This document shows, one piece after another, positions 1 to 64,000 of a DNA stretch of 64,000 nucleotides. Under the pieces are notes generated by a model, which saw only the letters and a program-made list of their open reading frames with translations, was not told the DNA's origin and did no database searches. The stretch is from Mytilus galloprovincialis. Lineage: Eukaryota; Mollusca; Bivalvia; Mytilida; Mytilidae. The position numbers and the translations under genes were made by a program. Within the stretch, counting starts at the first letter, position 1. Each line of letters opens with the position of its first letter. The stretch lies in assembly GCF_965363235.1 (NCBI RefSeq), contig NC_134839.1, positions 96,119,743 through 96,183,742 of the forward strand, given 5' to 3'.

Positions 1-1543
1 TGCTTTTGGGTATGCTTGTCTAGTTAGTTTCATTATAGAAGTGGCAAGTTCTGATGTTGACTCATCTCTTTTTCGAAAACGACATTGGAGCTGTGTCCTG
101 TACATTTCGGACTTGAATTCACTCCCAAACTTTCTAGCTAAAGCCATCCTTAGTTTATCATAATCTCGTCGCTCAACTTGGTTCAAATCACTCAAAACTG
201 CCCTTGCAGAACCCTTTTATCTACTAGCTAAGTAAAGACCTTTACTATGGATTTCCCATTTATTTAAATCGGCCAAAATTTCAAATTGGGAAACATATTC
301 TTCCCAATCTTCTGTACCATCAAAAGGAGGTGGTTTCATTTTTATCTGCCCTGAGGAAAAATCTGGCGATATATTTATACTTGTTTTAAGAGTTTTAACC
401 TCTGTCCGAGATTTATCATCTGCTGGGGTACTCCCTAATAGTGGTGAACCGAAACTGGGTTTTTAAAAAAATGGTGTTTCATTTATTGGAATATCATTCT
501 TTTGATTTTCCAATTTAGGAGTGTCTGGAATCAAGCTAATGGACCCCCATCTTAACTTAGACATTTCACCGTCAGGTAAGGTTGTAGACTTGTTATTACC
601 AGTATCATTAAGTGGTGGTTGTTGTATTTTTATATTTATCAAAGTTGTACATATATCGATGCTAGTTTGTTTTGTTTGGTAAGGAACATGTGTTTATGCT
701 ATTTATAGAAAGGTCTGTTTGGTTGGGTATATAAAGTATGCGGGAAGAATTTCATGCACGGGTGGTTTGATAGTAGTTAAAGTCATTCGAGTCATTGCAG
801 TCAAGTGCTCTAGATGGTTTTTTCCAAATAAATAATTATGAGAATTATTTATTTACAGATTGATAGTCCAAGAAGAGTCGCAAATATGGATGTTGCAGTG
901 CTTGTTAGAGACAAGACAATTTTCATAATTCTCATTGATAAAAAATGAATTACGTGAACTTATTACCTGAATAAAAATGCACTTGACTTTTGCAAGTGGC
1001 TACTCCCAGAGAGTTTTGTATTATATTGATAAATGTTTTATGTTCGTTTGAGGTTACGAATTAGAACATAATAATTGATTCAGTTTTATCGGTAACCTCT
1101 ATTGATTTGGACAGACGTTCAACCTTTTGTGTTAAATCAACTTGTGATTGACTCAAATCTCTCACTTCTTGTTTCAATATTTTCACAGTTTCCGCCAAAG
1201 AACTCATCTGACTTGCCAAAGTATCTATAGTATTTCCCATAGTATTTTGAGTATCAGCTAATACTTCTTGTGTTTCTTTAACATTAGCCACAGTATCACC
1301 AATCGTATTGATGGCTGCAACTAAGTCTGAGAACTGACTGGTAATATTGTCACATACAGCATTGAATGAAATCTTATTTGAGTGAATTTCTTTATACACC
1401 ATCTCAAATATGCATTCAACCATTTGCTCATTTTCTGACCTTCGTCTTGTACCAGATCTAGGTTCAGTTTTATCTAAATCCTCCACAGTATGAGGACCAG
1501 ACTGACTCAAATATCCTTCTTCAAATTCATTAAACTCAGCCAT
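1..1543 (-). mobile_element. Ty3/gypsy-like LTR retroelement, gag region (fossil, runs off left edge)
   Basis: On the minus strand, 1543-1061 is open for about 160 residues: an acidic N-terminus, then a long heptad-like coiled coil, as in the N-terminal part of Gag in mollusc Ty3/gypsy elements. Around 430-1 the minus strand resembles the Gag capsid core, with a FDGTEDWEEY-like motif near 310. The stretch about 430-1060 between them is not recognised and may hold a later insertion; it contains a 10-bp inverted repeat (799-808 and 979-988). The element looks broken, with more than one break in the part seen. Protease, RT and integrase, if present, lie beyond the window. Family assignment is from remembered motifs, not a search. 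Confidence 0.75.
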
Positions 1544-1599
1544 ATTTACGACAAAATAAATTTATGTATAAATATTTAATTTGAAAACACTTTTTTTTA

Positions 1600-1622
1600 A
1601 AGTGTCCCGTCGGAGGTACCAA
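1600..1622 (-). other. Primer-binding-site-like sequence of the LTR element
   Basis: Next to the LTR edge the minus strand reads TGGTACCTCCGACGGG. It begins with TGG directly after the LTR terminus, where a tRNA 3' end would pair. This fixes the orientation of the gag side of the element as leftward. Confidence 0.6.
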
Positions 1623-2371
1623 TGTAACGAGCTCGCCTTTCGCTACAATTTTGGGCTCAGTGCATACAGTGTTTCAGTTGCGAGTATGAACCGATATCGT
1701 TAATATGGCTAGATGAATCAAGATTTTCCAAGGATAAATGATTTTATTAGCGGTCGGATAGTATCGACTGCTTTAATTATAGTAATAGTAACAAGTCTTA
1801 ATATACAATGACAAAAACAACTGGTCAGTTCTAACCACAATTCTTGGTATAGTTTAAACCACAATTCTTGGTAAAGTTTAACCTCAGTTATTGGTATACT
1901 TTAACCATATTTAGTGGGATACTTTAACCGGCACAGTTATTGGTATAGTTATACCACAGTTCCTGGTTATCATTAACCACAATTCAGTATTGGGTATCTT
2001 TAACCACAATTATGGGTTGTAACCAATGTCTACTAATTAATTATAACTTAATTATAATTGTCATGGCTGCCTTCACCAAGGGTTCGTAACGTTCTGTGTA
2101 TATCGACAGACTGAACACCCAAGTGTAATTTCAGAAGCCTTTTATAGTAGAACTGACCAGTCACGTGATATCATAATACACTCATACAAGGTAAATCAGC
2201 AACATAAAGTCAATCATGTGAAACAAATGTAAACCTGTTTCCTATAGGTAAACAGGTCAATGATAATAATTATTTACATACATACACAAAAGTAAAACAA
2301 CATTTATATAAACATGGTGCATATATAGAAAACAATGACAACATGAATAAGTTAATTAACAGGACGTAACA
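1623..2371 (-). mobile_element. LTR of the Ty3/gypsy-like element (749 bp)
   Basis: The segment begins TGTAACGAGC and ends GGACGTAACA on the plus strand, so it has the TG...CA ends and short inverted tips of an LTR. The PBS-like site lies directly to its left and a purine tract directly to its right. Inside, 1836-2010 holds about six degenerate repeats of 30-odd bp built on TTTAACCACAATT(C)TTGGTAT. Only one LTR is seen, so age cannot be read from LTR divergence. Confidence 0.7.
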
Positions 2372-2440
2372 TTGCCCCCCCCCCCCCCCCCCCTCTTAGT
2401 TGGCGTTTGTCCTCAAACAGGATGAATATGATCAGAACAA
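2372..2440 (-). mobile_element. Polypurine tract and end of an LTR-element internal region
   Basis: On the minus strand a purine run (AAGAG followed by about 19 G) ends four bases before the LTR start at 2371. The triplets before it read like the EDKRQLRGG ending common in Ty3/gypsy pol. So this side of the LTR is the 3' end of an internal region, truncated within about 70 bp, while the other side is a 5' start. Confidence 0.5.
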
Positions 2441-3595
2441 AAAAATGAGAGAAATGGATTTCACTGCATGTTTTAGGTATAATTGAACTTACTAATCAAC
2501 TTATTCAGTCCAATATAATTACCATCCGTCCATGCGCGTAGCTACGTTTACGTCAAAACGCCCGGGCGTACACTTGAATTTTAAAATAAAACAAATATTC
2601 GACATAGAATAAGAAAAACTGGCCAAAATCACATCAGCCTTTTTTTCAATGGATTGTAATTTTGAATAAAAAGGGACTAAATTTACTCAAATAGATCATT
2701 TAACATATTTGTTCGAATCTTTGGTAAAAGTCTGAATCTACAATGAATTCTACGTACTTTTCTTATATTTACAGCAATTCACTATCTGCTCAGATTCGAT
2801 ATGCTGTTTGTATTTTTGTCGAGCCAGTGATTTATGTCCCAAAAGCGAGACAAAGCGGCGTCAACATTTAGGTTCCGAATGTGGATAAAGTCTTTTGAAT
2901 GACTTTCCGTGAAATTTTACGAAAGTTGGACAGAAACTGTTTATGAACAAAAGAGTATTCAGAGCAATATAATAATGCAATTATATCTTTAATTTTCCCG
3001 CATTTTAAGGACAAAATGTATTTCTTTCTGCAGTTAATAAGTGGTCGCAGTTTGGGCTTACATTTTGTTATTTCTCAATTACATTAACTACTTGTCGAAC
3101 CTTCATCGAATTTTATGAAAATGCCGAAGAAGCTTTTTTTTCTATTACTTATGTCTAAAGCTAAAATTTTGAAAGCATTTTTTTCGTTAATTTTTCTGTT
3201 CTTTTCTGATAGACAGCAGGATAGCCGGACTCTTCTATACGCAATGAATTGTTTTACATGCTCAATTTATAAACCTTCATATCTTGTGAAATATTCCAGA
3301 TCAAGAAAAAAATATCAAAAGAAAATTTTAGATTTTTTTTAAATCCCTTTAAAGGAACGATAAATTGATTCACTTTTTGTGGGAAGAAATCCTAGGTGTT
3401 CCAGAATTTTTTTATATTGCACCTCTTAGAAATATTTTTTTTCGTGTTCATTAAAAGGTGCTTTTGTGGATTGTATGCTCACTCACGGCACCATTTAAAC
3501 TTATTTAAAAGTAATATTGGTTTGGACGTTTTCTGTAAAACCAATGACCATTAGGCTAGCTTCCAGTTTAACACGATGAATAAGTTATAAAAATA
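2441..3595. other. Intergenic, probable old repeat; no gene
   Basis: No coding exon is supported. A stretch from about 2812 (TTTTTGTCGAGCC onward) looks like an old copy of a common bivalve dispersed repeat. The motif GCGTAGCTACG near 2535 with CGGGCGTACAC (2565) has a diverged inverted counterpart at 3880-3918 (GGGCGTACACGT ... CAGCTACGCCACTG), so 2527-3920 could be one decayed TIR element. The 75-residue frame at 3115-3342 is Lys/Phe-rich and shows no domain. Confidence 0.3.
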
Positions 3596-3720
3596 AAATT
3601 GAGAATGGAAATGGGGAATGTGCCAAAGAGACAACAACCCGACCATAGAAAAAAACAACAGCAGAAGGTCACCAACAGATTACAAGATTTAACCAAAACA
3701 TATTACAAGATTTAACCAAA
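3596..3720 (+). repeat. Dispersed repeat family D, copy 1
   Basis: Shares AAAATTGAGAATGGAAATGG, the GTGCCAAAGAGACAACAACC stretch and the CAGAAGGTCACCAACAG stretch with copies at 16106, 26727, 27455 and (inverted) 47895. The 3' part is replaced here by a short duplicated ACATATTACAAGATTTAACC. Confidence 0.7.
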
Positions 3721-4411
3721 ACAAAAAAACCATTTAGATTCAAAAGTATGTTGCTATCAATGATTTTTTACTGACAGGAATCATTACGGTATCTCATTCT
3801 CGATAGCTTTCGGGGGCTTCGTCCCTTTCGAACCCACTACCAGCAGGTAGACACCCCTCATATCCATCGCCAAGTATCGGGCGTACACGTAAAAATGACC
3901 CAGCTACGCCACTGCCGTCTCCAATAATGATCCATTTTACAAAGAAAAAATGCTATTTTTTATAAGAAATAGTTTTATTGTTCGATAGTCATTTTATAGA
4001 ACGATTATACCATTCGCAATTTTTTTTTAAATATCGTTTTACTGTAAAATCATACTTATTATCTTTTTTTCATTATCTCCCTTTAGTTCGAGGTATTCCT
4101 ATATTATCGATAATTGAGTTATTACATTAGTTTTGCCGATAATTTTTTTTAAGAAATGGTGTTTGTACTCAATTTTTATTTCATTTGAGATTATAACTGC
4201 TAAATGAAAGATTTAATAGAATACTTTTGCAAATGAAATTTTTATTTTACACTTTCACGTTTAATGAACTAATATTAGTACATAAATATATTTTGACCCC
4301 TTTACAGTTGTTAAGTTTTTGTGATTAGGTATTTTTGAAAACGGCTTGCAAAGATAGCAAGCATTTCTAGGTAAAAATTTAAAGAAAAGCAGAAATTAAC
4401 ATCTTCCTGTA
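3721..4411. other. Intergenic, nothing recognised
   Basis: AT-rich with no supported exon. The end near 3880-3918 is the possible right arm of the decayed TIR element noted at 2441-3595. Confidence 0.4.
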
Positions 4412-6289
4412 ATGGAAATTGTAAAATTCACTTTCGATCCGGTAACACTAAATAGCGACAAGAATAACAATGTAACGACAAGAATACTATGTAGCGACAA
4501 GAAATTTAATATTCTATCAATAAATATAAATTTAAATATTTCTAAGGGTTTGAATGTTTGCCCTACTCCCAATTACATAGATAATTTGAAACTGGGAGAT
4601 GACCTTGATAACTTTGCCAGAACCCTCAGAATCAAAGAATATTTTGGTAACAAGGATAAAGAGGTGGATAATAAGGAAGACTCAGACACGTCTGACTCGG
4701 AGGAAGAAATCATAATTCCGCATTTTAAAAAGAAGAGTTCATGGATTCCAAAACCTAGTAAATCTGCTACACTGGGAGATGTTATCGACAAAATCAAATC
4801 GGATGTTGTTCGTCTAGCTAGCAACAAGTACTCGTCATTTTATAACACCTCTCCTGACGAGAAAAAAGCCACATACAATCGCTGAGAAACCGAGATGATA
4901 TTGTGATAAAACCAGCAGACAAGGGCAGTGCCGTTGTGGTAATGGACAAAGCTAACTTCATCGCGGAAGCAGTGCGTCAGCTCTCTGATGAGAGATTTTA
5001 TAAGAAGCTAGACTATGTATGACAGGCTACTTCCGAGTTTAGCTCCAAAATTATCACTGCGTTACCGTGAAACCATGTACAATAACGGTCACATAGATGA
5101 GGATACAATTGGTTATTTAAAACCAGAGAATGCCAAGCCTGGTTGATTGTATCTTCTTCCCAAAATACACAAGGTTAACAACCCTGGTAGACCCATTGTA
5201 TCCGCAAACGGCCATCCGACTGAGAAAATCTAGGAATTCGTCGATTTTCATTTAAAATCTCATGTAGAAAATCTTCCTTCCCACATTCAAGACACTACAG
5301 ATTATCTTCGTAAAATGGAATCCATGAACCCTCTTCCTCCGGAAACCCTCCTTGTCACTTTAGATGTCACCTCATTGTATACCAACATACCTCATGATAA
5401 CGGCATACAATCTTGTAGGGAAATATGGGACTCGCGCAACATGTTAGAACCACCTACTGAATGTTTAGTCCAGCTGCTTACTCTGGTCCTGAAATGCAAC
5501 AATTTCACCTTTAACGATGATCATTACCTTCAAATAAACGGGACAGCGATGGGGACGAAAATGGCACCGTCTTACGCCAATATTTTCATGGGCAAATTAG
5601 AAAAACAAATTATTGCAGCATCTTTATCCAAACCTTTGTCTTGGTTCCGTTTCATTGATGATGTTGACATGAAATGGATTGAATCCCAACAAAAACTGGA
5701 TGATTTCATCAGACATGCAAACAACGCCCACCATTCAATTAAATTTACGTATGAAATTTCCGACTCTAAGATATCTTTCTTAGACACAACCACATCTATA
5801 AAGGACGGTGTCATATCAACAGACCTCTACTGTAAACCCACAGATAAACATCAGTACCTTTCTCCCCAAAGTTGTCACCCCAAACACTGTACAAAAAGTA
5901 TCCCGTACAGTCAAGCTCTCAGAGTCAAGCGGATTTGAAAAAACGAGGTTATAAGAAATTGGACATAGATAAGGGGTTTGCGCGATAACAATAACAGCCG
6001 CAATGACATCTTACAGTACAAACGAAAGAGGCGCAGCAAAATAGTCCCGTTTGTTCTAACATACAATCCAGCCTTTACTAACCTTTCACGTTTGATCCGT
6101 GCCAATTGGCAAACTATTGTCAAACACCCTAAATTATCCAAGATCTTTCCCAATCCTCCTGTCTTAGCTTTTCGGAGACCAGCAAGTCTGAAAGACTTAT
6201 TTGTTAGACCTGACGTCTCCTCAAATACAAGCTGTTCAATTGCAGGATGCTTATTTTTATCCTTAAATGACTGCTCTACCTGCTTATAG
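4412..6289 (+). mobile_element. Penelope-like retroelement, broken
   Basis: Three plus-strand frames together cover a Penelope-type reverse transcriptase. 4412-4885 carries the N-terminal part, with LSKGL-like text (ISKGLNVCPTP), DDLDNFARTLRIKEYF and KKKSSWIPKPSKSATL. 5315-5938 carries the RT core with [34 protein letters not shown] and [10 protein letters not shown] in the catalytic position. 5978-6289 carries the segment after the RT (VPFVLTYNPAF, FPNPPVLAFRRPASLKDLFV). The coding sequence changes frame between these blocks and the block between 4885 and 5315 contains in-frame stops. No GIY-YIG endonuclease follows; the frame ends within its Cys-containing lead-in. A decayed copy; family by remembered motifs. 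Confidence 0.85.
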
Positions 6290-6456
6290 TATCAATTTTA
6301 ACTTATTAATTTTCACCTAACCTCACCTAAGTACATCCTTAAATTTTTACGAGTTAAAAAAATGTTTGCCTGAAAATTTTCTTCAACTCTATAACTTAAA
6401 ATAGGAAAACAAATCAGCATGAAAAGTTCTACATTGTCAAAATCGTCAGTTTACTC

Positions 6457-7240
6457 AATTCAATTCAATTCAAAGTTTTATTTAGTGTCGATATTCAATA
6501 AACTACATAAACACAAGCTCTAGTGAGCTTTTCAAATCGACTTAATAACAAAATACAAAACACGAACACACAATACAATACACACATACAAAAGTCATGA
6601 AAACAACACAATTTTAAACCTATAATGCATAGTAAGATACCACAAATGACATATATAAGTTAAAAGCATATATATATAGTACACTTAAAACATAGCTTAG
6701 TTAATAATTAGAGTCACACAAAAAATAAAAGTAAAATAAAACAGGCATAAACACTATATGCATGCACTGCACTGGCATGAGCTGTTACTTGGATCCCATG
6801 TTTGTACCAGTTTTTTGAATTGGTCAATAGATGTTTCCATTCGACAATGGTTCGGTAGCTCATTCCAGATTTGTGCAGCATTATAGCGAAACAATCTTAA
6901 GCCATACTTAAGTTAGTAGTTCGAACTCTTGGGAGTAATGCTGTTTTCTGTGATCTTAAATCATACTTGTTGATTTTTATATCAATCAAATCATGAAGGT
7001 AGCTCGGACTTTTTTTGTGAATTATTTTAAATGTTTCTATTGCAATTGTTTTTATTCTTCTTATTTTTAAAGATGGTAATTCAGATTTTTCTAGCAGTTT
7101 TTCGTAAGGACTATCATAATCTTCATAAATAAATCTCAGAGCTTTTTCTTGAATTTTTTCCATTTTAAAAGATTTTTTTTCACTACAGTAGTGCCAAATT
7201 ACTGGACAATAGTTAAAATCTTAAAGAATGAATAAGAAGT
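6457..7240 (-). mobile_element. LINE 3' end (Jockey/CR1-like C-terminus)
   Basis: Read on the minus strand, 7230-6897 encodes the region after the RT core: NYCPVIWHYCS, then EKIQEKALRFIYEDYDSPYEKLL and ETFKIIHKKSPSYLHDLI. In a neighbouring frame it continues near 6900-6776 with YGLRLFRYNAAQIWNELPNH and ends in a short Cys-rich tail (SSCQCSACI) before a stop. The 3' untranslated part runs to about 6457 and ends in TTGAATTGAATTGAATT, a pentamer tail typical of some LINE 3' ends. The copy is 5'-truncated and frameshifted once near 6900. Confidence 0.85.
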
Positions 7241-7940
7241 ATATGCTGTTAACCTACCTAGCCTGTTTAAATATTTACCCATACGTTTTAGAATTCAGTA
7301 ACTGTAACCATTACGAACGCACTATCCAATGATACGTTCTCAATATAATAATTAAGAGAGTTCTGGTATAAATTAACAAGATCATAATTTAATTAAGAAT
7401 ATCGAAAATGTATACTATATCTTTTAGCATGTGGTGCAGCACCCACTAGAAATTGAAACTGGTCCGGTTATAAAAAATATTGATATTGAAATTATGTAGA
7501 GTATGTTTAAATGTACTGAAGACCTTTTGAAGATGAAAAACATGTTTTGTTATATTGTTATGTATATTCAGATATTCGTACTGTTAAATTTGATGATGAG
7601 ATTTTTTTAATATGTTTGATAATGATAAAATTGGTATTTCTGTTTACAAATGACAACATGGTATTTTATGCTGCCAAAATTTGCAATGCAATTTTGATAA
7701 GGCGAACATGTATTTTATACTTATGATAGATGACTTGTATTTGTATTATATTTGCAGAAAAAAAATGTTTTATAGTCTCTCTCACCTCTTTTTACAGTGG
7801 ATCTTGTGGTCTCTTGTTGTTAACTGTTGTGTTTTAATGTGCTGTCATATATTACATAAATGTAAGAAGTGGTGACTTTTAATAAAGTATTTTCTTTTTT
7901 CTTCTCTTGTCTACGATCAGTATCCACTAATGATACATTT
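7241..7940. other. Intergenic, nothing recognised
   Basis: AT-rich, no supported exon. The 64-residue frame at 7681-7875 shows no domain or splice context. Confidence 0.4.
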
Positions 7941-7944
7941 TTCC

Positions 7945-8060
7945 AAGAACAAATACTATCTTTTATAAGAAATATTTCTGTAGTGTAATTTCAAGGATTT
8001 GCATTATAGTACTATTACCAGAGATATATATCATATATATGCATAGATGTTCAGTAGTTG
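7945..8060 (+). repeat. Direct-repeat unit, left copy
   Basis: CAAATACTATCTTTTATAAG ... TTGCATTATAGTACTATTACCAGA is repeated at about 8568-8670 (CCAAATACTATCTTTAATAA ... TTGCATTATAGTACTATTACCAGA). Both end in an ACCAGAGATATAT-like sequence that also forms the ends of the MITE at 8705-9477, so both are probably ends of related elements. Confidence 0.55.
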
Positions 8061-8297
8061 TCGTTTGTTGATGTGGTTCATAAGTGTTTCTCGTTTTTTA
8101 TATAAATTGGACCGTTGGTTTTCCCGTTTAACTGGTTTTACACTGGTAATTTTTGGGCCCTTTATATGTTGATGTTCGGCGTAAGACTAGGCTCCGTGTT
8201 GAAGACCGTACTTTGACCTATAATGGTTTACTTTTTTAAATTGCGACTTGGGTGGAGAGTTGTCTCATTAGCACTCATACCACATCTTCTTATACAT
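8047..8297 (+). repeat. tRNA-like SINE family A, copy 1
   Basis: Head reads TTCAGTAGTTGTCGTTTGTT followed by GTGGTTCATAAG, resembling pol III A and B boxes. The body has GACCGTTGGTTTTCCCG, TTTTTGGGCCCTTTATA and CTCCGTGTTGAAGACCGTAC. The tail is GGAGAGTTGTCTCATTAGCA then CTCATACCACATCTTCTTAT. Copies of head, body or tail recur at 24.0, 24.7, 29.5 (inverted), 41.5, 42.1, 51.6, 56.0-56.6, 61.1 and 61.6 kb (inverted). The 76-residue frame over the tail (8252-8482) is chance. Confidence 0.75.
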
Positions 8298-8704
8298 GTT
8301 CTATCTGGACATACATTTACTTCTTATCTATATTGCTCCACTCCAATTCCCACCATGTGGCTGGCAAAGTCCATGTAACAATAATTATAACAACCCTCAA
8401 TGCCCTAATACATTGCTGGTGTGGATTTTATATCAAGTTGAGCTCACAGTCCACCAGAACACGTGACATGAAAACCTATTAGAACACAATATGCTGACTC
8501 CAAGCCATAAATTCTGCTTTTACTCCTGAATGATCATGTATACTGCATGCTTAGCACTAATTATTATTAAGACCAAATACTATCTTTAATAAAAATAAAA
8601 TGTAGCGTAACTTCAGGGATTAATCATTTGCATTATAGTACTATTACCAGAAACATATAATCATGAGCATATATAGTGACATTGTTATAATAATGTCCAG
8701 CTGC

Positions 8705-9477
8705 TCAGTATGACCAAGGATTTGTATAGTAATACCAGACACATTATATACACAAATATATATATATATACAAGTACACACCCGTGATATCGCGGGTCCG
8801 TGACTGAATTAAATTATATAACTATGCCTAAGTCTTATTTTAGTAATTGGTATTGTCATCTGATAAAGTCATGTCGAGTATAAGATACACAGTTTTCTCT
8901 GCTTTCAAATCTTTCTGCTTGAACCTGTCGACCTGGAACTTATCAATTATTGGTAATATTAATTATTTGGAAAACAAAGGTCCTGGCTATCCAGGAATGG
9001 AGTATTTTTTAATCAACAGCACTGTCCTATATTAGTTATCTTAGAAAGTCTTGCTGATTGCTGAATAAAACTACAATAGGGAACAATTTGACAATGATTG
9101 AATTAAGTAGTGTCAGCCCTTTGATTATGACCCGTGTATATAGCGAATCCTAAATACACCGTTTGGTGGTGCGCCTGTCAAATGCGGAATGTACAGATAA
9201 GGTAATAGCTAACAGGTGAACATGGTGAATATACTATTGGTATCGGTATCGGATTCGACCCGGAACTTGTTAATTATTGGCAATATTAATTATGTGGAAA
9301 ACAAAAGGGTCTGGAGTGGTGTAATTTTTAATCTATACCATTGTCCTATATTAGTTATATATAGAGTTGAATTCTTTGATTTGTCGTTTTTACCCGATGA
9401 CGGCTGACAAATTGGACCTCGTAATTTTAGTATTATAGATATATGTCTCTGGTAATACTTACTATACAAATCCTTGC
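8705..9477. mobile_element. MITE-like TIR element
   Basis: CAAGGATTTGTATAGTAATA + CCAGACACATTATAT at the left matches, inverted, ATATATGTCTCTGG + TAATACTTACTATACAAATCCTTG at the right. Inside are two diverged direct units: AACTTATCAATTATTGGTAATATTAATTAT near 8937 and AACTTGTTAATTATTGGCAATATTAATTAT near 9262, each followed by a CACTGTCCTATATTAGTTAT-like stretch. No transposase is encoded; the 60-odd residue frames at 8847 and 9216 are shadows of these repeats. Confidence 0.6.
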
Positions 9478-9585
9478 TATTTAATTGCTATACAGATGAT
9501 TGGTACCTAGAAATTGGAACTTGTTGTCTATTTATTATGTCCAAGCTAGCCGTAATGTACCAAAATTTGTTTGATTTTCCATTGA

Positions 9586-9700
9586 AAAAGTGTGAGGGTA
9601 TCTACACATACAACACAGTTCCATGTCAGCACTCTGATTGGTTTACCAGATGCCTGAAAATGATCCTGTGCATGGTGTATGTTAGATACCTCACACTTTT
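9586..9700. mobile_element. Short MITE, 115 bp
   Basis: AAAAGTGTGAGGGTATCTAC at the left edge pairs with the complement of GTTAGATACCTCACACTTTT at the right edge, giving an imperfect inverted repeat of about 28 bp with a spacer near 60 bp. Confidence 0.6.
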
Positions 9701-11580
9701 AGCCAGAAACTATAATTTACTAGTAACACATTTTAGCTAATATATTAGTGTAATACTACCATTATTTTTTCTTGATATAATTTAATGATTATTGCATTTT
9801 TTTTTTTAATATTTCCCTTTAGTTGAAGTTTTTATAACAAATAATGAATTTGTCGTAGAATTTATTCGAAATTAAATTGGTATAAAAATCCATTAGTATC
9901 GAGATTAAAACTTCAACAAAAAACCGAAACGGAATGTTTTTGCAATCAAAAGTTATTTTTATACTTGCATGTTTTACGAAATAAAATTGGTAGAAAACCT
10001 AATTTTTGACAAAAATTAATTGATATTCTTTTTGTTTGAGAACCTTTCTTGAATTCGCTTGTAGAGATAACAAGTATAAAATTAAATTGCGAAAATAGAA
10101 TAACAATAAATGAGACTGAAAAATTTAAAGAGATGCTGCAAGGATCTTGAAGTCTGTAAAAAGAGGGGTCTTTCCAATTTTGAAAAGAAGAAATAATAAC
10201 CTTCTACGTACAGATAGAGGCAAATAAAAAACAACAGGTTAATATGCGTCAGAGGCGCTTTCTGCATATAACTTCATCAGTACTCAATCTCTCAAAGCCG
10301 AATATTTAAGCCAACGTGAAGTATGTATAAGAACCCAACTTGACATTCGAAGAGCTAAAGGTTTATGAAAGTGGGAGTTTAAAACCTGATCTCGGGTATT
10401 GATGGAATGTTAGTTCTATTTTTTTAGTGACTAGATTTGCCATAGCATTAAATCATGCAAATAGGTAAAGTGGTGAGGTATATGTTCTCCTGGGGTCAGG
10501 TCGGCAGAGGAAAACGATGATGTTTAATTGGCGGCCTGTTGTAAGGCAAAACTTTTAGTCTAAACTAACTGCCCTCATCTTAGTCGACCTACCCTGAAGA
10601 ACCCAAAACTATTTGATTTATTGTGCGTTTGTTCTCCATCTTAACATGTTTTAAATATTTGGCACAGGACGTTATGATAAAAACGATGAACCGAATTGCA
10701 TCCATCCGGTTGTATAGATGTAGATGGGGTTGGTGTTCTGGAAAATCTATGAAAATGAGCCCAAAATTGTCGATGTCGTTCTAATATTCAGTAATGACAA
10801 TAATACTCTGAGAACTCAGACTAACTAACCATGTGTTAAAGTTGTCTCAGAGTAAAATGATACATGTTTTAATTTTGTCTACTGTCATATGATAACATGC
10901 AATGCATTGAATTAGTGAAAACTTGGCAACATATTAAATATGCCTGCAAGCATGTCTGAAACTTGATGTTGCGAAAAATCATACAACTCGAATTTTCAAG
11001 TTTTCGTTATTTCAAGACATCGCTGACTAACAAAAAGAAGCAGTATTAAACTGCATGTATACTCCAAGATCGGTAATAATTTAGGGAAAATTCAAAGGAC
11101 ATTGCTTGGATCAGTTATTATGACACCATATGGAAAATCTGGATTATTGTATGATCTTGTATTGATTACAAAACACCGCTATTTTGAGAACCCAATTCTA
11201 CAGTAGATGACAAACTACGGAAGCCTTTTAGGGCCATGCTAATTTACTTTTTACAATTTGTTATAACAATAGTCATACAAATGCCTTCTCTTTACCTATG
11301 AATGACATGTATTTTTCACATTTCTTGAAAAAAATAAGTTAAGAAATATTATAGGTAAAAATTAAAGTAAAAGAGATTGGTGTTTTTATTTTTTGTTTGT
11401 TTTATTTTGTTAATAAACTGTGCTATGTGCTGACTTGTTGACATCCTTTTCTAACAGTCCCAGATTAGGGTATAGTTGAGTGTTTTAAAGCCATTACTTT
11501 CTTTAAGCCTGTCCTATGTAATTGGCGTTTCTTAAAGTCCACTTTATACAAACACAGATCTTATATATAAAAAAAAAACT
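9701..11580. other. Intergenic, nothing recognised
   Basis: No domain-bearing frame or convincing exon. The 61-residue minus-strand frame at 10082-10267 is hydrophobic and AT-driven with no supporting splice sites. Confidence 0.4.
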
Positions 11581-12560
11581 GTTATGACACCACAGGATAT
11601 AGATCTGAGGTAAAGACACCTATTTCAGGCTGGACAAAGGGCCAGAGATTTGAGTGACATGTCCTCATGGGACACAGTCTTGAGACCATACATAGATTTG
11701 ACTTACATATATAAAGGCAAGAAAATATTGATGAGCTTTGTAAATGAACTATGCTTCATACTTTTTGTTTCTAGTTCACAGGGTAACAGTCCATGAGAAA
11801 GCATGCAACTATGTCAGGACACATTATTCTGACTTCAAATCAATCAGTCTGCTCTTTCTAATATATGCTGCATTCTTAGCCTAAAAGCAGTTAACAGCTA
11901 TTTTGAAGTCTTTAATTTGACCAAACATCAGCTCAATCCTACGACATCCTGCACTACTGCAAACAATAAAGAAGGAAACAAAAACATGTTATAAGAATAA
12001 AAGGTTTTGCATATGCTATTGAAAGGAGAAAGAATAAGAGTCATCACTTGGTCCCTGTAATTGCAAAAATAATAAATGACTTTGACCTGTTGAAAATATG
12101 GTAAAGTGATTTTTAAACAGTAATATAAAACCTCGTATTTTAGTGCAGAAATATAATTTTTGATGTCAGTCACTGTAGTGGCACCTAAATAATTCATTAT
12201 TATAAACTGTTGACACAGTGATACTCCTCACCCTTCTGCCATAATTCAGAAAAAGACAATATGATGGACAGACACATTGCTTTTAAATTCGGTCCCTGGA
12301 CCCTGATCTTGTGTGCAGGGCTTGAAAATGGTCAACAAACTGAATTGTACAGACAGTAATGGAACTTAATAGAAAACATTGTCTACCGTAAGTAGTTCTG
12401 ATCAAACAGACTCAAGCAGAAAACTTAACATTGAAAATTGATAATTAATTCAAAGTCACTGGACCATGACCTAGGGTACTCAAAATAGTCATCAAAACTG
12501 ACACTTTTAGCTTAATCTATCACAAGTAGTTCCTATCAACCTAACTTAAGCAGAAAACTT
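11581..12560. repeat. Degenerate dispersed repeat ground
   Basis: Text such as ATGTCAGGACACATTATTCT and TATATGCTGCATTCTTAGCC recurs in weaker form near 8480-8570 (TGTATACTGCATGCTTAGCA). 12280-12560 holds two diverged blocks around GCAGAAAACTTAACA (12417, 12551) and TCACTGGACCATGACC. No host exon is supported; the 89-residue minus-strand frame at 11928-12197 shows no domain. Confidence 0.4.
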
Positions 12561-12740
12561 AACAGTAGTTCACCTGGCCCCCAAAAAAGCAATTCCTATG
12601 TCTCTCTTTCTGGGCGTTTCGTTGCAGGCAAGGCAAAAATTGTAATTTTTCATAAGATTTAGGTCATATTAAATATGAGGGACAATCATTCCTAGACAGA
12701 TATTTCATATACAACATGTAAAAAAAAAAGTAAAAAAAGA

Positions 12741-12950
12741 AGTGGGGGTATACTGTTTACCTCAGTCTGTGGGGGTATACTGTTTACCTCAGTCTGTCCA
12801 CCAATCAGTCCCTCCAAAAAAGTGGGGTATACTGTTTACCTCAGTCTGTCCACCAATAGAAGTGGGGGTATACTGTTTACCTCAGTCTGTCCACCAATAG
12901 AAGTGGGGGTATACTGTTTACCTCAGTCTGTCCACCAATCAGTCCCTCCA
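12741..12950 (+). repeat. Minisatellite, about 40-bp unit, five partial copies
   Basis: AGTGGGG(G)TATACTGTTTAC followed by CTCAGTCTGTCCACCAATAG starts near 12741, 12769, 12821, 12861 and 12902. The unit length varies because copies end at different points. The 176-residue frame at 12822-13352 starts in this array and is not a gene. Confidence 0.85.
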
Positions 12951-12974
12951 ATGAATATTTTTTGTCTCATCTTT

Positions 12975-13260
12975 TTTAGGCACTATAATACAAGGATTTC
13001 TGAAATTTGGTTGCAGGGTTTATTTAAGTCACTTATACTGAGTGATGTGTTTTCAGATTCATCACTCAACAACTTGCTGTTTACTGAACACTTGCATCAT
13101 TTTACACATGATAGCCAAGTTGAAAATTTCGTCACATTTTTCTCTGAAACTACAATACAAGGATGTCTGGTTTCAAGGTTTATAAAAGTCACCTATCCTT
13201 GTCATGCGTTTTTCAGATTCATCCCTCAACAATTTCCTATTTACCGTCAAGTATTTGTGT
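12975..13260 (+). repeat. Dispersed repeat with one internal duplication
   Basis: ACTATAATACAAGGATTTCT ... CAGATTCATCACTCAACAAC near 12982-13085 is repeated as ACTACAATACAAGGATGTCT ... CAGATTCATCCCTCAACAAT at 13149-13240. The spacing is about 167 bp. It follows the minisatellite directly and probably belongs to the same repeat. Confidence 0.6.
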
Positions 13261-13339
13261 GGGGGTATCATCAGAGAGCAGTAGCTCACAGTTTCACTTG
13301 TTTTAAAATCATGAGGTTTTTTGAAAAACATCAAATAGA

Positions 13340-14680
13340 TAATTATATGTAAGGCACATATCATATATTTTATTACTGAATGACTTGTGTCATCTGCTAT
13401 TTGAACCTTTCAAGACAGGTCTTGTTACATTTTTTCCTTAGGAGGGAGTTGCAGATATAAAGTAAAACCAGATTATAAGACAAAAAATAGATCAATGTAG
13501 CATACACAAACATGACTGAATGAATCAACAAATAATTCCAATCTCAAATACAAGAAGTACTTTGAATAGCAGAAAAACAAATGGAAAGCAACTAACACTT
13601 TATAACAATATCTTTATTATATTGTCAACAATATCAAAATAAATGAATATATACAATCATGAAAATGCTGAGAACTGCATACTGTACAGAATTAAAATAA
13701 ATAGTATGCATCATAAACGACAGAAATGTTTATCATACAATAATAGTGTTTGGAATCGGTTCGAAAATTATAATAGATTAATTGAATTAAGACTTGCACT
13801 ATTTCAATTTTTCAATATCATTTTTTCTATTTCAAAATTGACAAAAAGTAACATATTTTTCTTCACATAATACTGGTGCATGTCATATAGACAATATTGA
13901 AGTAGAGGTATCCTAACATATAGATGCCTAAATACAGAATACACCAAAAGAGTGGATATCAGTAAATAAATAAATCTATCTTTGGTGTTTTATGTATTGT
14001 TACATTTACAGGGATAGGAAAGATGTTCCTTGAAAAAAATATAATTTTAGAGATATTATTTACCTTTATTGAATATTGAGTTTTTTTTATAATTGTTTAT
14101 TTTAAAATTTTCAATAATCACTCAATTTTCTATTTTTATATAACTCAATTATTGGAACAGTGTAACAATATAATTATATACATATATATATAATTTAAAA
14201 TAACAATAATAAAAAAGGATAACAATATATTCACTGAAACATCCTTTGTTAAATTGATGTCATCTTTGGTCAAAGCCTTAGCACTTACATTGTAACAAGG
14301 CATATTATTTGTTTGTTCAAGTAATTTATAAAATATTTCAGCATTACTTGTATAACCATTAATAACATCACAATAATTTAATGAAAATTTGAATAAATAT
14401 TTCTCATTTTTTCTTTTGAAAAATCTAAGTTAGATATTTATATATTCAGCACTGAAAAAATATACTCCTGATGACTGTCCCATATTCCAAACAGTGTAAA
14501 TACTACCCTGTCAATCATCACTAGTCCGAATGATATGAATCTTATCTGTGTTAAAAAACTATTGATTGAATTGAAAGAAAACAGACAATCTCAATTTCTA
14601 GAATTGTTCCTAATTTTATATTTCTGTTGTAAAAAAAATCTGTCAATCAATTTCAGCGACCACATACAAGCTTGATTTGC
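13340..14680. other. AT-rich intergenic and probable CATIP 3' UTR side
   Basis: No exon supported. On the minus strand AATAAA at 14686-14681 lies about 145 bp past the CATIP stop and is a candidate poly(A) signal; several others occur further left in the AT-rich sequence. Confidence 0.4.
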
Positions 14681-14827
14681 TTTATTGAATCAGATTTATA
14701 AATAACCAAGATTTGAGATTCTTGGACTGAAATAATTGTTGTTTTCATAACATTCTTGATATTAACAGAATCTGCTACCAACAAGATTTATACAACCAGT
14801 GAGTAAACAAATGACTTTTTACTATAT

Positions 14828-17800
14828 TTATCGAGTAGGTGCTCTAAGCTGGTCTATTTTTGTGTTGGTCCTGCTGGCTGGGAAAGGTGTTGGAGCATTG
14901 GAAGCAAGGTAAGGAGTTGATGTTGGCATGGTATGGGAAAAAGCTGAGAAATACTCAGCACAAAACTGTACAACATCGTCTGGTTTCCGTAATAACAGAA
15001 ACTGTAAAAAGTCTGCTAGAATACTTTTAAGTTCTGGATGTGATCTGATATAGGTAGAATGGTCAGCTTTTAGTTCCTCCTAGAAAATAGATAGAAAAGA
15101 AATAATTAGGAAAGATTACTAAGATCAACCAGATCATATTATGAAATTGATATTATTTATTAAACAGCTTCATACCAAATGTAAGCTCAAATACACTAAG
15201 AGGCAAAATAAATGTAGCCAACAAACATTTGAAAAAACTGAAACAATACTTTCGATGTGCATATGCCTTTATACAGTGAATGTAGAAAGACTAAGATCAA
15301 CAGTTGATAATCTGTTGCATTTAACTGTACAAATCAACATTTATAATATACAATTATGGCCCGTTGAAAAGGTGAATATCCAAAATGGTCAACACGAGAA
15401 GTTATTTCATTGAGGGCGCAGCCCTAAGTAAAATAACTTTTAAGGGTTTACAATTTTGGATATTCATCGATTCTAAGGGGCCACAATTGTTTTATTATAC
15501 CGAACTAACAGTGGAAGGGCATTTCGAACACTTACTATAGTGTCTATATTTTCTAACATAACACACAGACTGACGTTTGAAAATACATTTGTGTTCGAAT
15601 TTCTCAAATTCACAATAAAAGTAGAATCTTTTTGTAAAATATTGATGGCCCTGAAAAGGACCATTTATGAAAAATATTATCGGCTGCTGGCACTCTCAGC
15701 TCTATTTATGTTCAATGCCTTATTTCCTCGTCTCTCGATGGACTTCCAGTGTAACGTGAACGCTGCCATTTTGTTTATTTACGTCTGTGACGTCATTTTC
15801 ATGGGAGGTAACTCAAGTACAAATCAACAAACTCAAAAGGTTATTCACCGGTGAATTATAGGGTTATTCACCCCTGGTGTAAATTTTTAGGCTTATTCGT
15901 CCTTCCTTCATTTGAATGAAAATTAACTGAATTATTCCATGTCACGTTATAACGTTTCACCCAATAGAATTGTTTGAAATATATGTAAGGTATAATAATA
16001 GTATTTGTAGTACATTTACTACTAGTTACAAGCATGTCACATGTCCAAAATGTTATACATTGAAGTACCAAGTCTATTGATATCAACCCTGCTACAATAC
16101 AAAACAACAAAATTGAGAATTGAAATGTTGAATGTGCCAAGGAGACAACAACAGGACCAAAGAACAAAAAACAGCCATGTCCATATAATTTTGATTTGAT
16201 AGGAATCAACATTTAGAAAGGTTATAAATAAAATTCTCAATGAGAGTTACAATTTTTTTTATCTAATTGCTAGATTGAAACAACCTTGAATCAGACCGTT
16301 TCAAAAAGAATATATCTTAAACTATATACCTTTCTATCAAGAAATCTAGAATATAACTGCATGTCTTCCTCCCAGTTCAATGGTTTCTTCTCAAATACTG
16401 GCTTTGGTGGTTCTTCATCTACAAAGATAAACATGAATTGTTGTTAATCATATTTTTTTATCATATTTATTGACAAAACAATGGGTGTAATCATTTCTGG
16501 TAACAACAGTCTATGGAAGGCCTTAATATTTCATCACGTGGATATGTTCATATAAAGTGGATGCTGAATCTGCTGAGATTGTCACAAAGTGACATTAAGC
16601 ACTTTTTTGGTTATTGCTGCATCCTATTAGTCAGCTTTGTGCAGAAATACTTTGTGTATAAGGCCACAAATAACAAAGCATTATTATTCTAGACTCAAGA
16701 TCTATTACTTAACCTTAGGGACTTTAAAACACAAACCTGTTAGCTATAAATCAAATAATAATTGATGGCATAAAAATACATTTAGTTTGCCAAACAATTT
16801 CTGGGTAACCATAAATGATACATCAAACAGATTGATTACTAGGCTTTTACCTCTTTCTATGAGTTGTGGTACTTTGACTAATTTCATGGTGACTGGTGAT
16901 CCAACTTGCACTCTACTGGACAAATGCCTGTGTAAAATAAAAAAGTAGATGTTAAACTATACAATAATTAGTTTTACTCTAGTTTCGTAAAATTAAAATC
17001 AGATGACAAGTATAGACGAATCCTGTGGATTCATTATTATTATTCTTTAGATGATGGTAAATAATTTTTGTGGGTATAGGGTTAAAATCAAATGTTAAAC
17101 AAAGAACAAGTTGTCTTTAGGTTTGTATGGCAAAACCATGTCTTAGTAACTATGACTGTTTTACCCACACAAATAATCAAATCTACAGTTTCGATATGGT
17201 TTAATGTGATTAACCTAAGACTTTTGAGATAATGTAAGTGCTCATGTTTTCATGAATAAATCATGATAAATTCTCATACATTATCTGACCTGCACCACTG
17301 GGTGTAATTGCTTGAAAACTAAAAGACCAGGCAAAACAAATATTAGCTCAGGCAAAACTGCACTTGCAGTTATTTCACACATCAATTTTCATCAAATTAT
17401 AAATTACATGCCACATAACATTTCAGCATGAAATAAATTTTACCATGTAAAAGCATCAATCTTAATAGTCTGAACAAATGAAAAATCAATCTGTAACTAA
17501 TTCTTATAATATTAATTCAGATAAAATATAAGCTCATGTCATGATCTTTTTAAAAAATGCAAACAAACAAGATTTGTTTGTACAACACATTAGTTTCCTT
17601 ATCTGAGGCATAATAGATGATTTGGTGGTTTAATTTTCTTGGAGGCATAGATGGTTAATACCCCTCCTTTTGATAGAAAAAAAAACATATTTTGGACAAT
17701 CACTGAGCAAAGCATATTGTCCATTCTGTGTCAAGTACAAGGCTGTGATTACATCAAACAACACAAACAATGAGCTGATTATGCTATTGTGTATTGTTGG

Positions 17801-20800
17801 ATTAGTGAGATGCACTTGTTCTATTTGAGAGAATTACAGCTTTTGCTCATGTTCTGTTTTACTGCTGATAGGGGAATTAATGTGTTGTACAAATGAATCT
17901 AGGCTATGATACTTGTGGATTTGTGTGGGTGGAAAACTGTAAAAGCTTTTAATATGAACATCTGTCAGTCAGTGGTTATATAGATATATTGAGAATTAGA
18001 CATACCCATCTTGTACAAAATATGACTGCCATGTGGTAGGAAGATCTACAAAAGAGTTGATTGTTCTTTCTACACCATATACTCTGATCTCAGTACCATC
18101 AACTGTCTGTGTTCTGTCCTCCAAAGGTTTCTGAGGTAAACGGAAAAGTAATTATTCAGAGTTAAAGTTTTCAGGGTAACATAGGTACTGTATTCATTTA
18201 TTTTTTATTGCATAAATCACACATTTATGGATTTCTGTTAGTCAATCCTTAGATATATCCACTTAATGTGGATTTGACTGTAAACAATAACCAAGTAAGC
18301 AAATGTAAATTAAAAATTGCAATACTGGGTTAAGCATCTAAGGATTAGATGTTATGTAGTAAATCATTCATGCATGCCTAATAACTGTTAAAATGTTTTC
18401 AACTTTATAAAACTTGAATATAACAGTCCAGTCCATGAGAAAATTTCCTACTAATCTATGGCTTGCATTATTTTTTTTATTATCCATGAGATAACCTTTA
18501 TTATTTTCAATTGAGTTGCTTGTTTCTCACTGATGCATACCTAACATCTCTTTTTATCTATATATATTTTAATTAAAGTTTTTCAAAGACATTGCACACA
18601 TTTGTTTTACCCAGTATTTGATATAAACTTACATAAGAAGCAGCACATAGATTAGTTTCAGAATCAAATGACAGTAATTGTAAATTTTCTGATACTCCTT
18701 TTTCTATTAACAGTCTGTGCAGCAGTAGATTTGATCCTGTAAAAAAATGACAAATAATTATTGGACAGGATTTTTACTTATGTTTATGGTATTACATGTA
18801 TTATTTTGTATAGCTATAGTAGTATGCCACTAAGAATTTACCGACTATTTACATGGTTAATCTTTAGGCTCAATTGCAGATATCATTGCTATAGCTTTGT
18901 TAAAAATTTTAATCACCAAATAGTATAAAAGGTTGCAATACTTGAGGTTTGTAATTTGAAATTGTATATCAAATATTTGAAACGTTTATCTAAAAAAAGA
19001 AAATAGGATGTTCTGAGCAAATATTGCCTTAGAAAGAGATATTAATTCTTTTATTTGGCTTAACTGTTCTTTAAGGTTTTAAGAAAAATGGTAAGAAATT
19101 AAATTAGTAAAATTAAATGTAACAGTAATACAATGCTATGAATCTAGTTCGACATCAACAATTTGAAATGGGGCACCAACTTTTCAATCATCTCAAAATG
19201 ACTGAAAATTGTGTGAAAAGTTTCTGAATCCTTGTTAAAAAATCACAGTGTTTTTTGCTGGTGGGAACTTACATTTCTCGACACTAAAACTAAAAGCTAT
19301 TTTTAATTTCAAGTCAGTATTTATCAATGTGGCAATGTCAAGTGTCTATTGAAATAAATTGTGATGTACTATTTACAACACTTACCTTCAGAGATAAATC
19401 CTTTCATCTGTTCCAATTCTAAAGTCTTTGATGATCGTTGTACATCCTAAATAAATATAATATAATCAATTTCACAAATAACTGATTCAATTTAAAAAAT
19501 ACATGCATTAACAAATTTTTTTTTTCTATAAATATCAAGATGCATTTGTACAAGTCTAATAAACAAGTAAAATGGTAACTTTTGTTGTCCTTAACCTGTA
19601 ATTTACTTATTTTGTGTAATTTTATTGCTTTTTTGCAATTATTTTGTTTAAAAAATATAAATTCTGTCTATAAAGAGACATCCACATTTGTTATACTATA
19701 TCTACAAAGTAAAATTGACACAATCAGATTATGAAAGGCAATCAAATAATTGTAATCTAATTAACTTGTAACAGAATCTTTCCAGCACATACACCTTCCA
19801 AAAAACTTTTAGTAAGACTTTCCCAGTTCACTTCTCTATATTATCATAGTATTGTGACTTACCTCCCCTTGTGTTATAACTCTGTTTACAACATAACCCT
19901 CATCTTGTTGCACAATGAATGTTTTTCTATCAAGTGGACAGTTTTCAAGCTAAAAAATACAAATATGTCAGGCTTTCTAAAATTAAATTAGAACATGTGG
20001 TGATCTATAAAATAATTTTTGATTTGGTTTTTGTAATATTACGATGTTGTAACAATTTATCAAAGTGTCCATGATATACATGTAATTTGTTGTCAGAGGT
20101 TTTCTTTTCTCATCGTTTAGCTGCTTCTTTGAGGATTTACTGATCATGATATCTTTTGAAATTTATGTATCATGTTTTTCTTTTTTAAAAATCAACCAAT
20201 TTTTTATTGTTTGTCATGAACTCTTTTTAGAAAGGTTAAGTATGAAGACAGTTGAGAGAAAATGTATGGAACAAATGTTAGATAGCAACAAAGGACTATT
20301 TGGTGCTGATTGGAGAAGATTCTTGTAAGACTTTGCACTGTTAATTTACAACATTAAAAGGAATGAAACTAAGGATAGAAAATTGAATTAGGATTACAAA
20401 CTGTGATGTGAGAACACACTTTGATAAGAAAAACAGATGTTTTACAGTCTGGATGTTGATCTGAGTCTACCATATACTTATAATACACCTTGAAATCTTA
20501 CCTTTACATATTCATGATGTTGTTGTTCGATTGTTTCTAGATTCTGACCAACATAAGCTGTGATAGATGTACCACATGGCACACCATCGATAGCACCATG
20601 ACTATTAGCATGGATGAGGAAACAGTCTTGTGATTTGTATCGAGTAGGTTCTACTGATACAGTAAACTCTCCCAGTTCTTTACCAGTATCTGATGTGGTG
20701 GCTAGATTGTCATCAAACATCAGGTATTTATAATCTTCCTCTGGAACTATATAAGAAAGAATGTTACCATCTTTAATTTACATGTTTATTTAATGGAATT

Positions 20801-23451
20801 TATATATTATATTTTATTCAAGGCTATCCCAGAAAATACTTAAGTATTGAAATGCTGTTTGAAATATAATGTACAGATTCAGTAAAAATTTCGTTTTTAC
20901 ATGTTTTATGTAATTTTGAAATAATTTTAATACGCAATCCTGGTGTATGGTGTGTTGCACTGTCAATAATTCTTGGTAATTCCTATTATCATGATTATCC
21001 TTTTAATGTAGTACAATACATCAAAGTTAACATAAAAAACATGCTAAGTTCCACAAATAATGTTAGTAATGGATGTAAAATAGTTTATGTTTCAAAAATA
21101 TTGTTTTAACTTTTGGCTTTCTAAACATGCTAAAATGACAAACATCTGGTGTCTAAGAGTTGTTTTCTGATGATTCACTTAATTGATACATGGGATGTTG
21201 TATAAGTTTTTTAATGCTACAATGTAGTTGTGGTATGAAAATGAAAAAAGATATTTTAAGCAAAATCCATGTTTATTATTTACACTGTGTCACATGCTGA
21301 AATATGTTTGTTGGAATTTTAAATACATGTACAATTGAATTTGTTACATATATTGTAACTTCATCATGAGACAGTCAGCTGGAAACAAAATGTTTTCTTG
21401 AAGGAGTTTCTTCCACTGAATAAAAGTTTTTTTTTTTGTAACTTAATAGGACATATACATTTCTTTTATAATGATTTATCAATGTCTGATTACTGCAAAT
21501 ACCACATGATGACCACACATTATTTGATTTTACAGGTTAGCTTTAAATACTGTAGGTGTTTTTGGATTGCTGTATGTATATATCTATTGTTATGAATAAC
21601 AATTCAGGACAATCTCTTTTTTGTTGTTACAATTGTAATATAAATACTCACTAATACTTTCAAGAAATCTAACTCCTTCTTCGCTTGCTACTGGTAGTTC
21701 TTCTGGAATTTCTGGTTGGTTTCCACCAGGTCCAACATTGCTGGGTACTTCAGATGAACTCATACTACAAAGTAATCAATAACTAAAGCTTTTATTCAAA
21801 AACTTCCCTATTTAATTGTAATACATGTACTGGTAAATTAATCATAATTACAAATTTGAAGGTTTTAGTAATTGAAAGTAACAAATTAAAACATATTGCC
21901 ATTTTGTCATATTCAATCTGTATTTTTTTCTTTATAACCATCAACTTCAATCTGAACCTCTGGATAAATTCTTTTACTTAAGTAATCAAGTAAAGATCAT
22001 TTTAAATATAGTGTGTACATCCAACATGGTGACCAAGGAAATCACAATGGTCGCCATGTTTGATGTACACACTAAATTTAAAATGATCTTAATTTTGTGA
22101 ACTTACCTGCTTTCTGTAAATTCCAACATACAATGGAATAAACAAGTATTTCCAAAAACACTAATTCAACTGTTTTATATGTAGCGACAAGTGCATAAAT
22201 TCGCCTAAAGTGATTTATTATATCATTGACCGAGGAAGAGTCACGTGATCGGAGACTGATATATCTATTTTTACAATTAAAATCATTTAAGTCACAAGTT
22301 CCTAACCATACATAAAATACAATGTTTTTGTAATGTCGTACAGCTTCTTCGATCTGTCCTTCTAAATATTTATAACTATCTCTTGTTGTTGCTCCCTTTT
22401 TGTGCCAAAAACGAACGCCAGATTCAATTGCTAAATTTCGTTGTAATTTTAAGTATTTCCCTTTACTATCGGATAAAATTATAGGTGTTTTATTAAAACT
22501 TTGATGCGAAAGCTTGTTTCTCAATTTAACAATTTCACGCTGTAGCTTATCATTGCTCATTATCATGTAGTTGGTCACTGCAATCTAAAAATACATTCCT
22601 TATCTGCATGATGATTGCGTGCAGACGATACACACACTACGCTGTAATTTGGGTCAAATTCACACAATCAAAATGTCAATTAATTCATTTATAAAGACGG
22701 AATGCAAACAAAAAATACTATGTTCATAACGTCAGCGGGAAGTATTTGAGGTCCTCCACCATTCAACGTCCTTGGGAGACTAATAAAGGACGAAATCGTT
22801 TCTAAAAACTAATTTTACTGCTCTCAATATATTTGTGTGTGACTACCTTAACATGCGGTGGTAAAAAAAGAGAGAGAGAGAGAAACCATGCTAATGAAAT
22901 ATGATACATAGGATATAGATGATTATACTATTTACAAACATCATCCCGGAGCACCCCTGTGATTCCGGTATGATACGTACTGAACTACGTTTCCAACAAC
23001 CATATACAAATCAAGTATATAACAGATATCACACACTCACTGGTTCCCGTAAATTTTTGACGTCACAAAACAAAATATCTGACGCCACAATGGAAAAGTG
23101 ATTGTCGTATGCGTCAAAAGTTCAAGCGGCCGGGTCAGCTGAGATTAGCGATAAGGTGTATACAGTCTGTACACTAAATAACAACAAGTATGTCAGACTG
23201 GATTATAATTCTATTGGTGATTGGATTTATATTGGATTCCTTACTTCGTACTGATGGTGATCCTATATTGGCAAAATATATGAAGATACAGAATACTAGC
23301 CAATAGTCATAAGTTGTTCATCATGCCATCAAGCATTGAAAATGTACTAAGTACTACTATTTTTTTTTTTATACTGAATAATCTGTACGTTGACTTTTGT
23401 TGTTGAAAAAAAATCATATTCCTACCTTGTTGCTGTTGTTACAGCGCTCAT
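14828..23451 (-). CDS. CATIP: Ciliogenesis-associated TTC17-interacting protein (CATIP), complete, 10 coding exons
   Basis: Exons, 5' to 3': 23451-23426, 21764-21649, 20746-20502, 19949-19863, 19446-19386, 18736-18633, 18130-18006, 16927-16851, 16418-16330, 15079-14828. All introns are GT-AG and all phases agree, giving 393 residues and a TAA stop. The body matches CATIP as I know it: HANSHGAIDGVPCGTSITAY (93-112), LETIEQQHHEYVK (117-129), VERTINSFVDLPTTWQSYF and RVQVGSPVTMKL (about 261-272). The C-terminus HPELKSILADFLQFLLLRKP ... FCAEYFSAF (324-357) is like an RIIa/DPY-30 dimerisation helix pair. Human CATIP is close in length (about 387). In vertebrates it works with TTC17 in actin assembly for cilium formation, so a role in ciliated cells is likely here. 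An alternative start at M10 (21763) exists. Exon 1 carries only eight codons plus two bases and is the least certain. Confidence 0.93.
15365..15900. repeat. Repeat block in CATIP intron 9 with a hairpin
   Basis: GGTGAATATCCAAAATGG at 15371 has an inverted partner in AATTTTGGATATTCATCG (15452). Between them 15399-15437 forms an imperfect 38-bp hairpin centred on GGGCGCAGCCC. The block ends at 15840-15875 with repeated TTATTCACC units. It looks like a non-autonomous element. The frames at 15473-15854 on both strands are shadows. Confidence 0.45.
16106..16185 (+). repeat. Dispersed repeat family D, copy 2 (partial)
   Basis: AAAATTGAGAATTGAAATG, then AATGTGCCAAGGAGACAACA, matches the 5' half of family D. 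It lies in CATIP intron 9 in antisense to the gene. Confidence 0.65.
16931..18000. other. CATIP intron 7, nothing recognised
   Basis: AT-rich. No further exon is needed because the phases of the flanking exons agree. Confidence 0.4.
18737..19385. other. CATIP intron 5, nothing recognised
   Basis: AT-rich, no repeat or exon recognised. Confidence 0.4.
19950..20501. other. CATIP intron 3, nothing recognised
   Basis: AT-rich. The 60-residue plus-strand frame at 20146-20328 has no domain and lies antisense in the intron. Confidence 0.4.
20747..21648. other. CATIP intron 2, nothing recognised
   Basis: AT-rich. The 65-residue plus-strand frame at 21398-21595 shows no domain. Confidence 0.4.
21993..22090. 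mobile_element. 98-bp near-perfect palindrome (foldback MITE)
   Basis: AAGATCATTTTAAAT ... GTGTGTACATC(C)AACATGG on the left pairs with CCATGTTTGATGTACACAC ... ATTTAAAATGATCTT on the right. The arms are about 41 bp with only a few mismatches, around a loop near 16 bp. It sits in CATIP intron 1, 16 bp from the donor of the SGNH-like exon. Confidence 0.75.
22107..22587 (-). pseudogene. SGNH-hydrolase-like exon, probably from a mobile element
   Basis: The minus strand is open from 22566 (ATG; a GTG at 22578 is also in frame) to beyond 22107. PIILSDSKGKYL resembles the SGNH block I (serine in DSKG) and FYVWLGTCDLND resembles block III (GxND). RYISLRSRDSSSVNDIINHF follows. I recall similar short SGNH-like proteins as common, multicopy genes in bivalves, often near retroelement or recombinase genes. 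The open stretch is bounded by an acceptor (TATTTTTAG, ending 22588) and a strong donor (AG|GTAAGT, donor at 22106), so it looks like an exon. It lies in CATIP intron 1 on the same strand. Spliced to CATIP exon 2 it would meet a stop at once. The usual C-terminal half with the catalytic His is absent. Broken fragment or captured exon; activity unlikely. Confidence 0.55.
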
Positions 23452-23626
23452 TTTGAATTCTAATGGTAAAGTGTCAGCTAAACAACAATATAATACGTTC
23501 TATGAAAGGAAAAACTATATAAAATTAATGATTTTGAGCTGAATCTGTCACATTCAATTTGTAATCACTATGGCAATACCGTCACTAACACCACTTCCGG
23601 TTTTTAAAAATTAAAATACAAAATCT
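23452..23626. promoter_or_regulatory. Head-to-head promoter region, CATIP and the 81-residue gene
   Basis: The CATIP ATG (23451, leftward) and the small-gene ATG (23627, rightward) are separated by 175 bp. No TATA box is evident at a convincing distance from either start. CTATGGCAATACCGTCACTA near 23569 might be an RFX X-box half-like sequence, of interest for a ciliary gene, but the match is loose. Confidence 0.55.
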
Positions 23627-26600
23627 ATGACGGAGTTAGTCAGCTCTGGATCTGCACACAAAATGTCAACAAGCCACAAAAGGGGAGAACTAGAGAAACA
23701 GGTATAACAGGATTTTTGAAGTATAACATAAATGTTGTTAATCAATAATGACATGTGCTGTTATATCTAAATCAGTCGTTAACATTTGTGATATTAAAAT
23801 TTCAATATTTTCCCCTATATGTATTTGTATCATGTATGATGATAGTAGGAATACTCTGTGTTTTGCTCCTGTCTTAGCACTACCATGAGATATTGTGTAT
23901 AAAAGGAGATGATTTAGCACTCTGTATTGAATAATTAATGTATTACCAAGTTGCAGAATTAGTTCATAATATCCGAAAGTTAATCCTACCACAGGAAAGT
24001 TGTTAATTTCTGTGTCATTTGGTCTTTTGTGGAGAGTTGTCTCATTGGCAATCATACCACATCTTCTTTTTTTATATGAACTCTCATCCTCACAATGAGG
24101 TTAGGAGCTCCATTACCCATCAGACATCAAACAGTCATTTTTACAGCTACCGTTATGCTATAGCATCAAATTGGTTATTTTTTTTCAGTGATTTGTCTCA
24201 ATATCCTTGTCCTGATTCATAAGCATGGTAAGATGTCTCAAATAATTATCATTACAGATAATTTGGGAAAAAACTTAACATGCTTAGGCCACACCAATTT
24301 GATTCCTTGTTCGACGGACCCGCCCGCACATATTTTTTTCAAAACAGAATTTTATTTTTTTTTTATATTCCCGCTTCACGCATCCGGAAATGTAATCATG
24401 TCCATTTCCCGCACCGTTTTTTTTTTGTAAATATTATAAAAAGATGTCAACACACTTTGTAAATATCTGTGAGAATATTTATTTCAGCATAGAACCTATT
24501 TATCCAAAGCGGGAGTGCTCCGATATAAATTTATAACGGAAATACCAGTAAAGAACAAAAAATTGGTTACTTTCCCCCTTACTTATATTCCCTATCAAAA
24601 AAATGTTCGTTGTTAGAATAAAGTACAAAGAACTTCTGAAGGATTTGCCTTCAACTGCAATTATATTGTATGCTGGCGAAACAAAACTATCCATAGCCGC
24701 TGCATGTTTATGCACCTGTCCTGATTGATTGAGGGGCCTGTCGTTCATCAGTTATCGTTTGTTGATGTTGTTCATTGATATTTTCCCTTTGGATATACAT
24801 GATATATAAATTAGATCGTTGGTTTTCCTGTTCGAATTGTGTACGCTAATAATTTTGGGGTCCTTTATAGCCTGCTGTTTGGTCTGTATCAAAGCCCTGT
24901 GTAAAGGCTGTACTTTGACCTGTGTTTGTTATTATCAGGTTGAGAACAACCCTCCCTCAGACAAGGGGTCATTTTACTGATGTAGAAAAGAAAATAGAAA
25001 TACCAAGGATTTGTATAGTTCTTCTGTACAAAACCTTTGAAAACTTAGAATTTTGTACTCAAAAAGAGGAGAGTTACATCATATTTTAAACAACTTTTTC
25101 TAAAAGAGGGGTCCACTTATTTTGAATAATATTAATTAAACTGTTAAAGTGAATGTGTTAACATGGTTAAAGTCCAGGAATATTACAAAATTCTTGGACA
25201 TGTTTTGACCATTTAATACCAGATAGATATATAGTTTTTTGAGAAAATATGAGCCCTTTTGTACAAACAAATATATTATAACTTATATTGATCCCTCATA
25301 CAACATGTAAAAGGGATATTTATAACATTAACATGATTAAGGGGTTGTCCCCAAACTGATTATGACTTGGATGGAGAATTGTCTCATTGTCAGTCACACA
25401 TACATAGACCAGATTTAATTATTTCTTGGTGAACAGGGAAAAAATACTTTAGAAATTAAAGAAATGTCAAAGTACAAGTGATGAATCAAGCTTTAATATT
25501 GTCAAAACCTACTATTTTATGTTTACAAAAAAAATTATAATCGCTCGCCTTTACTTTTCAAGCTTCGCCTCAAAAATTTGCAAGTTAAATATTTTTTTAT
25601 TAAAATTTTCAAATCGCTCGCTCGCCCCAAATTTTGGAGTCCAAAAATCTGTAGAACAAGAAATTAAATTGGTGTGGCCTAATAACATGATTTGTCCAAA
25701 TCAGTCGATTTTTTTTATTGTCTTAAAGAAAGTGTAATGTATATTTTATCTTCATGCACAAAAATTACTGTTAACATCATTTGGCAATTTTTTTACCTTT
25801 TTTCGTCATGAAATTACCCCCTTTATGACCCTCCTAAATTTTATAAGATATAGCTAAAGTGGAATCCAGATTGCCATTGCAATTTTTTTCATTGTGTGAA
25901 ACCTCTCATCAGGTTTCTATACAAAATCCTTACTTCAACCCCTCAAGTCAGATATAAGGAAATTCATTAAACATAATAATAAGAGATTTGAAACAAATCA
26001 TACAAACCTTAAGCTTGCATTAAAGGGTGCTATCCTTTTCCACATACTATACCCTGGGTCTTGGGTTAATCTGCAATACCTCTGTAATAAGAAAGAAAAA
26101 AAAACAATATAAAAAAAAACTCTAACACTTAACATACAGGTCATCAATCATTTAGCCTTCATTAATGAGCAAAAACATTGAACTGTTTCATGACTTGAGG
26201 GTTAAGAAATCTAAGAATAGTTTCGAACAAGGGTTCTCAGTACCCAGCTGGTTGAAAGGATATTTCTTCTAATGACACTTATAAAAAACAGGCATATAGC
26301 ATTTAATATTTCAAAAATATGTTCAATCTTCTCAGGGGCCTTAAAGTGACCATTATTTAGATCCTATCCAGTCAATAATCATGCAATTTATAGATGATAT
26401 GTTATTTTTTGTCAAGATTTTTTTTTTAAATTACACAAGTAATGCATGCAGGTGTATGAATCTGTTATAAAAATGGGTTCAATTACAAATGTAAACTCAT
26501 GAACAAAGGAAGATAACTCCAACTAAATTTTGCTTCACAAGATACAATTCAATGTGTTTTTTTCTTCAAAATTTCACAAATTAAAAAAAAAATGAAAGCA

Positions 26601-29600
26601 ATCTTCAGTGCTCATAAGCAGTATGATTATTCTCTAGCATACATGAACCTCATAAAGGTTATTTCAGAAACTTGTATTGTGTCAACTTGTTTGCATGGAA
26701 GTCATTTTAAAAATATTGCAAAATAAAAATTGAGAATGGAAATGGGGAATATGTCAAAGAGACAACAACCCAACCAAAGAGCAGATAACAACCAAAGGGC
26801 ACTAATGGGTCTTCAATGCAGAGAAAAAAATCACACACCCAGAGGTGGGCCTTAGTTGGCTCCTTAATAAAAATGTGGACTAATTCAGTGAAAATTTATG
26901 TCATACTAAACAGCAAAACATATAAACATGATAAATGAACTAAATCCAATTTCACAAAACATCAAATGACATATGCCTGTGAAAAACCCATATGAAAATA
27001 ACCAAAAAGTGGTTGTTTTCATTTTGACAAACATGCAATAGGTCATCCATATAATTCAACACTGTAAACCATATTCATTACATACGGTGGATTCATTTTA
27101 GTTGTTGAGTACTAGTGGATTCAGTGGATACACAAAACACAAAACACAATTAAGTTTTTAATGTTCAATGAATACTAAATTTCCAATATGCTTGTACTAC
27201 ATGTATACCATGCAAAATTTGGCAAAAGTTTGGAAATCAACTATCCAGAAAATACCTAAACAAAATTTCTTCGAGCCATAAAAAATAAATATCCTTACAG
27301 AACCATAAAATAACTCATAGATAGAAAGGCTGGTGTGGGAGGGGAACAATATATACACAATTATAATTCATATCTTGTGTCTTTGGTAGATAAATGAGAA
27401 AAGAATTCTGGAACATGAACTTAAACAGATGAAGAAAGGACAAGTAAGGTTCAAGTAAAATTGAGAATGGAAATGGGGAATGTGTCAAAGAGACAACAAC
27501 CCAACCATAGAACAGACAACAGCAGAAGGTCACCAACAGGTCTTCAATGCAGCGAGAAATTCCCGCACCCGGAGACGTCCTTCAGCTGGCCCCTAAGCAA
27601 ATATATATACAATGTACAGTCTAGCTAGTTCAGTGATAATGTATTAGAGAAAGCATAATTTAAAGCAGATAAATTGCACATTACTATATATATTGGAAAT
27701 TATAACTGCATGAATTTGTGTTTAGTAAGACAGATGTGATGTACTAGAAAAAATATGCATAACTCAAAAGAGTATTCACTACAATAGCCAAGTAATTAAA
27801 AAAATAACTGACCGTAACAGTTACATAGTATTCCCAAGAAAGATTTACATGTGTAGAGAGTGACAGATTGGCTAATTGGTTTCGATGAAAATAAAAAAAA
27901 TATATATCTTGGGGAAAAAGATAAGAAGTTTTTTGTTAGAGCCCTTGAATAACTCTAGTAAGCTTTGATTAAAGCAATAAGTTGAGACATTACAAACTTA
28001 AACAAATACATCATTTATTTCAATTGATTGCATTTATACATTGTATAACAGTGGGTCTCATTGGGGTCTAAGCGTGACACGGGATTGCCGATTTTTTGTA
28101 AGCGTGACACATGAAAGTCAAATAATTGTGTTGTGAAAATGGGAAATGAGGTCTTGCGGGACCCGGGAAATGACAAAAAAATGAGAATTGCTTAGTTACA
28201 TAGTGTAAGCGGGATACGGGAATCTGACAAAACAGTAAGCGGGATCTGGGATCATAACCCCCCAATGAGACCCCCATAACAATACTTAAAATTACAGCAA
28301 TATAATCTTGAACCTGTTTTCTTTTCAGAGTGCATATAAGCAACAAACAAATAGTCATATTTTCTTCAAAGAAGATGTAACAAAAGTATTTTCAGAATGT
28401 AAAAGTAAGTTAAAGAATTCTTATATAGAGTAACATTTAAGCCCTGAAATAATTCTACTATATGTAGAAGTCATTGTGCAATATCACAAACAGGCTAAAA
28501 TAACACTAAATTAAGTTGGTTGTATTCAGGGAAAAGGAATACTATAGTCATTCCCTCTGTTATCAATAATCATTACAACATGTAGCTAGGGTCCAGTTAG
28601 GGTTTACAGATTATGTAGCTAGGGTCCAGTTGGGGTTTACAGATTATGTAGCTAGGGTCCAGTTAGGGTTTACAGATTATGTAGCTAGGGTCCAGTTGGG
28701 GTTTACAGATTATGTAGCTAGGCTCCAGTTGGGGTTTACAGATTATGTAGCTAGGGTCCAGTTGGGGTTTACAGATTATGTAGCTAGGGTCCAATTGGGG
28801 TTTACAGATTATGTAGCTAGGGTCCAGTTAGGGTTTACAGATTATGTAGCTAGGGTCCAGTTGGGGTTTACAGATTATGTAGCTAGGGTCCAGTTGGGGT
28901 TTACAGATTATGTAGCTAGGGTCCAGTTGGGGTTTACAGATTATGTAGCTAGGGTCCAGTTAGGGTTTATAGATTATGTAGCTAGGGTCCAGTTGGGGTT
29001 TACAGATTATGTAGCTAGGGTCCAGTTAGGGTTTACAGATTATGTAGCTAGGGTCCAGTTGGGGTTTACAGATTAGTGAATAATGAGCAAAGAACACACA
29101 ATAAAGGAGGAAAAGAAATTATGAACTCTTTCTCATTCATCGAAGAAAGAAATCGGTAAGAATTATATAGAAAGGCCCCATCAAGTGTCAGAAAATTATA
29201 ATATCAACAACTATAGTTTTTTTTATTAGAAAAGCCTATATGGATTTGGATTGAAGATTTGATGATTTTAAGACAAATTTTAGAAAGTGTTTCTCTCAGT
29301 TCAATGTGCTTTCTAAACACAAGTTTTACAGCAGTTTTGTCAGAATTCAGAAATGTTTAAAATGCTACGATCTAAATCCTTTAAATTTATACCAAAACTG
29401 TTAGACAACTTCTTATACGAATTTTAGATTACATGTATCTCCCATTGAATCTCATTGACAGCATATGTGGTATGATTGCCAATGAGACAAATTTTCACAA
29501 GAGACCATATGACACAGAAATTAACAACTATGTCTCAGACCCTTATTATTTGTGTTATTTTTTTAGAGAGTTTGGATGAACTAATTGAAGAATATAAGCA

Positions 29601-29661
29601 GTGTGAATTGGAAGAAGAGACAACAGAAGAAGGAGGGGATGCAGATACACTTAACTTTTAA
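23627..29661 (+). CDS. Unrecognised small acidic protein, three exons, 81 residues
   Basis: Exons 23627-23701, 28329-28404, 29567-29661. Splice sites are CAG|GTATAA, TTTTCAG|AGT, AAAA|GTAAGT and TTTTTAG|AGAG, and the phases fit (0, then 1). The product starts MTELVSSGSAHKMSTSHKRG, has a central SHIFFKEDVTKVFSECKKS, then LDELIEEYKQCELEEE, and ends EEGGDADTLNF. Residues about 40-70 look helical and amphipathic; there is no signal peptide or membrane segment. AATAAA at 29797-29802 is a good poly(A) signal. I do not recognise the family. An alternative start is M13. An additional exon in the 4.6-kb first intron cannot be excluded. Small helical proteins of this type are often subunits of larger complexes, but that is inference only. 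Confidence 0.72.
23995..24080 (+). repeat. SINE family A tail
   Basis: GTTGTTAATTTCTGTGTCAT, GGAGAGTTGTCTCATTGGCA and ATCATACCACATCTTCTTTT mark the 3' part of family A, ending in a T-rich run. Confidence 0.65.
24284..25682. mobile_element. 1.4-kb TIR element (family H) with nested repeats
   Basis: TTAGGCCACACCAATTTGAT ... CTTGTTCGAC at the left matches, inverted, GAACAAGAAATTAAATT + GGTGTGGCCTAA at the right (about 29 bp, few mismatches). No transposase frame is present. A SINE A copy (24735-24960) is nested inside, and internal text is rich in TCGCTCGC-type runs (25541, 25612). It lies in intron 1 of the small plus-strand gene. Confidence 0.6.
24735..24960 (+). repeat. tRNA-like SINE family A, copy 2
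   Basis: GCCTGTCGTTCATCAGTTAT head, GATCGTTGGTTTTCCTG and TTTTGGGGTCCTTTATAGCC body, ending near TGTACTTTGACCTGTGT. A loose tail (TGGATGGAGAATTGTCTCAT) lies separately near 25368-25390. Confidence 0.6.
25683..26724. other. Intron 1 of the small gene, nothing recognised
   Basis: AT-rich sequence without supported exon or clear repeat. Confidence 0.35.
26727..26885 (+). repeat. Dispersed repeat family D, copy 3
   Basis: AAAATTGAGAATGGAAATGG, CAAAGAGACAACAACCCAAC, GGGTCTTCAATGCAGAG and CCTTAGTTGGCTCCTTA match copy 4 at 27455 over the whole unit. Confidence 0.75.
27455..27645 (+). repeat. Dispersed repeat family D, copy 4 (fullest)
   Basis: AAAATTGAGAATGGAAATGG through CAACAGGTCTTCAATGCAGC, ATTCCCGCACCCGGAGACG, CCTTCAGCTGGCCCCTAAGC and CTAGTTCAGTGATAAT. 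The inverted copy at 47895-47998 shares the 3' two-thirds. Confidence 0.75.
28053..28273. mobile_element. 221-bp TIR element (family G)
   Basis: GGGTCTCATTGGGG at 28053-28066 is matched exactly, inverted, by CCCCAATGAGACCC at 28260-28273. The inside repeats variants of TAAGCGGGATACGGGA and AAGCGTGACACGGGA. It ends 55 bp before exon 2 of the small gene. The 46.9-47.06 kb stretch (CCCGAAATCCCGGGCTTAAA) is a different repeat with similar composition. Confidence 0.65.
28582..29075 (+). repeat. 33-bp minisatellite, 15 copies
   Basis: Unit GTAGCTAGGGTCCAGTT(G/A)G + GGTTTACAGATTAT, tandem with few changes; the G/A site alternates along the array. Because 33 is a multiple of three, the array stays open and reads as repeated LGFTDYVARVQ; this is not a gene. 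It lies in intron 2 of the small gene. Confidence 0.97.
29460..29545 (-). repeat. SINE family A tail, inverted
   Basis: GTGGTATGATTGCCAATGAG and GACACAGAAATTAACAACTA are the complement of the family A tail. It ends about 20 bp before exon 3 of the small gene. Confidence 0.65.
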
Positions 29662-29959
29662 GAATATTTTAAGGAACTATTTCACTTTGAAATACTTTTG
29701 CCTATTGATGCTGGCATCAAATCTGTAAAATGTTATTCATTATTGTTAAAAATGTATTTGAATGTATCTTTGACATGTTTGTACTTGTTTTCAGAAAATA
29801 AAATTAAAAAAAATCATTTAGATAAACGTGTAACTTCAAGTCTTGACTTAGTTCTGAACATACAACACATCTCTATTAAGGCCTAAAAAGCAGAACCAAA
29901 ACAGTGTAAAATGAACTATGACCAAAAGTTGCTTACTAACTATCGAAGCAATGACTTTT

Positions 29960-31158
29960 TATACGACCGCAAATTTTGAAAAAATTTTCGTCGTATATTG
30001 CTATCACGTTGGCGTCGGCGTCGTCGTCGTCGTCCGGCGTCCGAATACTTTTAGTTTTCGCACTCTAACTTTAGTAAAAGTGAATGGAAATCTATGAAAT
30101 TTTAACACAAGGTTTATGACCACAAAAGGAAGGTTGGTATTGATTTTGGGAGTTTTGGTCCCAACATTTTAGGAATTAGGGGCCAAAAAGGGCCCAAATA
30201 AGCATTTTCTTGGTTTTCGCACTATAACTTTAGTTTAAGTTAATAGAAATCTATGAAATTTTGACACAAGGTTTATGACCACAAAAGAACGGTTGGGATT
30301 GATTTTGGGAGTTTTGGTCTCAACAGTTTAGGAATTAGGGGCCAAAAAAGGGCCCAAATAAGCATTATTCTTGGTTTTCGCACAATAACATTAGTTTAAG
30401 TAAATAGAAATCAATGAAATTTAAACACAATGTTAATGACTACAAAAGGAAGGTTGGTATTGATTTTGGGAGTTTAGGTCCCAACAGTTTAGGAATTAGG
30501 GGCCAAAAAGGGACCCAAATAAGCATTTTTCTTGGTTTTCGCACCATAACGTTAGTATAAGTAAATAGAAATCTATGAAATTTAAACACAAGGTTTATGA
30601 CCATAAAAGAAAGGTTGGGTTTGATTTTGGGAGTTTTGGTCCCAACATTATAAGGGGCCCAAAGGGTCCAAAATTAAACTTTTGTTTGATTTCATCAAAA
30701 TTGAATAATTGGGGTTCTTTGATATGCTGAATCTAACTGTCATGACTGTGTATGTAGATTCTTAACTTTTGGTCCCGTTTTCAAATTGGTCTACATTAAG
30801 GTCCAAAGGGTCCAAAATTAAACTTAGTTTGATTTTGACAAAAAATGAATCAGTTAGGTTCTTTGATATGCTGAATCTAAAAATGTACTTAGATTCTTGA
30901 TTATTGGCCCAGTTTTCAAGTTGGTCCAAATCGGGGTCCAAAATTAAACTTTGTTTGATTTCATCAAAAATTGAATAAATGGGGTTCTTTGATATACCAA
31001 ATCTAACTGTGTATGTAGATTCTTCATTTTTGGTCCTGTTTTCAAATTGGTCTACACTAAAGTCCAAAGGGTCCAAAATTAAACTTAGTCTGATTTTAAC
31101 AAAAATTGAAATCTTGAAGTTCTTTGATATGCTGAATCCAAAAATGTACTTAGATTTT
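29960..31158 (+). repeat. Family C element, copy 1 (tandem duplicate of copy 2)
   Basis: Starts TATACGACCGCAAATTTTG, then CGTATATTGCTATCACGTTG and a GTCGTCGTC run. Four units of about 161 bp follow, each beginning near TTTTCGCAC(T)(C)TAACTTTAG, then units of about 115 bp built on GGTCCAAAATTAAACTT and TTCTTTGATATGCTGAATC. It stops at TTAGATTTTTA, where copy 2 begins. The 104-residue minus-strand frame at 30762-31076 is identical to part of the frame at 31953-32381, which shows recent duplication and not coding. Confidence 0.9.
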
Positions 31159-33212
31159 TATACGACCGCAAAATTTGAAAAATTTTTCGTCGTATATTGC
31201 TATCACGTTGGCGTCGGCGTCGTCGTCGTCGTCCGAATACTTTTAGTTTTCGCACTCTAACTTTAGTAAAAGTGAATGGAAATCGATGAAATTTTAACAC
31301 AAGGTTTATGACCACAAAAGGAAGGTTGGTATTGATTTTGGGAGTTTTGGTCCCAACATTTTAGGAATTAAGGACCAAAAAGGGCCCAAATAAGCATTTT
31401 CTTGGTTTTCGCACTATAACTTTAGTTTAAGTTAATAGAAATCTATGAAATTTTGACACAAGGTTTATGACCACAAAAGAACGGTTGGGATTGATTTTGG
31501 GAGTTTTGGTTTCAACAGTTTAGGAATTAGGGGCCAAAAAAGGGCCCAAATAAGCATTATTCTTGGTTTTTGCAGAATAACTTTAGTTTAAGTAAATAGA
31601 AATCAATGAAATTTAAATACAATGTTAATGACTACAAAAGGAAGGTTGGTATTGATTTTGGGAGTTTAGGTCCCAACAGTTTAGGAATTAGGGGCCAAAA
31701 AGGGACCAAAATAAGCATTTTTCTTGGTTTTCGCACCATAACGTTAGTATAAGGAAATAGAAATCTATGAAATTTAAACACAAGGTTTATGACCATAAAA
31801 GGAAGGTTGGTATTGATTTTGGGAGTTTTGGTCCCAACAGAATAAGGGGCCCAAAGGGTTCAAAATTAAACTTTGTTTGATTTCATCAAAATTGAATAAT
31901 TGGGGTTCTTTGATATGCCGAATCTAACTGTCATGACTGTGTATGTAGATTCTTAACTTTTGGTCCCGTTTTCAAATTGGTCTACATTAAGGTCCAAAGG
32001 GTCCAAAATTAAACTTAGTTTGATTTTGACAAAAAATGAATCAGTTAGGTTCTTTGATATGCTGAATCTAAAAATGTACTTAGATTCTTGATTATTGGCC
32101 CAGTTTTCAAGTTGGTCCAAATCGGGGTCCAAAATTAAACTTTGTTTGATTTCATCAAAAATTGAATAAATGGGGTTCTTTGATATACCAAATCTAACTG
32201 TGTATGTAGATTCTTCATTTTTGGTCCTGTTTTCAAATTGGTCTACACTAAAGTCCAAAGGGTCCAAAATTAAACTTAGTCTGATTTTAACAAAAATTGA
32301 AATCTTGGGGTTCTTTGATATGCTGAATCCAAAAATGTACTTAGATTTTTTATTATGGGCCCAGTTTTCAAGTTGGTCCAAATCAGGATCTAAAATTATT
32401 ATATTAAGTATTGTGCAATAGCAAGTCTTTTCAATTGCACAGTATTGCGCAATGGCAAGAAATATCTAATTGCACAATATTGTGAAATAGCAAATTTTTT
32501 TTTAATTAGAGTTATCTTTCTTTGTCCAGAATAGTAAGCAAGAAATATCTAATTGCAAAATATTGTGCAATAGCAAGATTTTTTTTTAATTGGAGTTATC
32601 TTTCTTTGTCCAGAATCAACTTAAATCTTTGTTATATACACTATACAATGTATATTCACTTTTTACTACCAACTGATCTTTCTTTGTCCAGAATCAACTT
32701 AAATCTTTGTTATATACAATATACAATGTATATTCACTTTTTACTACCAACTGATAAATTAAAATAATCTTTACCATTCAGTGATAACAAGCAGTTTTTT
32801 TACATCTTAATATTTTATGATGTATTTAAATGAGTAGTTATTGTTGCAAACTCCATTAGAAATTTTAATTGAGATTAGTTTTGGAATAAGGGAAAGGGGG
32901 ATGTGATTAAAAAAATTGGGTTCAATTTTTCTCATTTGAAATTTCATAAATAAAAAAGAAAATTTCTTCAAACATTTTTTTGAGAGGATTAATATTCAAC
33001 AGCATAGTGAATTGCTCTAAGAGAAAACAAAAATTTTAAGTTCATTAGAACACATTCATTCTGTGTCAGAAACCTATGCTGTGTCAACTATTTAATCACA
33101 ATCCAAATTTAGAGCTGAATCCAGCTTGAATGTTGTGTCCATACTTGCCCCAACCGTTCAGGGTTCAACCTCTGCGGTCGTATAAAGCTACACCCTGCGG
33201 AGCATCTGGTTT
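31159..33212 (+). mobile_element. Family C element, copy 2 (near full length, about 2.05 kb)
   Basis: Begins TATACGACCGCAAAATTTG and ends CTGCGGTCGTATAAAGC + TACACCCTGCGGAGCATCTGG. The outer GCGGTCGTATA at 33174-33184 is the exact inverse of the start. After the two tandem-unit blocks come repeated ATTGTGCAATAGCAAG motifs (32408-32580), a 77-bp tandem duplication (32600-32755) and an AT-rich segment. No protein frame spans it. Non-autonomous TIR element by appearance; the transposase class is unknown. Confidence 0.75.
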
Positions 33213-33385
33213 GTTGATTGTTGACAAGCAGGTGACAATCGTTAAATTTCGGCTTCAAAACATGAACTTTAATTACCTGCCATATTTTTACAACAACACT
33301 GACCAATTGAAAAAAAAATTGATGACTATACGAAATTTATGTGAAAAAAATGATAAAATCGTGCACAGAAGACTAAGTTTATAAT
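33207..33385 (+). repeat. Dispersed repeat family J, copy 1
   Basis: TTGTTGATTGTTGACAAGCA, AAATTTCGGCTTCAAAACAT, ACCTGCCATATTTTTACAAC and CGTGCACAGAAGACTAAGTT pair with the complement of 60565-60745. It abuts the end of family C copy 2. Confidence 0.65.
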
Positions 33386-33519
33386 CGTTAGTCATTGGTT
33401 CAAGAATTGGAATAACATATTTTACACTGGTCACTCGTTTCATATGACTTCAGTGTTCTCCCCAGGATTTTTTGATAGCGCTGTGGTAAGCGCGCGATGA
33501 TCGATTCATTCACCATTTT

Positions 33520-35620
33520 TATACGACCGCAAAAATTTTAATTTTTTGGTCGTATATTGCTATCACGTTGGCGTCGTCGTCTGCGTCGGCGTCGTCGTCG
33601 TCGTCCGAATACTTTTAGTTTTCGCACTCTAACTTTAGTAAAAGTGAATAGAAATCAATGAAATTTTAACACAAGGTTTATGACCACAAAAGGAAGGTTG
33701 GGATTGATTTTGGGAGTTTTGGTCCCAACATTTTAGGAATTAGGGGCCAAAAAGGGCCCAAATAAGCATTTTCTTGGTTTTCGCACTATAACTTTAGTTT
33801 AAGTGAATAGAAATCTATGAAATTTTGACACAAGGTTTATGACCACAAAAGAAAGGTTGGGATTGATTTTGGGAGTTTTGGTTCCAACTGTTTAGGAATT
33901 AAGGGCCAAAAAAGGGCCCAAATAAACATTATTCTTGGTTTTCGCACAATAACTTTAGTATAAGTAAATAGAAATCAATGAAATTTTAACACAAGGTTTA
34001 TGACCACTAAAGGAAGGTTGGGTTTGATTTTGGGAGTTTTGGTCCTAACAGTTTAGGAATAAAGGGCCCAAAGGGTCCAAAATTGAACTTTGTGTGATTT
34101 CATCAAAAATTGAATAATTGGGGTTCTTTGATATGCCGAATCTAACTATGTATGTAGATTCTTAATTTTTGGTCCCGTTTTCAAATTGGTCTACATTAAG
34201 GTCCAAAGGGTCCAAAATTAAACTTAGTTTGATTTTAACAAAAATTGAATCCTTGGGGTTCTTTGATATGCTGAATTTAAAAATGTACTTAGATTTTTAA
34301 TTATTGGCCTAGTTTTCAAGTTGGTCCAAATGGGGGTCCAAAATTAAACTTTGTTTGATTTGATCAAAAATTGAATAAATGGGTTCTTTGATATGCCAAA
34401 TCTAACTGTGTATGTAGATTCTTAATTTTTGGTCCAGTTTTCAAATTGGTCTACATTAAGGTCCAAAGGGTCCAAAATTAAACTAAGTTTGATTTTAACA
34501 AAAATTAAATTCTTGGGCTTATTTGATATGCTTTATCTAAATATGTACTTTGATTTTTGATTATGGGCCCAGTTTTCAAGTTGGTCCAAATCAGGATTCC
34601 ATATCAAGTATTGTGCAATAGCAAGAAATTTTCAATTGCACAGTATTGCACAATAGCAAGAAATATCTAATTGCACAATATTGTGCAATAGCAATTAATT
34701 TTCAATTGGAGTTATCTTTCTTTGTATAGAATAGTAGTTGATAATATATGTTGGAAATTTGCCAGACATGACTATGATGTCATTTTCTATTTTTATTTGC
34801 CAATAACTTTATGTAAATAACTTCATTGGAAATTTGCCAATATAAAATGTTGCTGATGAAGCTTTTTTTCCTTATCTTATCTAAAATGTTTTTAGATAAT
34901 GTATGTTGGACATTTGCCAGACATGACTATGATGTCATTTTCTATTTTTATTTGCCAATAACTTTATGTAAATAACTTCATTGGAAATTTGCCACTATAA
35001 AATGTTGCTGATGAAGTTTTTTTTATTGTTTTATACAATAAACAATGTATATTCACTTTTACTACCAACCAATCTTTACCATTCAGTGATAACAAGCACT
35101 TTATTTTACATTTTAATATTTTATGATGTATTTAAAAGAGTAGTTATTGTTGCAAACTCCATTAGAAATTTGAATTGATATCAGTTTTGGAAAAAGGGAA
35201 GCGGGGATGTGAAAAAAAAGGGGGGGGGGGTTAATTTTTCTCATTTCAGATTTCATAAATAAAAAGAAAATTTCTTCAAACATTTTTTTGAAAGGATTAA
35301 TATTCAACAGCATAGTGAATTGCTCAAAGGCAAAAAAAAACCTTTTAAGTTCATTAGACCACATTCATTCTGTGTCAGAAACCTATGCTGTGTCAACTAT
35401 TTAATTTTAGATTTAAAAAGTTTGAAGAAGAAATCTTTAATTGATTTGTAAAATCTTGACATTTGTTTTGTGTAAAAAAAAACCATGTAATGTCAAAAAT
35501 TTGATCACAATCCAAATTCAGAGCTGTATCACGCTTGAATGTTTTGTCCATACTTGCCCCAACTGTTCAGGGTTCGACCTCTGCGGTCGTATAAAGCTGC
35601 GCCCTGCGGAGCACCTGGTT
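33520..35620 (+). mobile_element. Family C element, copy 3 (full length, 2.1 kb)
   Basis: TATACGACCGC at 33520-33530 and GCGGTCGTATA at 35583-35593, followed by the conserved AAGCTGCGCCCTGCGGAGCA end. It has three 161-bp units rather than four, the ATTGTGCAATAGCAAG cluster (34606-34695), and a 159-bp tandem duplication (34739-34868 and 34898-35025, sharing TTTGCCAGACATGACTATGA). A G-run follows at 35219. Confidence 0.8.
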
Positions 35621-35739
35621 GGTTTATGCCAGCTTTGTTGATTAATGCCTCATAAACTTTAATTAATGAAGAAGCTGAAAAAACATGATCTAGCTAAGTG
35701 ACACCATCACTGAATTAGATTGAGGCTAATTATTGTGTT

Positions 35740-36107
35740 ATTTTTTTTGGAAAAAGGAAGGGGGGGAGAAAAAAAATGGGGGACAAATTTTTTCTCATTT
35801 CAGATTTCAGAAATAAAAAAGAAAATTTCTTCAATTTTTTTTTTTTTTTGGGGGGGGGGGGATGTTAATTGGCAACAGCATAGACTAGTGTTATGCACAA
35901 AAACAAAATATTGAATATAAATTCTAATCATAACCAATTCTAAGTTCTTTGACCACAGTTATTCTCTGTCAGATATCTATTATGTGTCAAATATTTAATT
36001 ACAATCCAAATTTAGACCTGTATCAAGTGGGAATGTTGTGTCCATTTTTTCCCCAAATGCACAGGGTTGGACCTCTGCTATCGTATCCAACTGTGCTCGG
36101 CGAAGCA
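35740..36107 (+). repeat. Family C element, 3' fragment (copy 5, diverged)
   Basis: TTGGAAAAAGGAAGGGGG, TCATTTCAGATTTCAGAAAT, TGTGTCAAATATTTAATTAC and GTTGGACCTCTGCTATCGTA parallel 35185-35620 of copy 3 with clear divergence. Confidence 0.65.
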
Positions 36108-36119
36108 ATTTATTTTATT

Positions 36120-36435
36120 TTAAGATAAATACATAAATAATGAAATAGAAAGTTTAGTTAAGACCTCAGTTGTAGATGGTTATATCAATAACTTTCAAAC
36201 TAGCCATCATGGCATTTTATCAGCTTGTTATTTTTGAAAATAAGAATTTATGAATTTAAAAAAAACATATCTGTCAGATAAATGTAACTGCATACAGTTC
36301 AAAATGTGGATATCATTCTTTGTGCCATTCAACTGTTCCTTATGTCGTAACTACAATCCCCTTCCCTTTTCACAAATGTGACCTAACAAATTATTTACAG
36401 GATTTGTAATAACATGAGCAACATAACGTGCCTCA
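36120..36435. other. Intergenic, nothing recognised
   Basis: AT-rich with no supported exon. Confidence 0.35.
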
Positions 36436-36439
36436 TGTG

Positions 36440-36600
36440 GAGCAGGATCTGCTTATCCTTCCAGAGTACCTGAGATCACCCCCATTTTTTGTTGGGGTTC
36501 TTGTTGCTTTGTCTTTATCTGTTGTGTCTAGTGTACTATTATTTGTCTGTGTGTCTTTTTCTATTTTAGCCATGGCGTTTTTTTTTTTGTTTTTTTTTTA
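36440..36600 (+). repeat. Dispersed repeat family K, copy 1
   Basis: GGGGTTCTTGTTGCTTTGTC, GTTGTGTCTAGTGTACTATT and TCTATTTTAGCCATGGCG resemble 60330-60450 (GGGGTTCGTGTCTTTATG, TTGTGTCGTGTGTACTGTTA, ATTTTAGCCATGGTG). The minisatellite at 36601 grows out of its end. Confidence 0.6.
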
Positions 36601-36980
36601 TCTATGAGTTTGACTGTCCCTCTGGTATCTTTCCCCTCTTTTTTTTATCTATGAGTTTGACTGTCCCTCTGGTATCTTTCCCCTCTTTTTTTTTTATCTA
36701 TGAGTTTGACTGTCCCTCTGGTATCTTTCCCCTCTTTTTTTTTATCTATGAGTTTGACTGTCCCTCTGGTATCTTTCCCCTCTTTTTTTTTTATCTATGA
36801 GTTTGACTGTCCCTCTGGTATCTTTCCCCTCTTTTTTTTATCTATGAGTTTGACTGTCCCTCTGGTATCTTTCCCCTCTTTTTTTTTATCTATGAGTTTG
36901 ACTGTCCCTCTGGTATCTTTCCCCTCTTTTTTTTTTATCTATGAGTTTGACTGTCCCTCTGGTATCTTTCCCCTCTTTTG
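36601..36980 (+). repeat. 48-bp minisatellite, 8 copies
   Basis: Units TCTATGAGTTTGACTGTCCC + TCTGGTATCTTTCCCCTC + T-run start at 36601, 36648, 36697, 36745, 36794, 36841, 36889 and 36938. Length varies by 47-49 only through the T-run, as in replication slippage. The frame at 36700-37014 is an artefact. Confidence 0.97.
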
Positions 36981-37099
36981 CCTGTCAACACCTCATATTT
37001 TTATTTATAGCTAATTCCATACAAGAGTGCACACAATGAGTTGTCTTGCCTGCTTTAATTATCATGATTGAATTTATGTTATTTGGGTGTAATACTAAA

Positions 37100-37920
37100 A
37101 GGTTTACTATCAGTTTAAAATATATTCAACATGATCAATGTAAATGAGGTTAAGGTCAGATGTACTCTGCTAGTCAAACATACACTTGACAATAGTACCA
37201 TACACTATAAAATATAGTTAACTTAATAGTATTGCTTATGCAACAGAGAGATAGACCTGATATTAAAATTGAACATTGACCAAGGAACCATGAAAATGAG
37301 GTGAAGGTTGGATAAACCTTGCTGACAACATATACACCATGCAATTATTCTTTACACCAATTATAGTTGACCCACTGCAGAAATTATCTGAATAACAGAC
37401 AAAGTTTTGAAAACTGGACATTGACCGATGAACTATGAAAAGGAGGTCAAGGTCAGCTTAACTTGCCAGACCCAAAAGTACTAACAATCTTCCTATACCC
37501 CAAATATAGTTGACCTATTGCTTATAGTGATTGATAATCAAACAAAACAATGAATCCCTGACATTTACAAATGAAACATGAAATTAAGGTCAAGGCCTGA
37601 TGAATCCTGCAAAACCGACACTTACATAATTCAATCAATGTATACACAAAATAAAGTTAACCTATAGCTTATATTTTCTGACAAATAAGACCAAATGAGA
37701 AAAAAAAATATTGAACAATGAAAATGAGGTCAAGGTAAGATGAAACCAGTTCATCCTACAATCATTCAATACACCAAATATAGACGACATATCGCTTATA
37801 GTATCCAAGATAAGGAGACATCAAATTAATTTTGATCACTGAACCATGCAATGAGGCTGTATCAGGTGAATCATGTCAGACAGACATGAAGACTGCAAGG
37901 AACCAATATTAACAATAGTC
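37100..37920 (+). repeat. Degenerate tandem repeat, about 145-bp period
   Basis: The motif ATGAGGTCAAGGTCAG or a variant sits near 37146, 37298, 37443, 37586, 37726 and 37853 (spacing 152, 145, 143, 140, 127). Between them ACACCAAATATAGTTGACC and GCTTATAGTAT-like text recurs. Old array, each unit well diverged. Confidence 0.8.
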
Positions 37921-38694
37921 ATCCTATTACTTAATATAAGAGAGAAATTCAAAATTTATTTCAAGTAGTGACCAACTAATTAAAATGATGTCAAAGACAA
38001 TTGAATTATGAGGGCAGAAACTATGCAACATAAAACATCTGAATAAGAGGTTTGAAGCATCCACATCTACTTCCTCTTGAAATATTAAGCTTTAAACCAA
38101 TAGTTTATGCCATTGAGTCATTGACACCACCTGTTTATAATCCCTTTCCAGCATTCTGCAACCTTCTTCACAGAAGACAATAACTAGTAGTTTTTCAGAG
38201 TTAGATGTGCATACCACGGACTGCTAGTATGTACATCGTAGCTTCATGTTGGGTAACATGGGTAAGGAATACTATGTCAAATAATTTGAAATGTATTTTA
38301 ATGGGTTCATATTAATGCCTATGATATTTTTTTGTCTAGTCTTAATTTTATTGGATATTATGTGGTATGATGTAGGTTTTAAGTCATATGTTAGTTGAAG
38401 ATAAGCACATGCTTAAAGGAAACACAAAGTTTTATTGTTTTTATTGCACCACATAAAACATTTGGAAAATCTAATCCATTTCTTCTGTTTTGTACCTGCC
38501 ATGGGCAACTCATGTAGACATTGATCTGCACCCTGAACATTGGTGATATCACCCAAGGTTTTTGGTGGGTCTAGGGTTGTTCAGTCTGGAGTTTTCTAAA
38601 AGTGCTAAAGGGAGTGGTATTACTTTTATTCAACTATGTTTAATTATCCATATGGTGTCTTCAATCTCTTTGTATTGTACTACATTAAATCATA
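37921..38694. other. Intergenic, nothing recognised
   Basis: No exon or confident repeat. Confidence 0.35.
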
Positions 38695-39539
38695 AACCAG
38701 ATGCTCCGCAGGGCGCAGCTTTATATGACCGCAGAGGATAAACCCTGAACAGTTGGGGCAAGTATGGACACAACATTTAAGCTTAATACAGCTCTGAATT
38801 TGGATTGTGATTAAATAGTTGATACAACATAGGTTTCTGACACAGAATGAATGTGGTCTAAGAACTTAAACTTAAAAACTTAAATTTTTTAAATTGGACA
38901 TTTACCTATTATGGTCCAATATCCAAAATCTAAATACATGGTTAGATTCAGCATATCATAGAAAGAATTCAATTTTTGATGAAATCAAATAATGTTCAAT
39001 TTTAGACCTTTTAAGACCTCAATGTGGACCAATTTGATAACCGGGCCCAAATATTAAAAATCTAAATACATAGTTAGATTCAGCATATTGAAGAACCCCA
39101 TATATTCAAATTTTGTTGAAATCAAACAAAGTTTAATTTTGGACCCTGATTTGGACCAACTTGAAAACTGGGCCCATATTCCTAAACTGTTGGGACAACA
39201 ACTCCCAAAATCAATCCCAATCTTCCTTTTGTGGTCATAAACCTTATGTTAAAATTTCATAGATTTCTCTTTACTTATACTAAAATTATTGTGCGAAAAC
39301 CAAGAAAAATGTTTATTTGGGCCCTTTTTGGCCCCTAATTCCTAAACTGTTGGGACCAAAACTCCCAAAATCAATCCCAACCTTCCTTTTATGGTCATAA
39401 ACCTTGTGTATAAATTTCATAGATTTCTATTTACTTATACTAAAGTTATAGTGTGAAAACAAAATGTCTTCGGACGACAACGACGCCAACGTCATACCAA
39501 TATACGACCAAAACATTTTCAATTTTTGCGGTCGTATAA
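38695..39539 (-). mobile_element. Family C element, copy 4 (short form, inverted)
   Basis: Starts AACCAGATGCTCCGCAGGGC + GCAGCTTTATATGACCGC and ends TTTTTGCGGTCGTATAA, so both family ends are present in 0.85 kb. About two 161-bp units and two of the shorter units remain and the AT-rich middle is largely gone. It ends 300 bp from the cytochrome c stop. The small frames at 39427-39664 run across its end. Confidence 0.75.
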
Positions 39540-39656
39540 GAATAGCTGTTTTCACATTCATTTTATTGGAAAATCCAGTCATGCTTGAAATGGCTTTGCT
39601 ACTGATAACGATTCTCATATTCAAAATTAAAAACATCATAGGCTGGCATCAAATAC

Positions 39657-39662
39657 TTTATT
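39657..39662 (-). terminator. Candidate poly(A) signal of cytochrome c
   Basis: AATAAA on the minus strand, about 176 bp past the stop codon. Chosen by position; the sequence is AT-rich so others could serve. Confidence 0.35.
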
Positions 39663-39837
39663 AAAAACTCAATATTCAACCATATGGTGTTTTAAAAACT
39701 TTAAAAACAATGCTACTGATCAACAAAATACGACTGTTTATCAATGTGTAAACCAGACACACAGAGTTAATGATGTTTGGATGTACATGTTAAGAATCCA
39801 TAAATAAATGTTTTAAAAAATCCTAAAATGAGTATAA

Positions 39838-42800
39838 TCAATCCTTGCTTTCTGACTCAATGTATGCTATAAGATGAGCTCGTTCTTGTGGTTTCTTTAA
39901 TCCAGCAAATATCATCTTGGTTCCTGGGATGTATTTTTTTGGGTTTTCCAGGTAGATAAACAATGTGTCTTTTGCCCATGTGATTCCTGAAAAAAAAATA
40001 AAAATCATGAGCACATAAAATTTTATCATTTAAAGGATAATTATAATTAAATGATCATTCTAATTGTTCTTAAAATTTTCAGTTGATATTTTTCGTTCTT
40101 TTTGTTAGTTGTTTTATGTGCTTTGTGTCAGTCTAATGAGTCAAGATTTTTCAAATGAATTTTACAAAGCTTTCTTATATTGTGCTTTTAGCTTTATTTA
40201 GTCTGTTACACACCTATTCTTTGTTATAAAGTTGGTTGAGCACTCACTAACACGTTTAACCCTGCCACATTGTGAATGTGCCTGTCAAAGTAAAGAGTTT
40301 GGATTTTTCATTGTTTTTATGCCCCACCTACGATAGTAGAGGGGCATTATGTTTTCTGGTCTGTGCCTCCATTTGTCCGTTCATTCGTTCGTCCGTCTGT
40401 GCGTCCGTTCGCTTCAGGTTAAAGTTTTTGGTCAAGGTAGTTTTTGAAGAAGTTGAAGTCCAATCAACTTGAAACTTAGTACACATGTTCCCCACGATAT
40501 GATCTTTCACAGATTGTCATGTCATGCCTTTAATATGTATGGGAATACTAAATTTATGTCTGAACCACAAGTGGTATCACAGTATAAATACCTTTTGATT
40601 TGTTGGCATCTGTGTAAGGAAATCCAGGTGCTTGTCCAGTTTTCCTGCCAATCAGTCCATGTAAATTTGGTCCAACTTTGTGCTTTCCACCCTTTTCTAT
40701 TGTATGGCACTGTTTACATTTCTGTACAAAGATTTTCTTTCCCTTTTCTGCATCTCCTGCTGGTATGTCTGCCCTGAAAGTAAAAATAAAATAAAAATAG
40801 AATTCACCTCAAGCTCAGTACGTAAATTCTATGAGTAAGATAAATAAATGCAAGAAAGTCTAATCAAGTCTTCTCTATCCAAATATTCCTAAGACACCTC
40901 TCCTGTTTTAGTTGGAACAGATTAAATAACCAAACTTTCAAAAGTATTGGCAATAAATGGAAAACAATTCACAATTGAAGATTCTTTTGAAAAGTATGGT
41001 TCTCTTGGTGTCAGTGATATTGTTGGCTTTTTTCAAAACTACCTCTACCCTTTTTTATTGGGAAAATATGCGTCATTTTCATCAAATTGGGAAATTTAAA
41101 ATAAACCATGAATTTGACTGAAACTTTAATTTACAGACCCATTTTCAAGATTCAAACCCTGCTTTAAAATAAGTCTCCATTTTGTGAGTGATGATACATA
41201 AATAGACCCTCAAATGTGCACATATAGTCATTTTAGGAAAGAAAATTGTTTAAATGAGTGTTTTTCATTTTGTATTCATGCACAATTACTACTGAGACTG
41301 CACTGTTTGGGTAAAAATTGTCATTTTGGGAATAATTTTAAGCCATTTTTTTTTCAAATTGGGATTTTTCTCCAGGGGAAAAAGCCTTTATTCTCCCATA
41401 ATTTAAGGCAAACAATATCACTGGGTGTACTTATTTAACCCAGCCGCATTATTCTGTTTGTATGTGCCTGTCCCAAGCCAGGAGCCTGTAGTTTAGTGGT
41501 TGTCGTTTGTTTATGGGTTACATAATTGTTTTCTGTTCATTTTTTGTATGTAAATTAGGCCTTTCTCATTTGAATTGTTGTACATTGACATTTCGGGCCC
41601 TTTAAAGGTCACTACAAAAATTTATGCTCATTGTTCAAGGCCATATGACCTGTAGTTGTTAATTTCTGTGCCATTTGATCTATTGTGGAGATTCGTCTCA
41701 TTGGCAGTCATACCATATTTTTTTTACATTTTATGACTACCGTAGTCAAACCTCAAATTTTGCTGAGTTCAGTAATGATGAAGTAAATATCAGACATAAG
41801 TTAACCATGACTGGATGTGCTGTGAAACACTATGCATGAAACTTAAGTCTTGTCAGTTTAAAAGGTATGTAAACATGTTACAGGCATTAACTGGTCAGGC
41901 TATTCAATTGTATTCAGCCTACATGTACATGTAAATATAGGCTGAGCCATATTTGTAAGATTTTTATAGTTTGTCTTACGTTGTATGTTACATATTGTTC
42001 CATGTTCTGGGGTTCGCTTGGCACCAACAAACATAATTACATGATTTACCAGGCCACATTCAGTAGCTTATGTGCAGTCCCAAGACATGAGCATACTTTA
42101 TTCAGTGGTAGTCATTAGTTACTGTACTGTATATTATATATTTTATTTATTGTTTTGAACATGATGTTACATTTTATCATTTGAATTGTTTAACTTTGTC
42201 CTATCCAGGACTTATAAAGCTTGCTAACCAGTATGGATTTTTGCTCTTGGACAAAGGCTGTATAAAGATCTATAGACTATAAAGTCATTTAGTTTAAATT
42301 TGTATTGGAGAGTCCTGTTGTCTAGTATTAGTATTATAAAATGGCAATCATAACACATTTTCTTAATAATTTATGAGCATTGACCGTGCACACAATTTTA
42401 GAATGAAGCGCAAAACGCTTCATACAAAATGTACTTCGGTCAACGCTTTTACACCCTAATGAAGTTACAAAAACAGGCATTCAATTCTTGGATGTTATTT
42501 TTTATTAATTAAATTGAATTTTGAATCTTACATCATTATGTAATTATTAGCACTTGTCATGACAGTGATGATCTCATTGGTAATCATACAATATTTTCTG
42601 AATGTAAATTTTAATTGAATTTTGAATCTGAACTCATTACATTACATGTATGTAAATTGTAATCCTAACACTTGTGAATGAATGAATCTTTATGCATGTC
42701 ATGACAGTGATGTTCAAAGGAAATTCTCTGGAACTTTAGTCACAGTTGTTTGTTTATCCTCTTATATATAAGCTGTTGTTTTAACATTCGCCGAACATAA

Positions 42801-43028
42801 GTTACACGAGTCGCATGATGAGTGCTACGTGCTTCTACTTAACATGCAATTTTATTTTTTTAAATCGCAGGACATGTCCTTGAAATGTCATACTTCAAAT
42901 TAAGTTGTTACAAATATATTGAATGGAAGAACTTTTTATGAGTACACATATAAGATTAATGAATATCAATAAGTTTCCAAAGAAGTATATAAACTGAAAA
43001 CTACATATAGTAACGCTAATACTTACAT
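39838..43028 (-). CDS. CYCS: Cytochrome c, complete, start codon split by an intron
   Basis: Coding parts: 43028-43027 (A and T of the start codon), 40773-40592, 39986-39838. The product has 110 residues and carries electrons from complex III to complex IV in the intermembrane space; in animals it also triggers apoptosome assembly. Seen: [15 protein letters not shown], haem site [29 protein letters not shown], then [33 protein letters not shown] (axial Met in GTKM) and [13 protein letters not shown]. The intron after ANKSKG falls in the glycine codon that also holds an intron in vertebrate somatic cytochrome c. Exon 1 ends AAAGAAAAT|GTAAGT and exon 2 starts CAG|GGCAGAC, so ATG is made only by splicing. 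An in-frame TAG at 43046-43044 lies just upstream, supporting this start. Confidence 0.97.
40318..40520 (+). repeat. Dispersed repeat family B, copy 1
   Basis: TATGCCCCACCTACGATAGT with a GCCCC...GGGGC hairpin, a run of TCCGT units, then CTTCAGGTTAAAGTTTTTGG, GAAGTTGAAGTCCAATCAAC and GAAACTTAGTACACATGTTC. It matches 47153-47345. It lies in the second intron of cytochrome c, antisense. Confidence 0.75.
41478..41730 (+). repeat. tRNA-like SINE family A, copy 3
   Basis: AGCCTGTAGTTTAGTGGTTG head (A-box-like TAGTTTAGTGG), TTTCGGGCCCTTTAAAGG body, and CTCATTGGCAGTCATACCAT tail. In the first intron of cytochrome c. Confidence 0.65.
42075..42365 (+). repeat. SINE family A, degenerate copy 4
   Basis: CAGTGGTAGTCATTAGTTAC head, CTTATAAAGCTTGCTAACC body, GAGAGTCCTGTTGTCTAG and GGCAATCATAACACAT tail. 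Heavily diverged. Confidence 0.4.
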
Positions 43029-43200
43029 TTTCTTTGCTGTTGTCTACGACTTGGACTTCTGATTCAATGCCGGTTGTAAAAGGATGACCTCATACGTCAC
43101 AATTTGTTGAAGGTCACAGGCGATGCCAAAAATGGAGGGGAATACCGACTCGAATACCTGTTGAAAATCATTAAAATCTAGAATTACTTACTTCAAAAAA
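43029..43200 (-). promoter_or_regulatory. Cytochrome c 5' UTR and promoter side
   Basis: Exon 1 upstream of the split ATG is non-coding in all visible length. The minus strand contains GTGACGTATGAGG at about 43099-43087, a CRE-like TGACGTA half site. CREB sites are known in mammalian cytochrome c promoters, but position relative to the transcription start is unknown here. Confidence 0.4.
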
Positions 43201-44840
43201 CCTATATTAAAACAAAAAATTAGGCCACATATTTTGACATGAAGTATTAAAAAAATAGTCGGATGTGTAATAAAGCAAAATAAAAATCTTTACAAGTTTT
43301 GAAGCTGTTTATCCCCTTAGTACAAAATAGACCTGCCTTTCAATTTTTCTCTCGTACAAACGAGATATACAAAAACGACGAAAAATAAATCCTATTGTTT
43401 TTTTTATGCTATATTTAAAACAAACAATGTCAATGCTGCCGTTTAAAAAATAAATGGAATCGTTATTAACAAGAGTTGTAACTTGTTTCGTAACATCCAA
43501 ATACCGTTTCATAATGTCCGAATACGTAACATGCCATCAACACAATTTTGCCTGCAGACACGTCATATTGCGTCATGATTTTTAAGTTCAAACACCCGAT
43601 AGTTGAAAAGGGGATTGAACAAAAAATAAATTCTATACAAATTATAACGATGGAATTATTTGATACTGATTATTTCTGATAACTTATAAAGTCAAAACGG
43701 CGGCGTGATGGATCTGACGGTAAAGCTTATGACTGTCCGAGTTCCGACATGAGTCTACCGCCAGTTCTGATCAGTTCTTTGCCAGTATATTGGAAAAATA
43801 TGGCTTAGTCCATCTGCTCTTGAAATGCTAAAATGTTATCTTGCGACAAGAAAACAGTGTGCAAACATAAGTCAAAGACTACTCAAAGTATCAGTCAAAT
43901 CATGCAAGATATCTATAAAGGTGTCATAGTCCCGTTCAGGGTCCATGATCTATCATGAGAATAGAATCTTTGATGTTTTTTGTTTAAAATAGAATATTTT
44001 TATTTCCAAAAATTACTGGGCCCATAAAGTCATGAAATCAGATACAATTGACTTACATAATTGGTAACAACAACAATAATAGTCGCATGTTAATATATGT
44101 TTAGTCAGAGACTTGTAGATATATGTCTCTGGTTTAGTATATTAGCATTGGTCAGAATCAGAGCAAAAAAAAAAACATATGATATTGTGAATAAAAAAAA
44201 TAAATACATTACATGCATTCATTCTCAAATCATTTACTTGACTTAGTGTCAGTATTAATACCTGATCTCCTAAATTCAAAACAGACACAAATATAACAGC
44301 CCAGTTTTTCCATAAGAGTTACATTTTCTTAATTGGGTCACTGAAAAGCCATAAAAATTTAGAAGATTTGTTTAAATTTTTAAAATAATAACAATTATTA
44401 GAAATGTATTGGAAAAATCGAACAAAAAATGAAGCTCATCTTCAACTGTACCAAGCGAGCAATTTGAACTAAGACGCTAAGATTTTTCTATATGTTTTTT
44501 TGAATATCTGTCTGTTTCAGTTTTAAAAGAGTGAGCGCTTATTCTTGTCTTTTTTTAAAAAAAATTTCATTTTTAAAACATTTTTTTTTATAGAAAAATA
44601 AGTACCAATCTTCCCCTTTTCCGAGTTAATTGTTTGATACTTCAGTCTATTCCAAAATGTTAGATAACTTTCACATAGTTTATTTTCAACATACTGACAT
44701 AAATAACCAATTGATTGGTCAAAATTAGGCATATTCAATATATCTCTGAATATAATCTATACTAGAGTACCATGTATTTAAATTAGTCTAGAAATATGTA
44801 ATTGTTTACAACATATGAATGCATCAAATAATAATCATTC
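43201..44840. other. Intergenic, nothing recognised
   Basis: AT-rich. The 67- and 71-residue minus-strand frames (43309-43512, 44523-44738) show no domain. AGATATATGTCTCTGG at 44118 matches the tip of the MITE at 8705-9477. Confidence 0.35.
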
Positions 44841-44849
44841 TTTCAAACC

Positions 44850-45480
44850 TCCCAGTCCATGACAATATTTTAACATTGACAAAATCAAGGCAATGATAGG
44901 AACATAAATAGGAAATCTATCAAGCTCTGACATCACAGCTAATATATTACTGGACTATTTGTTTAAACCAAGAATATATTTAGACCACGTATTATTCAAT
45001 GTATCTACACATAACATCTTTCTTTTTGTCAAACACTGTGAATTATATAACTATGCTGATGATAATCTCTCTCTAAATCAGGAATAACTCTGGAATCAGT
45101 GATTTAACCTTTCGAAGAAGATAGATACTCCCGAATACCATTGTTCTCTTTCGACAAAATGCAGGCAAACCCAGAAAAAATCAAGCAATATTGCCAAAGG
45201 TAAAAATAAAACACTCAAAAGATGGGCGTCAACCTTATTGAATTCAACATAAAATGTGACGACGAGGTGAACTTGACTTCAGGCTTTTAACTGAATTTCA
45301 ACACTCACATCTAAAACATCTGTAAAAAAAAAAGCTGCGTAACGCCACAACTAAACGTACTCAAAAGAATCGGCACTTCTTTCACCAGACTTTTTAAACT
45401 GACAATATACAAAGAAAAAAGAAAAAATAGAAGAAAGAGCACTCAGATTAATCATTTTATGACGAATGCAAAAAAATTTA
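44850..45480 (+). mobile_element. Degraded LINE reverse-transcriptase remnant
   Basis: Near 44985-45070 the plus strand reads FNVSTHNIFLFVKH then CELYNYADDNLSLNQ, the catalytic YADD of a LINE RT. Further on KIEERALRLII (near 45430) fits the segment after the core. In-frame stops and frame changes are frequent throughout. Family not resolved. Confidence 0.6.
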
Positions 45481-46490
45481 CGCGATACACTCTTTGAACA
45501 GTTTAAGCTACCAGCACTAATAAAATGAGAAGCATGGGATTACAGACTCCCTATAAAACAATTAATAATTACTTTCTTACTTACTTACTTACTTACTTGC
45601 TACACAGTTTTAATATTTGAAATTAACATCATAGTACCCAAATTCTCCCCAAAATGCTCCCTCAAGTTAGCAAAAATAGCACTGGACATCTTACATGTTT
45701 TCTTAGAAACTAAACAGTCATTCAACATTGCTATAAATCATTTAAAAAACAAAGCTTTCAAAGTATACACCAACAGATTCAAAGTATTCACTGGAAAAAT
45801 TAAAATCTACGCAAACGTCGCCATACAAAGTTCACAAAAGTGAATTTTTGAAAAGAAGCAATAAGAATATGTAATCAGCATGTACTATTGTTAAATTATT
45901 CTTAATTTTTGAATAAATAAATAAAATCATATCAGTAATTCTATTTTTACAAATGTGAATTTGAGGTTAGTTCAAATTTTGGTTCTTCTAAACGTTTGGA
46001 GGTCAGCTCAGTCCCATTTTTTTTATATGATTTAATATGGATTCATAGTTATTTGGTGGAACCATGGAAGTATTATATATAATACTTCCATGGTGGAACC
46101 ATATTACTAGTATAGTATATATATTCTAATATGACGACCTATTATCGTCAACCAGTATAATCACAATATATCTACTTTTTGCGAAAACGCAGTATTACAC
46201 TAAAACGGCTATTCCTCGTTACGACAAACTTATTCACTGACTGCCAGATATTCTCAATTTTCGACACAAAAATCCCCAGTTTACGAAGGTTAAGATTCAG
46301 ATACAATATATTGATCTCTATTCTACGGCAAAATAAACAAATCAGTCCATTTCACTGATTTATTTTTCATGGTAAAATTTCATAAAACTAAAATTCCGCT
46401 AACGCTCAGGGTAAAATAATCGAATATAAATGCCCAATTATAACCCATGGTAAATGAAAACAAATCTACGGCTGCCATGAATTATTTCTA
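45481..46490. other. Intergenic, possible LINE tail, otherwise nothing recognised
   Basis: A TTAC run (ACTTACTTACTTACTTACTTG) lies at 45579. 45600-45850 may be the far end of the LINE remnant, but no motif proves it. The 46062 palindrome is listed separately. Confidence 0.3.
46062..46093. repeat. Perfect 32-bp palindrome flanked by direct repeats
   Basis: CCATGGAAGTATTATA followed by its exact complement TATAATACTTCCATGG, no loop. GGTGGAACC occurs directly on both sides (46055-46063 and 46092-46100). Confidence 0.85.
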
Positions 46491-46508
46491 AAGTAAATAA
46501 GCAATAGA

Positions 46509-46535
46509 ACACACCCGCGAAATCGCGGGCATGTA
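46509..46535. repeat. Short repeat end, CCCGCGAAATCGCGGG
   Basis: ACACCCGCGAAATCGCGGGC is a near-perfect hairpin; a related ACACCCGTGATATCGCGGGT stands at 8778. Probably the end of a dispersed element. Confidence 0.5.
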
Positions 46536-46914
46536 CAGCTTGTGAACTGTTGTAGGATGATTTTTTGTGAAAGATATTATGTATGGAGATTGATTAAAAG
46601 GTATCAAAAGCCCTCTCCCTTTTTCCAAAGTCCGATATTTGTTTTCTTTCTGTTAAATTCAATTATTTTCGTGTTTCTGGCCTCAGACCACTACAATGCA
46701 TCTTTTGGTAAAACTCAAATTAATTCAAAAATTTGCAACGCTTCAAACATGAAATAAATGTAACTGCTTATATACAGACCATTATTTTAGTCAATTAAAT
46801 ATACTTCTAGGACAATCCATCCGTGCTTTTTCTTTTGAGAGCCTTATTAACATGCCAATGGTACGATATGAATCTTGTATATAAATGACTAAGACCGACT
46901 TAGGCCGCTAACTT

Positions 46915-47085
46915 TTGAGGGGTGGTCGGAGATCCCGAAATCCCGGGCTTAAAAACACGAAATCCCGAGATGCAGAATATAAAAAAATCGAAAAATATAT
47001 TCCCGGATCCCGTAAGGATCAATCCCCAAATCCCGAGCTTAAAACACACGCTCCCGACGTCCCGATAAAGGTCATGCCCCTTCTA
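46915..47085. repeat. ATCCCG-rich repeat
   Basis: CCCGAAATCCCGGGCTTAAA, GAAATCCCGAGATGCAG and CCAAATCCCGAGCTTAAAAC repeat at about 25-50 bp intervals. Non-coding. Confidence 0.5.
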
Positions 47086-47152
47086 ATCTGATTCTCTACC
47101 CTACTTTCATATTTTCCCAATCAAGTTACTTTCACTTTCAACAATAAATTGT

Positions 47153-47345
47153 TATGCCCCATTTATGGGCATTATGTTTTCTAGTTTTTACATCCGTGCG
47201 TTCGTTCGTTCGTCCGTCCGTCCGTCCGTCCGTCCGTCTGTACTGCTTCAGGTTAAAGTTTTTGGTCGAGATAGTTTTTGATGAAGTTGAAGTCCAATCA
47301 ACTCGAAACTTAGTAAATATAGTGCCGATGTGGCATCCGTGTACT
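47153..47345 (+). repeat. Dispersed repeat family B, copy 2, with (TCCG)n
   Basis: GCCCCATTTATGGGCATTAT, then CGTT/CGTCCGTCCG tandem tetramers (47200-47240), GCTTCAGGTTAAAGTTTTTG and GAAGTTGAAGTCCAATCAAC. The frames over it on both strands (47138-47486) are shadows. Confidence 0.8.
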
Positions 47346-47894
47346 ATATATATATATATGGACAAAGTCTTGTTTCCACGTTTTACTTATTTTATGTATA
47401 TATGCAACTGGTATGCCCCTGAAATAGTAAACATTTCAAAGAAAACAGTAGAAATAATACAGGGTCTATATATTAAAGTAGTATAATCGTAGTTTACATG
47501 TATAGATTAACGCGATAAAAAATTGTCCTAATGAGGTATAATGGTTGTGGTTCTTGCGATCTAAACACCATGATATGGAGAACGCTCTGATTGGCTTATT
47601 TATTTTTCATTTTTGTTATCTATCATACGATTGGTTGTACTTGTGCATGTTTCAAACCGGAAGTCTTATCTATGACTAAAAGTCAGTCTATTGACGGAAT
47701 CAATATCCGGACTCCTTGTTGTTTTTCTCCAAAAATAACTCAATCTGAATAATCATAAGAATGGATGACAAATGCGACTATGCATGTTACATATAGAACA
47801 CAGAGGCATGACGATTAATGTATCGTGGAAGGAAGAGAAGCGACACACAAAATGAGGTCTTCTCGTTTAATAGTATAGATAACACGTTCATTAT

Positions 47895-47998
47895 CACTGA
47901 ACTAGTATATATATTTGTTTAGGGGCCAGCTGAAGGACGCCTCCGGGTGCGGGAATTTCTCGCTACATTGAAGACCTGTTGGTGACCTTCTGATACAG
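47895..47998 (-). repeat. Dispersed repeat family D, copy 5 (inverted)
   Basis: TTTAGGGGCCAGCTGAAGGA, CGGGTGCGGGAATTTCTCGC and TTGAAGACCTGTTGGTGACC are the complement of copy 4. It begins after AATAGTATAGAT (47870), itself a frequent repeat edge. Confidence 0.75.
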
Positions 47999-47999
47999 A

Positions 48000-48875
48000 A
48001 ATTCAACTATCCGCAATCACTTTAATTGGGATGGTTTGTTATTAGAGCATAAACCTATGACGGGTTATAACTATTTTTCTAAGATCTTAATGTATAATGT
48101 GAAGGTATCCAAAATTGCATCTGTTATGAAATTTTTTCCACCTACGCCATTTGTGATCCAGACAAAATTTTCTATTCTTTGTTTGTTTTGTGAATATTTC
48201 CTCATATACTATAAATTTCCACTTGTCTACTTTTTAATCCACATTGAATCAAAGAAAAAAGAGTATGAACCTATCTACAAACGACCTAAGATTCTGTAAA
48301 TAAATGAGGAGTATCCGCGAGATTATCAATAATAGACCTGTTTAACTTCTGTAACATAATTTTATTGCTATAAAATAACTCTTACTCTTTTAGATACAGC
48401 TATACTGCTGATACTCCAAGGGTTAGATCAACTTATGGAATGATCTATCGACGCTAATAATTTTAACCAGTTTACCGGACTTACTGATAAGTTGCAAAAT
48501 TTGGGATGGTTTTTTTAAGTCTGCACAAACAGCACTCTTTTGTTGACAAAAATCAAACATAAATTAACATGCTTATTACAAACTAGTACTTAAATAAGTT
48601 TTCAGCTCTCTGTTGCTATTCCTTAACCTTTGTCAACTCTAAAATATACCAGTTTAAATCGCAAGGTGATCTATACATGTATATATTCGGGATGTATAAG
48701 TACTCATCCACGTTCAGTTACTTAACCTGCTTCAAAGTAATTCTTTTACTTTAATCATTATCAAACTGCTGAAATGTATATGTTTATATCGCACATCACT
48801 ATTTAATTTTTTGTTAGTATCATATCTATGTAGTCTCTATCGTAAATATTTAACCTACGTACATTTTTGAAAATT
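48000..48875. other. Intergenic, nothing recognised
   Basis: The 87-residue frame at 48036-48299 is Phe/Tyr/Lys-rich with no domain or splice support. Confidence 0.35.
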
Positions 48876-48883
48876 TAAGCATT

Positions 48884-51239
48884 CGGCCTAGCTAAGATCA
48901 GATGTGCATTTCATATTGGGTCTATGTTATAGGCTTGTAAAGACAAGAAGATAAACTTTTACATAAGTAATACATCTTTGAACTGAAGAAGAGAATGTAG
49001 GGCTTCACAATGAATATCAAATATCATGTATAGGTGTTACCGTTTTGAAAAAAAACACTAAAATACACGCTGAAAATGGGCAAAATTTCACGTTATGTTG
49101 TTTCATTTAAAATTTCGCTGTTTTTATCAATTGATAGTTAATAAATGAACTTAATTTGAACTACATTATTGGTTCACTGCTATAGACAATTTATTCATCT
49201 TTCTTTTACTGGTTGTTGCAACAAAAAATCTTCAGTGGTTACAAAGTTATGATAAAAAGTTGAATACTATGCGCTCGTTATGAAATTTTGTACTTTTGTT
49301 TTTAGCTTGCTCAGTGTAGTGATAAAAGAGAAATATAAATCAAATTTATGCTATTATGTGTTTTTTTTTCTCTTCTAGTATATACATTATCAAAAACTAC
49401 CTCATTTATCAAAATTGCAGTACCCTAGCTGGAGATATATGCCATCAAAGTTGGATATACAAATAAAGTGAAAAAATGTCTTGTCCGTAGACATGCATTC
49501 CCTGGTAAACTGGAAGCATAATTACATTAATGTTGCATTGCTAAGTTCCTGTTCTTTTGTAGATATGAAAACACTACTAACATTTTTTTCTACCATCTAT
49601 TAATAGAGGAAAAAATTCAAAAATATGTCAGAATGTCTTGTCCGTAGACACATGTCTTGTCCGTAGACATGTCTTTTTATCAATATTGCTTGGCTTTATG
49701 GGTCTTAATTAGTCCTATGTGTTATTTAAACTTAGAAATATCTTATTTTTAATAAATAAATGGTAATTTAAGTGTTCTCAATTTTTGTAAAATTACTTTA
49801 CAGGAGTGGATTTTAAAAAGTGTCAGATTATCAGTCATAAAAAGCATACCTTATTTTACTTCAATATTGTTTATTCCAGTTGCTGCATACCTTAAAAGAT
49901 TAACTAAATCAAATGAAGAAAAAGTATTTCTCTCTCTATAACTTTATCTTTTGCATTTCAGTATTAACAGCAGATGAGGAAGTGTCTATGGACAAGACAC
50001 TTGTACATAACAAGTATTAAATTCAATTATTTGTCTGCTATGGAACTTAAATCTTATTTATAGGTGATGAAAGTTATCTATTCAAATTAAAACTCAGTAT
50101 TTTCAACATAAATATAGTCACAATTAATTCTAACAGATTTTTTTTTGAACTGAAATTGTCTTGTCCGTAGACATTACCACAATATATTTGTATCCAATTT
50201 CCTTGAGTTCAGCCTAATTTGATAGGTAAAATGTATGTTATTTTTTCAAGAGAACACATTCAACTATGTCAAAATTGAGTTTTAATAATAGTTTGATTGT
50301 TTTAAACAGTCAGATATATGGATTTCAGTTAAAAGAATGTGTCTTCATTTTGGCTTAATCAATAAATTATTGAGATATGTAAAGAATTATGGGTACATTT
50401 TTATATTTTCCAAAATTAAAAAACACCGCTTAAAATTTAATTAGTAACTTTTAATCTTAACTTTAACAATCATCTTTGAAAGTATTTAATTGAATATCAA
50501 TAAAATGTCTTGTCCGTAGACATTATCAAAATGTATTTGTTTCCATTTTCCTCGAAGTTAAGCATCATTTGATAGATAAACCTGATAAAATGTATGGTTT
50601 TTTTTCAAGAGAACACTTTCAGCTATATCAAAATTAGGTTTTAATAATGCATTTCATTAAATATCAATACAATGTCTTGTCCGTAGACAAAACATATAAA
50701 TTGTATTGCTAAGTTTGATTGTTTATTGTAAGAATATGCATCAAGTTATTTTAATGTTCTATACACCAAAAGAAAGGGTTCTTTTGGAAGTTTTGTTATT
50801 TATAGATAATTTTAGATACAGTTTTATCAGATAAGATTAATGATCAAAGAAAGCTACTGTTGTTTGAAATAACTGTGAGTCAAACATGTTCTTGTTATTT
50901 TTTTTTCAATTAAAATGTTTGATATTCAATAGTTCTAAACATATTTTGTTGTCTTTGTCATTGACCAAAAATCTGACACTGGTGACCATGTCTTGAAGGC
51001 AACCATTAAAGAAAATTATACAGTTTTTAAACACCATTTATTTAATAAAAATATTAAATATTTCTTTCAAAAACTGCATGTAATTATATAAATGCTTCCA
51101 GTGTTAGCCTAACGATGGCAATTTTTCATAATTTAAACCATTTTTGAACCAAAATATCAAAAGAGTTTTTCCCTGAGGTGATACTCATTTTTGACTTCAT
51201 GTGAAACACAAAATGCACATCTGATTGTGGCTAGGCTGA
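48884..51239. mobile_element. 2.36-kb TIR element with seven copies of a 17-bp near-palindrome
   Basis: CGGCCTAGCTAAGATCAG + ATGTGCATTT at 48884-48911 matches, inverted, AAATGCACATCTGATTG + TGGCTAGGCTG at 51211-51238 (23 of 27 positions). TAAGCATT before and TAAGCGTT after are a possible imperfect 8-bp target duplication. The inside is AT-rich with no protein frame. TGTCTTGTCCGTAGACA occurs at 49477, 49634, 49653, 50157, 50506 and 50673, and once inverted with one change at 49983-49999. Probably a non-autonomous DNA transposon; the right tip CAG and 8-bp duplication would fit hAT, weakly. Confidence 0.65.
49477..50689. promoter_or_regulatory. Iterated 17-bp motif TGTCTTGTCCGTAGACA (seven sites)
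   Basis: Sites: 49477-49493, 49634-49650, 49653-49669, 49983-49999 (inverted, G to A at one position), 50157-50173, 50506-50522, 50673-50689. TGTCT and AGACA form inverted 5-mers around TGTCCGT. The motif is unchanged in six copies while the sequence between copies has diverged, as expected for a protein-binding site kept by use or a very recent spread. SMAD-type GTCT/AGAC boxes are present but not specific. Confidence 0.6.
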
Positions 51240-53935
51240 TAAGCGTTGTTGTGTTCGGTTTTAATTGTATAAAACAGGACTGAGACTACAATAACACAGT
51301 TATAGTAGTCTCAGAACAGGCATAGTAAAATTATATTGATTTTCCTTTTCTACTTTGGATATTTCAGTTTCAAACGAAACGGAAAAAAATTACATCAAAA
51401 GTAACGAATTTTCGTTCCCCGTTTATTTTTTTATTTTTTTTACGGATATTTTCCTTTGACTCCTTCTTATTGTGTGACTATATTAGGAGCCAAAGGAACA
51501 TCTCCGTAGAAAAGCCGTTGTTCGCGATGCGCGTGTGACCGTCTGTAACTGCGTTTTAGATATCAACGAACATTATTTTATATCCCGGTCCCACATCAGG
51601 AGCCTGTAATTCAAATTTGTTTTTTCTTTAATTCGTTAGTACATTAATCCGGCCGTTTGGTTTCTCGTTTGAATTATTATTATTATTTTTTTGCTGATCT
51701 AATGATTTTCTTTCGAAAGAAAGTCTATATGCATGTGTTTTAAATTAAACTTACATGTATTCAAAATTAACTGTATGTATTATAAATGGACTGTATTTTT
51801 TTTTTATAAATTGACTGTATTTTTTTAAAAATTGACTGTAATGCATTTCTTCTTTGTGTTTTTGCATGCTGTATTCATATATATATATTTTTTAAATTAT
51901 GCTTTGTATTGTAAAAAAAGATCATGACGCAACGTCAGATATTGCTACTACCACGAAAAATAGCGTTAAGATGGAACCTAACACTACAGGGAGATAACTC
52001 TGTAATGTCAGCTAAACGTTTTAATTACGTTGTGTTGTAAAAGGAATATTAAGCTTCTCAATGATCAAAATTGATGTTTGTCAAATTGCTATATAACCAG
52101 TGTAATTTTTCTGACAAAACGGTTGGTTCAAAAAATTTAAAATTTTTAAATTTTTATTTAAGGCTCGAAGTAAATACTTTGACAAAATTTTATGAAAATT
52201 AAACGAACCAAATTAATTTTAGTGAAAGTGTTGGGTAAAATATAATATTCATAGGCTTAGGAAGACACAGATTATCCGAAAAACGTTTACTTAGCGTTGT
52301 CCCATGTAACAAGCTCGGGACATAAAACTCGCACAATTCGCGAAATGTTCACGCAACTCTTCGAAATTTTGCATGAACATTCTATGAGGTGATATATTTC
52401 AGTACTGGTTAACATGGCTGTCTCCTTTTAAAATTTGCATACATATTTTCAAAAGAATATGATGTACGGAAATGTCTCATCGGAAATTTAATTTGGAAAC
52501 TTCAAACATTTCAGTTCAAAAATAAAATTTTGACAGAAAATTCATTAAATTGTAAGCACGATCGTTTTGTACTAAGTGTAAGCTTCCAAATTTCGAATTG
52601 AAAAATAAATTGAGCTACATATTCAATTCAAAACAATAGATTTGCAATGTCTTGCGGAATGTCCGAGTTAAACTTTCATGCCTTCACAAAACTTTTATGG
52701 CCAAAAAAACAGAGATTTGATTTCGTGAAGATTATTTTTCGGCTTTGATAACCATACCAATAAAAAGTACTTTAAAAGTTGAAGTTGGTACACCAAATAG
52801 CATTAACATTACAGGGTTATCTACAAAAAATACGGATTAATGAAAATGTCTTACAAGTTTGTCCGTTATCATAATTTGACGTCGCCAGAAGCGTTATGCT
52901 AGCTATAGGGACGGCATAATCTGCATTCGCTTGTTCCTTCCTCCACTAAATATAAATGTCCTGCTTTCAACAAAACGAAATGATGCACACATTACAAAAA
53001 TACACATCTATAAGACGATTAAAAGTAAGAAAACTTCAGTATCATAACTATAAGCTATTGTATGTTGCTGCTTGAATAAAATCATACTCGGGTTGAATAA
53101 ATATAATGCAGCAATATTCCTCCAAAAACACATAATTACTAGCAGTAAAATTGAATTTCCTATGTTAATTAATCCTCACTTTTAAAAATGACTTGATCCG
53201 CCCCTACGTATGATCATCCACATATTCAGCTTCCATATAGCAATTACATCCAAGTGATAAGTAAGTGTACAAATGGTGTAAGTGAAGCCATATTTACAAG
53301 GCTGTAATCACAAATGTCAACGTTGTTCCGCCTTACTAAAAATACACTGGAACCTTTGTAATAAACAATGTCACCCACCACTTGGAACAAATATTTTAAA
53401 CCCTTTATTCTGTTTTTCTAGTGAAAAGAATATTACATAATACATGTAATTCTTCCACTTGGAACATACATTATGAAAAAAAAACCTTCTATATTTCACG
53501 ACACAGACACTTGTCTCTGAACAAAATTAATATTATCTTTTTACCTTAAAATACCATTAAATGTATTATTCAGCTATACAGTTTTTTCCAACCTGAGACA
53601 AGTACATGCACTCGTGGCTTAGACACTTCTAAAAATACTAAGTTAGTAAGGATAATTAGAAACCTATTTGGAGGACCTTTGTCTTTGAAAAGTACTAAAT
53701 GTTTGAAAGCTAAAATTCTGTGGAAAGCATAAATTCAAAATCCCTCACGTCATCAATGTAAAAAGTTCAATCGCATGATGGTTTAGAAGATGAAAAAATT
53801 CCGACTCTGAATTTATCCAGTATGTGAATACCAATGATAAAAAAAATTGTCTGATGTGTTTAATAACAAAATAACTGGAAATAATATTACATAACGAGTT
53901 CTTCAAATTACAATTTTCGAATACAGGATCATACA
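51240..53935. other. Intergenic, dispersed repeats only
   Basis: 51590-51680 carries a partial SINE A head (GGAGCCTGTAATTCAAATTT, GGCCGTTTGGTTTCTCGTTT). 51960-52110 contains ACTACAGGGAGATAACTCTG, text I associate with a bivalve repeat. No exon is supported. Confidence 0.35.
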
Positions 53936-53939
53936 CAGT

Positions 53940-56900
53940 TCACCATATGAAAGGGATAAGTTTCTTTGTGTTCTGAATGTGTTTCAGAAAATCTGGATTT
54001 GATCCATATCTTCTCATTGCTGATTTTTCCTGAAGCGGTATGCCACTTAGGTTTGTCAGTAAATAGGTCAGAAAGATAGGAGATACCACAGCCAAATGTT
54101 CCCATCCTTTGAGGACGGAGGTCGAGGTTAGATAAAGACCAGACCACATCATTATCTCCCCAAGGTAATTTGGATACTGCACCATCTTCCATAGTCCTAC
54201 GTTGATAAACTGACCCTACAAAATGAAATGGTGTTCTCTGTTTCAACATTATATTAAGTTTTTTGGAAATGTACATTTTTATATAATGAGAAACCAATGG
54301 ACTGTGCTAATAACCTAAAGTTAATCACTACTGGCAGTATTGATTGTTTCGATAGCGCCGAAATTCTGGTTTTACCTTTCTTAAAATCTCTAGAGCGTTC
54401 GTTCAGTTTTATCGATGTTTTAATGTAATACTGTTCTCATGCACAGCATGTTTATATATAGGTATTTATTCTTTATTAATTATATAAACCAGGAATAGAT
54501 CATATATGATGTATCTTGCAAAAACCTTTCGAAATTTTGGGTCCACAATGCTCTTCCGTGAATTTTGTACTTTATTTGGCATCTTAAACTTTTTTTATTT
54601 CAGCTTCACTGATGAGTCTTTTGTAGATGCAACGCGCGTTTGGTGTACAACTTATTTTTATTCTGGTATCTATGATGAGTTAATTTTGCATCATTTTTCA
54701 GAGATTTTAGTGATGACAATGACGGGCATTAGACTATACGTAGACCAATGTTGAATAAAGAACACACACACACACACATATATGTCTCTGTAATAAGCAA
54801 GTTAATCAAGCACCGATTGCAAATCACAATCATAAAATATTGCCTGCACATTATTTTATTAAGCCGGACGAACAAATCAATATTTCTTATCCACGTGTAT
54901 GGCAAGTAAGTTCAGCTGACAAAATATGACACATCAAACAACTAGGCAATGGTTATTAACTTATTACATAATTGACTTTACTCTACCTCGTTGTCAGGAT
55001 TATTTCTGAAGCTAGATTTCTGATAATCGGCGACCGTCTCCAATATGAACCCAGCAACCCATAACCCCCATCCGATATAGTCCTTCTTTGTTAAAGGTTG
55101 ATCTTCTTTCTTACTGTTCACCAACAATGTTGGTAACAAAGTGAGTAACACCCATACACCTAAAAGTCAAAATAATGCTTTGGTAAATCAGGAAAAGGAA
55201 TCGGACTCAAGTTATAATTTTTTTTTATTCGTCAGTATAACCATATTAACATAAAGTATTTCAAATAGTTAAGATACGGAATCGCTCTATAAAGTGTACA
55301 TAATTTCGAACTTCAAAACAAAAATCCATTTGTTAAATGGTTCTATCAAATTAGACACAAAAACGATATGAGAAATTAACTTGGTATAAATACCAATTCA
55401 TCCAAAATTGGTTTTCACAAACGAATAACTCTTAAAGAGGTGCATTTTATTCATTTTATAAAAAGGAATTTCGTTTGAAAACCTATTTGATAAAGTTAAA
55501 GCTGTGTGACAAGATTTATATGGCAAAACTCAGATGTTCAAATTTAAAATTTCCTGTAGAAACGGGAAGATGGTCCGGAATACCAAAAAAATACACGAAT
55601 TTGTCATCTCTGTGGAAATGGAATAGGAGATGAATTTCATTATCTATTCAAATGTCAAAAACAGGAAATAAAACTGCTTAGAAATAAATATATACCACAA
55701 TATTATACTGCAAATCCAACGGAGTACAAATTGAAACAGCTTTTAACATTTTGTCATGTAGAACTTTACAAAAACTTAGCAATATTTTTAAAAATTCTTA
55801 AACGATACTTGTGATTTATGTTAGTCTTTTTTTAGTTGAATGTTATGGTAGTTTGTAAATTGACATTTTGCTATATTTCATGCATGTAGCATTAATATGT
55901 TTAGGTGAATGTATTGAGTATAAAAATGTGTATACGTGTATATATGATGTCCTCTTTTACACCTATGTGTCTGAGGTTTATTAATAAAGTATTGACTATT
56001 GTCTATTATATTGTCAAATTGTTATGGAGATTGACTCATTGGCACGCATCCCACATCTTCTTATATCTATAATTGTTTACTTTTACACTTCGTGACTTGT
56101 ATGGAGAGTGGTCTCATTGGCACTCATACTACAACTTCTTATTTCTATAGAATATTTCTGAACTTCAATGATTTCTTTATTATAAATTAATAAGTTTGTA
56201 AGGATCGAGCAGAGCATATTTACTTTTTGTTTTATACTAGAATACATATTACATTGTAAAATAAACGTTTGTGTTACCTTGTACGGTCCAGTAAAACCAG
56301 AACACGCGTGGGTTGTCCCTGACTTTGTTAAATCGCTTATCATGTCCTTCTTTTAAGATTCTGGTGAAAAGGAATGTTCCAAGTCTGTAAACATGGTAAA
56401 CAATTATAAAAATATTATCAAAACATGTATATCTCGTTTTAAATGTAGACAAATATTGCAAACAGGCTAGGAGCCTGTAGTTCAGTGTCTAACTTGTCGC
56501 TGGTTCATGTCTGTCATATCTGTTTTTTTCTTAAATTGGTTTATCATAAAATTAGGCTGGTGGTTTTCACGTTTTGAATTTTTCCCAAAAATTTCATGTT
56601 TGGGTTTTCTGTTCCGTTTCATATTATTTTGGATAGTACCAAACAAGACCCTGTATCCTTCTTTTTATTCTAATACTTATTTAGATATAATTTTTGTTAA
56701 TATCCTTCAGCAATGAGTTTTGCATATAATCCAGGCAGGTGTACAAATAATACATTAAAAATTGTGGACATTATTAAAAAAAAAATGTCTTGTACCGAAA
56801 AACTCATAATTATGATCAAACTAGAAGGCATGCATTTGTCTGTTTCATCTTCGTATACACTCGAAAGATGCTATATATCAACATGCAAATAAATTACATA

Positions 56901-58214
56901 AATGGATATTGTAGCTAAGTGTTTAAGTTACCTTACTGCCCATGCCATGACCATACCAGTTTGTACCTTTTGGCGTGTGAAATATGTTCGATTCCATCTC
57001 AAACTTTGTAGTGCAAGCAGAAAAAATGTACTAGAGCCTATAGAATAGCAATAAAAAGTTGCAATTCCTAAGCGATATTGTACTCTTTGTCAATTTAAAA
57101 CAACAGAACATAAATTCACATAAACTCACATACAAAATAACACAACAGCATTATTGGAAATATATTATCTAAAACAATATTATGTAAAAAAATTAAATTA
57201 TATTCGTACCGTGAATCCGGAACATATGAGTCCAATAAGTTATCAATGTTAGTTCAAAAGGTTCATCCACAAAAACTGACAATATTAAACGTAAGACTTT
57301 ATCAACCAATGCAAAGAATCGAAAACAACTTCATCCTATTGCTGATGATGGTACAGATCATTTTCGGGAGAACACGTTGGGTTAAACCCAGTTTTAAAGT
57401 TAGGTGAACAAATCAAACGTAAATTATAGGTTAATGTCACAATGAATGTCAGGGATCCAGCAGCAAAAACTTTAAAAAAACACAAAAAAAAAACCCACGA
57501 ATCACGGACATCATTTTACGAGCAAGAGTCATTATTACACTCAAGAAGAGTCCGACTCTGTATTGAAAGAAGAAGGATACGTACCAACCGGGTTCTACAT
57601 GCCCAGAACAGCGGAAGTTTGAAAATAGAAAAGGTAAAATCATAGAATTTTAAAAAATCAATATGTAGATCGCGCCTAGTTATTAATTAGAATGTGTAAA
57701 TGATTATCTTTTGGCTCAGTAAACACTTACTTTTAATTTATCTCATGATAGTTTGATAAAGGAAATTCTCTTCGTTTTTATGACATTCTTCGCAGGTGTA
57801 ATTAAATGTTTTTTTTTATTATTAAAGTCATAAATACTTTGTAATTTGATTACACACAGTTATTTATTTTATTAAAGTCATAAATACTTTGTAATTTGAT
57901 TACACACAGTTATTTATTTTAATAAAGTCATAAATACTTTGTAATTTGATTACACACAGTTAATTATTTCGTTAAGCATAAGTAATTAATTCTAAAATAT
58001 AACTACATAGCTATCATGGCTATCAGCTGATGTGAATATTGACCCAAATTTTGACCTATAAATAAACAGGTTGAACCTTACCGGCTAAGTCGTAGAATTT
58101 TTCAGTTTTCAAGGTAGCAGCAACAGCCCAGCATGCCCATTGAATACCAAAATCAACCGCTGCAGCTTTAACTAAATTGCTTTTTGCCAAATTGCTACCC
58201 ATCTCGAATATCAT
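53940..58214 (-). CDS. DUF1295 / steroid 5-alpha-reductase-like membrane protein, complete, five exons
   Basis: Exons 58214-58082, 57037-56932, 56384-56278, 55159-54987, 54215-53940; GT-AG introns, phases consistent, TGA stop. Starting at the second ATG (58202) gives 260 residues; the first in-frame ATG (58214) adds four (MIFE). About six or seven hydrophobic segments, including FGIQWACWAVAATL (18-31), MVMAWAVRLGTFLF (70-83), VFWFYWTVQGVWVLLTLLPT (about 103-122), YIGWGLWVAGFILETVADY and LAVVSPIFLTYLLTNLSGIP. The family signature is GLWKMVQYPNYLGEIMMW (176-193), the HPNYxGE-type NADPH-site motif of sterol and steroid reductases and ICMT-like enzymes, followed by SGIPLQEKSAMRRYG. ADYQKSSFRNNPDNEGQFIN also matches DUF1295. 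Likely an NADPH-dependent reductase in the ER membrane; substrate unknown. Confidence 0.92.
54525..54745 (+). repeat. Dispersed repeat family E, copy 1
   Basis: AATTTTGGGTCCACAATGCT, CTTTATTTGGCATCTTAAAC, CTTCACTGATGAGTCTTTTG and GCAACGCGCGTTTGGTGTAC match 62620-62790. It lies in the last intron of the DUF1295 gene, antisense. Confidence 0.75.
55435..56015 (+). mobile_element. LINE 3' end inside a DUF1295 intron
   Basis: The plus strand reads LRCSNLKFPVETGRWSGIP, then after one frame change TRICHLCGNGIGDEFHYLFK (the C-x2-C...C zinc-like end of many LINE ORF2 proteins), IKLLRNKYIPQYYTANP and a stop at 55812-55814. A 3' UTR follows to TTTATTAATAAAGTATTGAC near 56000. Heavily 5'-truncated. Confidence 0.8.
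56020..56145 (+). repeat. Two SINE family A tails in tandem
   Basis: GGAGATTGACTCATTGGCAC + GCATCCCACATCTTCTTATA, then TGGAGAGTGGTCTCATTGGC + ACTCATACTACAACTTCTTA. They follow the LINE 3' end directly. Confidence 0.6.
56462..56660 (+). repeat. SINE family A, head part
   Basis: GGCTAGGAGCCTGTAGTTCA with A-box-like TAGTTCAGTG, CTGGTTCATGTC, then GGCTGGTGGTTTTCACG. The tail is missing. In intron 2 of the DUF1295 gene. Confidence 0.55.
57038..58081. other. DUF1295 intron 1, holds one tandem repeat
   Basis: Apart from the 50-bp array at 57821 nothing is recognised. The two overlapping frames near 57442-57645 on opposite strands show no domain. Confidence 0.4.
57821..57970. repeat. 50-bp tandem repeat, three copies
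   Basis: A(T/A)TAAAGTCATAAATACTTT + GTAATTTGATTACACACAGT + TATTTATTTT starts at 57821, 57871 and 57921. The third copy ends imperfectly. Confidence 0.95.
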
Positions 58215-59430
58215 AGTCCAAGTGAGTCCAAATTACATAAACAAACTGCTTCCGGGAAAACAAGAGAATGATAAAAGAAAACAGTCACGGTATCGACGAG
58301 GAAAAACTACGGGTTAAAAACGTGAAACACCAACAGTTTAAGATAAGCAGTATACCGACTGTATGGACATACAACTGGTTTAGGAAAAATTCCTTATTCA
58401 ACTTTCGAATGTCAAACCCAAAAACGGATATACTAAAATATACATACATGTTTACTATGTGCGTCTATATACCCCACCAAATATATTGCATGCAATCAGA
58501 GACATATGTATATGTGTATATATGTCTCTGATGCAATCAAGGATGCTTGATGCAATACAAAATTACGACAAAGATACAAATAGTCCTTAAAGTGCTGATT
58601 TATACCTGAAACTATTATACTAGTTAGTATAATAGTCCCGGTTTATACAGAGTTAATTTAGTAAGCATGTGACTGTAATTGTGAATCAGAATTTGGATGT
58701 CCACTAGAAGATTCGATTTTTGTTTTTAGAATTCCCCTCTACACCATCATCTTCTTTTTCTTTTTTTAGACGTGTAAAAAGGAGGAGAAGATAACCCACT
58801 TCTTTTAACCGGCAGAATTTCCTTAAAACGAACTGAAAAGTCGACAGGATAACATAGCCTGGGCGATTAACATTATATTATAAGTTAAAGAAGGACAAAC
58901 AACACTATCTTTGGAGCATAAGATAACAGATACAACACGTTTTACAAATTATTGTCAACTAAAATTCAGGTTAACAGAGGAACGAGAATTTGTATAGTAA
59001 ATTTTACTACATAAATCCTTGAGCGGAATGATAAGATCCCTCACTGGACGAGTGAATTAAAAAGAAAGCAGATGCCCCCTTTTCAAGTTATATGGTTCGC
59101 TACTGACCCCCTACAGATTCAAAGAGGGTTAGTAAAATCCATAGGGGCTGAGTTCTTTTATTTACCTATATGCTTCCTGCCCAATTAATCTGTAATTGTG
59201 ATCCTCGAGCTGTGTCCCAAGTCAAGAACACGACCGGTGAATGTTTTTTAGTTAAATCTTAACTTGTTTGGCGTGTAGTTTGATCGGAGAAAGCAAACTA
59301 GGTCGGCACTTTCACTGTTTCAGAAGCATTTGCAATTATTCATTAAATTTAGGAAAATATCAATTTCTGTTCAATATAAATGTATTTGAACATCTGATTT
59401 TTAATTCTTTGGTATGCAAGTTAATGTTGT
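58215..59430. other. Upstream of DUF1295 gene, nothing recognised
   Basis: 58498-58530 contains AGACATATGTATATGTGTAT + ATATGTCTCTGATG, an inverted pair like the MITE tips elsewhere. 58611-58636 is a hairpin with 12-bp arms (ACTATTATACTA / TAGTATAATAGT). No exon is supported. Confidence 0.35.
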
Positions 59431-59431
59431 G

Positions 59432-59534
<103 letters not shown>

Positions 59535-59990
59535 TATTCTATTTTAGTAGTTTCTCCTTTACTAAATAAAATATTCCTATATCCCTGCATATTCAAAAAT
59601 ATTTAACTTCATGATTTAACAAATTCAAGTATTAATATGCTAGTTATATGCAAACATATATGTAAACGTGTACATGCCCATACATATGACTTGCTTATTA
59701 AGTCGTGTACTGCAATTAAAAGATAAATTCAAATTAATTTCTGGAATTGGTCCTGAAAATGAGTTTTTTTACCAAATGATTGAAGAGATTGTATTATAGG
59801 GAGTCAAATAAATACGGTCAGCCTAACATTTTTCATATCAGATTTTAACACTGATTACATTATGTGACATATGATCTTATGATATGTTTATTTGTATAGC
59901 CACATGAATATATGATCAATGTACTCACGTGCTTTGAGATTTTTTACCGAGTAGTGAGATCTATTATCGCGCTTTGTAACTTTTTAAAAT

Positions 59991-62900
59991 ATGAAAAGAA
60001 CAGTTATACTTTATGTGTATTTTAGTTTCTTAATATGGGGCCTGGTTCAAAGTGAAGACTCGTGTAAAAAGACATCGTCATGTTCTTGTAAATTTTCAAA
60101 TGGAGCAGCTATTAATCTTAACCAGCTTTCAAATACTGATCAAACGCCGAGGTAAGTTGTGTTTTGACTAACCTGCAAATAACAAACCGTATTATTTTTT
60201 TGATACACAGCCTTCTCAGATCATTACAAAATTTAACACAACGATAGTCATTTCAAAAGGTAAATAAAAAAATGTTTTGAACAGCATCTTGACTATATAA
60301 ATCGACAACTGACACCTTCACCAGTTTTAGGTGGGGTTCGTGTCTTTATGTTTTTCTATGTTGTGTCGTGTGTACTGTTATTTTGACTGTTAGTCTTTTA
60401 TTTTAGCCATGGTGTTGTTTTATTTTCAACTTATGCATTTGAATGTTTCGCATCTGTTTTGAAAATCACCACATTTTATTGTGTTTATCTCAGTATTAAA
60501 ATCCATGAAACGAGTGAGTGGGGAAATTAATGTTATTCCAATTATTTGACCAATGCATGCATATATCAGAAACTTAGTCTTCTGTGCACGAATTTATCTT
60601 TTTTTTATACATTCAAATCATATAAAAGTCAAAAACATATTTCACTCGGTCAGTGTTGGTGTGACAATTTGGCAGGTACTCAATGTTCTTTTTTTAAAGC
60701 CGAAGTTTACAGATTGTCACATTTGTACAATCAACAATTAAAGAAGCATAGATATTCAGATAAGCACGTGTACATAACATGAACAATAAGATATAGTTTA
60801 TTTTGATAACGGAGCGATGTTTACGTTTGTTGACTCTCTGCCATTTTGGTTTTACCCTTCGAACTTGCATATTGCGATCACCGAGTTTTTACGAAAAGGG
60901 TCGCGCTGAGGTATCTGCATACGGAAAACATTTCGGCGAATGGAGGGTAACCAAGTAATTGGGACAAATCCTACAAAATACAATTATTGTCTGGGAAGCC
61001 AATAATTAATAAAAAAATCTTCAGAAAAAAGTTTATGTATAAAAGTTTTATAATAAACAATAGCCCTTTAGTTCAGTGGTTGTGGTCTGTTTATGTGGTT
61101 CATTGCCCTTTAGGTCAGTGGTTGTCATCTGTTTATGTGGTTCATAAGTGTTTCTCTTTTCTCGTTTTTTTATCGAGATTAGACTGTTGGTTTTGTTTGG
61201 GCCCTTTATAGCTTGCTGTTCGGTGTGAGCCTAGGCTCCGTGTTGAAGACCGTACCTTGACCTATAATGGTTTACTTTTATAAATGTTGACTTGGATGGA
61301 GAGTTGTCTCATTGGCATTCATAACCACCTCTTCCTATATCTCTTTAGTTATAAAAAAACATATGCATCATTTATTTTTAGTTTGAAGTTCCATATGACT
61401 TTAAACTAGGGTATTAATAAAACTAAAAGTAAGTACATGTGCAACTCTGATAAAAAGCTAATCGAGTGTTGATAATAGTTCAGATATGACATTTGTTAAA
61501 TCATGACATAGACATTTTATTCGGTACACTGACGTGACATGATTAAAATTTTACAATTCATCGTTAAAATAGATATACAAAGATTTAGTATGATTCCCAA
61601 CGAGACAACTCTCCATCCAAGTCACAATTTGTAAAAGAAAAACCATGATAGGTTAAAAGCCTTACAACATGAACCTTTTATTTTGACTTTATATATATAT
61701 ATCAGCACATCAATGTAAAATCTGCAAATTTGCGGAAGCAAATTTTTATTCTTCCCGGGATTCCAACTCATGCTTATATCATTTATGTGCATTGTCGGAA
61801 ATATTAAATTTATTTTTACATGAGCTTAAGATACAAGACGATTTGTGAGTTCGCCGAGATTTTTTCCCTATTTGTAGCGAGTGCGAACATTTAATATTTT
61901 CAAAAGCACAAATGAGTTTTTGTACATTTTATTTTTAAATATTTTTAATAGTTTGCTAATTGCAGGATATATTGAATATAAAACATATTATTCGACATAG
62001 AATCAGAAGATCAATACAGGAATAATAATATTAAAAAAGATACTAATATAAATATTTAAAATAATGAAAACTTCAGAACTTTTAACTTTGAAGCAGTCAC
62101 ACAATCATGCTTGAATTTTTCGTTGCAGCATAGTAATTTTAATTCTGACTTGGCCAATAATATCTATTTTTAGTTCTTATCAGGCCAGGATATTTAATTT
62201 TTTAAATCTTTCTGTTCCTCAACCCAGTTCTTCAGATTATTTTGGTCGTTCCTAGCAATTTTTCAAAGTCACATACACAAGATTTTTTTCTTCAGATTTG
62301 AAGACCAACCAGATCCCGATTCCAATGCGGATATGTATTCCTGGAATCCATGCCAACCTTTCAATGAAGGGGACTGCATGAACGTGGCTGTAAGTTTTTG
62401 AATGCAAATTTGGAACTTCTTCAAGGCATTATAATATAAACTAATGACAAACCAAATAACCCAATTTAGAGTTCTTTGTATAAGTAACTAAAAAAGAATA
62501 AAAGAAAACAACAAGGGATGATTAGTAGTCGATACTCGCGATACAATTTGACAACTATATATAGTATTCATTTTGATTTAATCTTTCTTCTTTCGTTTAT
62601 GATATTGTGTTTTAACAATGTTTTGGAATTTTTGGTCCTCCATGCTCTTTAACTTTGTACTTGTTTTGGCTTTCGAACTTTTTTGATCTGAGCGTCACTG
62701 GTCAGTCTTGTGTGGACGAAACGCGCGTGTAGCGTATTAAATTATAAACCTGGTACCCTTTGATAGCTATTATGCGTGTGTTTCTCTATCCTATATGTTC
62801 TCAAATTTATTTGTATTGTAGTCCTGTCATGTAATGTTGTCATTTTAATGTTATATTTACTATTGCCATAAAAGCGGGAGGTTTGACTAGCCACAAAACC

Positions 62901-63410
62901 AGGTTCAACCCACTATTCTTTTCTTAAAATGTTCTGTACCTATTCAGGAAAATGGCCATTGTTATATCATAGTTCGTTTCTCTGTGTGTTACATTTTAGT
63001 TGTGTTGTGTTTCAATTGTGTCGTAGTTCTCTTATATATTTGATGTGTTTCACTCAGTTTTAGTTTGTAACCCGGATTTGTCACGATCGGTAAAGTTAAA
63101 GATCCAACGACTGGTTTATCTAGATATCTCATACCGTGAAAACATGTTGCTAGTAAATTGACACAACAACGCATCGTAGCATTCAGCCAATTCGTGATGG
63201 TGACCGTAACACTGATGCAGAGTAATTTCAGTCGTTCTTCTTCATAATTGTTGTATAAACGATTTTATATTTTTAGGTTTGTAATGTCCACAATAATATA
63301 CCCAATGCGTCATATTTTACACTTGGCGATCAGGATTCAGCTGTGTTTAGCACTTCAGGAAAAGTAACTAAATTAACATATATTTACGCAGGAACGGGTG
63401 GTGCTCAAAG
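59991..63410 (+). CDS. Secreted Cys-rich protein, MRH/M6P-receptor-like, 5' part (runs off right edge)
   Basis: Exons 59991-60151, 62296-62389, 63277-63410 with GT-AG introns and matching phases; the third ends in a donor (AG|GTAAGC), so more exons lie beyond the window or in its last 590 bases. Residues 1-21 form a signal peptide (MKRTVILYVYFSFLIWGLVQ). C25, C31 and C33 follow, then FSNGAAINLNQLS, YSWNPCQPFNEGDCMNVAVC (C73, C81, C87), YFTLGDQDSAVFS and KLTYIYAGTGGAQR. The order NPCxPF, DC, VC, GDQ, YxGG, R resembles the mannose-6-phosphate receptor homology (MRH) domain, whose binding residues are Gln, Arg, Glu and Tyr; the Q and R types seem present. Likely a lumenal or extracellular glycan-binding protein. 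The C-terminus, and any membrane segment, are not seen. Family call is moderate. Confidence 0.78.
60330..60450 (+). repeat. Dispersed repeat family K, copy 2
   Basis: GGTGGGGTTCGTGTCTTTAT, TTGTGTCGTGTGTACTGTTA and TTTATTTTAGCCATGGTG parallel 36440-36600. In intron 1 of the secreted-protein gene. Confidence 0.6.
60565..60745 (-). repeat. Dispersed repeat family J, copy 2 (inverted)
   Basis: AAACTTAGTCTTCTGTGCAC, GGTCAGTGTTGGTGTGAC and GCCGAAGTTTACAGATTGTC are the complement of copy 1 at 33207-33385. The two overlapping frames at 60546-60782 are shadows of it. Confidence 0.65.
61055..61345 (+). repeat. tRNA-like SINE family A, copy 5, with duplicated head
   Basis: TTTAGTTCAGTGGTTGTGGT + CTGTTTATGTGGTTCATTG and, 40 bp on, TTTAGGTCAGTGGTTGTCAT + CTGTTTATGTGGTTCATAAG. 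Then GGGCCCTTTATAGCTTGCTG, CTCCGTGTTGAAGACCGTAC and GGATGGAGAGTTGTCTCATT. Nearly complete copy. Confidence 0.75.
61346..62295. other. Intron 1 of the secreted-protein gene, remainder
   Basis: 61575-61660 holds an inverted SINE A tail (AACGAGACAACTCTCCATCC). Otherwise AT-rich and unrecognised. Confidence 0.4.
62620..62790 (+). repeat. Dispersed repeat family E, copy 2
   Basis: TTTTTGGTCCTCCATGCTCT, TGAGCGTCACTGGTCAGTC, GACGAAACGCGCGTGTAGCG and TAAACCTGGTACCCTTTGAT. In intron 2 of the secreted-protein gene. Confidence 0.75.
62870..63150 (+). repeat. Dispersed repeat family L
   Basis: AAGCGGGAGGTTTGACTAGC, CACAAAACCAGGTTCAACCC, GTGTGTTACATTTTAGTTGT and TCAGTTTTAGTTTGTAACCC form a unit I recall as common in bivalve sequence. 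No second copy is in this window, so this rests on memory. Confidence 0.4.
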
Positions 63411-64000
63411 GTAAGCTATCAGTACTCCCAGAATGGTAAAGGTAATTACGAATAAGTCGTTTAGACATTTTATACGCACAGTGCAACAGCGGAACAATAA
63501 GCATTATTTAACATTTACCTGTTTTGATAATGCATATACAGTAATATAGTGTTGCAATTTAAACAACTACTTTGAGAAAGGACAAAATCATGTTGATCAT
63601 CATTGTTTAGATGTTGAGGCTGCCGCTGTACAGGGTTTTAAAATTTTCCAACAATTTCAGCTTTCGGTTGATTAATATTTTGTTGTCATATAAAATGACA
63701 ACCATCATTTCTGTGCGTTTTCCCCCTCCTGTGACCGAACACAGTCTAAGAGTAACCAATATGACAAAATAAAGTGTGTGATAAACGTCAAAGAAGCTTC
63801 TATCAACAACAAAAGGCCCGAAGACACATCTCTAGATTTATCGTAAGATGTTTATGTTCAAGTGTCCATACAATATTTCAGTTTCATGTTTATTCGTTAT
63901 TAAGGCCCAACTTCTACAGATTGAACAAAACATTTATTATTTCTTATTCCATATATAAATGCCAAGATTTTAGACTAATGAATCAAATTTAGTAGAACTA
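63411..64000. other. Intron 3 side of the secreted-protein gene, nothing recognised
   Basis: No further exon of the gene is convincing here. The 72-residue frame at 63774-63992 shows no domain and no acceptor in phase. Confidence 0.4.

Follow-up and report, generated by a model that had tools for sequence, protein, structure and literature searches.

A block of about 2.36 kb in the genome of the mussel Mytilus galloprovincialis carries seven copies of a 17-bp sequence between inverted ends, which raises the question of what this block is and why such a short sequence should persist inside it. The analysis covered the 64-kb stretch of DNA that holds the block (the window) and a search of the genome (1.38 Gb, 331 contigs). 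In keeping with a Mytilus mussel, this genome contains an open frame of 770 codons for the decapeptide repeat of mussel foot protein, with up to 100% identity over 50 aa.

Extent and coding capacity of the element

The block is best read as one copy of a family of non-autonomous cut-and-paste transposons with terminal inverted repeats (TIRs), bounded by the sequences CGGCCTAGCC...GGCTAGGCCG (Table 1). The inverted ends of the window copy extend over 29 nt with 86% complementarity, while the TIR valid for the whole family is 28 bp, and some copies, L018 among them, have it without a mismatch at either end; in a second family form, the right TIR departs from it at two bases. The first-pass annotation, made from the sequence of the window, had described 27-bp inverted ends and placed the block at 48884..51239. 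The ends exist, with a family repeat of 28 bp, and the left edge stood, while the right edge had to be moved to 51238, the position that best fits the duplications flanking other copies. No ORF of at least 60 aa was found within the element, its six-frame translations matched no Pfam family, and the Rfam search (gathering scores) and the tRNA scan gave nothing across the 64-kb window. Common boundaries with TIRs, a narrow range of target-site duplication (TSD) lengths and the lack of transposase coding, the features by which a non-autonomous TIR transposon is recognized, were all found.

Table 1. Features of the element, in window coordinates
Feature	Position	Strand	Remarks
Complete non-coding TIR transposon copy (best reading)	48884..51238	+	~2,355 bp (2.36 kb)
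Left terminal inverted repeat	48884..48911	+	28 bp, family form CGGCCTAGCCAAGATCAGATGTGCATTT
17-bp site 1	49477..49493	+	TGTCTTGTCCGTAGACA
17-bp site 2	49634..49650	+	19-bp tandem pair with site 3
17-bp site 3	49653..49669	+	19-bp tandem pair with site 2
17-bp site 4	49983..49999	-	inverted, one change
Internal duplication, first copy	50153..50289	+	carries site 5
17-bp site 5	50157..50173	+	
Internal duplication, second copy	50502..50648	+	carries site 6, ~350 bp off
17-bp site 6	50506..50522	+	
17-bp site 7	50673..50689	+	
Right terminal inverted repeat	51211..51238	-	28 bp; two subfamily forms (TTGTGG / TCTTGG)

Other repeats were also noted in the window. An inverted repeat of 16 bp with a 3-bp loop (94%) lies at 51280-51314, just beyond the right end of the element. 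At 28580-29075, a 33-bp unit is repeated 15 times in tandem (96% matches), and a large cluster of tandem units of ~126-161 and 260 bp, in both orientations and with copies up to 9 kb apart, extends over 30026-36121 and 38694-39485. A dispersed repeat around TTGTCTCATTRGCACTCATACCACATCTTCTTATA forms one family with six copies, at 8260, 24037, 41693, 42569, 56031, and 56109.

Members of the family in the genome

With up to two mismatches, the 17-mer was found at 779+652 places of the genome, compared with 88+85 for the reversed control. The 100 matches listed were all exact, lay on a single contig (C1) and formed 17 clusters; each of these 100 exact 17-mers sat in a stretch aligning to the element, which agrees with the single-element reading of the first-pass annotation rather than with a 17-mer scattered apart from the ends. 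One motif-found cluster, L013, was a truncated element copy with a single site. Altogether, 44 distinct places were examined, comprising the window copy, the 17 loci found by the motif and 26 found by the whole-element search, the latter being those left after dropping three that were already among the motif-found loci. Both ends were present, as the same reading had it, in 15 of the 17 loci found via the 17-mer alone and in 42 of the 44 places overall, although the presence of both ends in the whole-element matches is partly due to the search mode.

The first look yielded 298 candidates for the whole element, 228 for the right end and 223 for the left end, from which we estimate about 225 copies with an end; the figure is an estimate because only the best 40 of each candidate list were scored. 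The 39 other copies scored among the best 40 of 298 showed 95-98% identity, and the aligned copies diverged from their majority sequence by 1.6% on average, a low divergence that implies a recent spread of the family. The form of the right end splits 38 aligned copies into groups of 20 and 18, which differ at 27 subfamily-diagnostic positions. Judged from the spacing, one site of the 19-bp tandem pair has been lost in 2 of the 38 copies. Large insertions were seen inside two element copies, at L011:994-2289 (1,296 bp, with long internal repeats) and at L025:959-2298 (1,340 bp). These matched neither each other nor the window, and, being mutually unlike and located at different points of the element, they were taken as nested DNA and not as parts of a longer form.

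Two same-strand left ends lie 2,233 bp apart at C9:18376423-18379053 (minus strand), which suggests tandem element copies. An exact 17-mer followed by G at C3:99993442 probably belongs to an element copy, since a right-end match lies ~1.25 kb away. Two exact 17-mers, outside the 100 listed, were found 141 bp apart at C5:47406932-47407090 (minus strand); they are preceded by C, unlike the seven contexts in the element, and are not followed by TTA, unlike the sites starting at 1272 and 1622 of the element. Judged by their context, this pair may belong to a relative, to an independent array or to an altered element copy, and it is the best lead to a relative of the element.

Target-site duplications

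With the element bounded at 48884..51238, 15 of the 42 copies had flanks repeated over 3 bp and 10 had flanks repeated over 4 bp, none of which was counted twice, while the expectations from mismatched pairing of flanks were 2.9 and 0.5, respectively. The remaining 17 of 42 copies, including that in the window, had neither. No 8-bp flank match was detected in any of the 42 copies at any offset tried. Consequently, the possible imperfect 8-bp direct repeat of the first-pass annotation is not a TSD, its occurrence at the window copy being attributed to chance since none of the 42 copies matches at 8 bp, and the same result (0/42 at the offsets tried) ruled out hAT, P, Merlin and any other superfamily with 8-bp TSDs. 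As far as those parts of the literature that state duplication lengths go, AcademX elements generate 3 or 4 bp (PMC10045372), Academ elements in iMITEdb 3 bp (PMC5199201), Zator 3 bp, and Sola2 an AT-rich 4 bp (PMC3627910); Academ has also been described, in a passage of PMC10294476, as amplified in bivalves. By duplication length only, an AcademX-like superfamily is the lead to follow.

Search for an autonomous partner

The first-pass annotation had also raised the possibility of a larger relative encoding a transposase. Such a relative was not found by TIR scans, by the pairing of ends or through XPG_I domains. The TIR scan that excluded the family interior returned one match, one base off the family form. 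With three mismatches allowed and the interior again excluded, 70+82 matches were obtained against 99+139 for the reversed control, and several of the best-scoring ones resembled, by eye, variants of the family's own ends. Left and right ends taken from the best 40 of 223 and of 228 candidates formed 19 pairs, all 19 spanning 2,228-2,720 bp and none larger. The XPG_I domain (PF00867) had three matches in the genome, none of them tied to TIRs. Neither the motif pair nor the TIR had an exact match in viral contigs. The full 17-mer did not occur in the main texts of the 5.39 million papers searched; pieces of 11-12 bases occur in 13 papers, whose titles do not concern transposons.

Arrangement of the 17-bp sites

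The 17-mer TGTCTTGTCCGTAGACA has seven copies within 49477-50689, and a search of the whole 64 kb that tolerated three mismatches revealed no others (mean chance expectation 0.15). This confirmed the seven copies reported at first, including the inverted one with a single change (49983, minus strand); the change is a CpG change that is private to the window copy among the 38 aligned copies. The description of the DNA between the copies as diverged holds for most of the block; the exceptions are sites 5 and 6, which lie in an internal duplication whose pieces are 84-89% identical, and sites 2 and 3, which form the tandem pair. In addition, site 7 has ~27 bp of its left flank in common with site 6 and a weak right-flank likeness to site 1. 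The seven copies of the motif did not, then, all arise independently.

Within the element, the sites start at 592, 749/768, 1098 (inverted), 1272, 1622, and 1790. A period of 171-172 bp fits these positions with a vector strength (phase coherence) of 0.98-0.99, the sites falling into slots 0, 1, 3, 4, 6, and 7. Depending on the treatment of the 749/768 pair, only 3, 0, and 0 of 5,000 random sets were as good. The periodicity became weaker when the duplicated sites were collapsed, with 19, 45 or 103 of 4,000 random sets matching it according to which sites were dropped.

The period and the slots could be the trace of a satellite-like array that a transposon captured and that has since decayed; it would have had about eight monomers of 171 bp, with the 17-mer as their last recognizable box, of no present role. 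The single plain internal duplication and the flank likeness of sites 6-7 and 1-7 agree with such an origin, and bivalve mobile elements with central repeats of 160-180 bp are known from the relevant passages of PMC7492417. However, the segments between the sites are little alike: apart from a strong match between m4 and m6 (the duplication spaced by 350 bp) and a weak one between m3 and m4, no general homology was detected among them, and core-core similarity did not exceed core-flank similarity (p = 0.67). Furthermore, a passive remnant should change across the copies at the pace of the DNA around it, whereas the sites change more slowly (see below). We consider a captured relic of this kind quite unlikely. 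Decayed tandem monomers were rejected as the sole explanation, as the segments yielded no more than a single strong duplication and a single weak match. A CENP-B-box satellite consists of homologous tandem monomers of ~170 bp that carry a 17-bp box. A CENP-B-box-like satellite array was likewise rejected, the period being present and general monomer homology absent.

The motif showed no significant similarity to the TIR (1357 of 5000 shuffles were as similar), so it was dismissed as a copy of the TIR. Because the motif is not TIR-like, a single protein reading both the TIR and the motif is unsupported.

Constraint on the sites

Substitutions were counted in an alignment of 38 near-full-length copies, from which 4 of the 42 copies were left out for large insertions or deletions. 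Per site, the rate was 0.29% in the motifs (13 substitutions over 119 columns in the 38 copies) and 1.66% in the 2,181 columns outside the motifs and TIRs (1,377 substitutions), ~6-fold lower in the sites than in the rest of the element. Sets of seven random 17-bp windows had 72.7 substitutions on average, and none of 20,000 draws was as low as 13. The difference persisted when the CpG columns were removed (0.18% in the motif vs 1.60% elsewhere). The CpGs themselves had decayed by 1.1% in the motif and by 11% elsewhere, a comparison of just 14 columns on each side, and when columns were matched by base and CpG context, 130 substitutions were expected as compared with the 13 observed, the CpG part of this figure coming from only 14 columns outside the sites. 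One degraded copy, L016, contributed 4 of the 13 motif substitutions; without it, 9 were observed against a matched expectation of 125. Conservation of the short motif is thus better supported than the window by itself could show. The left TIR behaved similarly, its 28 columns having 2 substitutions over the 38 copies (0.19%), while the right end had 65 in 29 columns, much of it being the subfamily difference; given this variation on the right, constraint does not extend to every base of the ends. Taken together, the sites and the left terminus are under strong constraint in the copies compared.

An apparent constraint could be produced by the choice of copies, as 11 of the 38 were drawn from the list of exact 17-mers and a whole-element search may give weight to repeated words. 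It could also arise by mutation, or by gene conversion among the sites. Yet the 27 copies picked by whole-element score (7 substitutions vs 89 expected) showed the effect at least as strongly as the 11 C1 copies from the exact-motif list (6 vs 44), and it is implausible that conversion would act in tracts of 17 bp between diverged flanks. We regard an artefact of either kind as very improbable.

The age of the variants bears on what maintains the sites. Variants common to at least two copies were found in 1 of 119 motif columns and in 155 of 2,181 others (p = 0.002), and the sites contain none of the 27 positions diagnostic of the subfamilies; these two results point to selection in the source lineages. 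Variants private to one copy were depleted as well (11 of 119 motif columns, where ~20 were expected, vs 376 of 2,181; p = 0.012). Selection in source lineages alone need not produce this second depletion, which leaves room for a role in the host after insertion.

In such a case, a host factor of transcription or chromatin would bind the sites, which would act like a CENP-B-like box or a boundary element in nucleosome-length register, and the copies would be co-opted or maintained after insertion. The spacing of the sites fits nucleosome-like multiples of 171 bp, and both the scarcity of private variants and the low CpG decay in the motif, measured on only 14 columns each side, would be expected from it. 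Maintenance by the host would, however, have to act on all of ~225 dispersed young copies, which seems unlikely, and it does not account for the similar conservation of the left terminus, which should be needed only for transposition. The depletion is strongest for shared variants, which predate insertion, and all of the 100 listed exact 17-mers lie within the element, though the two on C5 stand in a foreign context. On this balance, we judge upkeep by the host to be unlikely.

A proposed role for the sites

The explanation that we think probable is a non-autonomous cut-and-paste transposon that is moved in trans and whose internal sites are bound by a protein needed for its propagation. A transposase acting in trans would recognize the 28-bp inverted repeats and make the 3-4-bp duplications, and a sequence-specific protein would bind the array of 17-bp sites placed at multiples of ~171 bp. 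The first-pass annotation had likewise suggested that a transposase or a host factor binds the motif. This second protein might belong to the transposon system, as another DNA-binding domain or an accessory protein, or it might be a host factor exploited by the element, in which case chromatin, transcription or complex assembly would be set up on the element. Both versions agree with the nucleosome-like spacing. A copy that lost its sites would leave few descendants, so that in the source lineages the sites would persist unchanged while the remainder of the element drifts. Since the sites are central and do not resemble the TIR, the proposed binder would be distinct from the function that reads the ends. 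Two points count against the model: transposase sites do not usually lie as far in as these, which are 0.6-1.8 kb from the left end, and the searches described above found no autonomous partner.

The common view of non-coding transposons is that they require nothing but their ends. A more specific and tentative reading, doubtful but worth stating, is that the internal 17-bp array in its nucleosome-length register represents a third cis-requirement, at which a separate protein organizes chromatin or assembles the transposition complex. If this were true, the family would depend on a protein apart from the end-binding transposase, encoded by the host or by a transposon. Selection on the internal sites can be read directly in the copies compared and is of an order similar to that on the left terminus, so that the family offers a natural experiment for finding a DNA-binding factor on which a mobile element depends in bivalves.

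Comparison with known systems

Among elements with comparable duplications, the AcademX branch of Academ resembles the mussel element in its 3-4-bp TSDs, as given in the part of PMC10045372 on TSDs; it differs in that no transposase, XPG nuclease or longer partner was found for the mussel element in the searches described above. Pearl, HINE and MgE, the non-autonomous bivalve elements with the 160-180-bp central repeats, are like it both in their non-autonomy and in a core of nucleosome-length periodicity (PMC7492417, passages on these elements). The mussel element differs from them in having few recognizable monomers, of which it is mainly the 17-bp site that can be discerned. The oyster elements are described as Helentrons, whereas the mussel element has 28-bp TIRs and 3-4-bp TSDs. 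The mussel element was for this reason not assigned to Helentron / HINE, its TIRs and 3-4-bp duplications ruling out such a classification.

Helentron and HINE elements are defined by the lack of a TSD and of a true TIR. The TNPA sites of En/Spm and the subterminal motifs of Ac are arrays of short sites for the transposase or an accessory protein, and the mussel element is like these in its many short conserved sites in both orientations. The En/Spm and Ac sites are subterminal, whereas those of the mussel element leave ~590 bp free at one end and ~550 bp at the other.
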